A stretch of DNA of 42,248 bases from a virus. The stretch's first letter is position 1, and the number at the start of each line of letters is the position of its first letter. The position numbers and the translations under genes were made by a program. The notes under the pieces were generated by a model, which saw nothing but the letters and a program-made list of their open reading frames with translations, did no database searches and had not been told where the DNA came from. Below are positions 1-42,248 of the stretch, one piece after another. Location of the stretch: positions 1 through 42,248 of the IMG/VR virus record IMGVR_UViG_3300042344_000601; one strand, written 5' to 3'.

Positions 1-106
1 GGGCGGCACGCTCTCACCGACGTGCACCGTCAACAGCGCGACAGGGCAGGTGAAGGTGCTCTTCTCGGTCGCGGTCACGGGCGAGCTGCTCGCGGTGGAG
101 GTCTGA
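1..106 (+). CDS. Tail fibre, 3' end only (partial, cut by window start)
   Basis: The first 106 bases encode the last 34 residues of a tail fibre protein, ending at TGA 104-106. The reading frame begins at base 2. The DNA is identical to 41334-41439, the end of the BNR-type fibre gene near the other end of the window. The short beta-rich C-terminus has no recognisable motif. It is followed after one base by the ATG of the collagen-like fibre, the same arrangement as at 41439/41441. It is either the true end of that same gene on a circular map or the end of a duplicate copy. Confidence 0.75.
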   Translation, partial: GGTLSPTCTVNSATGQVKVLFSVAVTGELLAVEV

Positions 107-107
107 G

Positions 108-1253
108 ATGGCACGCAACCTCGAAGCGGTGCTGATCCCCGCGGACGCCACGCCCTCGACGATGCTCGGCCTCGACGCCACGGGCGCCCCCGAGGCCCTC
201 TCCGCGGCCGATGCGCGCACACGCATGGGCGTTGACCTCCTGCGCTGGCGTGGTGCATGGGACGTGGGCACGGCCTACGTCGCGGGCGATGGCGTCACCA
301 GCGGCGGCTCGACGTGGCGCGCGCTGCAGGCCGTCACGGGTGGCAGCGCCCCGAGCGAGGGCGCGACGTGGACGGTGACGGCCGCGAAGGGCGCGACGGG
401 CGACACCGGCCCGTCGGGTGACGCGCTGGCGTGGCAAGGCGCGTGGTCGTCGGGCACCACCTACGCCACGGGCGACACGGTCACGTCGGGCGGATCGACG
501 TGGCGCGCGGTGCGGTCGGTGTCGAGCGGTGGCAGCGCACCGACGGCGGGCGCCGATTGGGCCGTGGTGGCGGCGAAGGGCGACACCGGCGCGACGGGCC
601 CCGAAGGGCCGGAGGGCCCCGAAGGGCCGCCCGGGAGCGGTACCACCTACACGATCGACTGGACGACGGGCACCGCCACGAACGGCAACGGCACCGCGAC
701 CATCACCTCGTCGACCGTCGTGACGCTGTCCATGGCGTCCGGGGCTACAGCGGGATACGCGAGCGGCACGTACACGGCGCCGAGGGTCCGTATCCCGATG
801 CCTTCGGGCGTCACGAAGACGGCGTTCCGCGTAACGCTGCGCCTCGCGTCGTTCACGAATAAGACCGGCACCACGACGCCGTGCATCCTGCTGGAGAGCA
901 CGGGCGCAGCGGCTTCGAAGTTCGGCCTCTACCTCGCGGGCACCACGATCGGCTCGCAGAACTTCGTCAGCGCCGCGGGCATTACGAGCGGCACGCCCGC
1001 GTCCCCGCCCCTCTACGACGGCGATGACTGGGTGCAACTCACCGTGCGCGGCGGGGTGTTGTCGTTCGCGTTCGCTCGCGGCACAGGGGGCGCGCGCCCG
1101 GCCTCGACCGCGTTCCGATCGTGCGGCGCGATCCTCGCCGCGCCGCCCTTCGACGCCGTCGGGTGGGACGTGGTCGTGCTCATGGCGCAGTCGTCCGCGC
1201 CGCCCTCCACGGTGACCATGACGTACGACTCCTGCGACGTGGAGACCCTCTGA
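108..1253 (+). CDS. Collagen-like tail fibre with tandem carbohydrate-binding-like modules (copy 1)
   Basis: This 381-residue protein is a probable receptor-binding fibre. Residues 44-93 and 107-155 are tandem copies of a small module with the pattern W.G.W..GT.Y..GD.V..GGSTWRA, resembling the chitin-binding CBM5/12 fold often seen in phage fibres. The two modules are joined by a short G-x-y stretch, and the second is followed by a longer collagen-like run (GDTGATGPEGPEGP, about 156-174). That run is expected to trimerise the fibre. The remaining 200 residues are Thr/Ser/Gly-rich and look like a beta-sandwich lectin-like head ending in Asp-Cys-Asp-Val-Glu. The stop overlaps the ATG of the next small gene (TGATG). 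A close paralogue or allele starts at 41441. Function is inferred from domains and from position after the baseplate and fibre block. Confidence 0.8.
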   Translation: MARNLEAVLIPADATPSTMLGLDATGAPEALSAADARTRMGVDLLRWRGAWDVGTAYVAGDGVTSGGSTWRALQAVTGGSAPSEGATWTVTAAKGATGDTGPSGDALAWQGAWSSGTTYATGDTVTSGGSTWRAVRSVSSGGSAPTAGADWAVVAAKGDTGATGPEGPEGPEGPPGSGTTYTIDWTTGTATNGNGTATITSSTVVTLSMASGATAGYASGTYTAPRVRIPMPSGVTKTAFRVTLRLASFTNKTGTTTPCILLESTGAAASKFGLYLAGTTIGSQNFVSAAGITSGTPASPPLYDGDDWVQLTVRGGVLSFAFARGTGGARPASTAFRSCGAILAAPPFDAVGWDVVVLMAQSSAPPSTVTMTYDSCDVETL

Positions 1254-1462
1254 TGAGCCCCGCAGACCACGTCCTCTACTACCTCCCGCGCCCGATGAGC
1301 GCAGACCTCGAACGCTGCGTCGCGCACGTCGCCGATGTGATCGACGCCGACACGGTCACCCTCGACGTGTCGCGCCCCGGCATGGCCACGGAGCGCTTCG
1401 AGTCGGTGCCGCGCTGCGACGCCGCGACCCCCACCGCGGGGCACTGGTCGACGATTCCCTAG
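1253..1462 (+). CDS. Small hypothetical protein after tail fibre
   Basis: This 69-residue protein starts at the ATG overlapping the stop of the fibre gene, which points to translational coupling. It contains an Asp/Val-rich stretch (DLERCVAHVADVIDADTVTLDVS) and two cysteines, with no signal peptide or membrane segment. Its place between two fibre genes suggests a fibre chaperone or accessory protein, but no family is recognised. A strong hairpin follows the stop. Confidence 0.6.
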   Translation: MSPADHVLYYLPRPMSADLERCVAHVADVIDADTVTLDVSRPGMATERFESVPRCDAATPTAGHWSTIP

Positions 1463-1470
1463 TCACCCAC

Positions 1471-1493
1471 GCGCCGCATAGGGCGGCGCCTTT
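1471..1493 (+). terminator. Hairpin terminator after the fibre 1 operon
   Basis: A perfect 7-bp GC-only stem (GCGCCGC at 1471-1477, GCGGCGC at 1483-1489) encloses a 5-nt loop and is followed by CTTT. It sits in the 46-bp gap between the stop at 1462 and the next start at 1509. The T tract is short, so termination may be partial. Confidence 0.55.
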
Positions 1494-1508
1494 CACGGAG
1501 CCAACACC

Positions 1509-2723
1509 ATGCCTCAAGACCTCAAAGCACTCCAGGTACCGCAGAGCACCGGCAAGGCCGACTCGTCGCAGATCGACCTCACCGCGGCCTTCAACTTCAC
1601 AGGCACCCTCCAGAAGTCGGGCACCAACCTCGCCACCACGAGCGACGTGACCACGGGCGCGCAGAGCGAAGCCAACCTCCGCACCGCGTCGGGCTCGCTG
1701 AGCGCGTCCCTCTCGGTGAACTCGCAGAAGATCACCAACCTCCTCACGCCCTCCGACGCCACCGACGCGGCAACGAAGGCCTACGTGGACAGCGTCGCCG
1801 CGGGCCTCGACGTGAAGCCCTCCGTCGCCGCCGCTTCGACGGCGAACCTCACCCTGAGCGGGGAGCAGACCATCGACGGCGTGTCCGTCGTCGCGGGCAA
1901 CCGCGTGCTGGTCAAGGACCAGAGCACCGCGTCGCAGAACGGCATCTACGTCGCCGCCGCGGGCTCGTGGGCGCGCGCCGCCGACATGGCCGCGGCCTCG
2001 AACGCCGCGGGGGCCTTCACCTTCGTCGAAGCTGGCACCGTCGCCGCGGGCCGCGGCTATGTCGTCTCGTCGGGCGCCGTCGTGGGCACCGACGCCCTCG
2101 TGTGGACGCAGTTTTCGGGTGGCGCGAGCTACACGGCGGGTGACGGCATCGCCATTTCGGGCGGCTCCATCGCCGTCGATCTCGCCACCGATCCCGGGCT
2201 CGAGATCAGCGGCGGCAAGCTCCGCGCGAAGGTGGACTCGTCGGGCGTCATCACCCGCGCCGCCGGTGGCCTCAACGTTCAGGCCGCGAGCGCGAGTCAG
2301 AACGGCTACCAGAACGCGACGCAGTTCGGCCTCACCAGCTCGCTCGGTGCGATGGGCTCGCGCGCCACCCTCACCACGACGGACGCCACGCCGGAGACGA
2401 TCTCGCTTCCGGCTCTCTCGACCTCGAGCCTGCGCCGCGTGGCGGTGTGGGTCGCGGTGAAGAACACGAGCGACCTCGCGAAGAGCCTCTACCGCGAGAT
2501 CACCTTCATCGCGCGCCGCGGCTCGTCGGGCAACAGCGTGCTGGTCGGAAGCGTCGTGAGCGGCGAGCTCGCCGACAACAACGGCAGCGCCGACCCGAGC
2601 GGCATGGGCGCCATCTCGCTCGCCTACACCGTCGGCAGCGGCGGCAGCGACTCGCTCACCTTCACCGGCATCGCCGCCACCAACCTCTCGACGGACTACG
2701 GCCTCCTCATCTCGACCATCTGA
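1509..2723 (+). CDS. Tail fibre / tail protein (KAYVDS type)
   Basis: This 404-residue protein has the widely shared phage fibre signature ATKAYVDSVAAGLDVK (about residue 90), then the block LSGEQTIDG..VVAGNRVLVKDQ....NGIYVAAAGSW.RA, typical of tail fibre or collar proteins. The N-terminus (QDLKALQVP) and the Ser/Thr/Gly-rich C-terminus fit an elongated beta structure. It has its own Shine-Dalgarno (CACGGAG, 1494-1500) and lies between the terminator and the lysis cassette. It probably forms a second fibre or the fibre tip. The receptor cannot be judged from sequence. Confidence 0.8.
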   Translation: MPQDLKALQVPQSTGKADSSQIDLTAAFNFTGTLQKSGTNLATTSDVTTGAQSEANLRTASGSLSASLSVNSQKITNLLTPSDATDAATKAYVDSVAAGLDVKPSVAAASTANLTLSGEQTIDGVSVVAGNRVLVKDQSTASQNGIYVAAAGSWARAADMAAASNAAGAFTFVEAGTVAAGRGYVVSSGAVVGTDALVWTQFSGGASYTAGDGIAISGGSIAVDLATDPGLEISGGKLRAKVDSSGVITRAAGGLNVQAASASQNGYQNATQFGLTSSLGAMGSRATLTTTDATPETISLPALSTSSLRRVAVWVAVKNTSDLAKSLYREITFIARRGSSGNSVLVGSVVSGELADNNGSADPSGMGAISLAYTVGSGGSDSLTFTGIAATNLSTDYGLLISTI

Positions 2724-2785
2724 TCCACCCCGACGAGCCCGGCGTCGCGTGGCGCTGGGCCGTCTTCCCTCGAAGGAACGCGCCC

Positions 2786-3460
2786 GTGAGCCTACCCAGC
2801 ACCCGGAGACCTCGATTGAGCCCCACACCCCGCCCCCGCGTCCTCGTCGTCGACGACGACGCAGCCGCCCGCCTCTCACTCGTCTCGCCTCTGCGCGAGA
2901 GCGGCCACGACGTCACCGAGGCCGACACCGTCGCGGGAGCTCTCGCGGCGCTCGCGGGCGCGACGCCCACGGCGTGCGTGCTCGACCTCTCGCTCGACAG
3001 CGACGCAGCGCCGCTGCACGCCGCGCTCACGTCGCGGAGCGTGCCCACGCTGCTCGTGAGCGGGCGCGCGCCCGAGTCGCTCCCGGCCGTGGCAGACCCG
3101 CGCGGGTGGGCGTATCTGGCGAAGCCCGTCGCGCACGAGGCGCTGCTCGCAGGCGTCGCCGCGCTACTCCCGCCGCCGGCGCCGAGCACGTCGCCCGCGC
3201 CTGAGTCGCTCGGCGCCCGCGCCCTCGCGACGATCATCGACGGCCTGGCGCTCGCGATCCTCGGCGGCGTGCTGCTGATCGTGCGCCCCGCCTCGGAGTG
3301 GATCCAGGGCGGGTGCATCGCGGGCATCCTCCTCCTCGCGGGAGTCAGGGTCGCGGACATCGTCGCCGCCGCCCGTGGCCTCCCGGTGCGCGGCGGGCCC
3401 GGCGCCCTCGTGCTGGCCGTCGGTGGCGCCCTCGCGGCGCGCCTGGGCGGTGCATCGTGA
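2786..3460 (+). CDS. Response-regulator receiver domain fused to holin-like membrane domain
   Basis: This 224-residue protein begins at GTG 2786 (AAGGAA upstream; TTG 2816 is possible). Residues 18-130 form a complete receiver (REC) domain: acidic cluster VDDD at 23-25, phospho-acceptor candidate D67 in VLDLS, the Thr/Ser-type position S92 in LLVSG, and K113-P114 in YLAKPV. After a Pro-rich linker (about 136-150) come three hydrophobic segments, near residues 158-176, 186-205 and 211-222. No DNA-binding or kinase domain is present. It directly follows fibre genes and starts the lysis-like cassette, where a holin is expected. The next gene starts inside its stop codon. Inference: a holin or membrane effector whose activity may respond to phosphorylation. 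The alternative is a host-derived signalling protein captured as a moron. Confidence 0.75.
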   Translation: MSLPSTRRPRLSPTPRPRVLVVDDDAAARLSLVSPLRESGHDVTEADTVAGALAALAGATPTACVLDLSLDSDAAPLHAALTSRSVPTLLVSGRAPESLPAVADPRGWAYLAKPVAHEALLAGVAALLPPPAPSTSPAPESLGARALATIIDGLALAILGGVLLIVRPASEWIQGGCIAGILLLAGVRVADIVAAARGLPVRGGPGALVLAVGGALAARLGGAS

Positions 3461-3579
3461 GGCGCGCGATGCGTACCGCGTGGCGCGTCTACGTGGCGCT
3501 GCTCGCGGTGGCCGTGATCGCGGCGACAGGTGAGGGCTGCGACGGCGGCGCACCCGTCGAGATCGTGAGGGCGGCGTGA
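3457..3579 (+). CDS. Small membrane or secreted peptide of the lysis cassette
   Basis: This is a 40-residue product if started at GTG 3457, which overlaps the preceding stop (GTGA); ATG 3469 would give 36 residues. It has an Arg-containing N-terminus, one hydrophobic segment (YVALLAVAVIAA), then a short tail with a single Cys in EGCDGG. It could be a small lipoprotein of spanin type or an antiholin-like peptide, but the lipobox is poor. The downstream GTG at 3576 overlaps its stop. Confidence 0.55.
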   Translation: MRRAMRTAWRVYVALLAVAVIAATGEGCDGGAPVEIVRAA

Positions 3580-3941
3580 AGCGCGCGGGCTGGCTCACGT
3601 GGCTGGTGTGCGCGCTGCTCTACCCGCTCGCGTGCTTCGTCGCGTGGGCGCTGCGCCCGTCGCACCGGCCCGGGCCGTGGCGACCGCGTGCGCGCGGCGT
3701 GTGGCTGGTGTGCCTCGCGGTGCTGCTCGCCACGGGGTGCGTGGGCGGCGCCGTCGGTGCGGCGGGTGGGATCGCGAAGATCCTCGCGACCTGGGACGTG
3801 ATCTGCCCCGCGGGGCGCGAGGTGATCGTGGCCGCGGCCTCGGTGGCGCGCGCCCAGCTCGCCGACGCGGGCCCGGTCGACGCGTCGACGTCGGCCGACA
3901 ACGACGGAGCGGCAGGCGCCGCAGAAAGAGACGACCGATGA
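3576..3941 (+). CDS. Membrane / lipoprotein-like lysis protein (spanin candidate)
   Basis: This 121-residue protein starts at GTG 3576, overlapping the upstream stop by 4 bp. The first hydrophobic segment spans about residues 5-26 and a second about 42-62. The second contains a lipobox-like LLATGC. An in-frame GTG just ahead of the second segment could start a shorter lipoprotein of about 80 residues, the kind of arrangement seen for spanin components. The C-terminal half is Ala/Asp-rich and hydrophilic. No family is recognised; the role is inferred from two membrane-type segments and the lysis context. Confidence 0.55.
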   Translation: MKRAGWLTWLVCALLYPLACFVAWALRPSHRPGPWRPRARGVWLVCLAVLLATGCVGGAVGAAGGIAKILATWDVICPAGREVIVAAASVARAQLADAGPVDASTSADNDGAAGAAERDDR

Positions 3942-4018
3942 TCGACGTGACGGCGTTCGTGGGCTGGGGCACTGAGCTCTGGCGCATCGCGCAGGCGTTC
4001 GCTGCGGGGTGGTGGTGA
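3938..4018 (+). CDS. 26-residue Trp-rich peptide
   Basis: This tiny frame starts at an ATG overlapping the previous stop (ATGA) and ends at a TGA overlapping the next GTG start (GTGA). It encodes 26 residues with four tryptophans, ending in a GWW tail. Overlaps of the start-stop type at both ends fit the tight packing of this operon, so it may be translated. It could merely be a coupling leader for the downstream gene. Confidence 0.4.
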   Translation: MIDVTAFVGWGTELWRIAQAFAAGWW

Positions 4019-4818
4019 GCTCGCGGTCTGCGCGCACGGGGCACCCGCGCGCCTACGCGCGCGAGAAGCTCCCGCGCCTCTTGGAGCGATGGAACCGCAC
4101 CCTCGGCGCCGAGCTGCGGCGTCAGGTGCCGATCGCGTGGCCGGGCGTGCCTGCGATGGTGTTCCTCGGGTTCACCGCGTTCGCCTCGCGCGACGAGAAC
4201 ACGGGCGAGGCCACCGACCCGAAGCGCCGCGCGCCCTTCGATGAGGTGGGGTACTTCCAAACGGAGCGCCGCCGGCCGTTCAGCCTCGACCCCGAGGCGG
4301 ACTACAACGCGTGGGTGAAGCTCGCGCCGTCGGAGCTCGTGGTGAAGCTCCTCGGGCGCCCGGCCACACTCGACCCCGAGGGGTGGCGCGGGGAGCGCGG
4401 CGTGCCGGACCAGGTGGCCGTGGGCCTCGCGAACCTCCGCCGTCACCTCGAGAACGCGCGCCGCAAGCTCCCCACGAGCCTCGACCCCATCGACGAATCG
4501 AGCACGTGGGCGGTGCTCCTCGCCTTCACCGCGTTCTCGCGCGGGGCCGGTGGCCTGTGGTCGCGCATGGCGCCTTACGCGGACCAGCTCGCGGCAGTCC
4601 CCGAGCACGAACGGTGGCGCGCCTGGGAGCTCCTCGTGGCCGACGATGCGCGCGCCGCGACGGGGCGCGAGGGCCCCGCGTACGGGATCATTCGCACGCG
4701 CCAGAAACACGACAGCGGGCGACTCGCGGCGTGGAAGCTCGGACAGGAAACCGCGTGGTTCCTCGCGCCAGAGGGCGCGCTGGACGACCGCCTCGCGCGC
4801 GCCGCCTACGGAGGATGA
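4015..4818 (+). CDS. Candidate endolysin (function inferred from position)
   Basis: This protein has 267 residues from GTG 4015, which overlaps the stop of the small peptide; GTGs at 4009 and 4012 are also in frame. It is soluble with no signal sequence. The N-terminal half has RDENTGE and, about 20 residues on, FDEVGYFQTE, loosely like the Glu-containing and G.FQ segments of lytic transglycosylases, but I cannot assign a catalytic residue. The C-terminal half is helical. It is the only medium-sized soluble enzyme candidate in the lysis cassette, downstream of the holin-like genes. Function is a guess from context. Confidence 0.45.
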   Translation: MSSRSARTGHPRAYAREKLPRLLERWNRTLGAELRRQVPIAWPGVPAMVFLGFTAFASRDENTGEATDPKRRAPFDEVGYFQTERRRPFSLDPEADYNAWVKLAPSELVVKLLGRPATLDPEGWRGERGVPDQVAVGLANLRRHLENARRKLPTSLDPIDESSTWAVLLAFTAFSRGAGGLWSRMAPYADQLAAVPEHERWRAWELLVADDARAATGREGPAYGIIRTRQKHDSGRLAAWKLGQETAWFLAPEGALDDRLARAAYGG

Positions 4819-4822
4819 TGAG

Positions 4823-5011
4823 ATGGACGACCCCTACAAACGCCCCTCGGGGCGCTGTGCCCGCGTCATCGACTCGGCGCGCTACGCCGCGGGCTTCGCC
4901 ATGGTGGGCGCGGCCTCGGTGGTGGGCATCGCCGCTCTTGGGTTCTGCGTCGCGGCGGTGATGACGGCGACCCTCGTGTCGCCCCGCGCCGCGCGAACGC
5001 TCATGTACTGA
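4823..5011 (+). CDS. Small membrane protein (possible second holin)
   Basis: This 62-residue protein is preceded by a good Shine-Dalgarno (GGAGG at 4811-4815). A charged N-terminus (about 22 residues) is followed by one long hydrophobic stretch of about 32 residues, with glycines that could allow a hairpin. It lies right after the candidate endolysin, so a small holin or antiholin is plausible. No family is recognised. Confidence 0.55.
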   Translation: MDDPYKRPSGRCARVIDSARYAAGFAMVGAASVVGIAALGFCVAAVMTATLVSPRAARTLMY

Positions 5012-5013
5012 CG

Positions 5014-5029
5014 CGCTGGATACCCAGCG
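5014..5029. other. Short hairpin after lysis cassette
   Basis: A 6-bp perfect inverted repeat (CGCTGG, CCAGCG) with a 4-nt loop lies 2 bp after the stop of the small membrane gene. There is no T tract. It may be a weak terminator of the late operon or a protein-binding site. Confidence 0.3.
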
Positions 5030-5099
5030 ATTGCGCCGAAATGCGGCGGGTGCGGCTACTGTGCTTGCGTTCAGTGGTGCGCGGCGCGACCATGGCGAT

Positions 5100-5357
5100 A
5101 TGCCACACCGCGAATCCGACCCGCCGCGGCCCATCACCGGCGTGCACGCGCGCGCCGACGCCCCAGCCAACGACAACGCGTTGCCCCACGTCGCGCGGGC
5201 GAACGTCATCGTGGCCATCCTCGCCGACGACCTCGACGCCGCCGCGGCCGACGCGAGCCCCGACATCGCGCGCGTGATGCGCTGCGCGGCAACCGACGCG
5301 CGGCGGGTGCAGCGCGCGCTCGCGCTGGCGCTGCGCGATCTGGCCAGCGCGCGTTAG
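5100..5357 (+). CDS. Hypothetical 85-residue protein convergent with the repressor
   Basis: The frame from ATG 5100 gives a Pro/Arg-rich N-terminus with an ANDNA motif and a C-terminal alpha-helical, Ala/Arg/Asp-rich half. The stop TAG overlaps the stop of the repressor gene on the other strand (shared bases 5354-5357). No Shine-Dalgarno is obvious. No family is recognised. It may be a small regulatory protein of the immunity region. Confidence 0.5.
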   Translation: MPHRESDPPRPITGVHARADAPANDNALPHVARANVIVAILADDLDAAAADASPDIARVMRCAATDARRVQRALALALRDLASAR

Positions 5358-5857
5358 ACGCCCTCGGAGAGCACGCGCGCCAGGATCGCCACGGGCGTCA
5401 TGGGGCGCCCGTCGGCAGAGAGCGCCGCGGCCGCGTCGAGCATCGCCTTCGCGAGCTTGTCGACGTCGCGCGCGTGCAGCTCGCCCGCCTCGCGCGCGGC
5501 GTCGCGGGCCGCGTCGAAGACGGCCGGTTGATAGCGGTCCGGGTGCATCGCGCGAAAGAGCGCGATCTCCAGCGCGCCCGACGACGTGGCGCGCGGCGTC
5601 GGCGCCGACGAGCTCGTGCGCGTGAGGCGCGAGATGGGCACGCCAAACGCGGCCGCGAGGGCCTCCACGTCGGCGAGCTTGGGCTTCGCGATCGTCGCGC
5701 GCTTGAGGCGCGAGATGGTGCCCTGCGAGACGCCGCTTCGCTCCGCAAGGGCCTCCTGCGACCACGAGCGCTCCGTCATGAGGTCGGCGAGGGACTTCGC
5801 CAACGCCAGCGCGGCGGGCGTCGGGTCGGGCGTCGTTTCCTTCGTCACGGACAGCAT
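5354..5857 (-). CDS. CI-like repressor (XRE-family HTH)
   Basis: This 167-residue protein reads leftward from ATG 5857, preceded by GAGAGG. A helix-turn-helix of the Cro/CI type covers about residues 18-75 (SWSQEALAERSGVSQGTISRLKR, then the typical LADVEALAAAFGVPISRL). The remaining 90 residues are helical and carry no LexA-type Ser/Lys protease motif that I can see, so induction would not be by RecA-style self-cleavage. It is the only leftward gene in this region and faces a rightward HTH gene, the classic lysogeny switch. A 16-bp dyad overlaps its likely promoter, which suggests autoregulation. Confidence 0.85.
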   Translation of the reverse strand: MLSVTKETTPDPTPAALALAKSLADLMTERSWSQEALAERSGVSQGTISRLKRATIAKPKLADVEALAAAFGVPISRLTRTSSSAPTPRATSSGALEIALFRAMHPDRYQPAVFDAARDAAREAGELHARDVDKLAKAMLDAAAALSADGRPMTPVAILARVLSEGV

Positions 5858-5873
5858 TCTAATGGCCTCTCCA

Positions 5874-5904
5874 TCCAATTTTGATTGGAAAGCGCGCGCG
5901 TCAA
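5874..5904 (-). promoter_or_regulatory. Repressor promoter with overlapping operator dyad
   Basis: Reading leftward there is a near-consensus -35 (TTGACG, 5904-5899) and a -10 candidate CAAAAT (5883-5878) after a 15-nt spacer. The -10 lies inside a perfect dyad TCCAAT-N4-ATTGGA (5874-5889). A repressor bound there would block this promoter. The spacer is shorter than ideal. Confidence 0.5.
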
Positions 5905-5933
5905 GCCGGGCGCTCACTCAAAATCGTTGCGGC

Positions 5934-5953
5934 TTTAACCGTTATTGGTTAAA
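5934..5953. promoter_or_regulatory. Operator dyad upstream of the Cro-like gene
   Basis: A perfect 7-bp inverted repeat (TTTAACC, GGTTAAA) with a 6-nt spacer lies 9-28 bp before the ATG of the Cro-like gene. A weak rightward promoter (TTGCGG 5927-5932, TTAAAC 5949-5954) would overlap it. The sequence differs from the dyad near the repressor, so two regulators may each have their own site. Confidence 0.5.
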
Positions 5954-5961
5954 CGTTTCGC

Positions 5962-6234
5962 ATGGATCGAGCCAAGCGAAACAAGAACGGTCTCCGTGCG
6001 GCTCGCACGGCGCGCGGATGGAGCCAAGACGCTCTTGCCGACGCCGCGAACGTGCGGCAGGCGCGCGTTTCTCGCCTCGAACAAGGGGTTCCGCCTGTGG
6101 CGGTGCTGAATGCTCTGCGCATCGCGCGGGCGCTCAACACCACCGTGGAGGACCTGTTCGGCGAGTGCGTGCCGCGGACTGGCGTTCACACTTCGAAGCG
6201 TGAACGTTTGGAAGGTTCGACCGCTAACGTTTAG
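5962..6234 (+). CDS. Cro-like regulator (XRE-family HTH)
   Basis: This 90-residue protein has an XRE helix-turn-helix over about residues 9-66 (GWSQDALADAANVRQARVSRLEQG, then LNALRIARALNTTVEDLF). It is too short for an oligomerisation domain, as usual for Cro. It diverges from the repressor across a 104-bp operator region and lies upstream of the whole early operon. Its last codons contain two strong inverted repeats, and its TAG stop lies inside the second one. Confidence 0.8.
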   Translation: MDRAKRNKNGLRAARTARGWSQDALADAANVRQARVSRLEQGVPPVAVLNALRIARALNTTVEDLFGECVPRTGVHTSKRERLEGSTANV

Positions 6235-6240
6235 CGGTCG
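6184..6240. promoter_or_regulatory. Paired palindromes at the end of the Cro-like gene
   Basis: The first palindrome (6184-6205) has outer arms GTTCAC/GTGAAC, a core CTTCGAAG, and one mismatched pair. The second (6218-6240) has perfect 10-bp arms around a 3-nt centre and includes the TAG stop. Both contain or touch the heptamer AACGTTT (6203-6209 and 6226-6232), which also occurs at 5952-5958 before the gene. They may be operators for the Cro-like protein or a hairpin attenuator ahead of the early operon. Confidence 0.5.
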
Positions 6241-6338
6241 GTGGCAGGAAAACCCCAACGCGACGGCTCAGGCGCCAACCACGCGCCGCCGCGAAGGGAC
6301 CCGTGCGCCCGGGGGATGGGCGCGGACGGACGACGATC

Positions 6339-6680
6339 ATGACGAACAACGGACAGCAGATCAACCTCAGCGCCGCCGACGCCCTCGCGCTCGTGCGGTG
6401 GGCCATCATCGGCGCGTGCGTCGGCGCGCGCGCGCACGCCGCGGCGATGCTCGCGACTCTCGCGACGGAGCCTGGGCACTGGCGCGCCATCGCCCGCGAC
6501 CTCGACGCGAAGTACACGCACGCGTGGTCGTGGAGCGAGTTCGCCGAGGCCGCGCGACGCCTCGCGAACGGCGACGCCGAGGGCGCGTGCGCCGCGCTCG
6601 CCGAGGCCGAAGGCATCTCGACGCCCGAGTGGGTAGCCGGTGCGCTCGCGCAGCGTGCTGCGGAAGGGGCGGTGGCGTGA
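6339..6680 (+). CDS. First early-operon gene, hypothetical
   Basis: This 113-residue protein starts at ATG 6339 (GGACGGACGA upstream; GTG 6303 is in frame but lacks support). It is mostly helical and Ala-rich, with a Trp-containing centre (TEPGHWRAIARDLD, WSWSEFAEAARRL). No motif is recognised. It opens the long rightward operon, with the next ATG overlapping its stop. The 98 bp before it show only the palindromes described separately. Confidence 0.65.
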   Translation: MTNNGQQINLSAADALALVRWAIIGACVGARAHAAAMLATLATEPGHWRAIARDLDAKYTHAWSWSEFAEAARRLANGDAEGACAALAEAEGISTPEWVAGALAQRAAEGAVA

Positions 6681-6922
6681 TGCTCACCGACCAGCACACC
6701 GACCCGACGTGCGCGGCCTGCGGGGCGACGCACCAGAACAGCACCCTCTGCGACGAGTGCGCGCGCCGCGCGGCCGTGGCGCTCTCGCACGACGCGAAGC
6801 ACGTCTGCAACGACTGCGAATACCTGGGGCACATCTCGGTGAGCCTCGTGCGCACGTCGCTCGTCGTCGGTCACCTCCCCGAAGTCCGCTACGCGGCCGT
6901 CGAGATGGAAGGTGTGCTGTGA
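6680..6922 (+). CDS. Small zinc-ribbon-like protein
   Basis: This 80-residue protein overlaps its neighbours by start-stop sharing at both ends. Cysteines are arranged as CAACG (residues 11-14), CDEC (24-27) and CNDC (about 44-47), with nearby histidines. This suggests one or two structural zinc sites. Such small zinc proteins are common in phage early regions and often bind nucleic acid or host polymerase; the specific role here is unknown. Confidence 0.65.
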   Translation: MLTDQHTDPTCAACGATHQNSTLCDECARRAAVALSHDAKHVCNDCEYLGHISVSLVRTSLVVGHLPEVRYAAVEMEGVL

Positions 6923-8157
6923 TCGACGCCGCATCCCTCGACGTGCTCGAGCGCGTCACCAAGCGCCTCTTCGCCGCGAAGGTCTTCGCGAAGGACGTCA
7001 CCACCGAAGACCAGGCCTTCGCGGTGATCCTCACCGGCGCCGAGATGGGCTTCGAGCCCGCCACGAGCGCGCGGACCATCAGCATCCTGCACGGGAAGGT
7101 GTTCCCGGGTGCAGCCGCGATCGAAGCCGCGTGCGTGCGCCGCGCCGACGTCTGCAAGTACTTCCGCTGCGTCGAAACCACGGCGGCGCTGGCCATCTAC
7201 GAGACGGTGCGCGTCGGCGACGACCGTCCGCGCCGCATGTCCTACACCATGCAGATGGCCGAGCGCGGCGGGGCCGCGCAGAAGAACGGCACCTACCGCG
7301 CGCACCCCGAGGCGATGCTCCGCGCGCGCTGCGCGACGGCGCTCGCGCGGTCGGTGTACCCCGACCTCGTCGCCGGTGCGTACGACACGCGCGAAGACCC
7401 GAGCTTCGAGCGCGCCGCGGCGGTGACGCCGCCCGCGGTCGACAGCGACGACGAGAGCGCCTACGCCCTCTTCGCGCGCGACCTCGCGGGCGCCGCGCAC
7501 CTCGTCGACGTGCACACCGCGTGGCAGACGCACGCGCGGGCGCTGCACGAGGCCGACGCGACGCAGAGCGCCGCCGAGGCCGTGGGCGACTGGATGGGCG
7601 AGCACGGCTACTGCGTCGTCGCCACCGAGCAGCAGCTCATCTTGTCGGGCGCGTGGGGCGTCGATGAGCGCTCCCTCGCCGACGCCCTCGCGGCGCTCAA
7701 GACGGGCGCCGAGATCGTGGCGTGGTACGTCGGCGCGCGCGCCCAGGTGGAGGCGCTGCGCGACCCGAAGAGCTTCAAGACCTTCGTCGCTCGCTCGTGG
7801 TCGGCGCGCTCCGGCGTCGAAGCCGCGAAGCCCGGCAACGCCTTCGCGAAGGTCGTCGCCGCGCACCTCGCCGCGCAAGAGACGGCGCGCGAGGCCGCGG
7901 CCGACGAGCCCGCGCCGCCCGCGCCCATCGTCACCTCGAAGGGCGTCGAGCTCGCCGACGAGGCCGCGGTCGCGCAGCACATCGCGACCATCGACAACGT
8001 CACGCGGCTGGAGAACACCGCGCGCAAGCACGGCGCGCACCTGTGGGCCGTGGCGCCGCTCGTCGAGCGCGCCGCGGCGCTCCTGGGGGTGCACCCCGAC
8101 GAGGCCGACGTGTGGGTGGCGAAGCACGCGACCGACGGCGCGAAGGGAGGCGCGTGA
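6919..8157 (+). CDS. recT: RecT-like single-strand annealing protein
   Basis: This 412-residue protein starts at GTG 6919, overlapping the upstream stop. Residues 20-160 follow the RecT pattern: TGAEMGFEPATSARTISILHGKVF, then a Cys/Tyr/Phe strand region, then the conserved tail HPEAMLRARCATALARSVYPDLVAGAYDTRE. RecT proteins pair and anneal single-stranded DNA during phage recombination and replication. The C-terminal 200 residues are Ala-rich, helical and probably family-specific. No RecE- or lambda-exonuclease-like partner is adjacent. The VRR-NUC nuclease and DnaQ-like exonuclease downstream may take that role. Confidence 0.7.
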   Translation: MIDAASLDVLERVTKRLFAAKVFAKDVTTEDQAFAVILTGAEMGFEPATSARTISILHGKVFPGAAAIEAACVRRADVCKYFRCVETTAALAIYETVRVGDDRPRRMSYTMQMAERGGAAQKNGTYRAHPEAMLRARCATALARSVYPDLVAGAYDTREDPSFERAAAVTPPAVDSDDESAYALFARDLAGAAHLVDVHTAWQTHARALHEADATQSAAEAVGDWMGEHGYCVVATEQQLILSGAWGVDERSLADALAALKTGAEIVAWYVGARAQVEALRDPKSFKTFVARSWSARSGVEAAKPGNAFAKVVAAHLAAQETAREAAADEPAPPAPIVTSKGVELADEAAVAQHIATIDNVTRLENTARKHGAHLWAVAPLVERAAALLGVHPDEADVWVAKHATDGAKGGA

Positions 8158-8582
8158 TGGGCCGCTACATCACCGGCCCGCTCGTTGCGCACAGCGCGCC
8201 CGCGGCGCGGGTCGATGGACACTCGCGCGCGTATCTGGCCGCGACCCTCGCGACGGCGTTCTCCGATCACCCGTGCGAGCGTGGCGCGCGGCGCCTGCAC
8301 GCGGTTGCCCTCACGACGCAGGGCACGCTCGCGCGGCTGCTGCGCCTCGACGAGCTCGACCGCCTGGTGACGCTCGCCGAGGCCATGCGCGACGCGGCGC
8401 GCGAGGAGCCCGCCGTCGACCGTGTGCCGCTCATGGCGTGCATGGTGCGGGACCTCCTCGACGGGGCGCCCGCGACGTGCGTCGACCTCGACCGCGCCGT
8501 GCGCGAGGCCGTGGTGAAGCGCTACAGGCCGTCGCCCGCGCACGCTGCGTCGGCGGCGCGAATCCTCGAGGTGCTCCAATGA
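8157..8582 (+). CDS. Hypothetical early protein
   Basis: This 141-residue protein starts at ATG 8157, which overlaps the RecT-like stop and follows a strong Shine-Dalgarno (AAGGGAGG). It is helical, with a repeated Leu/Asp/Arg texture (LLRLDELDRLVTLAEAMRDAARE) and an Arg/Pro C-terminus. No motif is recognised. The location next to RecT suggests a recombination or replication accessory role, but this is only context. Confidence 0.6.
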   Translation: MGRYITGPLVAHSAPAARVDGHSRAYLAATLATAFSDHPCERGARRLHAVALTTQGTLARLLRLDELDRLVTLAEAMRDAAREEPAVDRVPLMACMVRDLLDGAPATCVDLDRAVREAVVKRYRPSPAHAASAARILEVLQ

Positions 8583-9556
8583 AGAGCACCAGCGCCATCT
8601 TCGCGGAGGGGGCCATCGGCCTCTTGCGCCGCGCCCTCGCCGACGGGCTCTGCCTCGACATCACCGTCAACGCCACCGAGGCGCGCGCGGTGCTCGCCGA
8701 CGCCCGCGGCACCGAGCTCGCGCGCGAGACGCGCGGCGGGCAGCTCGCGCTCCCGCTGGCGCCCGCCGCGGTGCCCGCGCCCGTCGAGCCCCCCGTGCCC
8801 GCGGTCGACCCCGTGGCGCCCGGTCACCGCGTCATGCGCGCGGGTGATCTCGTGGTGGAGCGCATCTCCGGTGGGGCGACGCGTGATTGGGTCGTCGAGT
8901 CGGTGGACAAGGACGGGCCGACGCTGCGCCGCTCCGACCGCCCCGGCGCCACGCAAGCGGTGAAGTGGGGCCACATCACCCTCGACAGCGCCGACCTGTG
9001 GCGCCTCGCGTCGCCGTGGGATCGCCCCGGGGTTGGCGACCGCATCGAGCTCGACGGGGTGGCCGTCGAGGTGATGGGCGTCGACGACGAGGGGTTCATC
9101 TGGCGCACCGTCGAGGCAGGCGACGACCGCGACGAGGGCGAAGCGCTGTGGGCCGACGTGCTCCCGTTCGCCGTTGGCGTGTGGGTCACGCGCGATCCCG
9201 AAGCCGTCGAGGCGCCCGCCGTCGAGGCCGCGCCGCCCGCGAAGAAGACCCGCGCGAAGAAGGCGCGCGCCCCGAAGGTCGCCTCGACGGAACCCGCCGC
9301 GCCCGTACCCCATCGTCTCCAGAGCGTGACCGAGGCCGACGAGCTCGCGCACCGCGGCGAGCACTCGCTGATCGGGCTGCGCGGCGGGGAATGGCTCACG
9401 CTCGCGACGCGCGCGAAAGACGAGACGTTGCCCGAATGGCAGGTGCGCTGCACCACCGCGTCGAAGGCCGTGCGTGTGCGTGTGTACGACCGCGGCGCGC
9501 ACTGCACATGGGACAGCGCAGACGGCAACGAAGGCCACATCCAAGGGAACCCGTGA
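8579..9556 (+). CDS. Multidomain hypothetical protein with SH3-like beta segments
   Basis: This 325-residue protein starts at ATG 8579 (ATGA overlap). Residues 1-55 are helical. After a Pro/Ala/Val linker there are two short beta-rich segments, GDLVVERISGG....VVESVDKDG.TLRR and GDRIELDGVAVEVMGVDDEGFIWR, that look like SH3/KOW-type barrels. A Lys/Arg-rich linker (KKTRAKKARAPK, about 222-233) then leads to a beta-rich C-terminal domain. The basic linker suggests nucleic-acid contact. No known family is recognised. Confidence 0.55.
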   Translation: MKSTSAIFAEGAIGLLRRALADGLCLDITVNATEARAVLADARGTELARETRGGQLALPLAPAAVPAPVEPPVPAVDPVAPGHRVMRAGDLVVERISGGATRDWVVESVDKDGPTLRRSDRPGATQAVKWGHITLDSADLWRLASPWDRPGVGDRIELDGVAVEVMGVDDEGFIWRTVEAGDDRDEGEALWADVLPFAVGVWVTRDPEAVEAPAVEAAPPAKKTRAKKARAPKVASTEPAAPVPHRLQSVTEADELAHRGEHSLIGLRGGEWLTLATRAKDETLPEWQVRCTTASKAVRVRVYDRGAHCTWDSADGNEGHIQGNP

Positions 9557-9783
9557 TGCGACATCACCGACGCCTTCTCAAGCGCCTGTCGCTCCGCGCG
9601 GGCGTGCGCCTCGTGTACCGGCGCGTGCGCTACGTGTCGGCTGTCACCCTGGAGAGCGCCCTCCGCTGGGAGGTGCGCGCGTGGGCCTATGGCCACGCCT
9701 CCGCGGTGCGGTTCGGCACCGGCGTGACCCGCCGCGAGGCCATCGCCAACGCGGCCCGCACCGTCGCGAGGTACTACCTGTGA
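9556..9783 (+). CDS. Small basic protein
   Basis: This 75-residue protein overlaps both neighbours by start-stop sharing. It is very Arg-rich at the N-terminus (MRHHRRLLKRLSLRAGVRLVYRRVRY), then has a beta-hairpin-like section with W/Y residues and a C-terminal helix (TRREAIANAARTVARYYL). The ending resembles small phage proteins with a double-stranded RNA-binding-like helix, but this is weak. Nucleic-acid binding is plausible. Confidence 0.5.
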   Translation: MRHHRRLLKRLSLRAGVRLVYRRVRYVSAVTLESALRWEVRAWAYGHASAVRFGTGVTRREAIANAARTVARYYL

Positions 9784-10121
9784 GCGCCGCCACGAAGACC
9801 GCGCCCGCTGGCGCCTCCCAGCGCCGCCCTCCGGTGCGACGCACCATGATCGAAGTCGCGGCGCGTCGGCAGGCCGCGGAGGTCGCGCGCCCCGTCGACG
9901 ATGCGCTCCCCGACCCCGTGGCGATGCACGGCGACGAGCGCCAGGCCGTGCGCGAGCGGGCCGTGCAGCGCCTCCGCGCGATGGCGTTCCGCCTCATCGC
10001 GCAGTGCAACGCCGCGGCGGGCGGTGGCCCCGTCGACGAGCTCACCGACGCGCTCGACGAGCTCGAGGCGTGCGGCGCCGAAACGGTGCCGTGGCTGCGT
10101 GCTGCGCGGGGTGAGCGATGA
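9780..10121 (+). CDS. Hypothetical early protein
   Basis: This 113-residue protein starts at GTG 9780, overlapping the previous stop. Its N-terminus is basic and Pro/Arg-rich, and the remainder is helical, ending in ELTDALDELEACGAETVPWLRAARGE. No motif is recognised. Its stop overlaps the ATG of the DUF6884-like gene. Confidence 0.5.
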   Translation: MSAATKTAPAGASQRRPPVRRTMIEVAARRQAAEVARPVDDALPDPVAMHGDERQAVRERAVQRLRAMAFRLIAQCNAAAGGGPVDELTDALDELEACGAETVPWLRAARGER

Positions 10122-10561
10122 GCGCCGTGAAGGTCGGTGTCGTCGCGTGCTCGAAGACGAAGGCGCGTGGCCGATGCGCCGCCGTCGACCTCTACCGCGG
10201 GCGCACGTACCGCGCGGCGGTTGATCTTCTGCGCGCCTGGGGCTGCGAGCGCATCGTGATCCTGTCGGCGCTGCACGGCGCCATGCCGGATCACCGCGTG
10301 GTTGACCCGTACGAATGGAGCCTCTCGAAGCTGAACGCGATGCTCCGTCGCCAGTGGACCGACGCCGCGCGTGTCCAGATCGCATCCGCGCTTCGCACTG
10401 TTGGCGGCACGAAAGAGCTTGCCGACATCGATGTTCACGCGATCGTGCCCGCGGCCTATGCGGGCGCCCTCGACGGGCTTCCGCGCGTCACCCGGCACTT
10501 CGCGGGACTCCCGCAGGGCAAGCTCTTCGCGGCGCTCAAGGCCGCTCGGGAGGTTGCATGA
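10118..10561 (+). CDS. DUF6884-like protein (CSKTK motif)
   Basis: This 147-residue protein starts at ATG 10118. It has the hallmark VACSKTK at residues 9-15, followed by DLYRGRTYRAA and a VILSALHG.....VVDPYEWSL block. That is the pattern of DUF6884 proteins, often mislabelled as YaaA in phages. These have a Rossmann-like fold reminiscent of nucleoside or base-handling enzymes, and in some systems they occur near DNA-modification genes. The reaction is unknown. No 7-deazaguanine pathway gene is nearby. Confidence 0.6.
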   Translation: MSAVKVGVVACSKTKARGRCAAVDLYRGRTYRAAVDLLRAWGCERIVILSALHGAMPDHRVVDPYEWSLSKLNAMLRRQWTDAARVQIASALRTVGGTKELADIDVHAIVPAAYAGALDGLPRVTRHFAGLPQGKLFAALKAAREVA

Positions 10562-10686
10562 AGACCCTCGCGACCGTGTGCCTGAGCGGCTCTGCGCTGC
10601 TCGTGGCGTGTACGGACAACGGCTTTGCGATGGGGTGTGCCTTCTGCCTCTTCGTGGCGTGGCTGGCGCTGGAGTCTCTGTCGTGA
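10558..10686 (+). CDS. Small membrane peptide
   Basis: This 42-residue frame begins at ATG 10558 (ATGA overlap) and ends at a stop overlapping the helicase GTG. It has a signal-like start (MKTLATVCLSGSALLVACTD) with a possible lipobox and a second hydrophobic segment (CAFCLFVAWLALESL). It is an odd product between a DUF6884-like gene and a helicase. Superinfection-exclusion peptides can look like this, but there is no direct evidence. Confidence 0.45.
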   Translation: MKTLATVCLSGSALLVACTDNGFAMGCAFCLFVAWLALESLS

Positions 10687-12014
10687 AGATCACCCTCCGA
10701 CCGCACCAGGAGCGCGCCATCGCGGCGGTGCGGCGCTGCTACGCCAAGAAGGTGCGGCGCGTGCTGCTCGTGGCCCCTACGGGCTTCGGGAAAACTGCGG
10801 TGAGCTCGGTGCTCATCGCGTGGGCGGTTGGCAAACAGCGCAAGGTGCTCTTCTTGGTGCACCGGCGCGAGATCGTGAAGGACACGCACCGCCGGCTCGT
10901 GGCCGCTGGCGTGGCCGCGGGGCTCATCATGGCCGATGAGAAGCCCACCGAAGCGCCGGTGCAGGTTGCGTCGGTGGCCACCATCGTGGCGCGTGAGACC
11001 TTCCCGGCCGCGGATCTGATCGTGTGGGATGAGGCGCACCACACAGCCGCGGAGAGCTACCGCGCCATCGCGGCGCAGTACCCGGCCGCGTGGCACCTGG
11101 GGCTCACCGCGACGCCCGAGCGCGCCGACGGGGTGGGCCTGCGCGACGCCTTCGACGAGCTCGTGGTGGGCGCGACCGTGCGCGAGCTTCAAGAGGCTCT
11201 CGACCCGGCGACGGGCGCGCCGTACCTCGCGGCCTGCGAGGTCGTGTCGACGCGGCGCGCGCTGGAGTCTGGCACCCTGTCGGAAGACCCGGTGACGGCG
11301 TGGAAGCGCCACGCGCCGGGGCGCTCTACGGTGCTCTTCGCGCGCACCGTCGACGAGTCGAAGGCGCACGCCGCGGCGTTCAACATCGCGGGCATCCCCG
11401 CGGGGCACATCGACGGCACCACGCCCGCGCGGGACCGCGATGCGACGCTCGCGGCCTTCGCGGCGGGTGAGCTGCTGGTGCTGTGCAACGTGTACGTGCT
11501 CACCGAGGGGTGGGATTGCCCGCGGGCGAAGGTGTGTCTTCTGGCGCGCTCGTGCGGGAGCGCGGCGACCTATCTCCAGATGATCGGGCGCGTGCTGCGC
11601 GCGCACCAGGGCGAGAGCGCGCTGCTCATCGACCTCGTAGGGGCCATGCACCTGCACGGATACCCCGACGAAGAGCGCGTGTTCAGCCTCGACGGGATCG
11701 AACGCAAGCCGAAGAAGGATCGCCCCTGGATTCGGCAGTGCCTCACGTGTGGCTATTGCGTGCTGGGGGCGAAGGCGGGACCGGCGTGCGCGCGCTGCGG
11801 CACGGGGTGGCCCGCGCAGGCGCGCTCGACGGTGGTGCATGAGCACCTGGGCACCGTGCGCGGGCTCGCTCTGCCGACACGGGAGGAGCTCGGCGCGGAG
11901 TACCGCGAATGGCTCAAGACCGAGCGCGACCGGAAATACAAGCCCTTTTGGGCGGCGGTTCAGTTCAAGAAAAAATACGGGGCTTACCCCAACAAGATGG
12001 GAGTGCGGGCATGA
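10683..12014 (+). CDS. DEAH-box superfamily 2 helicase with C-terminal zinc ribbon
   Basis: This 443-residue protein starts at GTG 10683 (GTGA overlap). A Q-motif-like LRPHQERA is followed by Walker A APTGFGKT (31-38), DEAH (116-119), motif III-like GLTATPER (about 139-146), a motif V region with LTEGWDCP, and motif VI QMIGRVLR. The C-terminus has CLTCGYC...CARCG, a likely zinc ribbon. The architecture fits phage SF2 helicases of the UvsW/RadD type that remodel recombination and replication intermediates. It sits next to a VRR-NUC nuclease, a common pairing. Confidence 0.85.
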   Translation: MKITLRPHQERAIAAVRRCYAKKVRRVLLVAPTGFGKTAVSSVLIAWAVGKQRKVLFLVHRREIVKDTHRRLVAAGVAAGLIMADEKPTEAPVQVASVATIVARETFPAADLIVWDEAHHTAAESYRAIAAQYPAAWHLGLTATPERADGVGLRDAFDELVVGATVRELQEALDPATGAPYLAACEVVSTRRALESGTLSEDPVTAWKRHAPGRSTVLFARTVDESKAHAAAFNIAGIPAGHIDGTTPARDRDATLAAFAAGELLVLCNVYVLTEGWDCPRAKVCLLARSCGSAATYLQMIGRVLRAHQGESALLIDLVGAMHLHGYPDEERVFSLDGIERKPKKDRPWIRQCLTCGYCVLGAKAGPACARCGTGWPAQARSTVVHEHLGTVRGLALPTREELGAEYREWLKTERDRKYKPFWAAVQFKKKYGAYPNKMGVRA

Positions 12015-12361
12015 GCAGCGAAGCGAAGGTTCAAGACGACATCCGGATCGCGCTGGGGCAACGCCCCGATTTCATCGCGTGGCGTAACAACGTCGGCGTC
12101 GCGAAGCACTGGAACGAGAAGACGCAGCGCGAAGACATCGTGAAGTACGGGCTCTGCGCGGGCTCTTCCGACCTCGTCGGCATCGCGCGCGGCGGGCGCT
12201 TCGTGGCGCTCGAAGTGAAGAGCGAGACGGGGCGCGTCACGAAAGAGCAGGCGACGTTCATTGCCCTCGTGCGCCACATGGGCGGCGTCGGCGAGGTGGT
12301 GCGCAGCGTCGAAGAGGCGATGGCCGCAGTGGATCGCGCCGTGAAGGGCGGTGACCTGTGA
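12011..12361 (+). CDS. VRR-NUC domain nuclease
   Basis: This 116-residue protein is the typical length for a stand-alone VRR-NUC. It has SSEAKVQDDIR at the N-terminus (E4, Q8), then SDLVGI (D54), then FVALEVKSETGRVTKEQ (E68, K70, Q80), the PD-(D/E)XK catalytic layout. Phage VRR-NUC proteins cut branched DNA such as Holliday junctions. Its ATG overlaps the helicase stop, so the two are probably made together. Confidence 0.8.
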   Translation: MSSEAKVQDDIRIALGQRPDFIAWRNNVGVAKHWNEKTQREDIVKYGLCAGSSDLVGIARGGRFVALEVKSETGRVTKEQATFIALVRHMGGVGEVVRSVEEAMAAVDRAVKGGDL

Positions 12362-12708
12362 AGGCCCTCATCACCAAGGCGCGCATGATCGCCAACATCC
12401 TGCACCTCGGCGCCCGCTACGAGGCCGCGAGCGTGCTGGGGGAGTGCGCCGACGCGCTGGAGTCGCTCTTTGCTCGCGCGCACGAGGCCGTCGCCGTCGA
12501 GAAGGCGTGCGAGATGTCGATGCGCGCAGCGCAGGAGGACCTTCGCCGCGAGCGCGCCGACAACGCGCGCCTGCGAGACATCGTCGACGTCGCCGTGGTC
12601 GAGCTCGAAGGCGTGCACGCGCACGACTGCGCGCCTTGGCAGAATGGGCGCTGCGACTGCGAAGTCGGGCTGGCGCGGGCGACGCTCGCGAAGGCCGGTG
12701 CGCGATGA
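12358..12708 (+). CDS. Hypothetical coiled-coil protein
   Basis: This 116-residue protein starts at GTG 12358 (overlaps previous stop). The first 85 residues are helical with coiled-coil character (AAQEDLRRERADNARLRDIVDVAVVELEGV). The C-terminus has HDCAPWQNGRCDCEVG, a small His/Cys cluster that could bind metal. No family is recognised. Confidence 0.5.
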   Translation: MKALITKARMIANILHLGARYEAASVLGECADALESLFARAHEAVAVEKACEMSMRAAQEDLRRERADNARLRDIVDVAVVELEGVHAHDCAPWQNGRCDCEVGLARATLAKAGAR

Positions 12709-13142
12709 CCCCGCTCCTCGCCGCAGCGTGCATCCTCCTCAGCGGCGCCGCGTGGCGCGCCCATCGTCGAGCCGGAGAGGCTGAGCGCCGACTGCTCATG
12801 TCCCGTGCCCTGCTCGCGGGCGAGCGCGAGGCGCGCATCGCGGCGGTGGCCAGCGCCGAGGCCGCGCAGAAGCGCCTCGACGATGCCCGCGCCACCATGC
12901 TCACGGTCGCCGAGGCCGCGGCCGCAGACGCCGCGCAGAAGCCCCCGGTGGCCTATGCGGGGCCGGTGCGGTGCGCGCGGCGCCCCATCACCGAGGCCGC
13001 GCCGGAACTCCCGCATCAGGTGTTCGGCCTGGTCGTCGAGGTGATCTGCAACCACATGGCGCTCCCGTTCGGCTACCTCCTCCCCGCGCAGCGTGCGGAC
13101 GAGGGTGACCGGGTGTTCGTCACTCGCTGGGGGTCGGCGTGA
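12705..13142 (+). CDS. Membrane-anchored coiled-coil protein
   Basis: This 145-residue protein starts at ATG 12705 (ATGA overlap). An N-terminal hydrophobic anchor (residues 2-16) is followed by a long charged helix (about 20-85), rich in Arg/Glu/Ala as in i-spanins, and a C-terminal part with two cysteines and aromatic residues. The spanin-like outline is unexpected in a replication operon. It might tether replication proteins to the membrane. No family is recognised. Confidence 0.5.
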   Translation: MTPLLAAACILLSGAAWRAHRRAGEAERRLLMSRALLAGEREARIAAVASAEAAQKRLDDARATMLTVAEAAAADAAQKPPVAYAGPVRCARRPITEAAPELPHQVFGLVVEVICNHMALPFGYLLPAQRADEGDRVFVTRWGSA

Positions 13143-14116
13143 TGCTCACCGCACCCGACGCAGACCTCTTCCGTCTCGGCGCGCGCGCCCACGAGCTCGC
13201 GTGCGTGCGGCGCTCCGTGAGCGTGGCCGTCGCCATCGACGTCACGCGCGAGGGCTACGTGCACCATCGCATCGACGGGCGCAGCGTGCTCCCGCATGGG
13301 TTCCTCCCCGACGTGGCCGACGCGCACCCCGCGGCGGTGCGGGCGCTCGCGGCACTCGCCGACCCGGAGCCCTTCGACCCGCGCGACTTCGTGTGCGAGG
13401 TGCAGCCCCAGGCCGCGCCGCCCGCGTCGCCGCCCCCCGCGCAGCGCGCGGCGCCCGTGGCCGACGCGCCCCCGGAGATCGTGTGCGTGGTGGACACCGA
13501 GACCACGGGACTCGTGCGCGAGGGCGGGCGCATCACCGAGATCGCGTGCGTGCGGGCGAACCTGGCGACGCGGCGGATCGTGGGCATCTGGCCGACGCGC
13601 GCGGAGCCCGGGCAACTGCTTGACCCGGGCGTGCCCGTGCCGTGGCACATCACGAAGCTCACGGGCATCACATCGAAGATGCTCGCGGGGCAGCCGACCC
13701 TCGCGAGTGTGTGGCCGTCGCTCGCGGGCTTCGTCGGCACCGACCCTGTGGTGGCGCACAACGCGGCCTTCGACCGGGCGATGTTCGAAGCCGAGCTCGA
13801 GCGCATGGGGCTCTTCGGTCCCGAATGGCCGCGCTGGCGCTGGCACTGCTCGCAGCAGATCGCGAAGCGCGTCGTGCCGGGGCTCCCCAGCTACAGCCTC
13901 AGCGGGCGCGACGGCGCGCAGGGGCTGCGGCACTTCCTCGCGCTGGGCACCGAGACGGCGCACCGGGCTCACGGCGACGTGTTGACCACGTGCAAGCTCC
14001 TCGCGGCCCTGCGCGAGCGCGCGGGCGGGCCGTGGGCGACCTGGTGCGGCGCGGCGCATGTGTGGGGCGTCGGCAAGGCCGCGCCCTCCGCATCGACGCT
14101 CAAGGGGCTGGTGTAG
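13142..14116 (+). CDS. DnaQ-like 3'-5' exonuclease (DEDDh)
   Basis: This 324-residue protein starts at ATG 13142, overlapping the upstream stop. An N-terminal domain of about 90 residues is followed by a Pro/Ala linker, then the exonuclease fold: Exo I VVDTETTG (D118, E120), LTGITSKML, Exo II VVAHNAAFDR (D211), Exo III AHRAHGDVLTTCKLL (H274, D279). It is a DNA polymerase III epsilon-type nuclease acting 3' to 5' on DNA. No phage DNA polymerase gene is visible, so it may proofread for the host polymerase or process recombination ends with the RecT-like protein. Confidence 0.85.
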   Translation: MLTAPDADLFRLGARAHELACVRRSVSVAVAIDVTREGYVHHRIDGRSVLPHGFLPDVADAHPAAVRALAALADPEPFDPRDFVCEVQPQAAPPASPPPAQRAAPVADAPPEIVCVVDTETTGLVREGGRITEIACVRANLATRRIVGIWPTRAEPGQLLDPGVPVPWHITKLTGITSKMLAGQPTLASVWPSLAGFVGTDPVVAHNAAFDRAMFEAELERMGLFGPEWPRWRWHCSQQIAKRVVPGLPSYSLSGRDGAQGLRHFLALGTETAHRAHGDVLTTCKLLAALRERAGGPWATWCGAAHVWGVGKAAPSASTLKGLV

Positions 14117-14118
14117 CC

Positions 14119-14337
14119 ATGGCCGACACCGTCAATCACCCGCCGCACTACGGCGGCGAGAGCAACCTCTACGAGGCCATCAAGGTCATCGAGGCGTGGC
14201 AGTTGGGCTTCTGCCTTGGGAACGTGGTGAAGTACCTCGCGCGCGCGGGCAAGAAGGGCGCGCTCGTCGAGGATCTCAAGAAGGCCCGCTGGTACCTCGA
14301 CCGCGAGATCGCGCGCCTCGAAGGCGGTGCGCGATGA
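14119..14337 (+). CDS. DUF3310 protein
   Basis: This 72-residue protein starts at ATG 14119, two bases after the previous stop. It has NHPPHYGG at residues 6-13, then EAIKVIEAW.LGFCLGNVVKYLARAGKKG....DLKKARWYLDREI. That is the full DUF3310 signature, often annotated as SaV-like or nucleotide-kinase-associated in phages. The family is small and widespread in phage nucleotide and replication regions; its biochemical role is not settled. Confidence 0.85.
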   Translation: MADTVNHPPHYGGESNLYEAIKVIEAWQLGFCLGNVVKYLARAGKKGALVEDLKKARWYLDREIARLEGGAR

Positions 14338-15377
14338 GCCGCTCCGCAGAGGCCTACGGCACGCGGCGCGGCGCGACGCGCGAGCGCTTCGAGCGCTGCA
14401 CCCCGGCGAGGCCGTGCCCGGTGTGCGGGCGCAAGAAGTTCTGCTCCGTCGGCGCGTACACGGTCGTGTGCACGCGCGAGGCGGAAGGGGCGCTGCACGC
14501 GGGCGAGAACGCCATCGGGACGTTCTACGTTCACGCGCTCGACGGCGCGGCCATCGCGGCGCGGGTGGCGCGCGGGCCCGTCGCGCATCACCAGACCAGC
14601 GCGCGCGCGCCCGCCGACGTACTCGACCGCGCGTACCGGGTGGCGCTCGCGGGGCTCTCGCTCACGGGCGACGACCGCGCGGGGCTCGTGGCGCGCGGGC
14701 TCGACGCGGGGGCCATCGTCGCCGCGCAGTATCGCTCGCTCCCTGAGCGGGGGCGGGCGGCGCTCGCGCGGGCCGTCACCGAGGCCGTGGGGGTCGACCT
14801 CGCACCGACGGTGCCCGGCGTCGTGTGGCGCGAGGGCGAGCGCGGGGGCTACTGGTCGTTCGCGGGGTGGCCGGGCCTCGTGATCCCCGTGCGCGACATC
14901 GACGGGCGCGTGGTGGCGCTCAAGGTCCGGCGCACGGGGGAGTGCGCGAGCTACGAGCGGTACACCTGGGTGTCGTCGACCTCGACGGCGGGACCGGGGC
15001 CGGGAGCTCCCGTGCACGTACCGGCGGCAGCGCTGGCGTTGCGGGGGCGCACGGGCGCGCAGCGCCTGGTGATCACCGAGGGCGAGCTCAAGGCCGACGT
15101 GGCGACGGCGCTCTCCGGCGTGCCCGTCGTCGGCGTGCCCGGTGTGGGGGCGTGGCCCGCGGCCGTCGAGGTGGCCCGCGTGTGGGGCGCGGCGCGCGTC
15201 GACGTGGCCTTCGACAACGACGCGCGGACGAACAAGGCCGTGGCCGACGCGCAAGAGAAGCTCGTGCGGGCGCTGCGCGCGTGCGGCTTCGAGGTGGGCC
15301 TGCCGCGGTGGCCCGAACGGTTCAAGGGCCTCGACGATTACCTGTTGGCTCGGTCGCGTGAATGGACGGTGGCGTGA
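14334..15377 (+). CDS. TOPRIM-type primase
   Basis: This 347-residue protein starts at ATG 14334 (ATGA overlap). A CHC2-like zinc motif is made by C28, C31, C37 and C46. A middle domain has FAGWPGLVIPVRDIDGRVVALKVRR, common in phage primases. TOPRIM follows with LVITEGELKAD (E249) and VDVAFDNDA (D294, D296). The C-terminus GLDDYLLAR matches the last TOPRIM helix region. It should make RNA primers for the phage replisome together with the next gene, a P-loop helicase whose ATG overlaps its stop. Confidence 0.8.
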   Translation: MSRSAEAYGTRRGATRERFERCTPARPCPVCGRKKFCSVGAYTVVCTREAEGALHAGENAIGTFYVHALDGAAIAARVARGPVAHHQTSARAPADVLDRAYRVALAGLSLTGDDRAGLVARGLDAGAIVAAQYRSLPERGRAALARAVTEAVGVDLAPTVPGVVWREGERGGYWSFAGWPGLVIPVRDIDGRVVALKVRRTGECASYERYTWVSSTSTAGPGPGAPVHVPAAALALRGRTGAQRLVITEGELKADVATALSGVPVVGVPGVGAWPAAVEVARVWGAARVDVAFDNDARTNKAVADAQEKLVRALRACGFEVGLPRWPERFKGLDDYLLARSREWTVA

Positions 15378-17692
15378 TGCTCGACGACGTGTTTTCGGAA
15401 ATGGGCGGGCTCACGGGCATCGAAGCCGAACGCGCGGCGGCGCTCGACGTGGCGGCGGCGCGGGCGGCGGCGGGCGACGTGTCGGCGCTCGACGGGCTCG
15501 TCGAGCGGGTGCGCGGCGACCAGCGCGCGGCGTTCGATTCGCTGGTGCTCCGCGCGGCCGTCGAGCAGCAGGACACGGAGCCGCTCGCGGCCGACGAGCT
15601 CGGGCGCGCGCTCCGGGGCGTCGAGGGGTTCCGGTTCTCGGCGTGGCGCGAGGCGGTGAAGATCGCGCGCCGCACCCTCAAGAAAGAGCGGGCCGACGCC
15701 GCGAAGGCTGAGGCCGAGAAGGCGGCGCATGGGCGCGCCGTGATGCGCGAGGCCGAGGCGACCGCGAAGGCGTCGGCGAGGGCGGCGGCGAGGCAGGGCG
15801 CGGCCGACGAGCTCGCAGAGCACTACGGCGTGATCGACGTCGATCAGGTGACGTACAGCAGCGAGCCGGGGCGCATGTGGATGGAGCACATGGTCGGCAG
15901 CGGGCGCGACGAGCGGAGCGTGACCGACACCCTGTGCGAGTTCTCGGCGCGCATCGTCGAGCTCGTGGTCGACATCGACGGGCCGGGCGAGAGGCCGCGG
16001 CCGGCGCTCTATGCCCTGTCGATCGTGTCGCGCGCGCGGGGCCTCGAGCGCGCATACCGCGTCGAGGTGACCGCCGAGGATTGGGGCGCCGCGCAGTGGC
16101 CGGAGAGGGTGATTCTGCGCCCGGGGCTGGGGCCGTACGGGCGGGCAACGCGCGAGCACGTGCGGCGCGCCATCGAGGCGCTGTCGCCCAACCCCCCGAC
16201 CCGCTACCGCTTTCGGTACGTCGGCTGGGCGCAGCACGAGGGGCGGGCGATCTACCTCCACGGGGGCGGCGCCATCGACGCCCAGGGCGACGTCGAGGGG
16301 CTCCGCGCAGAGCCTCCCGTCGAGCGCGTCAACCGCTTCGCGCTCCCGTCGCTCGTCGACTTCGACGCCGCGCGAGACGTCGGTGCGATCGTGCACCTCC
16401 TGTCGCACGAGCCCGCGCCCGCGGTCGTTCCGCTCGTGGGCCTCGCGCTCCGGGCGGCGCTGGGCGGGGCGCGCCACGCGGCGCACGTCACGGGGCGCTC
16501 GGGGCTCGGGAAGAGCGTGCTGCTCGGGTGCGTGGCGCAGCTCTTCGGGCCGTCGTTCTCGGCGCGGGAGCCGCTGCTCTCGTGGCGCGCGCGGGGCGTG
16601 ACGGTGCAGGGCTTCATGGAGGTGCTGGCCTGCTCGCGCGACGTGTTCGTGCAGGTGGACGATCTGCAGCGCAACCCCGAGAGCCAGGCGCGCGCCATCG
16701 CGGTGTTCCCGGCGCACTTCGAGGGGACGTCGCAGATCAAGGGCCGCGCGCGCGGCGGGTCGCTCACGCTGCGCGGGCCTCAGTCGGTGCTCGGGAGCTC
16801 CGGGGAGACGCTCCCCGACGAGCCCAGCGTGCGCAACCGCGTGCTCTTGCTCGACCTCGACGCGCGGCCTACGCCGCGGCTCGACGCGGGGAAGGACAGC
16901 GCGAAGGCGCGCGGCGACCGGGGCGAGCTCGCCCGCGGTATGGCGGCGTTCATCCGGTGGTGGGCGGCGCGGCACGACGACAACCGCAAGAAGCTCCCCG
17001 AGCTCGAGCGCGCGACGTCGGAGCGGTGGGGCCTCGGCGCCGAGGCGCGCGCCGCGGAGGTCGCTGGGGCCGCGGCCGTCGGGCTGGAGGCGTTCTTCGC
17101 GTTCCTGAAGGACACCAGCGCCGCGAGCGAGGCCGACGTGAAAACGATGCGCGAGCGGGCGAAGGTCGCGCTTCGGGCGGCGACCATCACGCACCTGGGG
17201 CACGTGGAGTCGGAGAGCAACTGGAGGCGGTTCCTCGAACTCACCGCGCAGGCCCTCACGTCGGGGCGCGCGCACGCGCTCCACGGGCGACGCTCCGGGC
17301 CGGTGTTCGCGTGCGGCGAGCCCGACGAGCCGAGCTCGTGGGGCTGGAGCCCGCGCACCTCGACCACGGCGACCGACGACGGGCCGCGCACCTCGCGCTC
17401 GTGGTCGCCGGGCGGGATGTGCGTGGCGTACACGCGCGACGACAAGCCGGGGCGCGTGCTGCTCGCGCCGGGCCCGGCGCTGCGCGTGGCGATCGACCTC
17501 GCCCGCACCGAGGGGCGCCCGCTGCACCTCGACGTCACGGCGCTCGCGCGCGAGCTCGTCGCCGAGGGCGTGTGCGGCGCGACGGCGAAGGGGCGCCCGG
17601 TGGGGCGCGTGAAGTGGAGCTGGGGCAGCACCGACGTCGAGGGCTTCGAGGTGCCAGCGGCGGCGCTGGGGCTCACGGGAGGCGGGTCGTGA
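15377..17692 (+). CDS. DUF927-like replicative helicase / ATPase
   Basis: This 771-residue protein starts at ATG 15377 (overlapping stop; GTG/ATG further upstream less likely). Residues 1-150 are helical and charged (KKERADAAKAEAEKA). The ATPase core has Walker A GRSGLGKS (373-380), Walker B VFVQVDD (D428, D429) and a downstream Arg motif VRNRVLLLDLD. The layout (GRSGLGKSVLLG...SW....GVTVQGFMEVLA) matches DUF927 phage helicases, which usually follow a primase. The C-terminus includes a Ser/Thr/Arg-rich linker and a small domain. It probably unwinds the phage origin. Confidence 0.75.
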   Translation: MLDDVFSEMGGLTGIEAERAAALDVAAARAAAGDVSALDGLVERVRGDQRAAFDSLVLRAAVEQQDTEPLAADELGRALRGVEGFRFSAWREAVKIARRTLKKERADAAKAEAEKAAHGRAVMREAEATAKASARAAARQGAADELAEHYGVIDVDQVTYSSEPGRMWMEHMVGSGRDERSVTDTLCEFSARIVELVVDIDGPGERPRPALYALSIVSRARGLERAYRVEVTAEDWGAAQWPERVILRPGLGPYGRATREHVRRAIEALSPNPPTRYRFRYVGWAQHEGRAIYLHGGGAIDAQGDVEGLRAEPPVERVNRFALPSLVDFDAARDVGAIVHLLSHEPAPAVVPLVGLALRAALGGARHAAHVTGRSGLGKSVLLGCVAQLFGPSFSAREPLLSWRARGVTVQGFMEVLACSRDVFVQVDDLQRNPESQARAIAVFPAHFEGTSQIKGRARGGSLTLRGPQSVLGSSGETLPDEPSVRNRVLLLDLDARPTPRLDAGKDSAKARGDRGELARGMAAFIRWWAARHDDNRKKLPELERATSERWGLGAEARAAEVAGAAAVGLEAFFAFLKDTSAASEADVKTMRERAKVALRAATITHLGHVESESNWRRFLELTAQALTSGRAHALHGRRSGPVFACGEPDEPSSWGWSPRTSTTATDDGPRTSRSWSPGGMCVAYTRDDKPGRVLLAPGPALRVAIDLARTEGRPLHLDVTALARELVAEGVCGATAKGRPVGRVKWSWGSTDVEGFEVPAAALGLTGGGS

Positions 17693-17913
17693 GCGAGCGC
17701 GAGCCGGTCACCATCTGCGCCGAGCTCGCGTTGGTGCCGTGGGGCGGGGCGTCTGGCGCCGTCTCGGCCGCGGCCTACGCGCAGTACCTGAGCCTCCAGG
17801 TCGACCGCGAGGCCGCCGACGAGGCTGGGATGCTCGACGATTGGGGCCGCGTGGTCGACTTCGACGGCGCGCGCTTCGAGGACTGGATTGACCTCGAGGT
17901 GCGTCATGGGTGA
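17689..17913 (+). CDS. Small hypothetical acidic protein
   Basis: This 74-residue protein starts at GTG 17689 (overlaps helicase stop). The sequence is acidic, with Asp/Glu clusters (DREAADEAGMLDDWGRVVDFDGARFEDWIDLE). No motif is recognised. It is coupled to the replicative helicase gene and overlaps the next gene by 8 bp. Confidence 0.5.
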   Translation: MSEREPVTICAELALVPWGGASGAVSAAAYAQYLSLQVDREAADEAGMLDDWGRVVDFDGARFEDWIDLEVRHG

Positions 17914-18109
17914 CCGGGCCCCCGTGGTGAGCGCCACCATGCACCGCGAGCTCAACCGCGCGCGGCTGGCCTACAACCGCGTGCGCAACGACGTGCAGTG
18001 GACTCGCGCGAACACGCCCGAGCGCGCCGCCGCGAGGGAACGCGTGCGCGTCGCCCGGGAGCGCATCGCCCGCGCGATGGCGGCGATCCTCGGGGTGCAC
18101 CGTGGGTGA
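17906..18109 (+). CDS. Small basic helical protein, last gene of the early operon
   Basis: This 67-residue protein starts at ATG 17906, inside the end of the previous gene. It is almost entirely helical with many arginines (ELNRARLAYNRVRNDVQW, ARERVRVARERIARAM). Nucleic-acid or protein contact through a coiled coil is plausible. It is the last gene before a non-coding, repeat-bearing region. Confidence 0.5.
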   Translation: MGDRAPVVSATMHRELNRARLAYNRVRNDVQWTRANTPERAAARERVRVARERIARAMAAILGVHRG

Positions 18110-18366
18110 GTCGCGCACGCTGGTCGCAATGACGCGCTTCATTCGGGTCGGGCCTCGTGTGACGCGGTGCGGCACGACCCGAATGAAAGCCGCGATTTAC
18201 CTCGCGTTTCGGTTCATTCGGGTCGGGTCGGGTCGGGTGTCGCGACCCGATGGTTTCCCTGTGGTTTCGCGGGGTTATGGTCATTCGGGTCGGGGGTCGT
18301 GGTTTTTCGCATACACGTATGTAGGGGGAGAAAATAAAAAATCTCGTGGTGGGGTGGAGGGGTGTC
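18110..18366. other. Non-coding region left of the recombinase with repeat cluster
   Basis: This 257-bp stretch has no convincing gene. It holds four copies of the 12-mer TCATTCGGGTCG (18139-18150, 18175-18186 inverted, 18214-18225, 18281-18292), a partial copy at 18243-18250, and a tandem GGTCG run (18221-18238). Beyond the last copy are a small palindrome CATAC-AC-GTATG (18309-18320) and an A-rich island (18326-18345) that stands out against the GC-rich background. Candidates are an attachment region, iteron-type origin or recombinase promoter. Confidence 0.6.
18139..18292. repeat. 12-mer repeat cluster, left of recombinase (four copies)
   Basis: The repeat unit TCATTCGGGTCG occurs at 18139-18150, 18214-18225 and 18281-18292 on the forward strand and at 18175-18186 on the reverse. 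Three of the four share one extra outer T. Matching copies lie at 20178-20314, on the other side of the recombinase gene. Confidence 0.8.
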
Positions 18367-18510
18367 ATGGGTGACACACCGAAGCTCCGTCTGGTGCGAC
18401 CCCTCACGGCGCGGGAGAGGGTGCCCCCGGAGATGCTTCCCTTCGTCGACGCCCTCGTGAGTCTCTTCGTCGCCCGCATCGAACGTCAGAAAACAGGAAC
18501 CGACCGATGA
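18367..18510 (+). CDS. 47-residue protein coupled to the recombinase
   Basis: The frame runs from ATG 18367 to a TGA overlapping the recombinase ATG (ATGA). The product (MGDTPKLRLVRPLTARERV..., ending ERQKTGTDR) has a basic N-terminus and an amphipathic helix (PFVDALVSLFVARIERQ). A GGGGTGGAGGGG stretch at 18350-18361 could serve as its ribosome-binding site. Its coupling to a serine recombinase makes a directionality factor or regulator possible, but it is very short and unproven. Confidence 0.5.
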   Translation: MGDTPKLRLVRPLTARERVPPEMLPFVDALVSLFVARIERQKTGTDR

Positions 18511-20129
18511 AAGCCGCCATCTACGCCCGACGGAGCACCACGGAGCACCAGGCCGCGAGCCTCGACGTGCAGGTCGAAGAGGCCCGGCGCTGGTGCGCTG
18601 CGCGGGGGTGGGAGGTGGTGGCGACCTACCTCGAAGACGGCGTGTCGAGGGCCGAGTTCGTCAACCGCCCGGCGCTGGGGAAGCTCCTCGCCGGTGCAGC
18701 CGATGGGCTGTTCGAAGCGCTGGTGATGCGCGATGACAGCCGCCTCGGCGGCGACATGTACCGCACCGGCATGGTGCTCCAAGACCTGCACGATGGAGGC
18801 GTCGCGGTCTGGTACTACGCCAGCTCGGAGCGGGTGTCGTTCGACGACCCGACGGCGAAGCTCATCAGCGCCGTGAAGCTCTACGCCTCGGAGACGGAGC
18901 GCCTGAAGATCACCGGCCGTGTGCGGGAGCACCTTGAGCACCGGGCCCGCAAGGGTCTCAACGTCGGGGGCCGCGTCTACGGCTACCGCAACGAGCGGGG
19001 ACCCGACGGGGTGCACTATGTCGTCGTTCCCGAAGAGGCCGCGGTGGTGTGCGAGATCTTCGAACGCCACGCCACTGGTCAAGGGATCAGGGGAATCGCC
19101 AAGGCACTGAACGCGCGAATGGTGCCCGGTCCGAGGCCGGGGCGCCCGTGGGCGCCGGGTGGAATCCACGCGATGCTCCGTCGGGAGCGCTACGCCGGGG
19201 TGCTCGAATGGGGGCGCGTCGGCGCTGAATACCGGGGCGGCACCCGACGCACCATCGAGCGCCCCGTCGCTGAGCGCATTCGCGTGGAACGGCCTGAGCT
19301 AGCTATCGTGTCGGCGGACCTGTGGCAGAGGGCCCAGGCCCGTGTGGTGGCCACGGCCGGCACACACACGAAGCGCTACGGCCGCGAGCCCGCGTACCTG
19401 CTCACGGGCCTTGGGCGCTGCGAGGCGTGCGGCGGGCCCATCCGGGCATCGACGGGCAAGAGCGGCAAGACGATGGTGCGCCTCTACGTCTGCGGGCGAC
19501 ACCACGACAGCGGGGCGGCGGCGTGCCCGGTGTCGACCCGTCGGCGCGTCGAGCTCGTCGACGCTGCGGTGCTCGAGCGGGTGCGTGCGATGCTCTCGCC
19601 CGTGGTCGTCGACGCGGTGCTCGAGGGGGTGCGGGCTCACATCGAGGCCGGCGACCCTGGCCCCGACGTCGAGCGCGCCCAGCTCGTGGCGTCGGTGCGG
19701 CGCCTGGTGGGCGAGAGCGCCCGCCTCGCCGACGCCTACGCCTCTCAGGGCGGAGAGGCGATCCTGTCGGCGCTGCAGGCCCGGGAGGCGTCGCTGTCTG
19801 CGGCCCGTGCCCGTCTGGCCGTGCTCGACGCTGCGGCACGCCCTGTGGCCCCCACGTGGGCCGACGTCGAAGCGCAACTGCGGGCCGAGGTGACGGACCT
19901 GCGTACGGCGCTGGCCGACGACACGGCGAGGGCGAGGGCGGCGCTCAAGACGCTGGCCGTCGGCGGCGAGCTTCTTTTCCGCTCGGTGGCCACGGGGCTT
20001 CGAAAAGCGAAAGGCACCGCCTGGGAGGTGAGGGGGTTCCTTTCCCTCCCAGGCAGTGCCCTTCTGTTCGCGACCCCAATGGGTGGCCAACAGAACGGAA
20101 GCGACTTCCCGCTCGTGGTGGCGGCGTAA
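18507..20129 (+). CDS. int: Large serine recombinase (phage integrase)
   Basis: This 540-residue protein has the resolvase catalytic domain at residues 1-150: YARRST with nucleophile S10, RDDSRLGGD (R75, R79), and the E-helix ASETERLKI. The recombinase domain (about 160-280) has GLNVGGRVYGY and IRGIAKALN. A zinc-ribbon domain has C305, C308, C329 and C340. A long Ala/Arg/Leu coiled coil spans about 375-475, as in phiC31- and Bxb1-type integrases. It should integrate the phage by joining attP and attB. Its last 50 codons overlap a large imperfect palindrome, and repeat clusters flank the gene. It lies between the replication and packaging modules rather than next to the repressor. Confidence 0.9.
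   Translation: MKAAIYARRSTTEHQAASLDVQVEEARRWCAARGWEVVATYLEDGVSRAEFVNRPALGKLLAGAADGLFEALVMRDDSRLGGDMYRTGMVLQDLHDGGVAVWYYASSERVSFDDPTAKLISAVKLYASETERLKITGRVREHLEHRARKGLNVGGRVYGYRNERGPDGVHYVVVPEEAAVVCEIFERHATGQGIRGIAKALNARMVPGPRPGRPWAPGGIHAMLRRERYAGVLEWGRVGAEYRGGTRRTIERPVAERIRVERPELAIVSADLWQRAQARVVATAGTHTKRYGREPAYLLTGLGRCEACGGPIRASTGKSGKTMVRLYVCGRHHDSGAAACPVSTRRRVELVDAAVLERVRAMLSPVVVDAVLEGVRAHIEAGDPGPDVERAQLVASVRRLVGESARLADAYASQGGEAILSALQAREASLSAARARLAVLDAAARPVAPTWADVEAQLRAEVTDLRTALADDTARARAALKTLAVGGELLFRSVATGLRKAKGTAWEVRGFLSLPGSALLFATPMGGQQNGSDFPLVVAA
19977..20100. repeat. Imperfect palindrome of about 124 bp in the recombinase 3' end
   Basis: The inner arms are 20011-20028 and 20045-20062 (16 of 18 paired, including a run of 10) with a 16-nt centre. 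The outer arms 19977-19993 and 20083-20100 (TTCCG..C..TGGCCAC type) also pair with few mismatches. The whole element lies in coding sequence for the last 50 residues of the recombinase. Confidence 0.65.
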
Positions 20130-20177
20130 ATCTTTTTTCTGCGCGCGTGAAGGGAAACACCGAGCAGCCCGACCCGA

Positions 20178-20314
20178 CGACCCGAATGAAGAAAACACCT
20201 TGAAAACAAGCTCATCATTAGGGTCGTGTCTCTCGACCCGAATCGACCCGAATAGAAGAGAGAGATAGAAGAAAGCCCGCGTTTTGCGGCTTTTCGCGAG
20301 AATCATTCGGGTCG
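20178..20314. repeat. 12-mer repeat cluster, right of recombinase
   Basis: Copies of the same unit as on the left lie at 20178-20189 (inverted) and 20303-20314 (forward). Between them are two adjacent 10-base copies CGACCCGAAT (20234-20243 and 20244-20253). They lie in a 245-bp non-coding stretch (20130-20374) that is A-rich for this genome and contains a purine tract (20254-20274). Confidence 0.8.
20272..20294. terminator. Candidate bidirectional terminator after the recombinase
   Basis: An 8-bp stem with one bulged C (AAAGCC-C-GC paired with GCGGCTTT) and a GTTTT loop has short A and T tracts on its two sides. It could stop transcription in either direction between the recombinase and the packaging operon. 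Confidence 0.4.
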
Positions 20315-20340
20315 CGACGGTTGGCGCGGTGCGGTTCTTG

Positions 20341-20380
20341 TGCCATGTGCCAGAGATTCGGCACAATGCGGCACATGGCA
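20341..20380. promoter_or_regulatory. Inverted repeat overlapping the start of the pre-terminase gene
   Basis: Perfect 11-bp arms TGCCATGTGCC (20341-20351) and GGCACATGGCA (20370-20380) are separated by 18 nt. A third half-site GGCACA (20360-20365) lies inside. The ATG at 20375 is within the right arm. It could be an operator for a late-gene regulator or an RNA hairpin hiding the start codon. Confidence 0.55.
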
Positions 20381-20596
20381 GAACCGAAGCCCTGCGGCCT
20401 CTGTGGTGGATCGAAGGTGTTCCGACGTGACCTGTGCCGGTGCTGCTACCGGAAGCTCGCGCAGTGCGGCATCGACCTCCCTCCCGCCGCAAAGCCCGGC
20501 CCCCCAACGTCGCTCGAGCGGGTGATCGCGCTGTGGATCGCGCGTAGCCCCCAGGTGCGCGCCGTCATGGCGGCGGCGCTGGAGGGCGCAGCGTGA
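20375..20596 (+). CDS. Small zinc-finger protein ahead of terminase
   Basis: This 73-residue protein starts from ATG 20375; in-frame ATGs at 20345 and 20366 would add up to 10 residues. It has CGLCGGSKVFRRDLCRCCYRKL, four or five cysteines typical of a small treble-clef or zinc ribbon, then a helical C-terminus. It opens the packaging and head operon and overlaps the small terminase start. A regulatory or HNH-accessory role is possible, but no HNH catalytic motif is visible. Confidence 0.6.
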   Translation: MAEPKPCGLCGGSKVFRRDLCRCCYRKLAQCGIDLPPAAKPGPPTSLERVIALWIARSPQVRAVMAAALEGAA

Positions 20597-21063
20597 CCCG
20601 ACGTGCGACGTCACCCGACGCGAAGCGACGTCGCCCCGTCGGTGGTGCGGCGGCGCGCGCCGAGGCCGCACGACTCATCGCCGAGGGGTTCACCGTCGCC
20701 GAGGTCGCGCGGCGCCTGGGACTCTCGCGGCAGACCGTGAGCGAGTGGAAGAACCACAGCGCCGCCGACATCGTCGCGGTGGCCGTCGAGAAGCGCGCCG
20801 AGAGCTACGCCGACGCCGTCGCCGCCGCGCGGTCGAAGCTGCGCGACGGCGCAGTGCGCGCCGCCGACGTGCTCTTGGCTCAACTCGACGACCCCGACCC
20901 CGCTGTGGCGTCGCTCGCGGCGCGCACCCTACTCGACCGCGTGGGGGTGCCGCGCGCGGAGGTGCTGGTGCAGGCGCCCGCCGCCGGCCCGGACCTGTCG
21001 AAGCTCACCGCCGACGAGCTCGCCGAGCTCGAGCGCATCCTCGAGAAGGCCGGGGCGCCGTGA
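20593..21063 (+). CDS. terS: Terminase small subunit
   Basis: This 156-residue protein starts at GTG 20593 (overlaps previous stop). An N-terminal helix-turn-helix (residues 18-55, GFTVAEVARRLGLSRQTVSEWK) recognises DNA. A helical middle (EKRAESYADAVAAARSKLRDGAVRAADVLL) should oligomerise, and the C-terminus has DLSKLTADELAELERIL, a common TerS tail. It directly precedes the large subunit, with a 4-bp overlap. It should bind the packaging site and hand DNA to TerL. Confidence 0.75.
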   Translation: MTRRATSPDAKRRRPVGGAAARAEAARLIAEGFTVAEVARRLGLSRQTVSEWKNHSAADIVAVAVEKRAESYADAVAAARSKLRDGAVRAADVLLAQLDDPDPAVASLAARTLLDRVGVPRAEVLVQAPAAGPDLSKLTADELAELERILEKAGAP

Positions 21064-22502
21064 ACGTCACCCGCGTCGACCTCGACCGCGAGCTCGTGCG
21101 ACGCGGCGGGCTGCGAGCGTTCGTCCGGCTCGCGTGGCCCCAGGTCGAGCCGCAGCGCCTGGTGCCCGGGTGGCACATCGACGCCCTCTGCGAACACCTC
21201 GACGCCGTGACCCGTCGCGAGGTGCGCGACCTTGCAGTGAACCTCCCGCCCGGGTGCAGCAAGAGCCTCATCGCGTCGGTGCTGTGGCCCGCGTGGGTGT
21301 GGACGCTCGACCCGACGCACCGATGGATCGTCGCGAGCTACTCCGACGAGGTGGTGCTGCGCGACGCGCGCAAGGCCCGCACGCTCGTCACGGGCGACTG
21401 GTTCGCGGCGCGGTGGCCGAAGGTGAAGCTCCCCACCGACGCCAGCGCATCGAAGGCCGTCTCGTCGTACTACACGACGGCTGGCGGGATGCGCTACAGC
21501 ACCACGACGCGCGGGAGCGTGACGGGGCAGCACTGCGACACGGCCCTCGTCGACGACCCGCTCGACCCGATGGGCGCGGCGTCGGCCACCGAGCTCGAAG
21601 CCTGCCTCGAATGGTGGACAGGCACCATGCCGACGCGGTTTCGCGACCACAAGACCAGCGCGCGCGTGCTCATCATGCAGCGCCTCCACGAGCGCGATCT
21701 CACCGCTGAGTTCCGGCGCGCGGGCGCCGTCGAGCTCTGCCTCCCGATGCGCTTCGACCGCGCGCACCCGTACCGCTGGCCACACGACCCGCGCACCACC
21801 GACGGCGAGTTGATCTGCCCCGATCGCACGCCCGAAGAGGCCGTGGTGCGCATGGAGACGACGTTGGGGCCATCGCGCGCAGCCGCGCAGCTTCAGCAGC
21901 GGCCGGTTCCCGCGGGCGGCAGCGTGTTCCGTGCCGAATGGTTCCGCCGTTGGACCGAGCTGCCCGCGGGCGGCACGTGGTCGATGGAGGTCGATGCGAC
22001 GTTCAAGGCCACGAGCGACGGCAGCTACGTGGTGATCCAGGTGTGGTGCGACGACGGGCCGCGGCACTACCTCGTCGACCAGCGCCGCGAGCGCATGGGC
22101 TTCGCGGCCACCGTCGCCGCGATCAAGGCCATGCGCGCGCAGTGGCCGAAGGTCCGCACTACGCGCATCGAGAACAAGGCCAACGGCCCCGCGATCATCG
22201 AGAGCCTCCGCACCGAGATCACCGGCGTCGTCGAGGTCGAGCCCGACGGCGGCAAGGAGGCGCGCGCCAACGCGTGCCAGGGCGTCGTCGCCGGCGGAGC
22301 CGTGTACGTCCCCGACGAGACGCACGCCCGCTACGACGACGGGCGCAAGGGCGCGCCGTGGGTCTCAGCCTTCGTGCACGAGGCGGTGACGTTCCCGAAG
22401 GGCGAGAGCGACGACCAGGTCGACGCCATGACGCAGCACCTCAACGCAACGAGCGGCAGTTACGCAGCGCGGCTCAGGGCCGCATTCGCAGGGAGCAAGT
22501 AG
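21060..22502 (+). CDS. terL: Terminase large subunit
   Basis: This 480-residue protein starts at GTG 21060. The ATPase half has NLPPGCSKS (about 61-69, a Walker A variant) and TALVDDPLDP as Walker B, plus the coupling region around MQRLHERDL. The nuclease half has SMEVDATFKATSDGSYVVIQVW (catalytic Asp), a second acidic site near VEVEPDGGKEARANA, and the closing FPKGESDDQVDAMTQHL. All are standard for phage packaging motors that cut and pump DNA into proheads. Family length is normal. The portal ATG follows immediately. Confidence 0.9.
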   Translation: MNVTRVDLDRELVRRGGLRAFVRLAWPQVEPQRLVPGWHIDALCEHLDAVTRREVRDLAVNLPPGCSKSLIASVLWPAWVWTLDPTHRWIVASYSDEVVLRDARKARTLVTGDWFAARWPKVKLPTDASASKAVSSYYTTAGGMRYSTTTRGSVTGQHCDTALVDDPLDPMGAASATELEACLEWWTGTMPTRFRDHKTSARVLIMQRLHERDLTAEFRRAGAVELCLPMRFDRAHPYRWPHDPRTTDGELICPDRTPEEAVVRMETTLGPSRAAAQLQQRPVPAGGSVFRAEWFRRWTELPAGGTWSMEVDATFKATSDGSYVVIQVWCDDGPRHYLVDQRRERMGFAATVAAIKAMRAQWPKVRTTRIENKANGPAIIESLRTEITGVVEVEPDGGKEARANACQGVVAGGAVYVPDETHARYDDGRKGAPWVSAFVHEAVTFPKGESDDQVDAMTQHLNATSGSYAARLRAAFAGSK

Positions 22503-24005
22503 ATGGTCGACTTCAAGAGGTTGGTAGCGCGCGCCGTCGAGCGCGTTGACGGCTGGGCGAACGTTCTCACCGGCGTGGGCACGGTGCTGGGTGGGCAGGG
22601 GCGCAGCTCGTACAGTTACCAGGGGGCGGAGCGCCTGGGCGAAGGCATGTTGGAGGAGCTGTATCACTCCGACGCCTACGCGGCGCGCATCTGCGAGGCG
22701 GTACCGAAGCACGCACTGAGGCGCGGGTTTACGGTGAAGGTCGGCGACATCGCGACGGAGACGGCGGTGCAGCAGGCCGTCACGCGGCTGCACGTGGTGC
22801 CCCGGCTGCGCGAGGCATGGACGTGGGCGCGCGTGTTTGGCGGCGGCGCGGTGCTGCTCGGGTGCGACGACGGGCGCGACCCCGCGGAGCCCCTCGACAC
22901 GGTCGCGCTCCGTCGCGTGCTCTTCGTCACGTCGGTGACTTCCCGCGAGCTGTGGCCGGAGACGTGGGAGCTCGACCCGCTCAACGAGCGCTTCGGGGAG
23001 CCCGTCATCTACCGCCTCACGCGCGTGGGCGGCGGCGGCGGCATGGACACGAGCCGCGTGCATCACTCGCGGCTCGTGCGCTTCGAGGGACTCCCCACGA
23101 CGCGCCAGCGCCGCATCACGCTCAAGGGCTGGGGCGAGAGCTACCTGCAGCGCGCGCACGACCTCCTCGTCGAGTGGAACGGCGCGCACACGGCGGTGAA
23201 CGACCTCGTGCAGCAGTCGTCGATCGGCGTGTTCAAGATGAAGGACCTGATGTCCCTCGTCGCGAGCGATCCCGACGGCACGCTGAAGAAGCGCATGGAG
23301 GCCATGGACCTCGCGCGCAGCGTCGCGAAGAGCATCCTCCTCGACAGCGAGGGCGAGGCGTATGAACGCGTCGAGGTTGGCGCGCTCACGGGCCTGCCCG
23401 ACCTCCTCGACCGCTACTCGCTGCGCCTCGCGGGCGCGCTGGAGATGCCCGTCTCCATCCTCCTGGGGCGCGAGCCCGCGGGCCTCAACGCCACCGGCGA
23501 GGCCGACACGCGCGCGTGGTACGACAGCATCGACGCGGAGCGCGAGACGACCCTGAAGCCCGCCGCGGAACGCATCGTGAAGCTCATCATGCTCTCGCAG
23601 CAGGGCCCGACGCGCGCGCAGGAGCCGAAGGGCTGGTCGGTGGAGTTCCCGCCCCTCTGGCAGCCCACCGAGAGCGAGCGCGCGACGCTGCGCAAGACCG
23701 TCGCCGACACCGACGCGGTGTACCTCCAGAACGGCGTGCTCACTCCCGAAGAGGTCGCCCGCTCGCGGTTCCGCCCTGAAGGGTGGAGCGCCGAGACGGA
23801 GGTCGACATCGCCGCGCGCCCGTCGCCGGGAGCTCCCGACGACGATCCGCCGCCCGCTCCGTCGCTCCCGGCCGCGAGCGACGCACCGCCCGCCGAGCAG
23901 GAGGGCCTCGCGGCGCCCGCGCGCAGCGGCATGGGCGGCGCCGGTGGGCCCACGAAGCCCGCGGGGCTGCTGCCGATCGTGCCCGCCAACACGGAGGGCG
24001 AGTGA
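22503..24005 (+). CDS. Portal protein (DUF1073 type)
   Basis: This 500-residue protein starts at ATG 22503, directly after the TerL stop. It has the DUF1073 portal pattern: SYQGAERLGEGMLEELYHSDAYAARICEAVPKHALRRGF, ARVFGGGAVLLG, VIYRL, SRVHHSRLVRFEG, and MPVSILLGREPAGLNATGEADTRAWYDSI. The dodecameric portal forms the DNA channel at one capsid vertex. The C-terminal 60 residues are Pro/Ala-rich and probably disordered. The order TerL, portal, Mu F-like head protein is typical for this myovirus group. Confidence 0.88.
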   Translation: MVDFKRLVARAVERVDGWANVLTGVGTVLGGQGRSSYSYQGAERLGEGMLEELYHSDAYAARICEAVPKHALRRGFTVKVGDIATETAVQQAVTRLHVVPRLREAWTWARVFGGGAVLLGCDDGRDPAEPLDTVALRRVLFVTSVTSRELWPETWELDPLNERFGEPVIYRLTRVGGGGGMDTSRVHHSRLVRFEGLPTTRQRRITLKGWGESYLQRAHDLLVEWNGAHTAVNDLVQQSSIGVFKMKDLMSLVASDPDGTLKKRMEAMDLARSVAKSILLDSEGEAYERVEVGALTGLPDLLDRYSLRLAGALEMPVSILLGREPAGLNATGEADTRAWYDSIDAERETTLKPAAERIVKLIMLSQQGPTRAQEPKGWSVEFPPLWQPTESERATLRKTVADTDAVYLQNGVLTPEEVARSRFRPEGWSAETEVDIAARPSPGAPDDDPPPAPSLPAASDAPPAEQEGLAAPARSGMGGAGGPTKPAGLLPIVPANTEGE

Positions 24006-24205
24006 TGCCGCGCGCAGACCTCGACGAAGACGTGCTCGCGCGCCGCATGTTCGCCGCCTACAACGAGCAGGCGGGCGGGCTCACCTGGGACGGCAAGCCG
24101 ATCCCGCCATGGGAGAGCACCGGGCCGAAGGTGCAGGCCAACTGGCGCGCGGCGGCGCGCGAGGCCGTTGCGTTCATGTGCGAGCGCGTGGAGCGCCACG
24201 GGTGA
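24005..24205 (+). CDS. Small phage protein between portal and head morphogenesis genes
   Basis: This 66-residue protein starts at ATG 24005 (overlap with portal stop). It reads YNEQAGGLTWDGKPIPPWESTG.KVQANWRAAAREA, a pattern I associate with small conserved phage proteins of unknown function, usually near structural or DNA genes. The C-terminus is helical. No catalytic motif is visible. Confidence 0.6.
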   Translation: MPRADLDEDVLARRMFAAYNEQAGGLTWDGKPIPPWESTGPKVQANWRAAAREAVAFMCERVERHG

Positions 24206-25059
24206 TCCCTCGCCCCACCGTCTCCCCAGGCCCCCGCGGCGCGCGTCGTGCCCCGAAGCGCGAGCGCACCTCGGGGCTGCGCCCGCCTCCGCCCTCGTCG
24301 GCCATGGCGACGTACACGCGCGCGCTGCTCGACCTGCACGTCGAGACCGCGCGCGAGGTCGACGCGATCCTGCGCGCGGCGGGGCTCATGCCCGAACGCA
24401 CCGACGCGGCCGCGGACGGTGACGGCCCGAGCGTCGCACCCGATGCCGTGGCGCGCGCGCAGCGCCAACTCGCCGAGCTGCGCGACCGGCTCGCGCGTGG
24501 GCAGCGTAACCCCCTCGCGACGCTCGACGTGGTCGCCTCGCGCGTGACGGCGCACAGCGGCCGCGCGTGGGAGGCCGCGCTTGCGCGCCTGGGCGTGAAG
24601 ATCGCCGACGTGCAGGCGCCGCACCTCGAACACCTCCGCTCGCACTGGCAGCACCGCAACCTCGACTTGATCAAGTCGCTCCCGCTCGACCACGTCGACC
24701 GCGTGCGCGACGTGCTCAACGAGATGAGGGGCGCGCGCGTCGAAGACCTCGCGACGCGCATCGCGGAGACGACCGACGCCACCGAGGCGCGCGCGCGGCT
24801 CATCGCCCGCGACCAGACGTTGAAGCTCAACGCCGAGATCACCCAGGAGCGCCACCGGGCCGCGGGGGTGACGGAGTACGTGTGGCGGGCCTCGCGCGAC
24901 GAGCGCACGCGTGAGCGGCACAAGGAGCTCGACGGCACGCGGCAGCGGTACGCGATGCCTCCCGTCGTAGACCTGCGCACCGGGCGCCGCGCGAACCCGG
25001 GCGATGATTACCAGTGTCGGTGCATCGCCGACCCGGTGCTCCCCGGCATCGACGACTAG
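24202..25059 (+). CDS. Mu F-like minor head protein (head morphogenesis)
   Basis: This 285-residue protein starts at GTG 24202 (GTGA overlap). The first 35 residues are Pro/Arg-rich. The core is helical, with the conserved C-terminal block RARLIARDQTLKLNAEITQERHRAAGVTEYVWRASRDERTRERHKELDG, then the Cys pair in YQCRCIADPVL. This is the SPP1 gp7 / Mu gpF family, which helps assemble the head and may eject with DNA. Its placement after the portal supports the assignment. Confidence 0.85.
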   Translation: MIPRPTVSPGPRGARRAPKRERTSGLRPPPPSSAMATYTRALLDLHVETAREVDAILRAAGLMPERTDAAADGDGPSVAPDAVARAQRQLAELRDRLARGQRNPLATLDVVASRVTAHSGRAWEAALARLGVKIADVQAPHLEHLRSHWQHRNLDLIKSLPLDHVDRVRDVLNEMRGARVEDLATRIAETTDATEARARLIARDQTLKLNAEITQERHRAAGVTEYVWRASRDERTRERHKELDGTRQRYAMPPVVDLRTGRRANPGDDYQCRCIADPVLPGIDD

Positions 25060-25062
25060 ACC

Positions 25063-25128
25063 GCGTCCCCCGGATGCGTGCCACCTGTCTCTAGCACCAC
25101 GCGCGCGTGCGCCCGCACCATCCGGGCC
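25063..25128 (+). promoter_or_regulatory. Non-coding block A ahead of the head operon
   Basis: This 66-bp block shares GCGTCCCCCGG-W-TGCGTGCCACC-N5-CTAGC with the block at 37598-37661, with identical spacing for 33 positions, then CACGCGCGCG and GCACC. It ends just before the ATG of the DUF2213 gene. No standard -35/-10 fits. It is probably a phage promoter or regulator site. Confidence 0.55.
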
Positions 25129-25129
25129 G

Positions 25130-26317
25130 ATGCCCACCCCCGACCGAGTCCACCGACAGGACTTCGCGGGCTCCACGTCCAAGGTGACGCGGACGCCCCA
25201 GGGCGGGCTCCGTCTCGACGCCGCGATCACGCGCGTCGGCGTGCTCACGTACACGGACACGAACGGCAAGACGTGGCGCGAGTACAAGCCGGAGGAGGAG
25301 GTCTTCCGCCCCGACTCGCTCGCGACGCTCGAAGGTGCGCCGGTCACCGAGCTGCACCCTGAGAAGCTCGTCGACGGCGCCAACTGGAAGAGCGTCAGCG
25401 TCGGGCACCTCATCGGCGCGCCGCGGCGCGATGGAGACTTCGTGGTCGCCCCCGTCGCCGTGCAGGACGCTGGCACCGCGGGGCGCGTCGAGGCCCACGA
25501 GCTGCACGACGTCAGCGCGGGCTACACGTGCCGCGTCGACTGGACGGCGGGCGTCACCCCCGAGGGCGAGCCGTACGACGCGATCCAGAGGGACATCGTC
25601 TACAACCACGCGGCCTTGGGACCCGAAGGGTGGGGCCGCGCTGGAACCGAAGTGTCGCTGCGCATGAACGGCGCGGCGTGTCAGGTGCGCGATGTCGCGC
25701 CTGGGAAAGCAGGCACGATGAAGAAGATCAAGATCAAGGGACGCGAGTTCAAGCTCGACGCCGACGACGAGATCGCCAAGGCGCAGGACGCCGTCGGTGA
25801 GCTCGAGGCCGCGCAAGAGAGCGAGCTCGGTGCGGTCAAGGACGCGCTGATGGAGGCCCTCAAGAAGGTCGCCTCGCTCGAAGCGAAGATCGCCGTCGAA
25901 GAGGCTGCCGAGGCGAAGCCCGTCACCGAAGACATGGTGCCCGAAGAGGTTGCCGACGCGCTCGCGTCGAAGCGCCTCGCGCTGCGCCAGCGCGCTGCGA
26001 AGGTGCTGGGCGCCGATGTGAAGCTCGACGGCCTCACCGCCGCGGCCATCCACAAGCTCGTGGTGGCGAAGGCCCTCCCGGCGGTGAAGCTCGACAGCCT
26101 CGACGCGAAGATCGTCGAGGGCATGTTCGTGGCCGCGACCGACGGCGCCTCCGACGTGGCGCGCGCCAACAGCCTGCGCAACGCGCACCCTGGCCCTCCC
26201 GTCGACGAGCGCAACGACTCGCACGACGACGAGAACCTCTCGCCCGCCGCGGCCCTCAACGGCCGCACCCACAACCGATTCGACAACCGCGGCCGCGCCG
26301 CCGCCGAGAAGGCCTGA
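25130..26317 (+). CDS. DUF2213 protein: prohead protease / scaffold
   Basis: This 395-residue protein starts at ATG 25130. The N-terminal DUF2213 domain (about 15-165) shows ITRVGVLTYTDTNGKTWREYKPEEEVFRPDSLATLEGAPVTELHP, VGHLIG and ELHDVSAGYTC, ending NHAALGPEGWGR.G. The C-terminal part from about residue 197 is Lys/Glu/Ala-rich coiled coil (EIAKAQDAVGELEAAQESEL), like a scaffold. An internal ATG at 25718 starts that part. In related myoviruses this protein lies just ahead of cement and capsid genes. It likely guides prohead assembly. Confidence 0.8.
   Translation: MPTPDRVHRQDFAGSTSKVTRTPQGGLRLDAAITRVGVLTYTDTNGKTWREYKPEEEVFRPDSLATLEGAPVTELHPEKLVDGANWKSVSVGHLIGAPRRDGDFVVAPVAVQDAGTAGRVEAHELHDVSAGYTCRVDWTAGVTPEGEPYDAIQRDIVYNHAALGPEGWGRAGTEVSLRMNGAACQVRDVAPGKAGTMKKIKIKGREFKLDADDEIAKAQDAVGELEAAQESELGAVKDALMEALKKVASLEAKIAVEEAAEAKPVTEDMVPEEVADALASKRLALRQRAAKVLGADVKLDGLTAAAIHKLVVAKALPAVKLDSLDAKIVEGMFVAATDGASDVARANSLRNAHPGPPVDERNDSHDDENLSPAAALNGRTHNRFDNRGRAAAEKA
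25718..26317 (+). CDS. Possible nested scaffold protein from an internal start
   Basis: The ATG at 25718 is in frame with the DUF2213 gene, has GGGAAAG 9 bp upstream, and begins MKKIKIKGREFKLD, a natural-looking N-terminus. It would give a 199-residue coiled-coil scaffold, like the lambda C/Nu3 nested arrangement. This rests on domain boundaries only. Confidence 0.35.
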   Translation: MKKIKIKGREFKLDADDEIAKAQDAVGELEAAQESELGAVKDALMEALKKVASLEAKIAVEEAAEAKPVTEDMVPEEVADALASKRLALRQRAAKVLGADVKLDGLTAAAIHKLVVAKALPAVKLDSLDAKIVEGMFVAATDGASDVARANSLRNAHPGPPVDERNDSHDDENLSPAAALNGRTHNRFDNRGRAAAEKA

Positions 26318-26320
26318 GCC

Positions 26321-27160
26321 ATGGCGAACTTCGTTCAGAACAGCTACGACTTTGCGCCGGCGGCGGGCCTCCCCGGTCAGCACGCGCGCTTCAAGCCGGG
26401 GCAGTACCTCGCGACCCTCATCGCCCTCGCGGCCATGACCCCCGGCCTCGTCGCCTTCAACGGGCGCGCGGTCGGTGGCGCGGCGGGCGAGGGCGGTCAC
26501 ATGACCGCTCCGGCCGCGAGCGCGACGGGCATCCTGGCCACCGGCGGCGCCTCGTCGGCCTCGTCGCAGACCCTCAGCGGGGCGACGCTCAACGGCACCT
26601 ACGGCAACGGCGCCGAGCTGATGCCGCCCCGCAACGTGACCCTCGTGCTCTCGTCGTCGGCCGACTGGGACGCCACCACGGCGACTGTCACGGGCACCGA
26701 CGAGAACGGCGCGGCCCTCACCGAGAGCATCGCGATTCCCAACGGCGGCAACGCCACCGTCCTGGGCGCCTCGGCGTTCCGCACGGTCACCAGCATCGTG
26801 ATTCCCGCGCAGTCGGGCACCGGCGGCACCTTCACCGTCGGCATCGGCTCCGTGTTCGGCTCCGTCGACCATCTCGTCGAGGGCCTCGTCGCGCGCGACA
26901 TCACGCGCAGCGCCGTCGCCTTCGCCGCGGGCGAGCTCGTTCCCGTGATGCGCAACGCCGACGCCTTCGTGACCAGCGAGAGCGCCGTGAAGGAGGGTGA
27001 TCCCGTGTTCGTGCGCGTGCGCGCGCCGTCGGGCGAGACCATCGGCGCCGTGCGCGCCACGCCCGTCGCGGGCGAGACCGTGCGCCTCAAGAACGCGCGA
27101 TTCACCAGCACCAACAGCGCGGGCCTGAGCCGCATCGACCTCAACCTCCCGGCGGGCTGA
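26321..27160 (+). CDS. Capsid cement / decoration protein with inserted domain
   Basis: This 279-residue protein starts at ATG 26321. The flanking parts (1-70, MANFVQNSYDFAPAAGLPGQHARFKPGQYL, and 180-279, AAGELVPVMRNADAFVTSESAVKEGDPVFVRV) fit the structural cement protein family placed before the capsid gene. Residues 74-174 are a Ser/Thr/Gly-rich domain (TGGASSASSQTLSGA ... VTSIVIPAQSGTGGTFTVG) that also appears in the tail sheath at 30288-30584. It should stabilise the capsid surface. The insert is probably a beta-sandwich. Confidence 0.75.
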   Translation: MANFVQNSYDFAPAAGLPGQHARFKPGQYLATLIALAAMTPGLVAFNGRAVGGAAGEGGHMTAPAASATGILATGGASSASSQTLSGATLNGTYGNGAELMPPRNVTLVLSSSADWDATTATVTGTDENGAALTESIAIPNGGNATVLGASAFRTVTSIVIPAQSGTGGTFTVGIGSVFGSVDHLVEGLVARDITRSAVAFAAGELVPVMRNADAFVTSESAVKEGDPVFVRVRAPSGETIGAVRATPVAGETVRLKNARFTSTNSAGLSRIDLNLPAG

Positions 27161-27162
27161 AC

Positions 27163-28155
27163 ATGACGAACCCCCTCAACAAGATGACGCCCGCCCGGCA
27201 GCGGCGCATCGACACCATCTTCAGCGCCGCCGCGCGCGAGATCGCCGCGAAGATCGCCGACGAGCGCATGGACGCGAGCTCGACGCTCCACCTGGCGCGC
27301 CAGCTCGAAGAGCTCGACAGCGAGACGTACTACGTCGAGTACCCCGAGTTCCGCGGCGTCGAGATCCTCCCGATCAAGAGCAACATCAACCCGGGCGCAG
27401 ATAACTACCGCTACCAGGTGCGCGACCGCAACGGCGAGTTCACCCCCTCGGCGAACCTCACCGACGACTCGCCCAAGCAAGAGATCGCGGGCGACAGCGT
27501 CACCGCGAACCTCTACTCGTGGCGCGGGCACTACGCCTACAGCGTGCAGGACATGCGGCGCGCGGCCATGGCCGGGATGCCCCTCGAGAACGACAAGGCG
27601 CTCGCCGCGCGCGAGAACGCCGAGACGAAGATCGACGAGGTGCTTGCCACCGGGCACAGCCCCCTCGGGATCACCGGCTTCTACAACAACGCCAACGTGA
27701 GCGCCGTCACGGCCGACACCGGCTCGTGGGACATCGCAGGCACCGACGCCGATGAGATCGTCGCAGACCTCAACAAGGTCGTGCGCGCGATCATCACGGA
27801 CACCAAGGGCAGGGTGAAGCCGAACGCGATCATCCTCACCCCGACGCAGTACGCCGCCGCGGACACGAAGCGCCTGCCGAACACCGAGATCAGCGCGCTC
27901 GACTTCTTCAAGAAGAAGAACCCGCAGATCATGGTTAGCGAGTGGGCGCGCGGCGAGACCGCCGGCGCCAGCTCGGTGCGCCGCCTGATGGTGGGCCGCA
28001 TGGACCGCCGCACGCTCGAGGCCCTCATGCCGGTCCGGTATGAGACCTTCCCCCCGGAGATTCAGGGCCTGACGTACCGCGTCGAGGCCCACGTGCGCAT
28101 GGGCGGCGTGATCTTCCGCTACCCCGCCGCGTGGCGGTACATGGACGGGTGCTGA
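27163..28155 (+). CDS. Major capsid protein (DUF2184 type)
   Basis: This 330-residue protein starts at ATG 27163. It has the features of the DUF2184 capsid group: an N-terminal helix, YYVEYPEFRGVEILPI, DNYRYQVRDRNGEF, YAYSVQDMRRAAMAGMPLENDKALAARENAE.KIDEV, TGFYNNANV, and a C-terminal PEIQGLTYRVEAHVRMGGVIFRYPAAWRYMDG. It forms the HK97-fold shell. Position right after the cement gene supports this. No long delta domain is present, so scaffolding should come from the DUF2213 gene. Confidence 0.88.
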   Translation: MTNPLNKMTPARQRRIDTIFSAAAREIAAKIADERMDASSTLHLARQLEELDSETYYVEYPEFRGVEILPIKSNINPGADNYRYQVRDRNGEFTPSANLTDDSPKQEIAGDSVTANLYSWRGHYAYSVQDMRRAAMAGMPLENDKALAARENAETKIDEVLATGHSPLGITGFYNNANVSAVTADTGSWDIAGTDADEIVADLNKVVRAIITDTKGRVKPNAIILTPTQYAAADTKRLPNTEISALDFFKKKNPQIMVSEWARGETAGASSVRRLMVGRMDRRTLEALMPVRYETFPPEIQGLTYRVEAHVRMGGVIFRYPAAWRYMDGC

Positions 28156-28156
28156 G

Positions 28157-28489
28157 GTGAAGGCTCGCGTCATCAAGCACGCGGTCGACGGCGTCGCCAT
28201 CGGTGGCGTCGTCGAGCTCATCGACAACCTCGCCAACCGCGCGCTGGTCGCGGCCGGCGTGATCGAACCCCTCGAGGCGCTCCCCGACGCGCCCCCGGCG
28301 AAGCCCTTCAAGGCAGCGCCGAAGGGCGACCTCCGCGCGGCCGAAGACCTCCAGCGCCGCTTCGACATCGCGTGGGAAGAGGCCCAGGGGCAGATCGCGA
28401 GCCTCCGAGCCGAGAACGCTGAGCTGCGCGCCGCGCTGCTCGCCGCGACCCCCGACGCCAAGCCCGCGCGGGCCCGGCGGGAGGGCTGA
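28157..28489 (+). CDS. Hypothetical head protein
   Basis: This 110-residue protein starts at GTG 28157. The N-terminal beta part (VKARVIKHAVDGVAIGGVVELIDN.ANRALVAAGVIEPL) resembles small phage head proteins that follow the capsid gene, then comes a Pro/Lys linker and a coiled coil (FDIAWEEAQGQIASLRAENAELRAALL). It may be a head completion or decoration component. No named family was assigned. Confidence 0.6.
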   Translation: MKARVIKHAVDGVAIGGVVELIDNLANRALVAAGVIEPLEALPDAPPAKPFKAAPKGDLRAAEDLQRRFDIAWEEAQGQIASLRAENAELRAALLAATPDAKPARARREG

Positions 28490-28492
28490 GCC

Positions 28493-28807
28493 GTGGCTGT
28501 GACCGTGGCCTCTCTGACGGAGCGCTTCCCCGAGATCGGGCCTACGCCCGAAGCCGTGGTGACGCGCGCTATCGCAGAGGCCACGCGTCGCACCTCCCTC
28601 GCCGCGCTGGGTGACCGCTACGACGACGCGGTCGCACTGCGCGCGATGCACCTCCTCGCCGTGAGCCCCCAGGGCCTCAACGCGCGCCTCGATACGAAGC
28701 CCACCGACAACCCGCTTCGCGCGAGCACCTACGGGCAGGAGCTGCTCGGCCTCCAGCGCGAAGCCGCGGGTGGGCCGCACATGATCGGGTGCGGGCCGCT
28801 CGCATGA
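28493..28807 (+). CDS. Head-tail adaptor (DUF4054 type)
   Basis: This 104-residue protein starts at GTG 28493. It has VTVASLTERFPEI at the start, the central DRYDDAVALRAMHLLAVS and the late YGQELLGLQREAAGGPHMI, matching DUF4054 and gp6-like connector proteins that attach below the portal. The next ATG overlaps its stop. Confidence 0.75.
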   Translation: MAVTVASLTERFPEIGPTPEAVVTRAIAEATRRTSLAALGDRYDDAVALRAMHLLAVSPQGLNARLDTKPTDNPLRASTYGQELLGLQREAAGGPHMIGCGPLA

Positions 28808-29268
28808 GCAAGGTCACCGTCAAGGACAACGGCGCGAAGGCGCTCCTCGCGCGGGCCCACAAGCTCGCGGCGGGGCGCGTCGTGCGCGTCGGTGTGCTCG
28901 ACGATGCCCCGAAGCGCGAGGGCGAGGGCGGCACCGGATCGCAGTCGCTGCTCGAGGTCGCCGCACAGCACGAGTTCGGCGCCGGGCGTATTCCGCAGCG
29001 CTCGTTCATCCGCGGCACGGTCGAGGCAAAGGGCGCCGAGATCGCCGACCTTCAGGTGTCCCTCGCGGGCCGCGTGCTCAAGGGCAAGCTCGACCCCGAC
29101 CAGGCGCTCGAGCAGCTGGGCGCGAAGGTCGTCGGCATGGTGCAGACGCGCATCGCGGCGGGCATCGCCCCGGCCCTGCACCCCGACACGATCGAGAAGA
29201 AGGGCAGCTCCACGCCCCTCATCGACACGGGGCAACTGCGAAGCTCCATCACCTACCGGGTGGGCTGA
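28804..29268 (+). CDS. HK97 gp10-like / minor tail (Z-like) protein
   Basis: This 154-residue protein starts at ATG 28804 (ATGA overlap). It has VVRVGVLDDAP, LLEVAAQHEFGAGRIPQRSFIRGTVE and a C-terminal PLIDTGQLRSSITYRVG. This is the signature of the gp10/Z family of head-tail joining or tail completion proteins. It sits between the adaptor and the terminator, as expected. Confidence 0.8.
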   Translation: MSKVTVKDNGAKALLARAHKLAAGRVVRVGVLDDAPKREGEGGTGSQSLLEVAAQHEFGAGRIPQRSFIRGTVEAKGAEIADLQVSLAGRVLKGKLDPDQALEQLGAKVVGMVQTRIAAGIAPALHPDTIEKKGSSTPLIDTGQLRSSITYRVG

Positions 29269-29849
29269 TGAACTTCGCCACCATCAACCCGGCCCTCTGC
29301 ACCCTCGCCTCGAAGATCACCGGAGTCGAGGCGGGCTGCTGTGTCTTCGAGGATGCGCCGCGCCCCCGTTCGAACGGCTCGCTCGCGATCCTCTCGTGGG
29401 TGTCCCCGGGCGCCGCGGTGGGCATCGACGCGACGCGCTGGGCCTTCGAGTCGCACCCCGACGCCCCCCTCACCGAGATGACCCCGACCGTCGGCGGCGA
29501 CCGGATCGCCGTGCTGCAGATCGCCGTCGAGACCACGGCGTCATGGACGGCCGCAGAGATCGCCGCCAACCGCGCGCGCACCCTCCTGCGCGCCCCCTCG
29601 TCGCTCGCAGCGCTCCGGGCCGTTGGCCTCGCGCTCGCGACGGTGGGGCCGACGACGCGCGCCCCGTACACCGCCGACAACCGCCGCGTCGCGCGCTCGC
29701 TCTTCGAGGTGCGCCTCAACGCCGTCGACGAGCAGGCCGACACCGACGGCCGCACCAGCTACATCGCCACGGTGGAGGTGACGGGCGCCGTCGTCGACCC
29801 GGCTGGCACCGACCTCCCCGACAGCATTCAGCCCACCATCACAGGGTGA
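29268..29849 (+). CDS. Tail terminator / neck protein
   Basis: This 193-residue protein starts at ATG 29268 (overlaps previous stop). It has mixed alpha/beta sequence with a strand-rich end (NRRVARSLFEVRLNAVDEQADTDGRTSYIATVEVTGAV). Position directly before the sheath and after the gp10-like gene fits the neck terminator (LIC_12616-type) proteins that close the tail tube. The family call is from position and general shape. Confidence 0.6.
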   Translation: MNFATINPALCTLASKITGVEAGCCVFEDAPRPRSNGSLAILSWVSPGAAVGIDATRWAFESHPDAPLTEMTPTVGGDRIAVLQIAVETTASWTAAEIAANRARTLLRAPSSLAALRAVGLALATVGPTTRAPYTADNRRVARSLFEVRLNAVDEQADTDGRTSYIATVEVTGAVVDPAGTDLPDSIQPTITG

Positions 29850-29852
29850 CCC

Positions 29853-31496
29853 ATGGCCGACTTTCTCTCACAGCTCGCCGACATTCAGATCGACCGCGCC
29901 ACGCGCACCCCCTCACAGGTCGGGTTCGGCCGGCCGCTCGTCGCCGCCTACCACACGAAGAACGCCGACCGCGTGCGCTCCTACGCCGACGTCAGCGAGC
30001 TCGTGGCCGACGGGTTCAACCCCTACGACCGCGCGTACCAGCTCGTGGCGGCGATGCTCTCGCAGGAGCCCGCGCCCCCGGTGGTGAGTCTCGGGCGCCG
30101 CGCGCTGGCGTTCACCCAGGTCGTCGACCTCACCCCGGCCGCGGCTCCCGCCATCGGCGACGTCACCACGGTGAAGGTCGACGGGCTCACCGCGACCTTC
30201 ACGGCGACGGCGACGACCATCGCCAACGTCTGCACGGGCCTCGCGGCTGCGATCAACGCCCTCGGCGTGGTCAACGCCATCGTCGCGACGGGCGCCTCGA
30301 GCGCGAGTGAGCAGACCCTTGCAGGCGCCTCGCTCGACGGGGCCTCCGGCTCTGCGTCGCTGGGGCAGCCGCGCAACATCACGTTCACGTTCTCGGCGCA
30401 CGCCAACTGGGACGCGACGACCGCGACGCTCAACGGGCTCGACGGCAACGGCGCCGCGCAGACGGAGTCGATCTCGATTCCCAACGGCGGCGACGCGACG
30501 GTGACGAGCACGAAGCGCTACCTCCAGGTCACCAGCATCGTGATCCCGGCGCAGTCTGGCACGAGCGGTACCTTCACCGTCGGCACGCGCGCGCCCGTCA
30601 CCGCGGTGGGCAGCTCGGGCACGAAGGTGGTGTGCACCAGCGCCGCGGGCGAGCTGCACAGCTTCGAGCGCGTCACGGCGGACAACCTGCTGCTCAAGGA
30701 TCAGACGGCCAACCCCGGCATCGCCACCGACCTCAACGCCATCCAGGACGCCAACGACGACTGGTACGGCCTGGTGCTCGACTCGCAGGGCGCGGCCGAA
30801 GTCGCCGCTGCCGCCGCGTGGATCGAGACGGCGAAGAAGCTCTGCGCGGTGCAGACCAGCGACACCGACATGCTCGCGTCGGGCAGCTTCACGTGCCTGG
30901 GCTACACGCTCAAGAACGCGGGCTACACCCGCACCACGCTGTGGTTTCACCCGAAGCTGGGCACCGCCGACTCGCTCGTTGCCGCGGCCATCATGGGCGA
31001 GGAGTTCCCCAAGCTCCCCGGCGCCTCGAAGTGGTCGTTCAAGGACCTCGCGGGCATCGCCTCGTACGCGCTCACGACGACGCAGCGCACGGGCGTCGAG
31101 AGCTACAACGCGAACCACTACATCGAGGCCGGTGGGCTCCCGATCACGTACCCCGGCAAGGTCTCTTCGGGCGAATGGGTCGACGTCGTGCGCGACCTCG
31201 ACTGGCACACGTCGCGCCTCAAGACGCGCCAGCTCGCGGTGCAGGTGGCCAACGACAAGGTGCCCTTCACCGACGGCGGCATCGCGCTCCTCCTCGCCGA
31301 GGTGCGCGCGCAGAACACCGAGAGCGTCGAGGCGGGCGTGTTCGCCGCGAGCCCTGCCCCGACGGCAACGGCCCCCCTCGCGAGCGCCGTGAGCAGCGCC
31401 AACAAGGCCGCGCGCAACCTCCCCGGCGTCACGTTCCAGGCGACCCTCGCCGGTTCGATCAACACCATCGTCATTCGCGGCCGCGTCGCCGTCTGA
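29853..31496 (+). CDS. Tail sheath protein (DUF3383 type)
   Basis: This 547-residue protein starts at ATG 29853. Its N-terminus (ADIQIDRATRTPSQVGFGRPLVAAYHT), the SYADVSELVADGF block and the C-terminal region with LAGIASYALTTTQRTGVESYNANHYIEAGG and WVDVVRDLDWHTSRLKTRQLAVQVANDKVPFTDGGIALL match DUF3383 contractile sheath proteins. Residues 146-244 are an inserted Ser/Thr/Gly-rich domain that matches residues 74-174 of the cement protein. This gene shows the tail is contractile. Confidence 0.85.
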   Translation: MADFLSQLADIQIDRATRTPSQVGFGRPLVAAYHTKNADRVRSYADVSELVADGFNPYDRAYQLVAAMLSQEPAPPVVSLGRRALAFTQVVDLTPAAAPAIGDVTTVKVDGLTATFTATATTIANVCTGLAAAINALGVVNAIVATGASSASEQTLAGASLDGASGSASLGQPRNITFTFSAHANWDATTATLNGLDGNGAAQTESISIPNGGDATVTSTKRYLQVTSIVIPAQSGTSGTFTVGTRAPVTAVGSSGTKVVCTSAAGELHSFERVTADNLLLKDQTANPGIATDLNAIQDANDDWYGLVLDSQGAAEVAAAAAWIETAKKLCAVQTSDTDMLASGSFTCLGYTLKNAGYTRTTLWFHPKLGTADSLVAAAIMGEEFPKLPGASKWSFKDLAGIASYALTTTQRTGVESYNANHYIEAGGLPITYPGKVSSGEWVDVVRDLDWHTSRLKTRQLAVQVANDKVPFTDGGIALLLAEVRAQNTESVEAGVFAASPAPTATAPLASAVSSANKAARNLPGVTFQATLAGSINTIVIRGRVAV

Positions 31497-31511
31497 TAGG
31501 AGCCCCACCCC

Positions 31512-31946
31512 ATGCCTGCACTCCAGCCGTACGACAGCAACGCAGTCTCAGTCGCCCTCGGTGGCCGCGCGATCGACGGAGGCCGCGCCGCGGGCAAGTT
31601 CGTCTCGACCGCCTTCGAGAGCGAGATGTTCAAGACGACCCCCACGGCCGACGGGCCCGTGGTGCGCTCGAAGATCAACAACGAGTCGGCGACGATCACG
31701 CTCACCGTCATGCAGACGTCGCCCGCACACGCGCTGCTCACCGAGCTCTACGCCGCGGCGCGGGCCTCGGTGAACGGCAACGACATCATGGCTTTCGAGA
31801 TCCGCGACCTCAACGGCGGCGGGCTGCGCGAGTCGGCCGCACGGTGCTGGATCGAGAAGGCACCCGACAATGACTACGGCGCCGAGGCGGGCGAGCGCGA
31901 GTGGACGCTCAAAACCGACCGGCTCGTGCGTGCGGTGGGCACCTGA
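31512..31946 (+). CDS. Tail tube protein (DUF3277 type)
   Basis: This 144-residue protein starts at ATG 31512 with GGAG 10 bp upstream. It has YDSNAVSVALGGRAIDG, then KFVSTAFESEMFKTTPTADGPVVRSKINNESATITLTVMQTSPAH and a C-terminal WTLKTDRLVRAVG. This is the DUF3277 tube protein that pairs with DUF3383 sheaths. Its stop overlaps the tail-chaperone ATG. Confidence 0.85.
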   Translation: MPALQPYDSNAVSVALGGRAIDGGRAAGKFVSTAFESEMFKTTPTADGPVVRSKINNESATITLTVMQTSPAHALLTELYAAARASVNGNDIMAFEIRDLNGGGLRESAARCWIEKAPDNDYGAEAGEREWTLKTDRLVRAVGT

Positions 31947-32365
31947 TGCTCGCCGCGCAGGCACAGCAGAGGGAGATCGACGGCGTCACCTACGAGGTGC
32001 TCCCGCTCGCGTCGGGCATGAGCCTCAAGGTGCTGGCGCGCGTGCTGCGCATGGCGGCGCCCGGCTTCGAGTCGGTGGCGTCGCTGCGCGAGGCCGCGGG
32101 CTCCCTCGGCGCGATGCTCGCGGGCGGGCTCTCGGGCCTCGACGAGGAGGTGCTGGCGTTCGTGTGCAGCGAGCTCGCGAAGGTCACGCGCGCGCACGTC
32201 GGCGAGGGCAAGGTGCTGCAGCTCTCCCAGGTCTTCGAGACGCACTTCCAGGGGCGCATCGTGGCCCTCTTCGCGTGGCTTCGGTTCGCGGCAGAGGTGA
32301 CGTACGGCCCTTTGGGCGAGATGCTCAAGGCGCAGCTCGACGCCCCTCCGGCGGCGCGCGGCTGA
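31946..32365 (+). CDS. Tail assembly chaperone, upstream frame
   Basis: This 139-residue protein starts at ATG 31946 (overlap with tube stop). It has a beta-rich start (REIDGVTYEVLPLASGMSLKVLARVLRM) and a helical remainder. It sits between tube and tape measure, the standard place for the lambda G / Mu gp41-type chaperone. Near its end, codons GGC CCT TTG contain a canonical -1 slippery heptamer (32308-32314). Confidence 0.75.
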   Translation: MLAAQAQQREIDGVTYEVLPLASGMSLKVLARVLRMAAPGFESVASLREAAGSLGAMLAGGLSGLDEEVLAFVCSELAKVTRAHVGEGKVLQLSQVFETHFQGRIVALFAWLRFAAEVTYGPLGEMLKAQLDAPPAARG

Positions 32366-32544
32366 CGATCCCCGGTCACATCGCGTGGCCGGTGTGGCGG
32401 GTGGCGACGAGCGGCGACTTCAGCGATTCGCTGCACACGATCTCGACCGAATGGAGCCTCGCTGACGTGGTCGACGCGAACACGGTGCTCGACAGCCTCG
32501 ACGAGGCGCGCGAGCGAGCGAGAGCAGAGCAGGAGCGACGATGA
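31946..32544 (+). CDS. Tail assembly chaperone, -1 frameshift fusion product
   Basis: A -1 slip at C CCT TTG (32308-32314) would join the first 122 residues to a second frame that runs on to TGA at 32542-32544. The added 78 residues include TIPGHIAWPVWRVATSGDFSDSLHTISTEWSLADVVDANTVLDSL, a good protein-like sequence with no nearby ATG or GTG of its own, ending against the tape measure ATG. This matches the G/G-T strategy of tailed phages. Join: 31946-32310 in the first frame, then re-reading from 32308 in the -1 frame. Confidence 0.6.
32308..32314 (+). other. -1 ribosomal slippery site
   Basis: The heptamer CCCTTTG is in the X XXY YYZ form in the zero frame (C CCT TTG). It occurs 52 bp before the zero-frame stop, within the tail-assembly chaperone gene. 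A GC-rich region downstream could fold, but I could not verify a defined pseudoknot. Confidence 0.6.
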
Positions 32545-34358
32545 GCAGCGAAGCCCTCCGCAGCGTGATGATGGAGCTGGGCTTCGAGGTCGACGCCGCG
32601 AAGCTCGACGCGCTCGAAGCCCGCCTCAAGACCTTCGTCGGCACCACGAAGAAGACCACGGCCGCGACCGACGACGCGGCCAAGAAGACGAAGAAGACCC
32701 TCGCTGAGCGCGTCACGGCGCTGCACGAGGCAGCAGACGAAGAGCGCGCCGTCTACGACGCCCGCAAGGCCTTCGCGGCGTCGAGTGCGGGCGCTGAGCA
32801 CGCGGCGTGGCAGAAGGCGTCGAAGGGGATCAACACCTTCGCCGACGCCACCGAGCGGGCATCCGAGTACCTCTCGGAGAAGCTGGGCACGAAGCTCCGC
32901 GCGACGAACCCCCTCCTCGACAAGCTCGCGCAGAAGACGGGCATGAGCTCGTCGGCGCTGGGCAAGGTGTTCGTGGGCGCGACCCTCGCCGCGGTCGCCG
33001 TGATGGGCACCGCGACCCGCGCCGCGTTCGCGTTCGCCAACGCCTTCGCGGCCGACGCCGAGGCCCTCCGCGACACGGCGCGCGAGTCGAGGGTGACCAC
33101 GACGCAGCTACAGGAGCTCGACCACGCCGCGGTGCAGGGCGGCGTAGGCGTCGAGCGGATGCGCGCGGGCGTCGCGACCTTCGGCCAGGCGCTTCGCGCG
33201 GGCGAGCGCTGGGGCAACGGCACGACGTCGATGCTCCGTCGGCTGGGCATTCAGGCGCGCGACGCCAACGGGCGCATCCGGCCGACGGGCGAGCTCATCA
33301 ACGACACGGCCCTTGCGCTCGAGCGCATCGAGAGCCCCTACCGCCGCGCGCACGTCGCGCAGCAACTCTTCGGGGCGAGCGGGCGCCGGATGCTGGACGT
33401 GCTGCACAGCGGGCCCGGCGGCATCGCGGCCCTGCGCGACGAGCTCGCCGACCTCGGCGGCGGCATCACCCCGGAGGCGACGGAGGCCGCGCGGAAGTAC
33501 ACCCAGGCGCAAGAGCGCTTGAAGGTCGCGAGCGACTCGCTTCGATCGGTGCTCGCGGTCGCGCTCCTCCCGGTGCTCTCGTGGGTGACGCAGAAGGGGG
33601 CCGAGCTCGCGGGGCTGTGGGCGCGCCTCACCAGGGGCACGCACGTCACGCAGCTCGCGCTCGTGGCCCTGGGGCTCGTGGGCGCCGCGGTCGCGTCGGG
33701 GCTCGTGGTCGCGTGGTTCCCGGTCATTGCCCCGGTGCTCGCGACTGCGGCAGCCGTCGCCGCGGTGATCGCGGTGATGGATGACCTCATCACGATGATG
33801 GAGGGCGGCGACAGCGCCACCGGCCGCTTCATCGACCGCATGTTCGGCGTCGGCACCACGGAGTCTGTGGTGCGCGGCGTGCGGGATCTGTGGCGCGAGA
33901 CGGCCGAGGCCGCAGAGCGCGCGGTCGAGGCCGTGCGCAGCTTCGGGGAGTCGAGCGAGGACACCGAGGCGCGGCACATGGAAGAGAACGCGGCGCGCGA
34001 GCGGAACGCCGCAGACCGCGCGCGCGCCTCGCTCGCACCGGGCGAAGGCTACGAGGCTGCGGGGCCGTCGAAGGGCGCAGGGCGCGCAGCACGGCCGAAG
34101 GGCGCGAACGCGTCGACCGCGGCCATGACCGGCCCTGCGCTCGCACCGATCAACGCGGGGCCCGCGCTGCGCACGGTCGCCGCGCCGGGCTCCGTCTCGC
34201 AGCGCACGACGCGCGTCATCAACCGCACCAGCGCCCCGGTGATGCACTTTCACGGCGTGACCGACGCCGACCAGATCGCGGGGCGCGTGCGCGAGGTGAT
34301 CCGCCGCGAGGATGCGACGCAACGCGACGCCGATCACCCCCAGGAGGATGACGAATGA
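32541..34358 (+). CDS. Tape measure protein
   Basis: This 605-residue protein starts at ATG 32541 (overlaps chaperone -1 frame stop). It has a charged helical N-terminus, a hydrophobic patch near residue 150, a segment ESRVTTTQLQELDHAAVQGGVGVERMRAGVATFGQAL typical of tail-length proteins, and a strong multi-helix hydrophobic region near 365-420. The C-terminus is Pro/Ala/Arg-rich. The length predicts a tail of about 90 nm by the usual 0.15 nm per residue rule. No lysozyme or peptidase domain is visible. Confidence 0.85.
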   Translation: MSSEALRSVMMELGFEVDAAKLDALEARLKTFVGTTKKTTAATDDAAKKTKKTLAERVTALHEAADEERAVYDARKAFAASSAGAEHAAWQKASKGINTFADATERASEYLSEKLGTKLRATNPLLDKLAQKTGMSSSALGKVFVGATLAAVAVMGTATRAAFAFANAFAADAEALRDTARESRVTTTQLQELDHAAVQGGVGVERMRAGVATFGQALRAGERWGNGTTSMLRRLGIQARDANGRIRPTGELINDTALALERIESPYRRAHVAQQLFGASGRRMLDVLHSGPGGIAALRDELADLGGGITPEATEAARKYTQAQERLKVASDSLRSVLAVALLPVLSWVTQKGAELAGLWARLTRGTHVTQLALVALGLVGAAVASGLVVAWFPVIAPVLATAAAVAAVIAVMDDLITMMEGGDSATGRFIDRMFGVGTTESVVRGVRDLWRETAEAAERAVEAVRSFGESSEDTEARHMEENAARERNAADRARASLAPGEGYEAAGPSKGAGRAARPKGANASTAAMTGPALAPINAGPALRTVAAPGSVSQRTTRVINRTSAPVMHFHGVTDADQIAGRVREVIRREDATQRDADHPQEDDE

Positions 34359-35008
34359 GCGTCCTACTCTCATGGCTCGACGCGGCCGGCGCTGAGGCGT
34401 CGCTCGAGATCGACGGCACCCCCTCGCGCGGGTACGAGAGCGCGGCCGACATCACCGAGCACCCCGTCGAGACGGGCACCGCGGTGGCCGATCACATCCG
34501 CCCCCTCAACCCGACGATCACGTTGGAGGGCATCATCAGCAACGCCCCGGTGCTCGTGCCGTCGGGGCAGCTCGAGGGCGCGACCCGCGCCGCGGCGTCG
34601 AAGGTGCTCCCCAGCGGGCAGAAGGTCACCACGCAACAGTGGAGCGGCACCTTCGACCGCAAGGCAGCGTGTGACCGGCTGCTGCTCGCGCTCGTCGAGG
34701 GCGGCGTGCTCGTCACCCTCACGACCCCGCTGCGCGTGACCGAGTCGCTTGCCATCGCCCGGTACAAGGTCGACGAGTTCGCCGACACCGGCGACGCGCT
34801 GGCGCTCACGCTCGAGCTCCGGCGCGTGCGGGTGGTGAGCACCGTGCGCGTCGCCGTCCCGGCTGTGCGTCGGCTGCAGGTGCAGGCCGAACGGGGCGCG
34901 CAACCCGTCGACGACCGCTCCCTTCTCGCGCGGGCCCTCGACGGCGGCGCGCCCGTCACCGCCGCGCAGGATCGCGCAGCGCGCCAGCGGCAGGGAGTCA
35001 GACCATGA
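34355..35008 (+). CDS. Dit-like baseplate / distal tail protein
   Basis: This 217-residue protein starts at ATG 34355 (ATGA overlap). It has LEIDGTPSRGYESAADITEHPVETGTAVADHIRPLNPTITLEGIISNAP, the start of Dit-like (DUF6046-type) baseplate proteins. Middle strands continue with VEGGVLVTLTTPLRV. The C-terminus is basic. It follows the tape measure and should seed the baseplate hub. Confidence 0.7.
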   Translation: MSVLLSWLDAAGAEASLEIDGTPSRGYESAADITEHPVETGTAVADHIRPLNPTITLEGIISNAPVLVPSGQLEGATRAAASKVLPSGQKVTTQQWSGTFDRKAACDRLLLALVEGGVLVTLTTPLRVTESLAIARYKVDEFADTGDALALTLELRRVRVVSTVRVAVPAVRRLQVQAERGAQPVDDRSLLARALDGGAPVTAAQDRAARQRQGVRP

Positions 35009-35349
35009 GCGCGTTCATCCCCTGCGCGCCGTCGGGCGCAGCCTACTGGCAGCAGCGCACGGCGCTCGACGGCGTCGATTACCTCCTGACGTTCCGCTGG
35101 TCGCAGCGCGAGGGCGTGTGGTCGCTCGACGTCGCAGACCTCGACGGCGTCGCCATCGTCTCGGGCCTCGTGCTCGTCGTGGGCGTGTCCCTCCTGCGCG
35201 GCGTCGTCGACACGCGGCGCCCCGCGGGCGAGCTCGTCGTGGTCGACACGAGCGGCGCGAACGACCGCGACCCGGGCTTCGACGACCTCGGCGCCCCGGG
35301 CGCGCGCTTCGTGCTCGCCTACTTCACGGCCGCGGAGCTTGCGGCGTGA
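35005..35349 (+). CDS. Baseplate plug-type protein
   Basis: This 114-residue protein starts at ATG 35005 (ATGA overlap). The pattern YLLTFRWSQREGVWSLDVADLDGVAIVSGLVLVVGVSLL, ending in FDDLGAPGARFVLAYFTAAEL, fits small baseplate plug proteins (DUF6983 type) that follow the Dit-like gene in this myovirus group. Most of it should be beta-structured. Confidence 0.7.
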   Translation: MSAFIPCAPSGAAYWQQRTALDGVDYLLTFRWSQREGVWSLDVADLDGVAIVSGLVLVVGVSLLRGVVDTRRPAGELVVVDTSGANDRDPGFDDLGAPGARFVLAYFTAAELAA

Positions 35350-36209
35350 GGATCTTCGGCCGCTCGTGGCGCGTGCAGGTGGGCTCGCTCGACGTGAGCG
35401 ATTTGCGGGTGGCTTTCAAGGTCACCCGCACCCTGATGGCGCGCGCGGGCACCTGCGAGCTGACCATCTCCAACCTCACCGAAGCGCACCGCCGCGAGAT
35501 CACCACGGCCCCGCGGCGCCGCACCTTCGTCGAGATCCAGGCGGGCTACCTCGAAGGGCGCTCGACGATCTTCAGGGGCGACCTCCGAAAGGCCATTCCC
35601 GCGCGCGAGGGCGCCGACTGGGTGGTGAAGGTCACAGCGGGCGACGGCGAGCACGCGCTTCGAACGGCGCGCGTCGGGCGCTCGTTCTCGGCGGGCACCT
35701 CGATGGGCACCGTGGTGCAGGCCATCGCCGACGCCATGGGCGTGGGCATCGGCAACGCGCGCGAGGCCCTGCGCGGCGCGCAGCTCGGGAGCGAGAGCAC
35801 CTTCCCCGCGGGCACCGTGCTCTTCGGGTCGGCTGCGAGTGAGCTCACGAAGCTGTGCGAGAGCGCGGGCCTGTCGTGGTCGATCCAAGACGGCAACCTC
35901 CAGGTGATCCCCCTGGGGGGCTCGCTCGCCCGCACCGCGATCCTGCTCTCACCCGACACCGGCATGTACGAGTCGCCCGAGATCGTGAACCGGCGCACCA
36001 TCACCGTGAAGGCCGCGTTGATCCCCGGCCTCACCCCCGGCCAGCTCGTCGTGGTCGAGAGCTCCGTCGCAACGGGCTCGTGGCGCATCACCGAGGCGGC
36101 GTATGCGGGCGACACCGGCGGCGCCGAATGGGGCGCGACCCTCACGTGCCACCGGCCGCGCCCGCCGCTCGTCGGCAGCGCCATCTCGACGACACCCAAC
36201 CAGGAGTAG
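35346..36209 (+). CDS. Baseplate hub protein
   Basis: This 287-residue protein starts at GTG 35346 (GTGA overlap). It has the strand-rich N-terminal barrel (FKVTRTLMARAGTCELTISNLTE), the FVEIQAGY.EG.STIFRGDLRKA block, AGDGEHALRTARV, and TKLCESAGLSWSIQDGNLQVIPLGG. These are shared by T4 gp27 / P2 gpD-like hub proteins. It should bind the central spike encoded next. Confidence 0.75.
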   Translation: MRIFGRSWRVQVGSLDVSDLRVAFKVTRTLMARAGTCELTISNLTEAHRREITTAPRRRTFVEIQAGYLEGRSTIFRGDLRKAIPAREGADWVVKVTAGDGEHALRTARVGRSFSAGTSMGTVVQAIADAMGVGIGNAREALRGAQLGSESTFPAGTVLFGSAASELTKLCESAGLSWSIQDGNLQVIPLGGSLARTAILLSPDTGMYESPEIVNRRTITVKAALIPGLTPGQLVVVESSVATGSWRITEAAYAGDTGGAEWGATLTCHRPRPPLVGSAISTTPNQE

Positions 36210-36213
36210 CCCG

Positions 36214-36963
36214 ATGGAGCGACCGACCTTCCCCACGGACCGCGACGTGCTCGACGCGCGCGCGCAGCAACAGTCGCTGGAGACCTTCACGGCGCTCCCC
36301 GGGCGCGTGCAGAGCTACGACGCGGCGACGCAGCTCGCCGACATCGTGCCGTGCGTGCGGCACCCGGTGCCCCAGCCCGACGGCACGACCCCGTGCGAAG
36401 ACCTCCCGGTAATCCCCGGCGTTCCGGTGCTCTGGCCGCGCGTCGGCGCGTGGTTCCTCGCGATGGGCCTCGAGCCCGGCGACACGGTGCAGTTGCTGTT
36501 CAACAGCGCCGACATTGGCCCGTGGGTGACCGGCGACGGATCGACGGTGAACCCCGCGGACCTTCGACGGCACCACCTGGCGCACGCGGTCGCGATCCCC
36601 GGTCTCTACGTGCAGCAGCGCGCCCTCACGCACGCCCCCGCCGGCGGCGCGGGGCTCGTGCTCGGGTCGGACGCCAGCGGGGCCCGCGTGGCGCTGCTCG
36701 CCAACGGCACGCTGCGCATCACCCAGGGCGACGCGACGGTGCTCGAGGTCGACACGGCGGGCGTGGTGCACCTCGGCGGCGCCGCGGGCGAGCTCGTGGC
36801 GCTCGCCAACCTCGTCACGACGCAGCTCATGGCGCTCAAGACCGCGATCAACGCCGCGCCCGTGGTGCCCGGCGACGGCGGGGCGACCTTCAAGGCCGCC
36901 ATCATGGCGGCGCTAGCGTCGTGGCCCGCGACCGTGGCCGCGACGAAGACGAAGGCGACCTAG
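36214..36963 (+). CDS. Central spike protein (Gp138 N-terminal type)
   Basis: This 249-residue protein starts at ATG 36214 with CAGGAG upstream. The N-terminal OB-like domain has FTALPGRVQSYDAATQLADIVPCVRHPV and LPVIPGVPVLWPR.GAWFLAMGLEPGDTVQLLF, as in Gp138/gpV membrane-piercing spikes. A repeat-like beta part (GSDASGARVALLANGTLRITQGDATVLEVDTAGVVHLGG) should form the needle. Its stop overlaps the stop of the reverse-strand lipoprotein. Confidence 0.8.
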   Translation: MERPTFPTDRDVLDARAQQQSLETFTALPGRVQSYDAATQLADIVPCVRHPVPQPDGTTPCEDLPVIPGVPVLWPRVGAWFLAMGLEPGDTVQLLFNSADIGPWVTGDGSTVNPADLRRHHLAHAVAIPGLYVQQRALTHAPAGGAGLVLGSDASGARVALLANGTLRITQGDATVLEVDTAGVVHLGGAAGELVALANLVTTQLMALKTAINAAPVVPGDGGATFKAAIMAALASWPATVAATKTKAT

Positions 36964-37580
36964 CGGCAGGCGCTCCCGAAGCAACTGCCAGAGCACGCGC
37001 GCCCGCAGGCGCCGCAGTTGAAGGCGTCGTAGCGCAGGTCCGCCTCGCAGCCGTTGGCCGCAAGGCCGTCGCAGTCGCCCATGTTCGGCAGGCAGCCCAT
37101 GCAGGCTCCGGCGGCGCACGCGACGCCTGGGCGGCACAGCGTCGCGCACGAGCCGCAGAACATGGGCGTCGAGAGGTCCGCTTCGCAGCCGTTGGCGGCG
37201 CGCCCGTCGCAGTCGGCGAAGCCCGCGCGGCACGCGATCGTGCACGAGCTCGAGGCGCACGCCCCCATCGCGTTGGCGCGCGCGGGGCACCCGACGCCGC
37301 ACGCGCCGCAGTTCGCTGGATCGCGCGTCGTGTCGGCGCATCGCCCGCCACACATGGCGGTGCACGAGGTGTCGGGGGCGGCGTCGCGCGGGACATCGGC
37401 GAGGGCATCGGGGCCCGCGTCGGCCTGGGACACTTCGGGGCTCACATCGGTCGAAACGTCGACGATTACCGGGGCATCAACCTGGGACGCTTCGGGCGAC
37501 GCGTCGGCGCCTGGTGAGGGCGACGGATCGGCGCTGCACGCGGCGGCGAGGGCGAAGACCAGGGCGAGGGCGAGGCGCAT
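36960..37580 (-). CDS. Cys-rich lipoprotein moron with myxobacterial-type repeats
   Basis: This 206-residue protein starts at ATG 37580. It has a lipoprotein signal (MRLALALVFALAAACS, C15), a Ser/Asp/Pro/Ala-rich spacer to about residue 75, then Cys-rich repeats: CGGRCADTTRDPANCGACGVGC, ADCDGRAANGCEADL, FCGSCATLCRPGVAC, GDCDGLAANGCEADL, FNCGACGRACSG. About 23 cysteines suggest many disulphides and an exported, surface-bound position. Such repeats are typical of Myxococcota outer-surface proteins (my knowledge, not tested). It is the only reverse gene in the late region and is likely made from the lysogen. Confidence 0.8.
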   Translation of the reverse strand: MRLALALVFALAAACSADPSPSPGADASPEASQVDAPVIVDVSTDVSPEVSQADAGPDALADVPRDAAPDTSCTAMCGGRCADTTRDPANCGACGVGCPARANAMGACASSSCTIACRAGFADCDGRAANGCEADLSTPMFCGSCATLCRPGVACAAGACMGCLPNMGDCDGLAANGCEADLRYDAFNCGACGRACSGSCFGSACR

Positions 37581-37662
37581 GGGCCGAGACGGTATCAGCG
37601 TCCCCCGGTTGCGTGCCACCATAGGCTAGCGGCTCACGCGCGCGCGCACGCACCCTGCGGGC
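37581..37662. promoter_or_regulatory. Divergent non-coding region with block B
   Basis: This 82-bp gap lies between the leftward lipoprotein and the rightward baseplate operon. Positions 37598-37661 repeat the block seen at 25063-25128. It must contain the start signals for both directions, but I see no convincing sigma-70 pair. Confidence 0.5.
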
Positions 37663-38028
37663 GTGCGGACCTTCGCCCTCGACCCGACGACCGGCGACCT
37701 TGCGATTTCGGGCGGGCGCCCGGGCATCGCAGAGGGCCTCGACGCCACGGTGCAGAAGCTCCGTGTGCGGCTGCGCTTGTGGCAGGGCGAGTGGCCCTTT
37801 GACCGCACGGTGGGCATCCCCTACGGGCGCATTCTCGGCGAGAAGGGCATCAGCGCGTTCGCGTCGGCGACGCTGCGCCAGGCCATCGCGACGTCACCCG
37901 GCGTGGCCACGCTCGACGCCTACGCGTTCACCGAAGACCGCGCGCGCCGTAGCGCCTCGCTGGCGTTCCGCGCCACGTCGGTGACGGGCGAGCCCATCAC
38001 CATCACCGACTTCGTGGTGGGCGGCTGA
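37663..38028 (+). CDS. Baseplate wedge protein, gp25-like
   Basis: This 121-residue protein starts at GTG 37663, just after block B. It has LDPTTGDLAISGGRPGIAEGLDATVQKLRVRLRLWQGEWPFDRTVGIPYGRILGEK, the pattern of gpW/gp25 wedge proteins in this myovirus group, and a C-terminal strand (ITITDFVVGG). It pairs with the J-like protein whose ATG overlaps its stop. Confidence 0.85.
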   Translation: MRTFALDPTTGDLAISGGRPGIAEGLDATVQKLRVRLRLWQGEWPFDRTVGIPYGRILGEKGISAFASATLRQAIATSPGVATLDAYAFTEDRARRSASLAFRATSVTGEPITITDFVVGG

Positions 38029-39221
38029 TGGCGGGCCTTACGACCACGGGCTTCGTGGTGAAGACCGCCGCGGAGGTGCTCGCCGAGCTCGCCGACGCTC
38101 AGCGCGCGTCGTCGGCGCTCGGGCCCGACTGGGACACCAGCGCCGAGAGCCCGACGGGGCAGCTCAACGGCTCCATCGCCACGCGCCTGGGCTCCCTCTG
38201 GGAGCTCGCGAAGCTCGTGTACGACTCGCGCGACCCGCGCGCGGCGCGCTTCGCAGCCCTCGACTCAGTGAGCGCGCTCACGGGCACCGCGCGCGAGGCC
38301 GCGCAGAAGGGCACCGTCACCCTCACACTCTCCGTCGCCGCGGGCCGCACGATCCCCGCGGGCAGCGTCGCGCACGTCGTCGGCGCGCCCACGAACCGAT
38401 GGGTGACGAAGGCCGCGGCGGTGAACTCGACCGGCTCGACGGCCTCGGTGAGCGTCGCCGCGGAGGCCGAGATCGCTGGCGCCGTCACTTCGAACGGCGC
38501 GAGCTACGCCGCCAACGCGGGCACCATCACGGCCATCGCTACGCCCGTCACCGGCTGGCTCTCGGTGACGAACGCCAGCGACGCCGTCACGGGCACCGCG
38601 GCCGAGACCGACCCGGTGCTGCGCGCGCGTCGCGACGACGAGCTGTACGCGCAGGGCAGCGCCTTCGACGCGGTGCGCGAGGCCCTCCGCGCGGTCGACG
38701 GCGTCGTGGTCGTGACCGTCGACGAGAACGACACCGACACCGACGAGCGGTACCGCGGCGGGCTCCCGCCGCACAGCGTCGAGGCCATCGTGCAGGGCGG
38801 CACCGACGCAGCGGTTGCCGCGGCCCTGTGGTCGCGCCGCGCCTTCGGGATTCGGAGCTACGGCACCTCGTCGGCGACCGTCGTCGACGATGGCGGCGCG
38901 ACGCGCACGCTCTACTTCACCAGGCCGACGACGGTGAACGCCTACGCCGAGGTTGTCGTCGAGATCGACGCTGCGACCTATGCGGGCGACGCGGCGCTCA
39001 AGGCCGCGGTCGCAGCGGTCACCACGGGGCAGCTCGCGGGCGCGCCCATCCGACGCAGCGACATCATCGCGGCGGCGCGCGCCGTCACTGGCGTCACCGA
39101 CTGCACGCGCGTGCGTCTCGGGCGCGCGTCGAGCTCGCTCTTCGAGGCCAACCTGCTCGCGAGCACGCGCGAGGCCCTCTCGCTCGCCACGGCGCGCGTC
39201 GAGGTGGTGATCGCATCGTGA
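38028..39221 (+). CDS. Baseplate J-like protein
   Basis: This 397-residue protein starts at ATG 38028. It has TTTGFVVKTAAEVLAELADAQRA...LG.DWDTSAESPTGQLNGSIATRLGSLWEL, the alpha-helical start of gpJ proteins, then DPVLRARRDDELYAQGSAFDAVREALRAVDGVVVVTVDEN, PPHSVEAIVQGGTDAAVAAALWSRRAFGI, and a C-terminal IRRSDIIAAARAVTGVTDC. It builds the wedge that contacts gp25-like and fibre-attachment proteins. Confidence 0.88.
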   Translation: MAGLTTTGFVVKTAAEVLAELADAQRASSALGPDWDTSAESPTGQLNGSIATRLGSLWELAKLVYDSRDPRAARFAALDSVSALTGTAREAAQKGTVTLTLSVAAGRTIPAGSVAHVVGAPTNRWVTKAAAVNSTGSTASVSVAAEAEIAGAVTSNGASYAANAGTITAIATPVTGWLSVTNASDAVTGTAAETDPVLRARRDDELYAQGSAFDAVREALRAVDGVVVVTVDENDTDTDERYRGGLPPHSVEAIVQGGTDAAVAAALWSRRAFGIRSYGTSSATVVDDGGATRTLYFTRPTTVNAYAEVVVEIDAATYAGDAALKAAVAAVTTGQLAGAPIRRSDIIAAARAVTGVTDCTRVRLGRASSSLFEANLLASTREALSLATARVEVVIAS

Positions 39222-39826
39222 GCGAGCCCGTCGCCATCACCAGTCAGGCGCGCGACCCTGACCACGTCGCGGAGGCACTCGCGGCGCTCGCGTCGCAGTT
39301 CCGCCGCCCCGCGATCGAGGCCATCGCCACGACCTGGGCGACGCAGGCGCAGGAGATCGAAGACGCCCTGTGGGAGCTGTACGGCCTGGGCATCGACGAC
39401 AGCGAGGCGCACGCGCTCGACCAGATCGGGTGGCTGATGCGGCAGCCGCGCGCGGTGGGCATGGCCGACGCCGTGTACCGGCGCGTGCTGCGCGGGTGCG
39501 TCGAGGCGCGACGCTCCGGCGGGCGCGGCCCCGGCGTCGTCGCGACCATGCGCGCGCTCGTGGGCTCCGATGCGTTCACGCTGCGCGAGACCTTCCCCGC
39601 GGCGTTCATCGCTGAGCCCGACGCGTCGACGTCGATCCCGGTGGAGATCATGCGCGCGGTGCTGGCGCGCGCGAAAGCGGCGGGTGTCGGCCTCGCGGTG
39701 ATCGACGTTCCCGCGGGCAACACGTTCGCGTTCTCGACCTCGATGATGCGCGTGCAGACCGACGCGAGCCGCGGCTTTTCGGACACGACTCAGGCAGCGG
39801 GCGGCGTGCTCGTAGGGGTGATGTGA
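39218..39826 (+). CDS. Baseplate wedge, DUF2612 type
   Basis: This 202-residue protein starts at GTG 39218 (overlaps J stop). It has QAQEIEDALWELYGLGIDDSEAHALDQIGWLMRQPRAVGMADAVYRRVLRGCVEARRSGG and FPAAFIAEPDAS, close to the DUF2612 baseplate proteins. It should link the wedge to the fibres encoded next. Confidence 0.8.
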   Translation: MSEPVAITSQARDPDHVAEALAALASQFRRPAIEAIATTWATQAQEIEDALWELYGLGIDDSEAHALDQIGWLMRQPRAVGMADAVYRRVLRGCVEARRSGGRGPGVVATMRALVGSDAFTLRETFPAAFIAEPDASTSIPVEIMRAVLARAKAAGVGLAVIDVPAGNTFAFSTSMMRVQTDASRGFSDTTQAAGGVLVGVM

Positions 39827-41439
39827 TGGAGCCAGGAGCACGGCCCGACGCGGTCCCGCGCTGGGGCAGCGACTCGACGATGGTACAGCCTCCCAGCGGC
39901 GCGGCCGCGGCGGGCTTCAGCACCGAGGAGCGCCCTCCGGCGCAGTGGTTCAACTGGCAGTTCAACCGCTACGGCGGCTGGATCGACTACCTGCGCGGCC
40001 CCAACGTCGAGCACTGGACGCGCTACAGCCACGGCACCGAGCTCGACACCGAGACCTACCGACGCTTCGCGGTCGACACGGCCACCGCAGACGCGACGGG
40101 GCAGGCGTTCCGCTACGTCGCCATCGGGCAGGTGTCGGGCACGACCACGATTCGCGTGTCGCGCACGGGCACCGAATGGGTGGCGCGCACCAACGGGCCG
40201 TCGAGCGGCGCTGCGTACCTCACGGCGCTCGCCGTCATCGGGTCGAAGTGGATCCTCGGCGACGACTCCGGCAACCTCTACTACGGCGCCGTCGACACGG
40301 GCGCGGGCTCGGGCCCCGTTGGCACCAGCGGCACCGCGTGGACGCTCGCGACGGGCGTGTCGTCGGGCGCAGTGCGTGAGTTCGCGTCGAACGGCTCGCG
40401 CATCTTTGCTATCTCGGCGTCGGGCGGCGTTCGCAGCGACGACGGCGGGGCGACCTGGGCGACCTACGGCGGCACCACCGGCACCGCGCGCAGCGGCGAC
40501 GGGTGGAGCACCGTCTACGACGGCAGCCGCTACCTCTTCACGACGCAGTCGGGGCAGGTCTACGCGAGCGCTGACGGCGACGTCTTCGCGTACCGGAGCA
40601 CCGTCTCGGCGACCTCCGCCGCGTGGCAGCTCGCCCTCGGCGCTACCGGCGAGGTGATCGCGTGGCGTCGCACGAGCGGCACCACCGTCGGCGACTTCTA
40701 TCGCTCCACCGACAGCGGCACGACGTGGTCGACGATCACGCCGAGCTCGACGCTCAAGCCGGTGCAGATCACCTCGCTGCGCTACGCATCGGGGCAGTGG
40801 ATCGCCTCGTCTGCGGTGGCCCCGTACCTCTGGTCTTCGAACGACCTCGTGTCGTGGCGCCCCTTGCGCGCGCCCGTCCCCTCCGACGTGAGCACCTACG
40901 CCCCCGCGGTCGACGCGGTCGCGTGGGACGGCGGCGCCTGGTGCGCGGTCGGGCGCAGCTTCGCGTTGCAGTGTCTCCGCGCGGCAGACCCTGGCGGCGC
41001 GACCTACGACGGCGAAGACGGCGGTAGCACGCTCGCCGACGCGGGCTACCTGCAGGGCCGCGAGATCTCCGACACCGCACCGAGCGTCGGTGACGCACTC
41101 ACGTGGAACGGCACCACATGGGCGCCGGCCGCGGGTTCGGGCGGCGGCGGTACGACGCTCACCTTCACCGCGCAGACGCTGGTCACCCTCACCCCCGGTA
41201 GCTTCCCGGCCTACGTGCGCCTCAGCGGGCGCGCGCTGCAGTCGAGCGGTTCGGGCCGGTGGCACGGCACCATTGAGGCACAGGTCTACGACTCTGGCAG
41301 CGGCGTCTACGCCATCGACGCGGTGCGCACCGAGGGCGGCACGCTCTCACCGACGTGCACCGTCAACAGCGCGACAGGGCAGGTGAAGGTGCTCTTCTCG
41401 GTCGCGGTCACGGGCGAGCTGCTCGCGGTGGAGGTCTGA
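39826..41439 (+). CDS. BNR/Asp-box tail fibre
   Basis: This 537-residue protein starts at ATG 39826 (overlap with previous stop; GTG 39823 also in frame). The N-terminal attachment region has PPAQWFNWQFNRYGGWIDYLRG (38-58), common in fibres. The centre looks like a beta-propeller with Asp-boxes SDDGGATW (204-211) and STDSGTTW (294-301), plus W-containing strands in SSNDLVSW. After a GGGGTT hinge comes a C-terminal beta domain. It should bind a host surface glycan, possibly as a sialidase-like fold without a proven active site. Its last 34 codons are repeated exactly at the window start. Confidence 0.8.
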   Translation: MEPGARPDAVPRWGSDSTMVQPPSGAAAAGFSTEERPPAQWFNWQFNRYGGWIDYLRGPNVEHWTRYSHGTELDTETYRRFAVDTATADATGQAFRYVAIGQVSGTTTIRVSRTGTEWVARTNGPSSGAAYLTALAVIGSKWILGDDSGNLYYGAVDTGAGSGPVGTSGTAWTLATGVSSGAVREFASNGSRIFAISASGGVRSDDGGATWATYGGTTGTARSGDGWSTVYDGSRYLFTTQSGQVYASADGDVFAYRSTVSATSAAWQLALGATGEVIAWRRTSGTTVGDFYRSTDSGTTWSTITPSSTLKPVQITSLRYASGQWIASSAVAPYLWSSNDLVSWRPLRAPVPSDVSTYAPAVDAVAWDGGAWCAVGRSFALQCLRAADPGGATYDGEDGGSTLADAGYLQGREISDTAPSVGDALTWNGTTWAPAAGSGGGGTTLTFTAQTLVTLTPGSFPAYVRLSGRALQSSGSGRWHGTIEAQVYDSGSGVYAIDAVRTEGGTLSPTCTVNSATGQVKVLFSVAVTGELLAVEV

Positions 41440-41440
41440 G

Positions 41441-42248
41441 ATGAGCCGCGACCTGAAATCGGCGCTGCTGCCTGTCGGCGCTACGCCCTCAACGATACTC
41501 GGCCTCGACGCCGCGGGCGCCCCGGAGGCCCTCTCCGCGGCCGACGCGCGCACACGCATGGGCGTCGACCTCCTGCGCTGGCGCGGCGCATGGGACGTGG
41601 GCACGGCCTACGTCGCGGGCGACGGCGTCACCAGCGGCGGGTCGACGTGGCGCGCGCTGCAATCGGTCACGGGCGGCAGCGCCCCGAGCGAGGGCGCGAC
41701 GTGGACCGTGGCCGCCGCGAAGGGATCGCAGGGCGAACAGGGCGACACGGGTCCGTCGGGCGATGCGCTGGCGTGGCAGGGCGCGTGGGACGTGGGCACC
41801 TCGTACACGACCGGCGACACGGTCACGTCGGGCGGCTCGACGTGGCGCGCGCTGCGGTCGGTGTCGAGCGGCGGCAGCGCACCGACGGCGGGCGCGGATT
41901 GGGCTGTGGTGGCTGCGAAGGGCGACACGGGCGCGACGGGCCCCGAAGGGCCGGAAGGCCCCGAAGGACCGCCTGGGAGCGGCACCACCTACACGATCGA
42001 CTGGACGACGGGCACTGCCACGAACGGCAACGGCACCGCGACCATCACCTCGTCGACCGTCGTCACGCTGTCGATGGCGTCAGGCGCCACGGCCGGATAC
42101 GCGAGCGGCACGTACACGGCGCCGCGCGTGCGTGTCCCGATGCCATCGGGCGTCACGAAGACGGCGTTCCGCGTGACGCTCCGGCTCGCGAGCTTCACCA
42201 ACAAGACCTCGACCACGACGCCGTGCATTCTGCTGGAGAGCACGGGCG
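41441..42248 (+). CDS. Collagen-like tail fibre, copy 2 (partial, cut by window end)
   Basis: This frame covers 269 codons before the window ends. It has the same layout as copy 1: short N-terminus, two WRGAWDVGT.Y..GD.V modules, Gly-x-y runs and the start of the lectin-like head. I count about 20 substitutions relative to copy 1, eight of them in the first 13 residues, and one extra Gly-x-y triplet in the linker (KGSQGEQGDTG versus KGATGDTG). The GPEGPEGPEGPPGSG run is identical. It follows the BNR fibre exactly as copy 1 follows the partial gene at the window start. Confidence 0.8.
   Translation, partial: MSRDLKSALLPVGATPSTILGLDAAGAPEALSAADARTRMGVDLLRWRGAWDVGTAYVAGDGVTSGGSTWRALQSVTGGSAPSEGATWTVAAAKGSQGEQGDTGPSGDALAWQGAWDVGTSYTTGDTVTSGGSTWRALRSVSSGGSAPTAGADWAVVAAKGDTGATGPEGPEGPEGPPGSGTTYTIDWTTGTATNGNGTATITSSTVVTLSMASGATAGYASGTYTAPRVRVPMPSGVTKTAFRVTLRLASFTNKTSTTTPCILLESTG

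Follow-up and report, generated by a model that had tools for sequence, protein, structure and literature searches.

Short repeats on both sides of a phage serine recombinase gene form a candidate iteron origin downstream of an AAA+ helicase gene

Background

Phage P4 carries two separate clusters of a repeat recognised by its alpha protein, ori and crr, and both are needed. In SaPIs, the C-terminal domain of Rep recognises an iteron origin located directly downstream of its own gene (PMC7581432). In SCCmec, Cch2 binds repeats in the gap that separates cch2 from ccrC, a serine recombinase gene, and this gap is regarded as the putative origin; SCC pattern 2 features three iterons of 5 nt (PMC7581432).

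The sequence described here, referred to as the window, is a whole IMG/VR record of 42,248 bases, the full entry, and belongs to a contractile-tailed phage. Clusters of the 12-mer TCATTCGGGTCG flank its gene for a large serine recombinase (LSR) on both sides. We interpret these repeats as iterons of the phage replication origin, most likely bound by the AAA+ helicase of DUF927/Cch type encoded upstream; the probability assigned to this reading is about 0.73.

The locus resembles SCCmec in the order of its elements, a helicase gene, a repeat-bearing non-coding gap and a large serine recombinase gene; moreover, the best match of the helicase model is Cch, and the top NCBIfam match of the LSR is CcrB (4e-32), below the cut-off. 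It differs in being part of a tailed phage, while SCCmec is a chromosome cassette; its repeats are 12-mers in either orientation that flank the recombinase gene, where SCC pattern 2 has its three short iterons; and its helicase gene is separated from the array by two small genes. The likeness to SaPIs lies in a self-loading initiator helicase with an iteron origin directly downstream, DUF927 kinship being traced via Cch; the repeat sequence is different, however, the array is split by the integrase operon, and binding in the window is putative. As in P4, one short motif occurs in two separated clusters and in both orientations, but in P4 the clusters are separated by kilobases and surround the region of the initiator gene, whereas those of the window flank an integrase gene. 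Phages with VapE/D5 helicases, such as Pseudomonas U5, Marinobacter PS3, Acidovorax ACF1, Paenibacillus ApiWellbeing, Corynebacterium Dina and Streptococcus Javan630, similarly feature a non-coding gap after the primase-helicase gene, with 4–9 copies of a phage-specific 7–8-mer, typically beside an AT-rich core; their motifs, in contrast, are mostly of the GGRACA type and their arrays are uninterrupted. The locus most likely combines a known element, the iteron origin of a self-loading AAA+ helicase, with an unusual one, an LSR operon within the array.

Results

Organization of the locus

The left side of the record carries genes for RecT, a helicase, an exonuclease and a primase; terminase, portal, capsid, sheath and baseplate genes are found on the right side. 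Around the repeats, the order is: AAA+ helicase, two small genes, left cluster, 47-aa ORF, LSR, right cluster, Cys-rich gene, terS/terL. The relevant features are reported in Table 1. The true start of the primase-like gene may be internal. The LSR matches the PHROG integrase family at 5.5e-78; no tRNA gene is present in the window as an attachment target. The motif is absent from all three relatives (L013, L093, L094) in which homologues of the small Cys-rich protein are found.

Two further features of the record were observed. The 14-mer CGACGTGGCGCGCG, one mismatch being allowed, occurs 11 times genome-wide, in dispersed positions (including 310, 496, 5461, 8390, 11248, 26152, 32499 and 41643) and in 10 of 11 cases on the + strand. 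At the left end, some alternative-frame ORFs receive PHROGs labels.

Table 1. Position of repeat copies, AT-rich patches and neighbouring genes in the window
Feature	Position	Strand	Basis
Primase-like gene, TOPRIM-like DUF3854, helicase's partner	14058..15377	+	Pfam DUF3854 1.2e-9; PHROG DNA primase 6.5e-6
AAA+ initiator-type helicase gene, DUF927/Cch-like, proposed repeat binder	15362..17692	+	P-loop GRSGLGKS; homology, model
Repeat copy L1	18139..18150	+	exact 12-mer
Repeat copy L2	18175..18186	-	exact 12-mer
Repeat copy L3, followed by GGGTCGGGTCGGGT	18214..18225	+	exact 12-mer
9-base partial copy CGACCCGAT	18243..18251	-	seen in sequence; kept in L007 and L008
Repeat copy L4	18281..18292	+	exact 12-mer
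AT-rich patch, proposed unwinding element	18303..18342	.	33% GC, record's lowest 40-mer
47-aa ORF, overlaps LSR start (ATGA)	18367..18510	+	open frame; no Pfam match
Large serine recombinase (LSR)/integrase	18507..20129	+	Resolvase 1e-20, Recombinase 3e-18, Zn_ribbon_recom 1.5e-10
Repeat copy R1	20178..20189	-	exact 12-mer
AT-rich patch, right gap	20185..20224	.	35% GC
Repeat copy R2, one mismatch (TCATTAGGGTCG)	20215..20226	+	
Repeat copy R3	20234..20245	-	exact 10-base core ATTCGGGTCG
Repeat copy R4	20244..20255	-	exact 10-base core ATTCGGGTCG
Repeat copy R5	20303..20314	+	exact 12-mer
Small Cys-rich protein, kept upstream of terS in relatives	20375..20596	+	homologues in L013, L093, L094

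Repeat clusters

Exact copies of TCATTCGGGTCG, counted on both strands over the whole record, are six, four to the left of the LSR gene and two to its right, with none outside the two clusters. This agrees with the original prediction, where clusters in both orientations had been described on the two sides of the recombinase gene, and nowhere else. For the right gap, the prediction of two exact copies was borne out, while that of two additional ones had to be revised, since five copies are recognisable there; the total in 18139-20314 is 9. When up to two mismatches are allowed, the sole further match is found at 20071, on the - strand, within the LSR gene.

The clusters are real and non-random, and look functional. 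TCATTCGGGTCG is missing from 198 of 200 sequences simulated by an order-4 Markov model, and in only one of 200 such simulations did any 12-mer reach four copies in a 200-bp stretch; when all 9-mers of the window were compared without bias for clustering, the motif came first (Poisson 1e-14). Orientation is mixed and spacing uneven, the distances between centres being 36, 39 and 67 bp on the left, and 37, 19, 10 and 59 bp on the right: in both respects the array departs from classical plasmid iterons, which are direct repeats of 17–22 bp at helical spacing.

The same LSR is found on three contigs: L007 and L008 retain both clusters, while L009 retains the right one, the region of the left cluster being reached only by L007 and L008. 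These contigs are the motif-cluster carriers found, and the LSR is present in 3 of 3; among them, no related phage with the repeats and without the recombinase was found, a combination that the original prediction had named as evidence against itself. No uninterrupted array of TCATTCGGGTCG, nor an empty site where the two clusters are joined into one, was found among relatives and viral collections. Three sequences from the latter (L100-L102) contain one inverted motif pair each, with no cluster and none of the genes of this phage.

In L008, a Mom-family DNA-modification gene (6826-7617; PF25680, 5e-25), adjoining a stretch 99.9% identical to the window, takes the place of window positions 17693-18124, which contain the two small genes. 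Homology between the two sequences resumes at 18125, immediately left of L1. L008 keeps the clusters all the same, so neither small gene is an obligate partner of the repeats.

Properties of the non-coding gaps

The mean GC content of the record is 72%, and its lowest-GC 40-mers fall in the left and right gaps, confirming the A-rich patches originally noticed in both. An AT-rich element is therefore found beside the repeats in each gap; its role in unwinding is putative. Copies L1 and L2 generate a near-palindrome of 50 bp (18138-18187), with 17-nt arms 94% complementary; its symmetry is confined to the 17 outermost bp on either side, the inner 16 bp being asymmetric.

An open frame spans the left cluster, but was rejected as coding, since substitutions between window and L008, as read off the alignment, change amino acids; the cluster is accordingly regarded as non-coding. 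Substitutions affect 1 of 48 motif positions versus 13 of 177 others, a difference that is not significant (p = 0.31). Searches for RNA families produced microRNA matches alone, which, being below threshold, were attributed to chance. GC-skew, suggested as a check for an origin, turned out to be uninformative: there is no minimum at the clusters, and the cumulative maximum is located about 2–3 kb to the right.

Two other potential structures were observed. A terminator-like hairpin, AAAGCCCGCGTTTTGCGGCTTTT, is seen by eye at 20269-20293, between R4 and R5, and is absent from the listing of the scan also used for promoters; LSR transcription possibly stops here. Inside the LSR gene, at the 3' end of its coding sequence, lies a 74-bp near-palindrome (20000-20073), with 29-nt arms 79% complementary and a perfect inner 10-bp stem, which folds better than shuffled sequences (z -2.8) and could be a terminator, an attP-like or a regulatory element.

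The helicase upstream of the array

A Pfam search gave no direct match for the window helicase, nor for a C-terminal HTH_56 in it; its assignment to the DUF927/D5/SF3 AAA+ initiators is consequently made through its relatives. The protein is 37% identical to that of locus L126, which matches DUF927 at 8e-4, and a more distant homologue, from L134, contains both DUF927 (6e-50) and HTH_56, the Cch helix-turn-helix domain (1.7e-10). A profile built from eleven helicase homologues matched, in PDB, a 'Pathogenicity island protein' (8tch), a 'Primase' (6k9c) and Cch (5dgk). For the AlphaFold model, which is of low confidence (mean pLDDT 52.6) and derives from an input alignment containing a DUF927 plus Cch-HTH protein, the structure matched best in PDB is that of SCCmec Cch (5dgk, E 9e-8); MCM, AAV Rep, SaPI5 primase-helicase and SV40 T antigen are also matched. 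Most of them are helicases of the origin-opening or self-loading type. Folding from the single sequence (pLDDT 40.6) was of no use.

Multiple short non-coding repeats, as expected for an iteron origin, are found downstream of the helicase gene, in the slot where relatives also have them. The array begins 447 bp past the helicase stop, the two small genes lying in between.

Repeat arrays in related phages

The survey used the window primase as a query and considered eleven loci (L126-L135 and L138), downstream region included, with DUF3854 primases 31–47% identical to it. In 9 of the 11, the top repeat cluster of the 10–17 kb locus sits in the gap after the primase/helicase gene, the first copy being found 0–236 bp past the stop. 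These arrays consist of 4–10 copies, mostly in both orientations, each of a different 8-mer (AACAATCT, AGTCCGCA, ACTTCCGC, ACATTCCG, ACCGTACA, CTGTAACA, ACTTGGAA, TACCCACA, GCGCGAAA). Assuming that the slot makes up about 6% of a locus, a binomial calculation gives about 5e-10, a value which is only indicative, because the cut-off for the slot was chosen and refined after the first relatives had been seen.

For the tenth locus, L126, the array (GCTGACAA) is found after an integrase gene which, in turn, follows the helicase (8773-13115); the integrase is of the tyrosine type (Phage_integrase, 8.5e-20). L126, whose helicase is the closest homologue of that of the window, is thus a second case of an integrase located between helicase and array. 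The eleventh locus, L129, encodes a DnaB helicase (3.8e-61) and has no array, as is also the case for L093 and L094, whose TerL proteins are 70% and 59% identical to that of the window: the array is absent in 3 of 3 loci with DnaB helicases. In L136, a further relative, whose helicase is of the D5_N type, no array could be detected, which makes it a true exception to the slot rule. The non-coding gaps of the relatives measure 0.24–0.78 kb; the two gaps of the window, without the LSR operon, add up to about 0.46 kb.

L013, whose TerL is 97% identical to that of the window, lacks both the LSR and TCATTCGGGTCG. In its slot, which follows the gene for a VapE-type helicase (3.1e-35), eight GGGAAC-type repeats surround an AT-rich stretch. 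L124, with a VapE 66% identical to that of L013, carries the same AGGGAACA array: the motif follows the helicase, even though the TerL of L013 is so similar to that of the window. Of the named phages whose helicases are of the VapE/D5 type, 6 of 16 show a clear array at this position, indicating a rule that is common, not universal, in this group. The presence of arrays after AAA+ helicases in most primase relatives, and of none after DnaB, lends good support to one of the options originally listed, an iteron origin that closes the replication operon.

Other observations concern the repeat sequences themselves. VapE/D5 arrays from unrelated phages (L108, L109, L110, L112, L119, L121, L013, L124) share a GGRACA-like flavour (GTGGGACA, GGGGTGAC, TAGGAACA, CTGCAACA, GGGACAAC, GGAACAAG, AGGGAACA), a hint that they may be recognised in a similar way. 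A purine-rich core, 'TATRxxGGRRRR', occurs in the origins of other phages at 0.42 versus 0.05 per kb; although suggestive, it was dropped as a shared origin core, being found in 4 of 17 loci only. Strong short-repeat clusters are also present in four related loci: L144 (15587-15887, CAGGTTCG, 13 copies), L139 (15202-15489, ACCCGGTC, 8 copies), L018 (1-169, AAGCGACA, 13 copies) and L076, about 5 kb upstream of TerL (CGACCCCG, 8 copies).

Alternative explanations

The repeats might be operators, where a phage regulator would control the promoter of the LSR operon, in the left gap, and that of the Cys-rich gene and terminase operon, in the right one. This is conceivable, since both gaps precede transcription units: each cluster is immediately upstream of one on the + strand, and irregular spacing and mixed orientation are compatible with such a role. 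We regard it as unlikely, however. No sigma-70-like promoter was found in either gap, by a scan which is weak, the host being unknown, and no regulator gene was identified; the pair of small genes next to the left cluster is dispensable, as shown by its replacement in L008, where the clusters stay. Operators would also leave unexplained why the top clusters of relatives follow AAA+ helicases, and not DnaB.

Quite improbable is a role in integration, with the near-palindrome 18138-18187 acting as attP and the other copies as extra half-sites for the LSR. About 50 bp is the usual size of a serine-integrase attP, and this imperfect inverted repeat, near the integrase gene, has the appropriate size and shape; in addition, the LSR accompanies the motif in every carrier found. 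On the other hand, the att sites of serine integrases are short and simple and are not known to include accessory arrays, and the core of the palindrome is asymmetric. A search for host and prophages returned one distant LSR, from Anaerolineae (27%), and no attL/attR junction; in that genome two dispersed copies of the motif are found, versus three for a reversed-pattern control. Finally, the arrays of relatives occupy the same slot without any LSR. For attP accessory sites and operators, both anticipated in the original prediction, positive support is limited to position and to the 50-bp near-palindrome.

That the repeats are the ends of a recombinase cassette moving as a unit, as was also proposed, is very improbable: they do lie on both sides of the LSR, and homology with L008 is lost just left of the cluster, at 18125, but the segment exchanged in L008 is located beyond the clusters and comprises the small genes, not the LSR, the many copies in both orientations are unlike a pair of terminal repeats, no empty site was found, and the same-slot arrays of relatives without LSR weaken the idea, as such repeats are not LSR-specific in kind.

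Discussion

If the array is an iteron origin, its mode of action may be modelled on SaPI Rep and SCCmec Cch2: the helicase would attach to the TCATTCGGGTCG repeats through its DNA-binding part and, as hexamers, melt the AT-rich patch at 18303-18342, and synthesis would then be initiated by the DUF3854 primase. The LSR operon (18367-20129) would sit inside the iteron array, which for this reason appears as two clusters; both halves may be needed for activity. Some findings count against an origin: the offset of 447 bp, versus 0–236 in relatives, the 6 of 16 VapE/D5 phages with a clear array, the lack of one in L136, the uneven spacing, the absence of a GC-skew minimum, and substitutions that avoid the motif only weakly.

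A bipartite iteron origin might also work as a switch around the integrase, off while the phage is integrated and on when it is circular, with no need for a repressor; this we consider rather unlikely. The attP of a serine integrase normally adjoins its gene, and integration would for this reason separate the clusters. With attP anywhere between them, one half of the array would come to lie at each end of the prophage, at a distance of about 40 kb from the other, and excision would rejoin them.

For uncultivated phages, these results suggest a rule by which origins may be located: the strongest short-repeat cluster of the locus, in the gap after an AAA+ helicase gene of the DUF927, DUF5906, DUF3987 or VapE type. 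Each such helicase is predicted to read its own 8–12-mer, and helicase/iteron pairs might then serve as orthogonal origin systems. In the phage described here, where an integrase gene lies within the putative origin array, one may ask whether integration physically splits, and thereby silences, the origin of the prophage.
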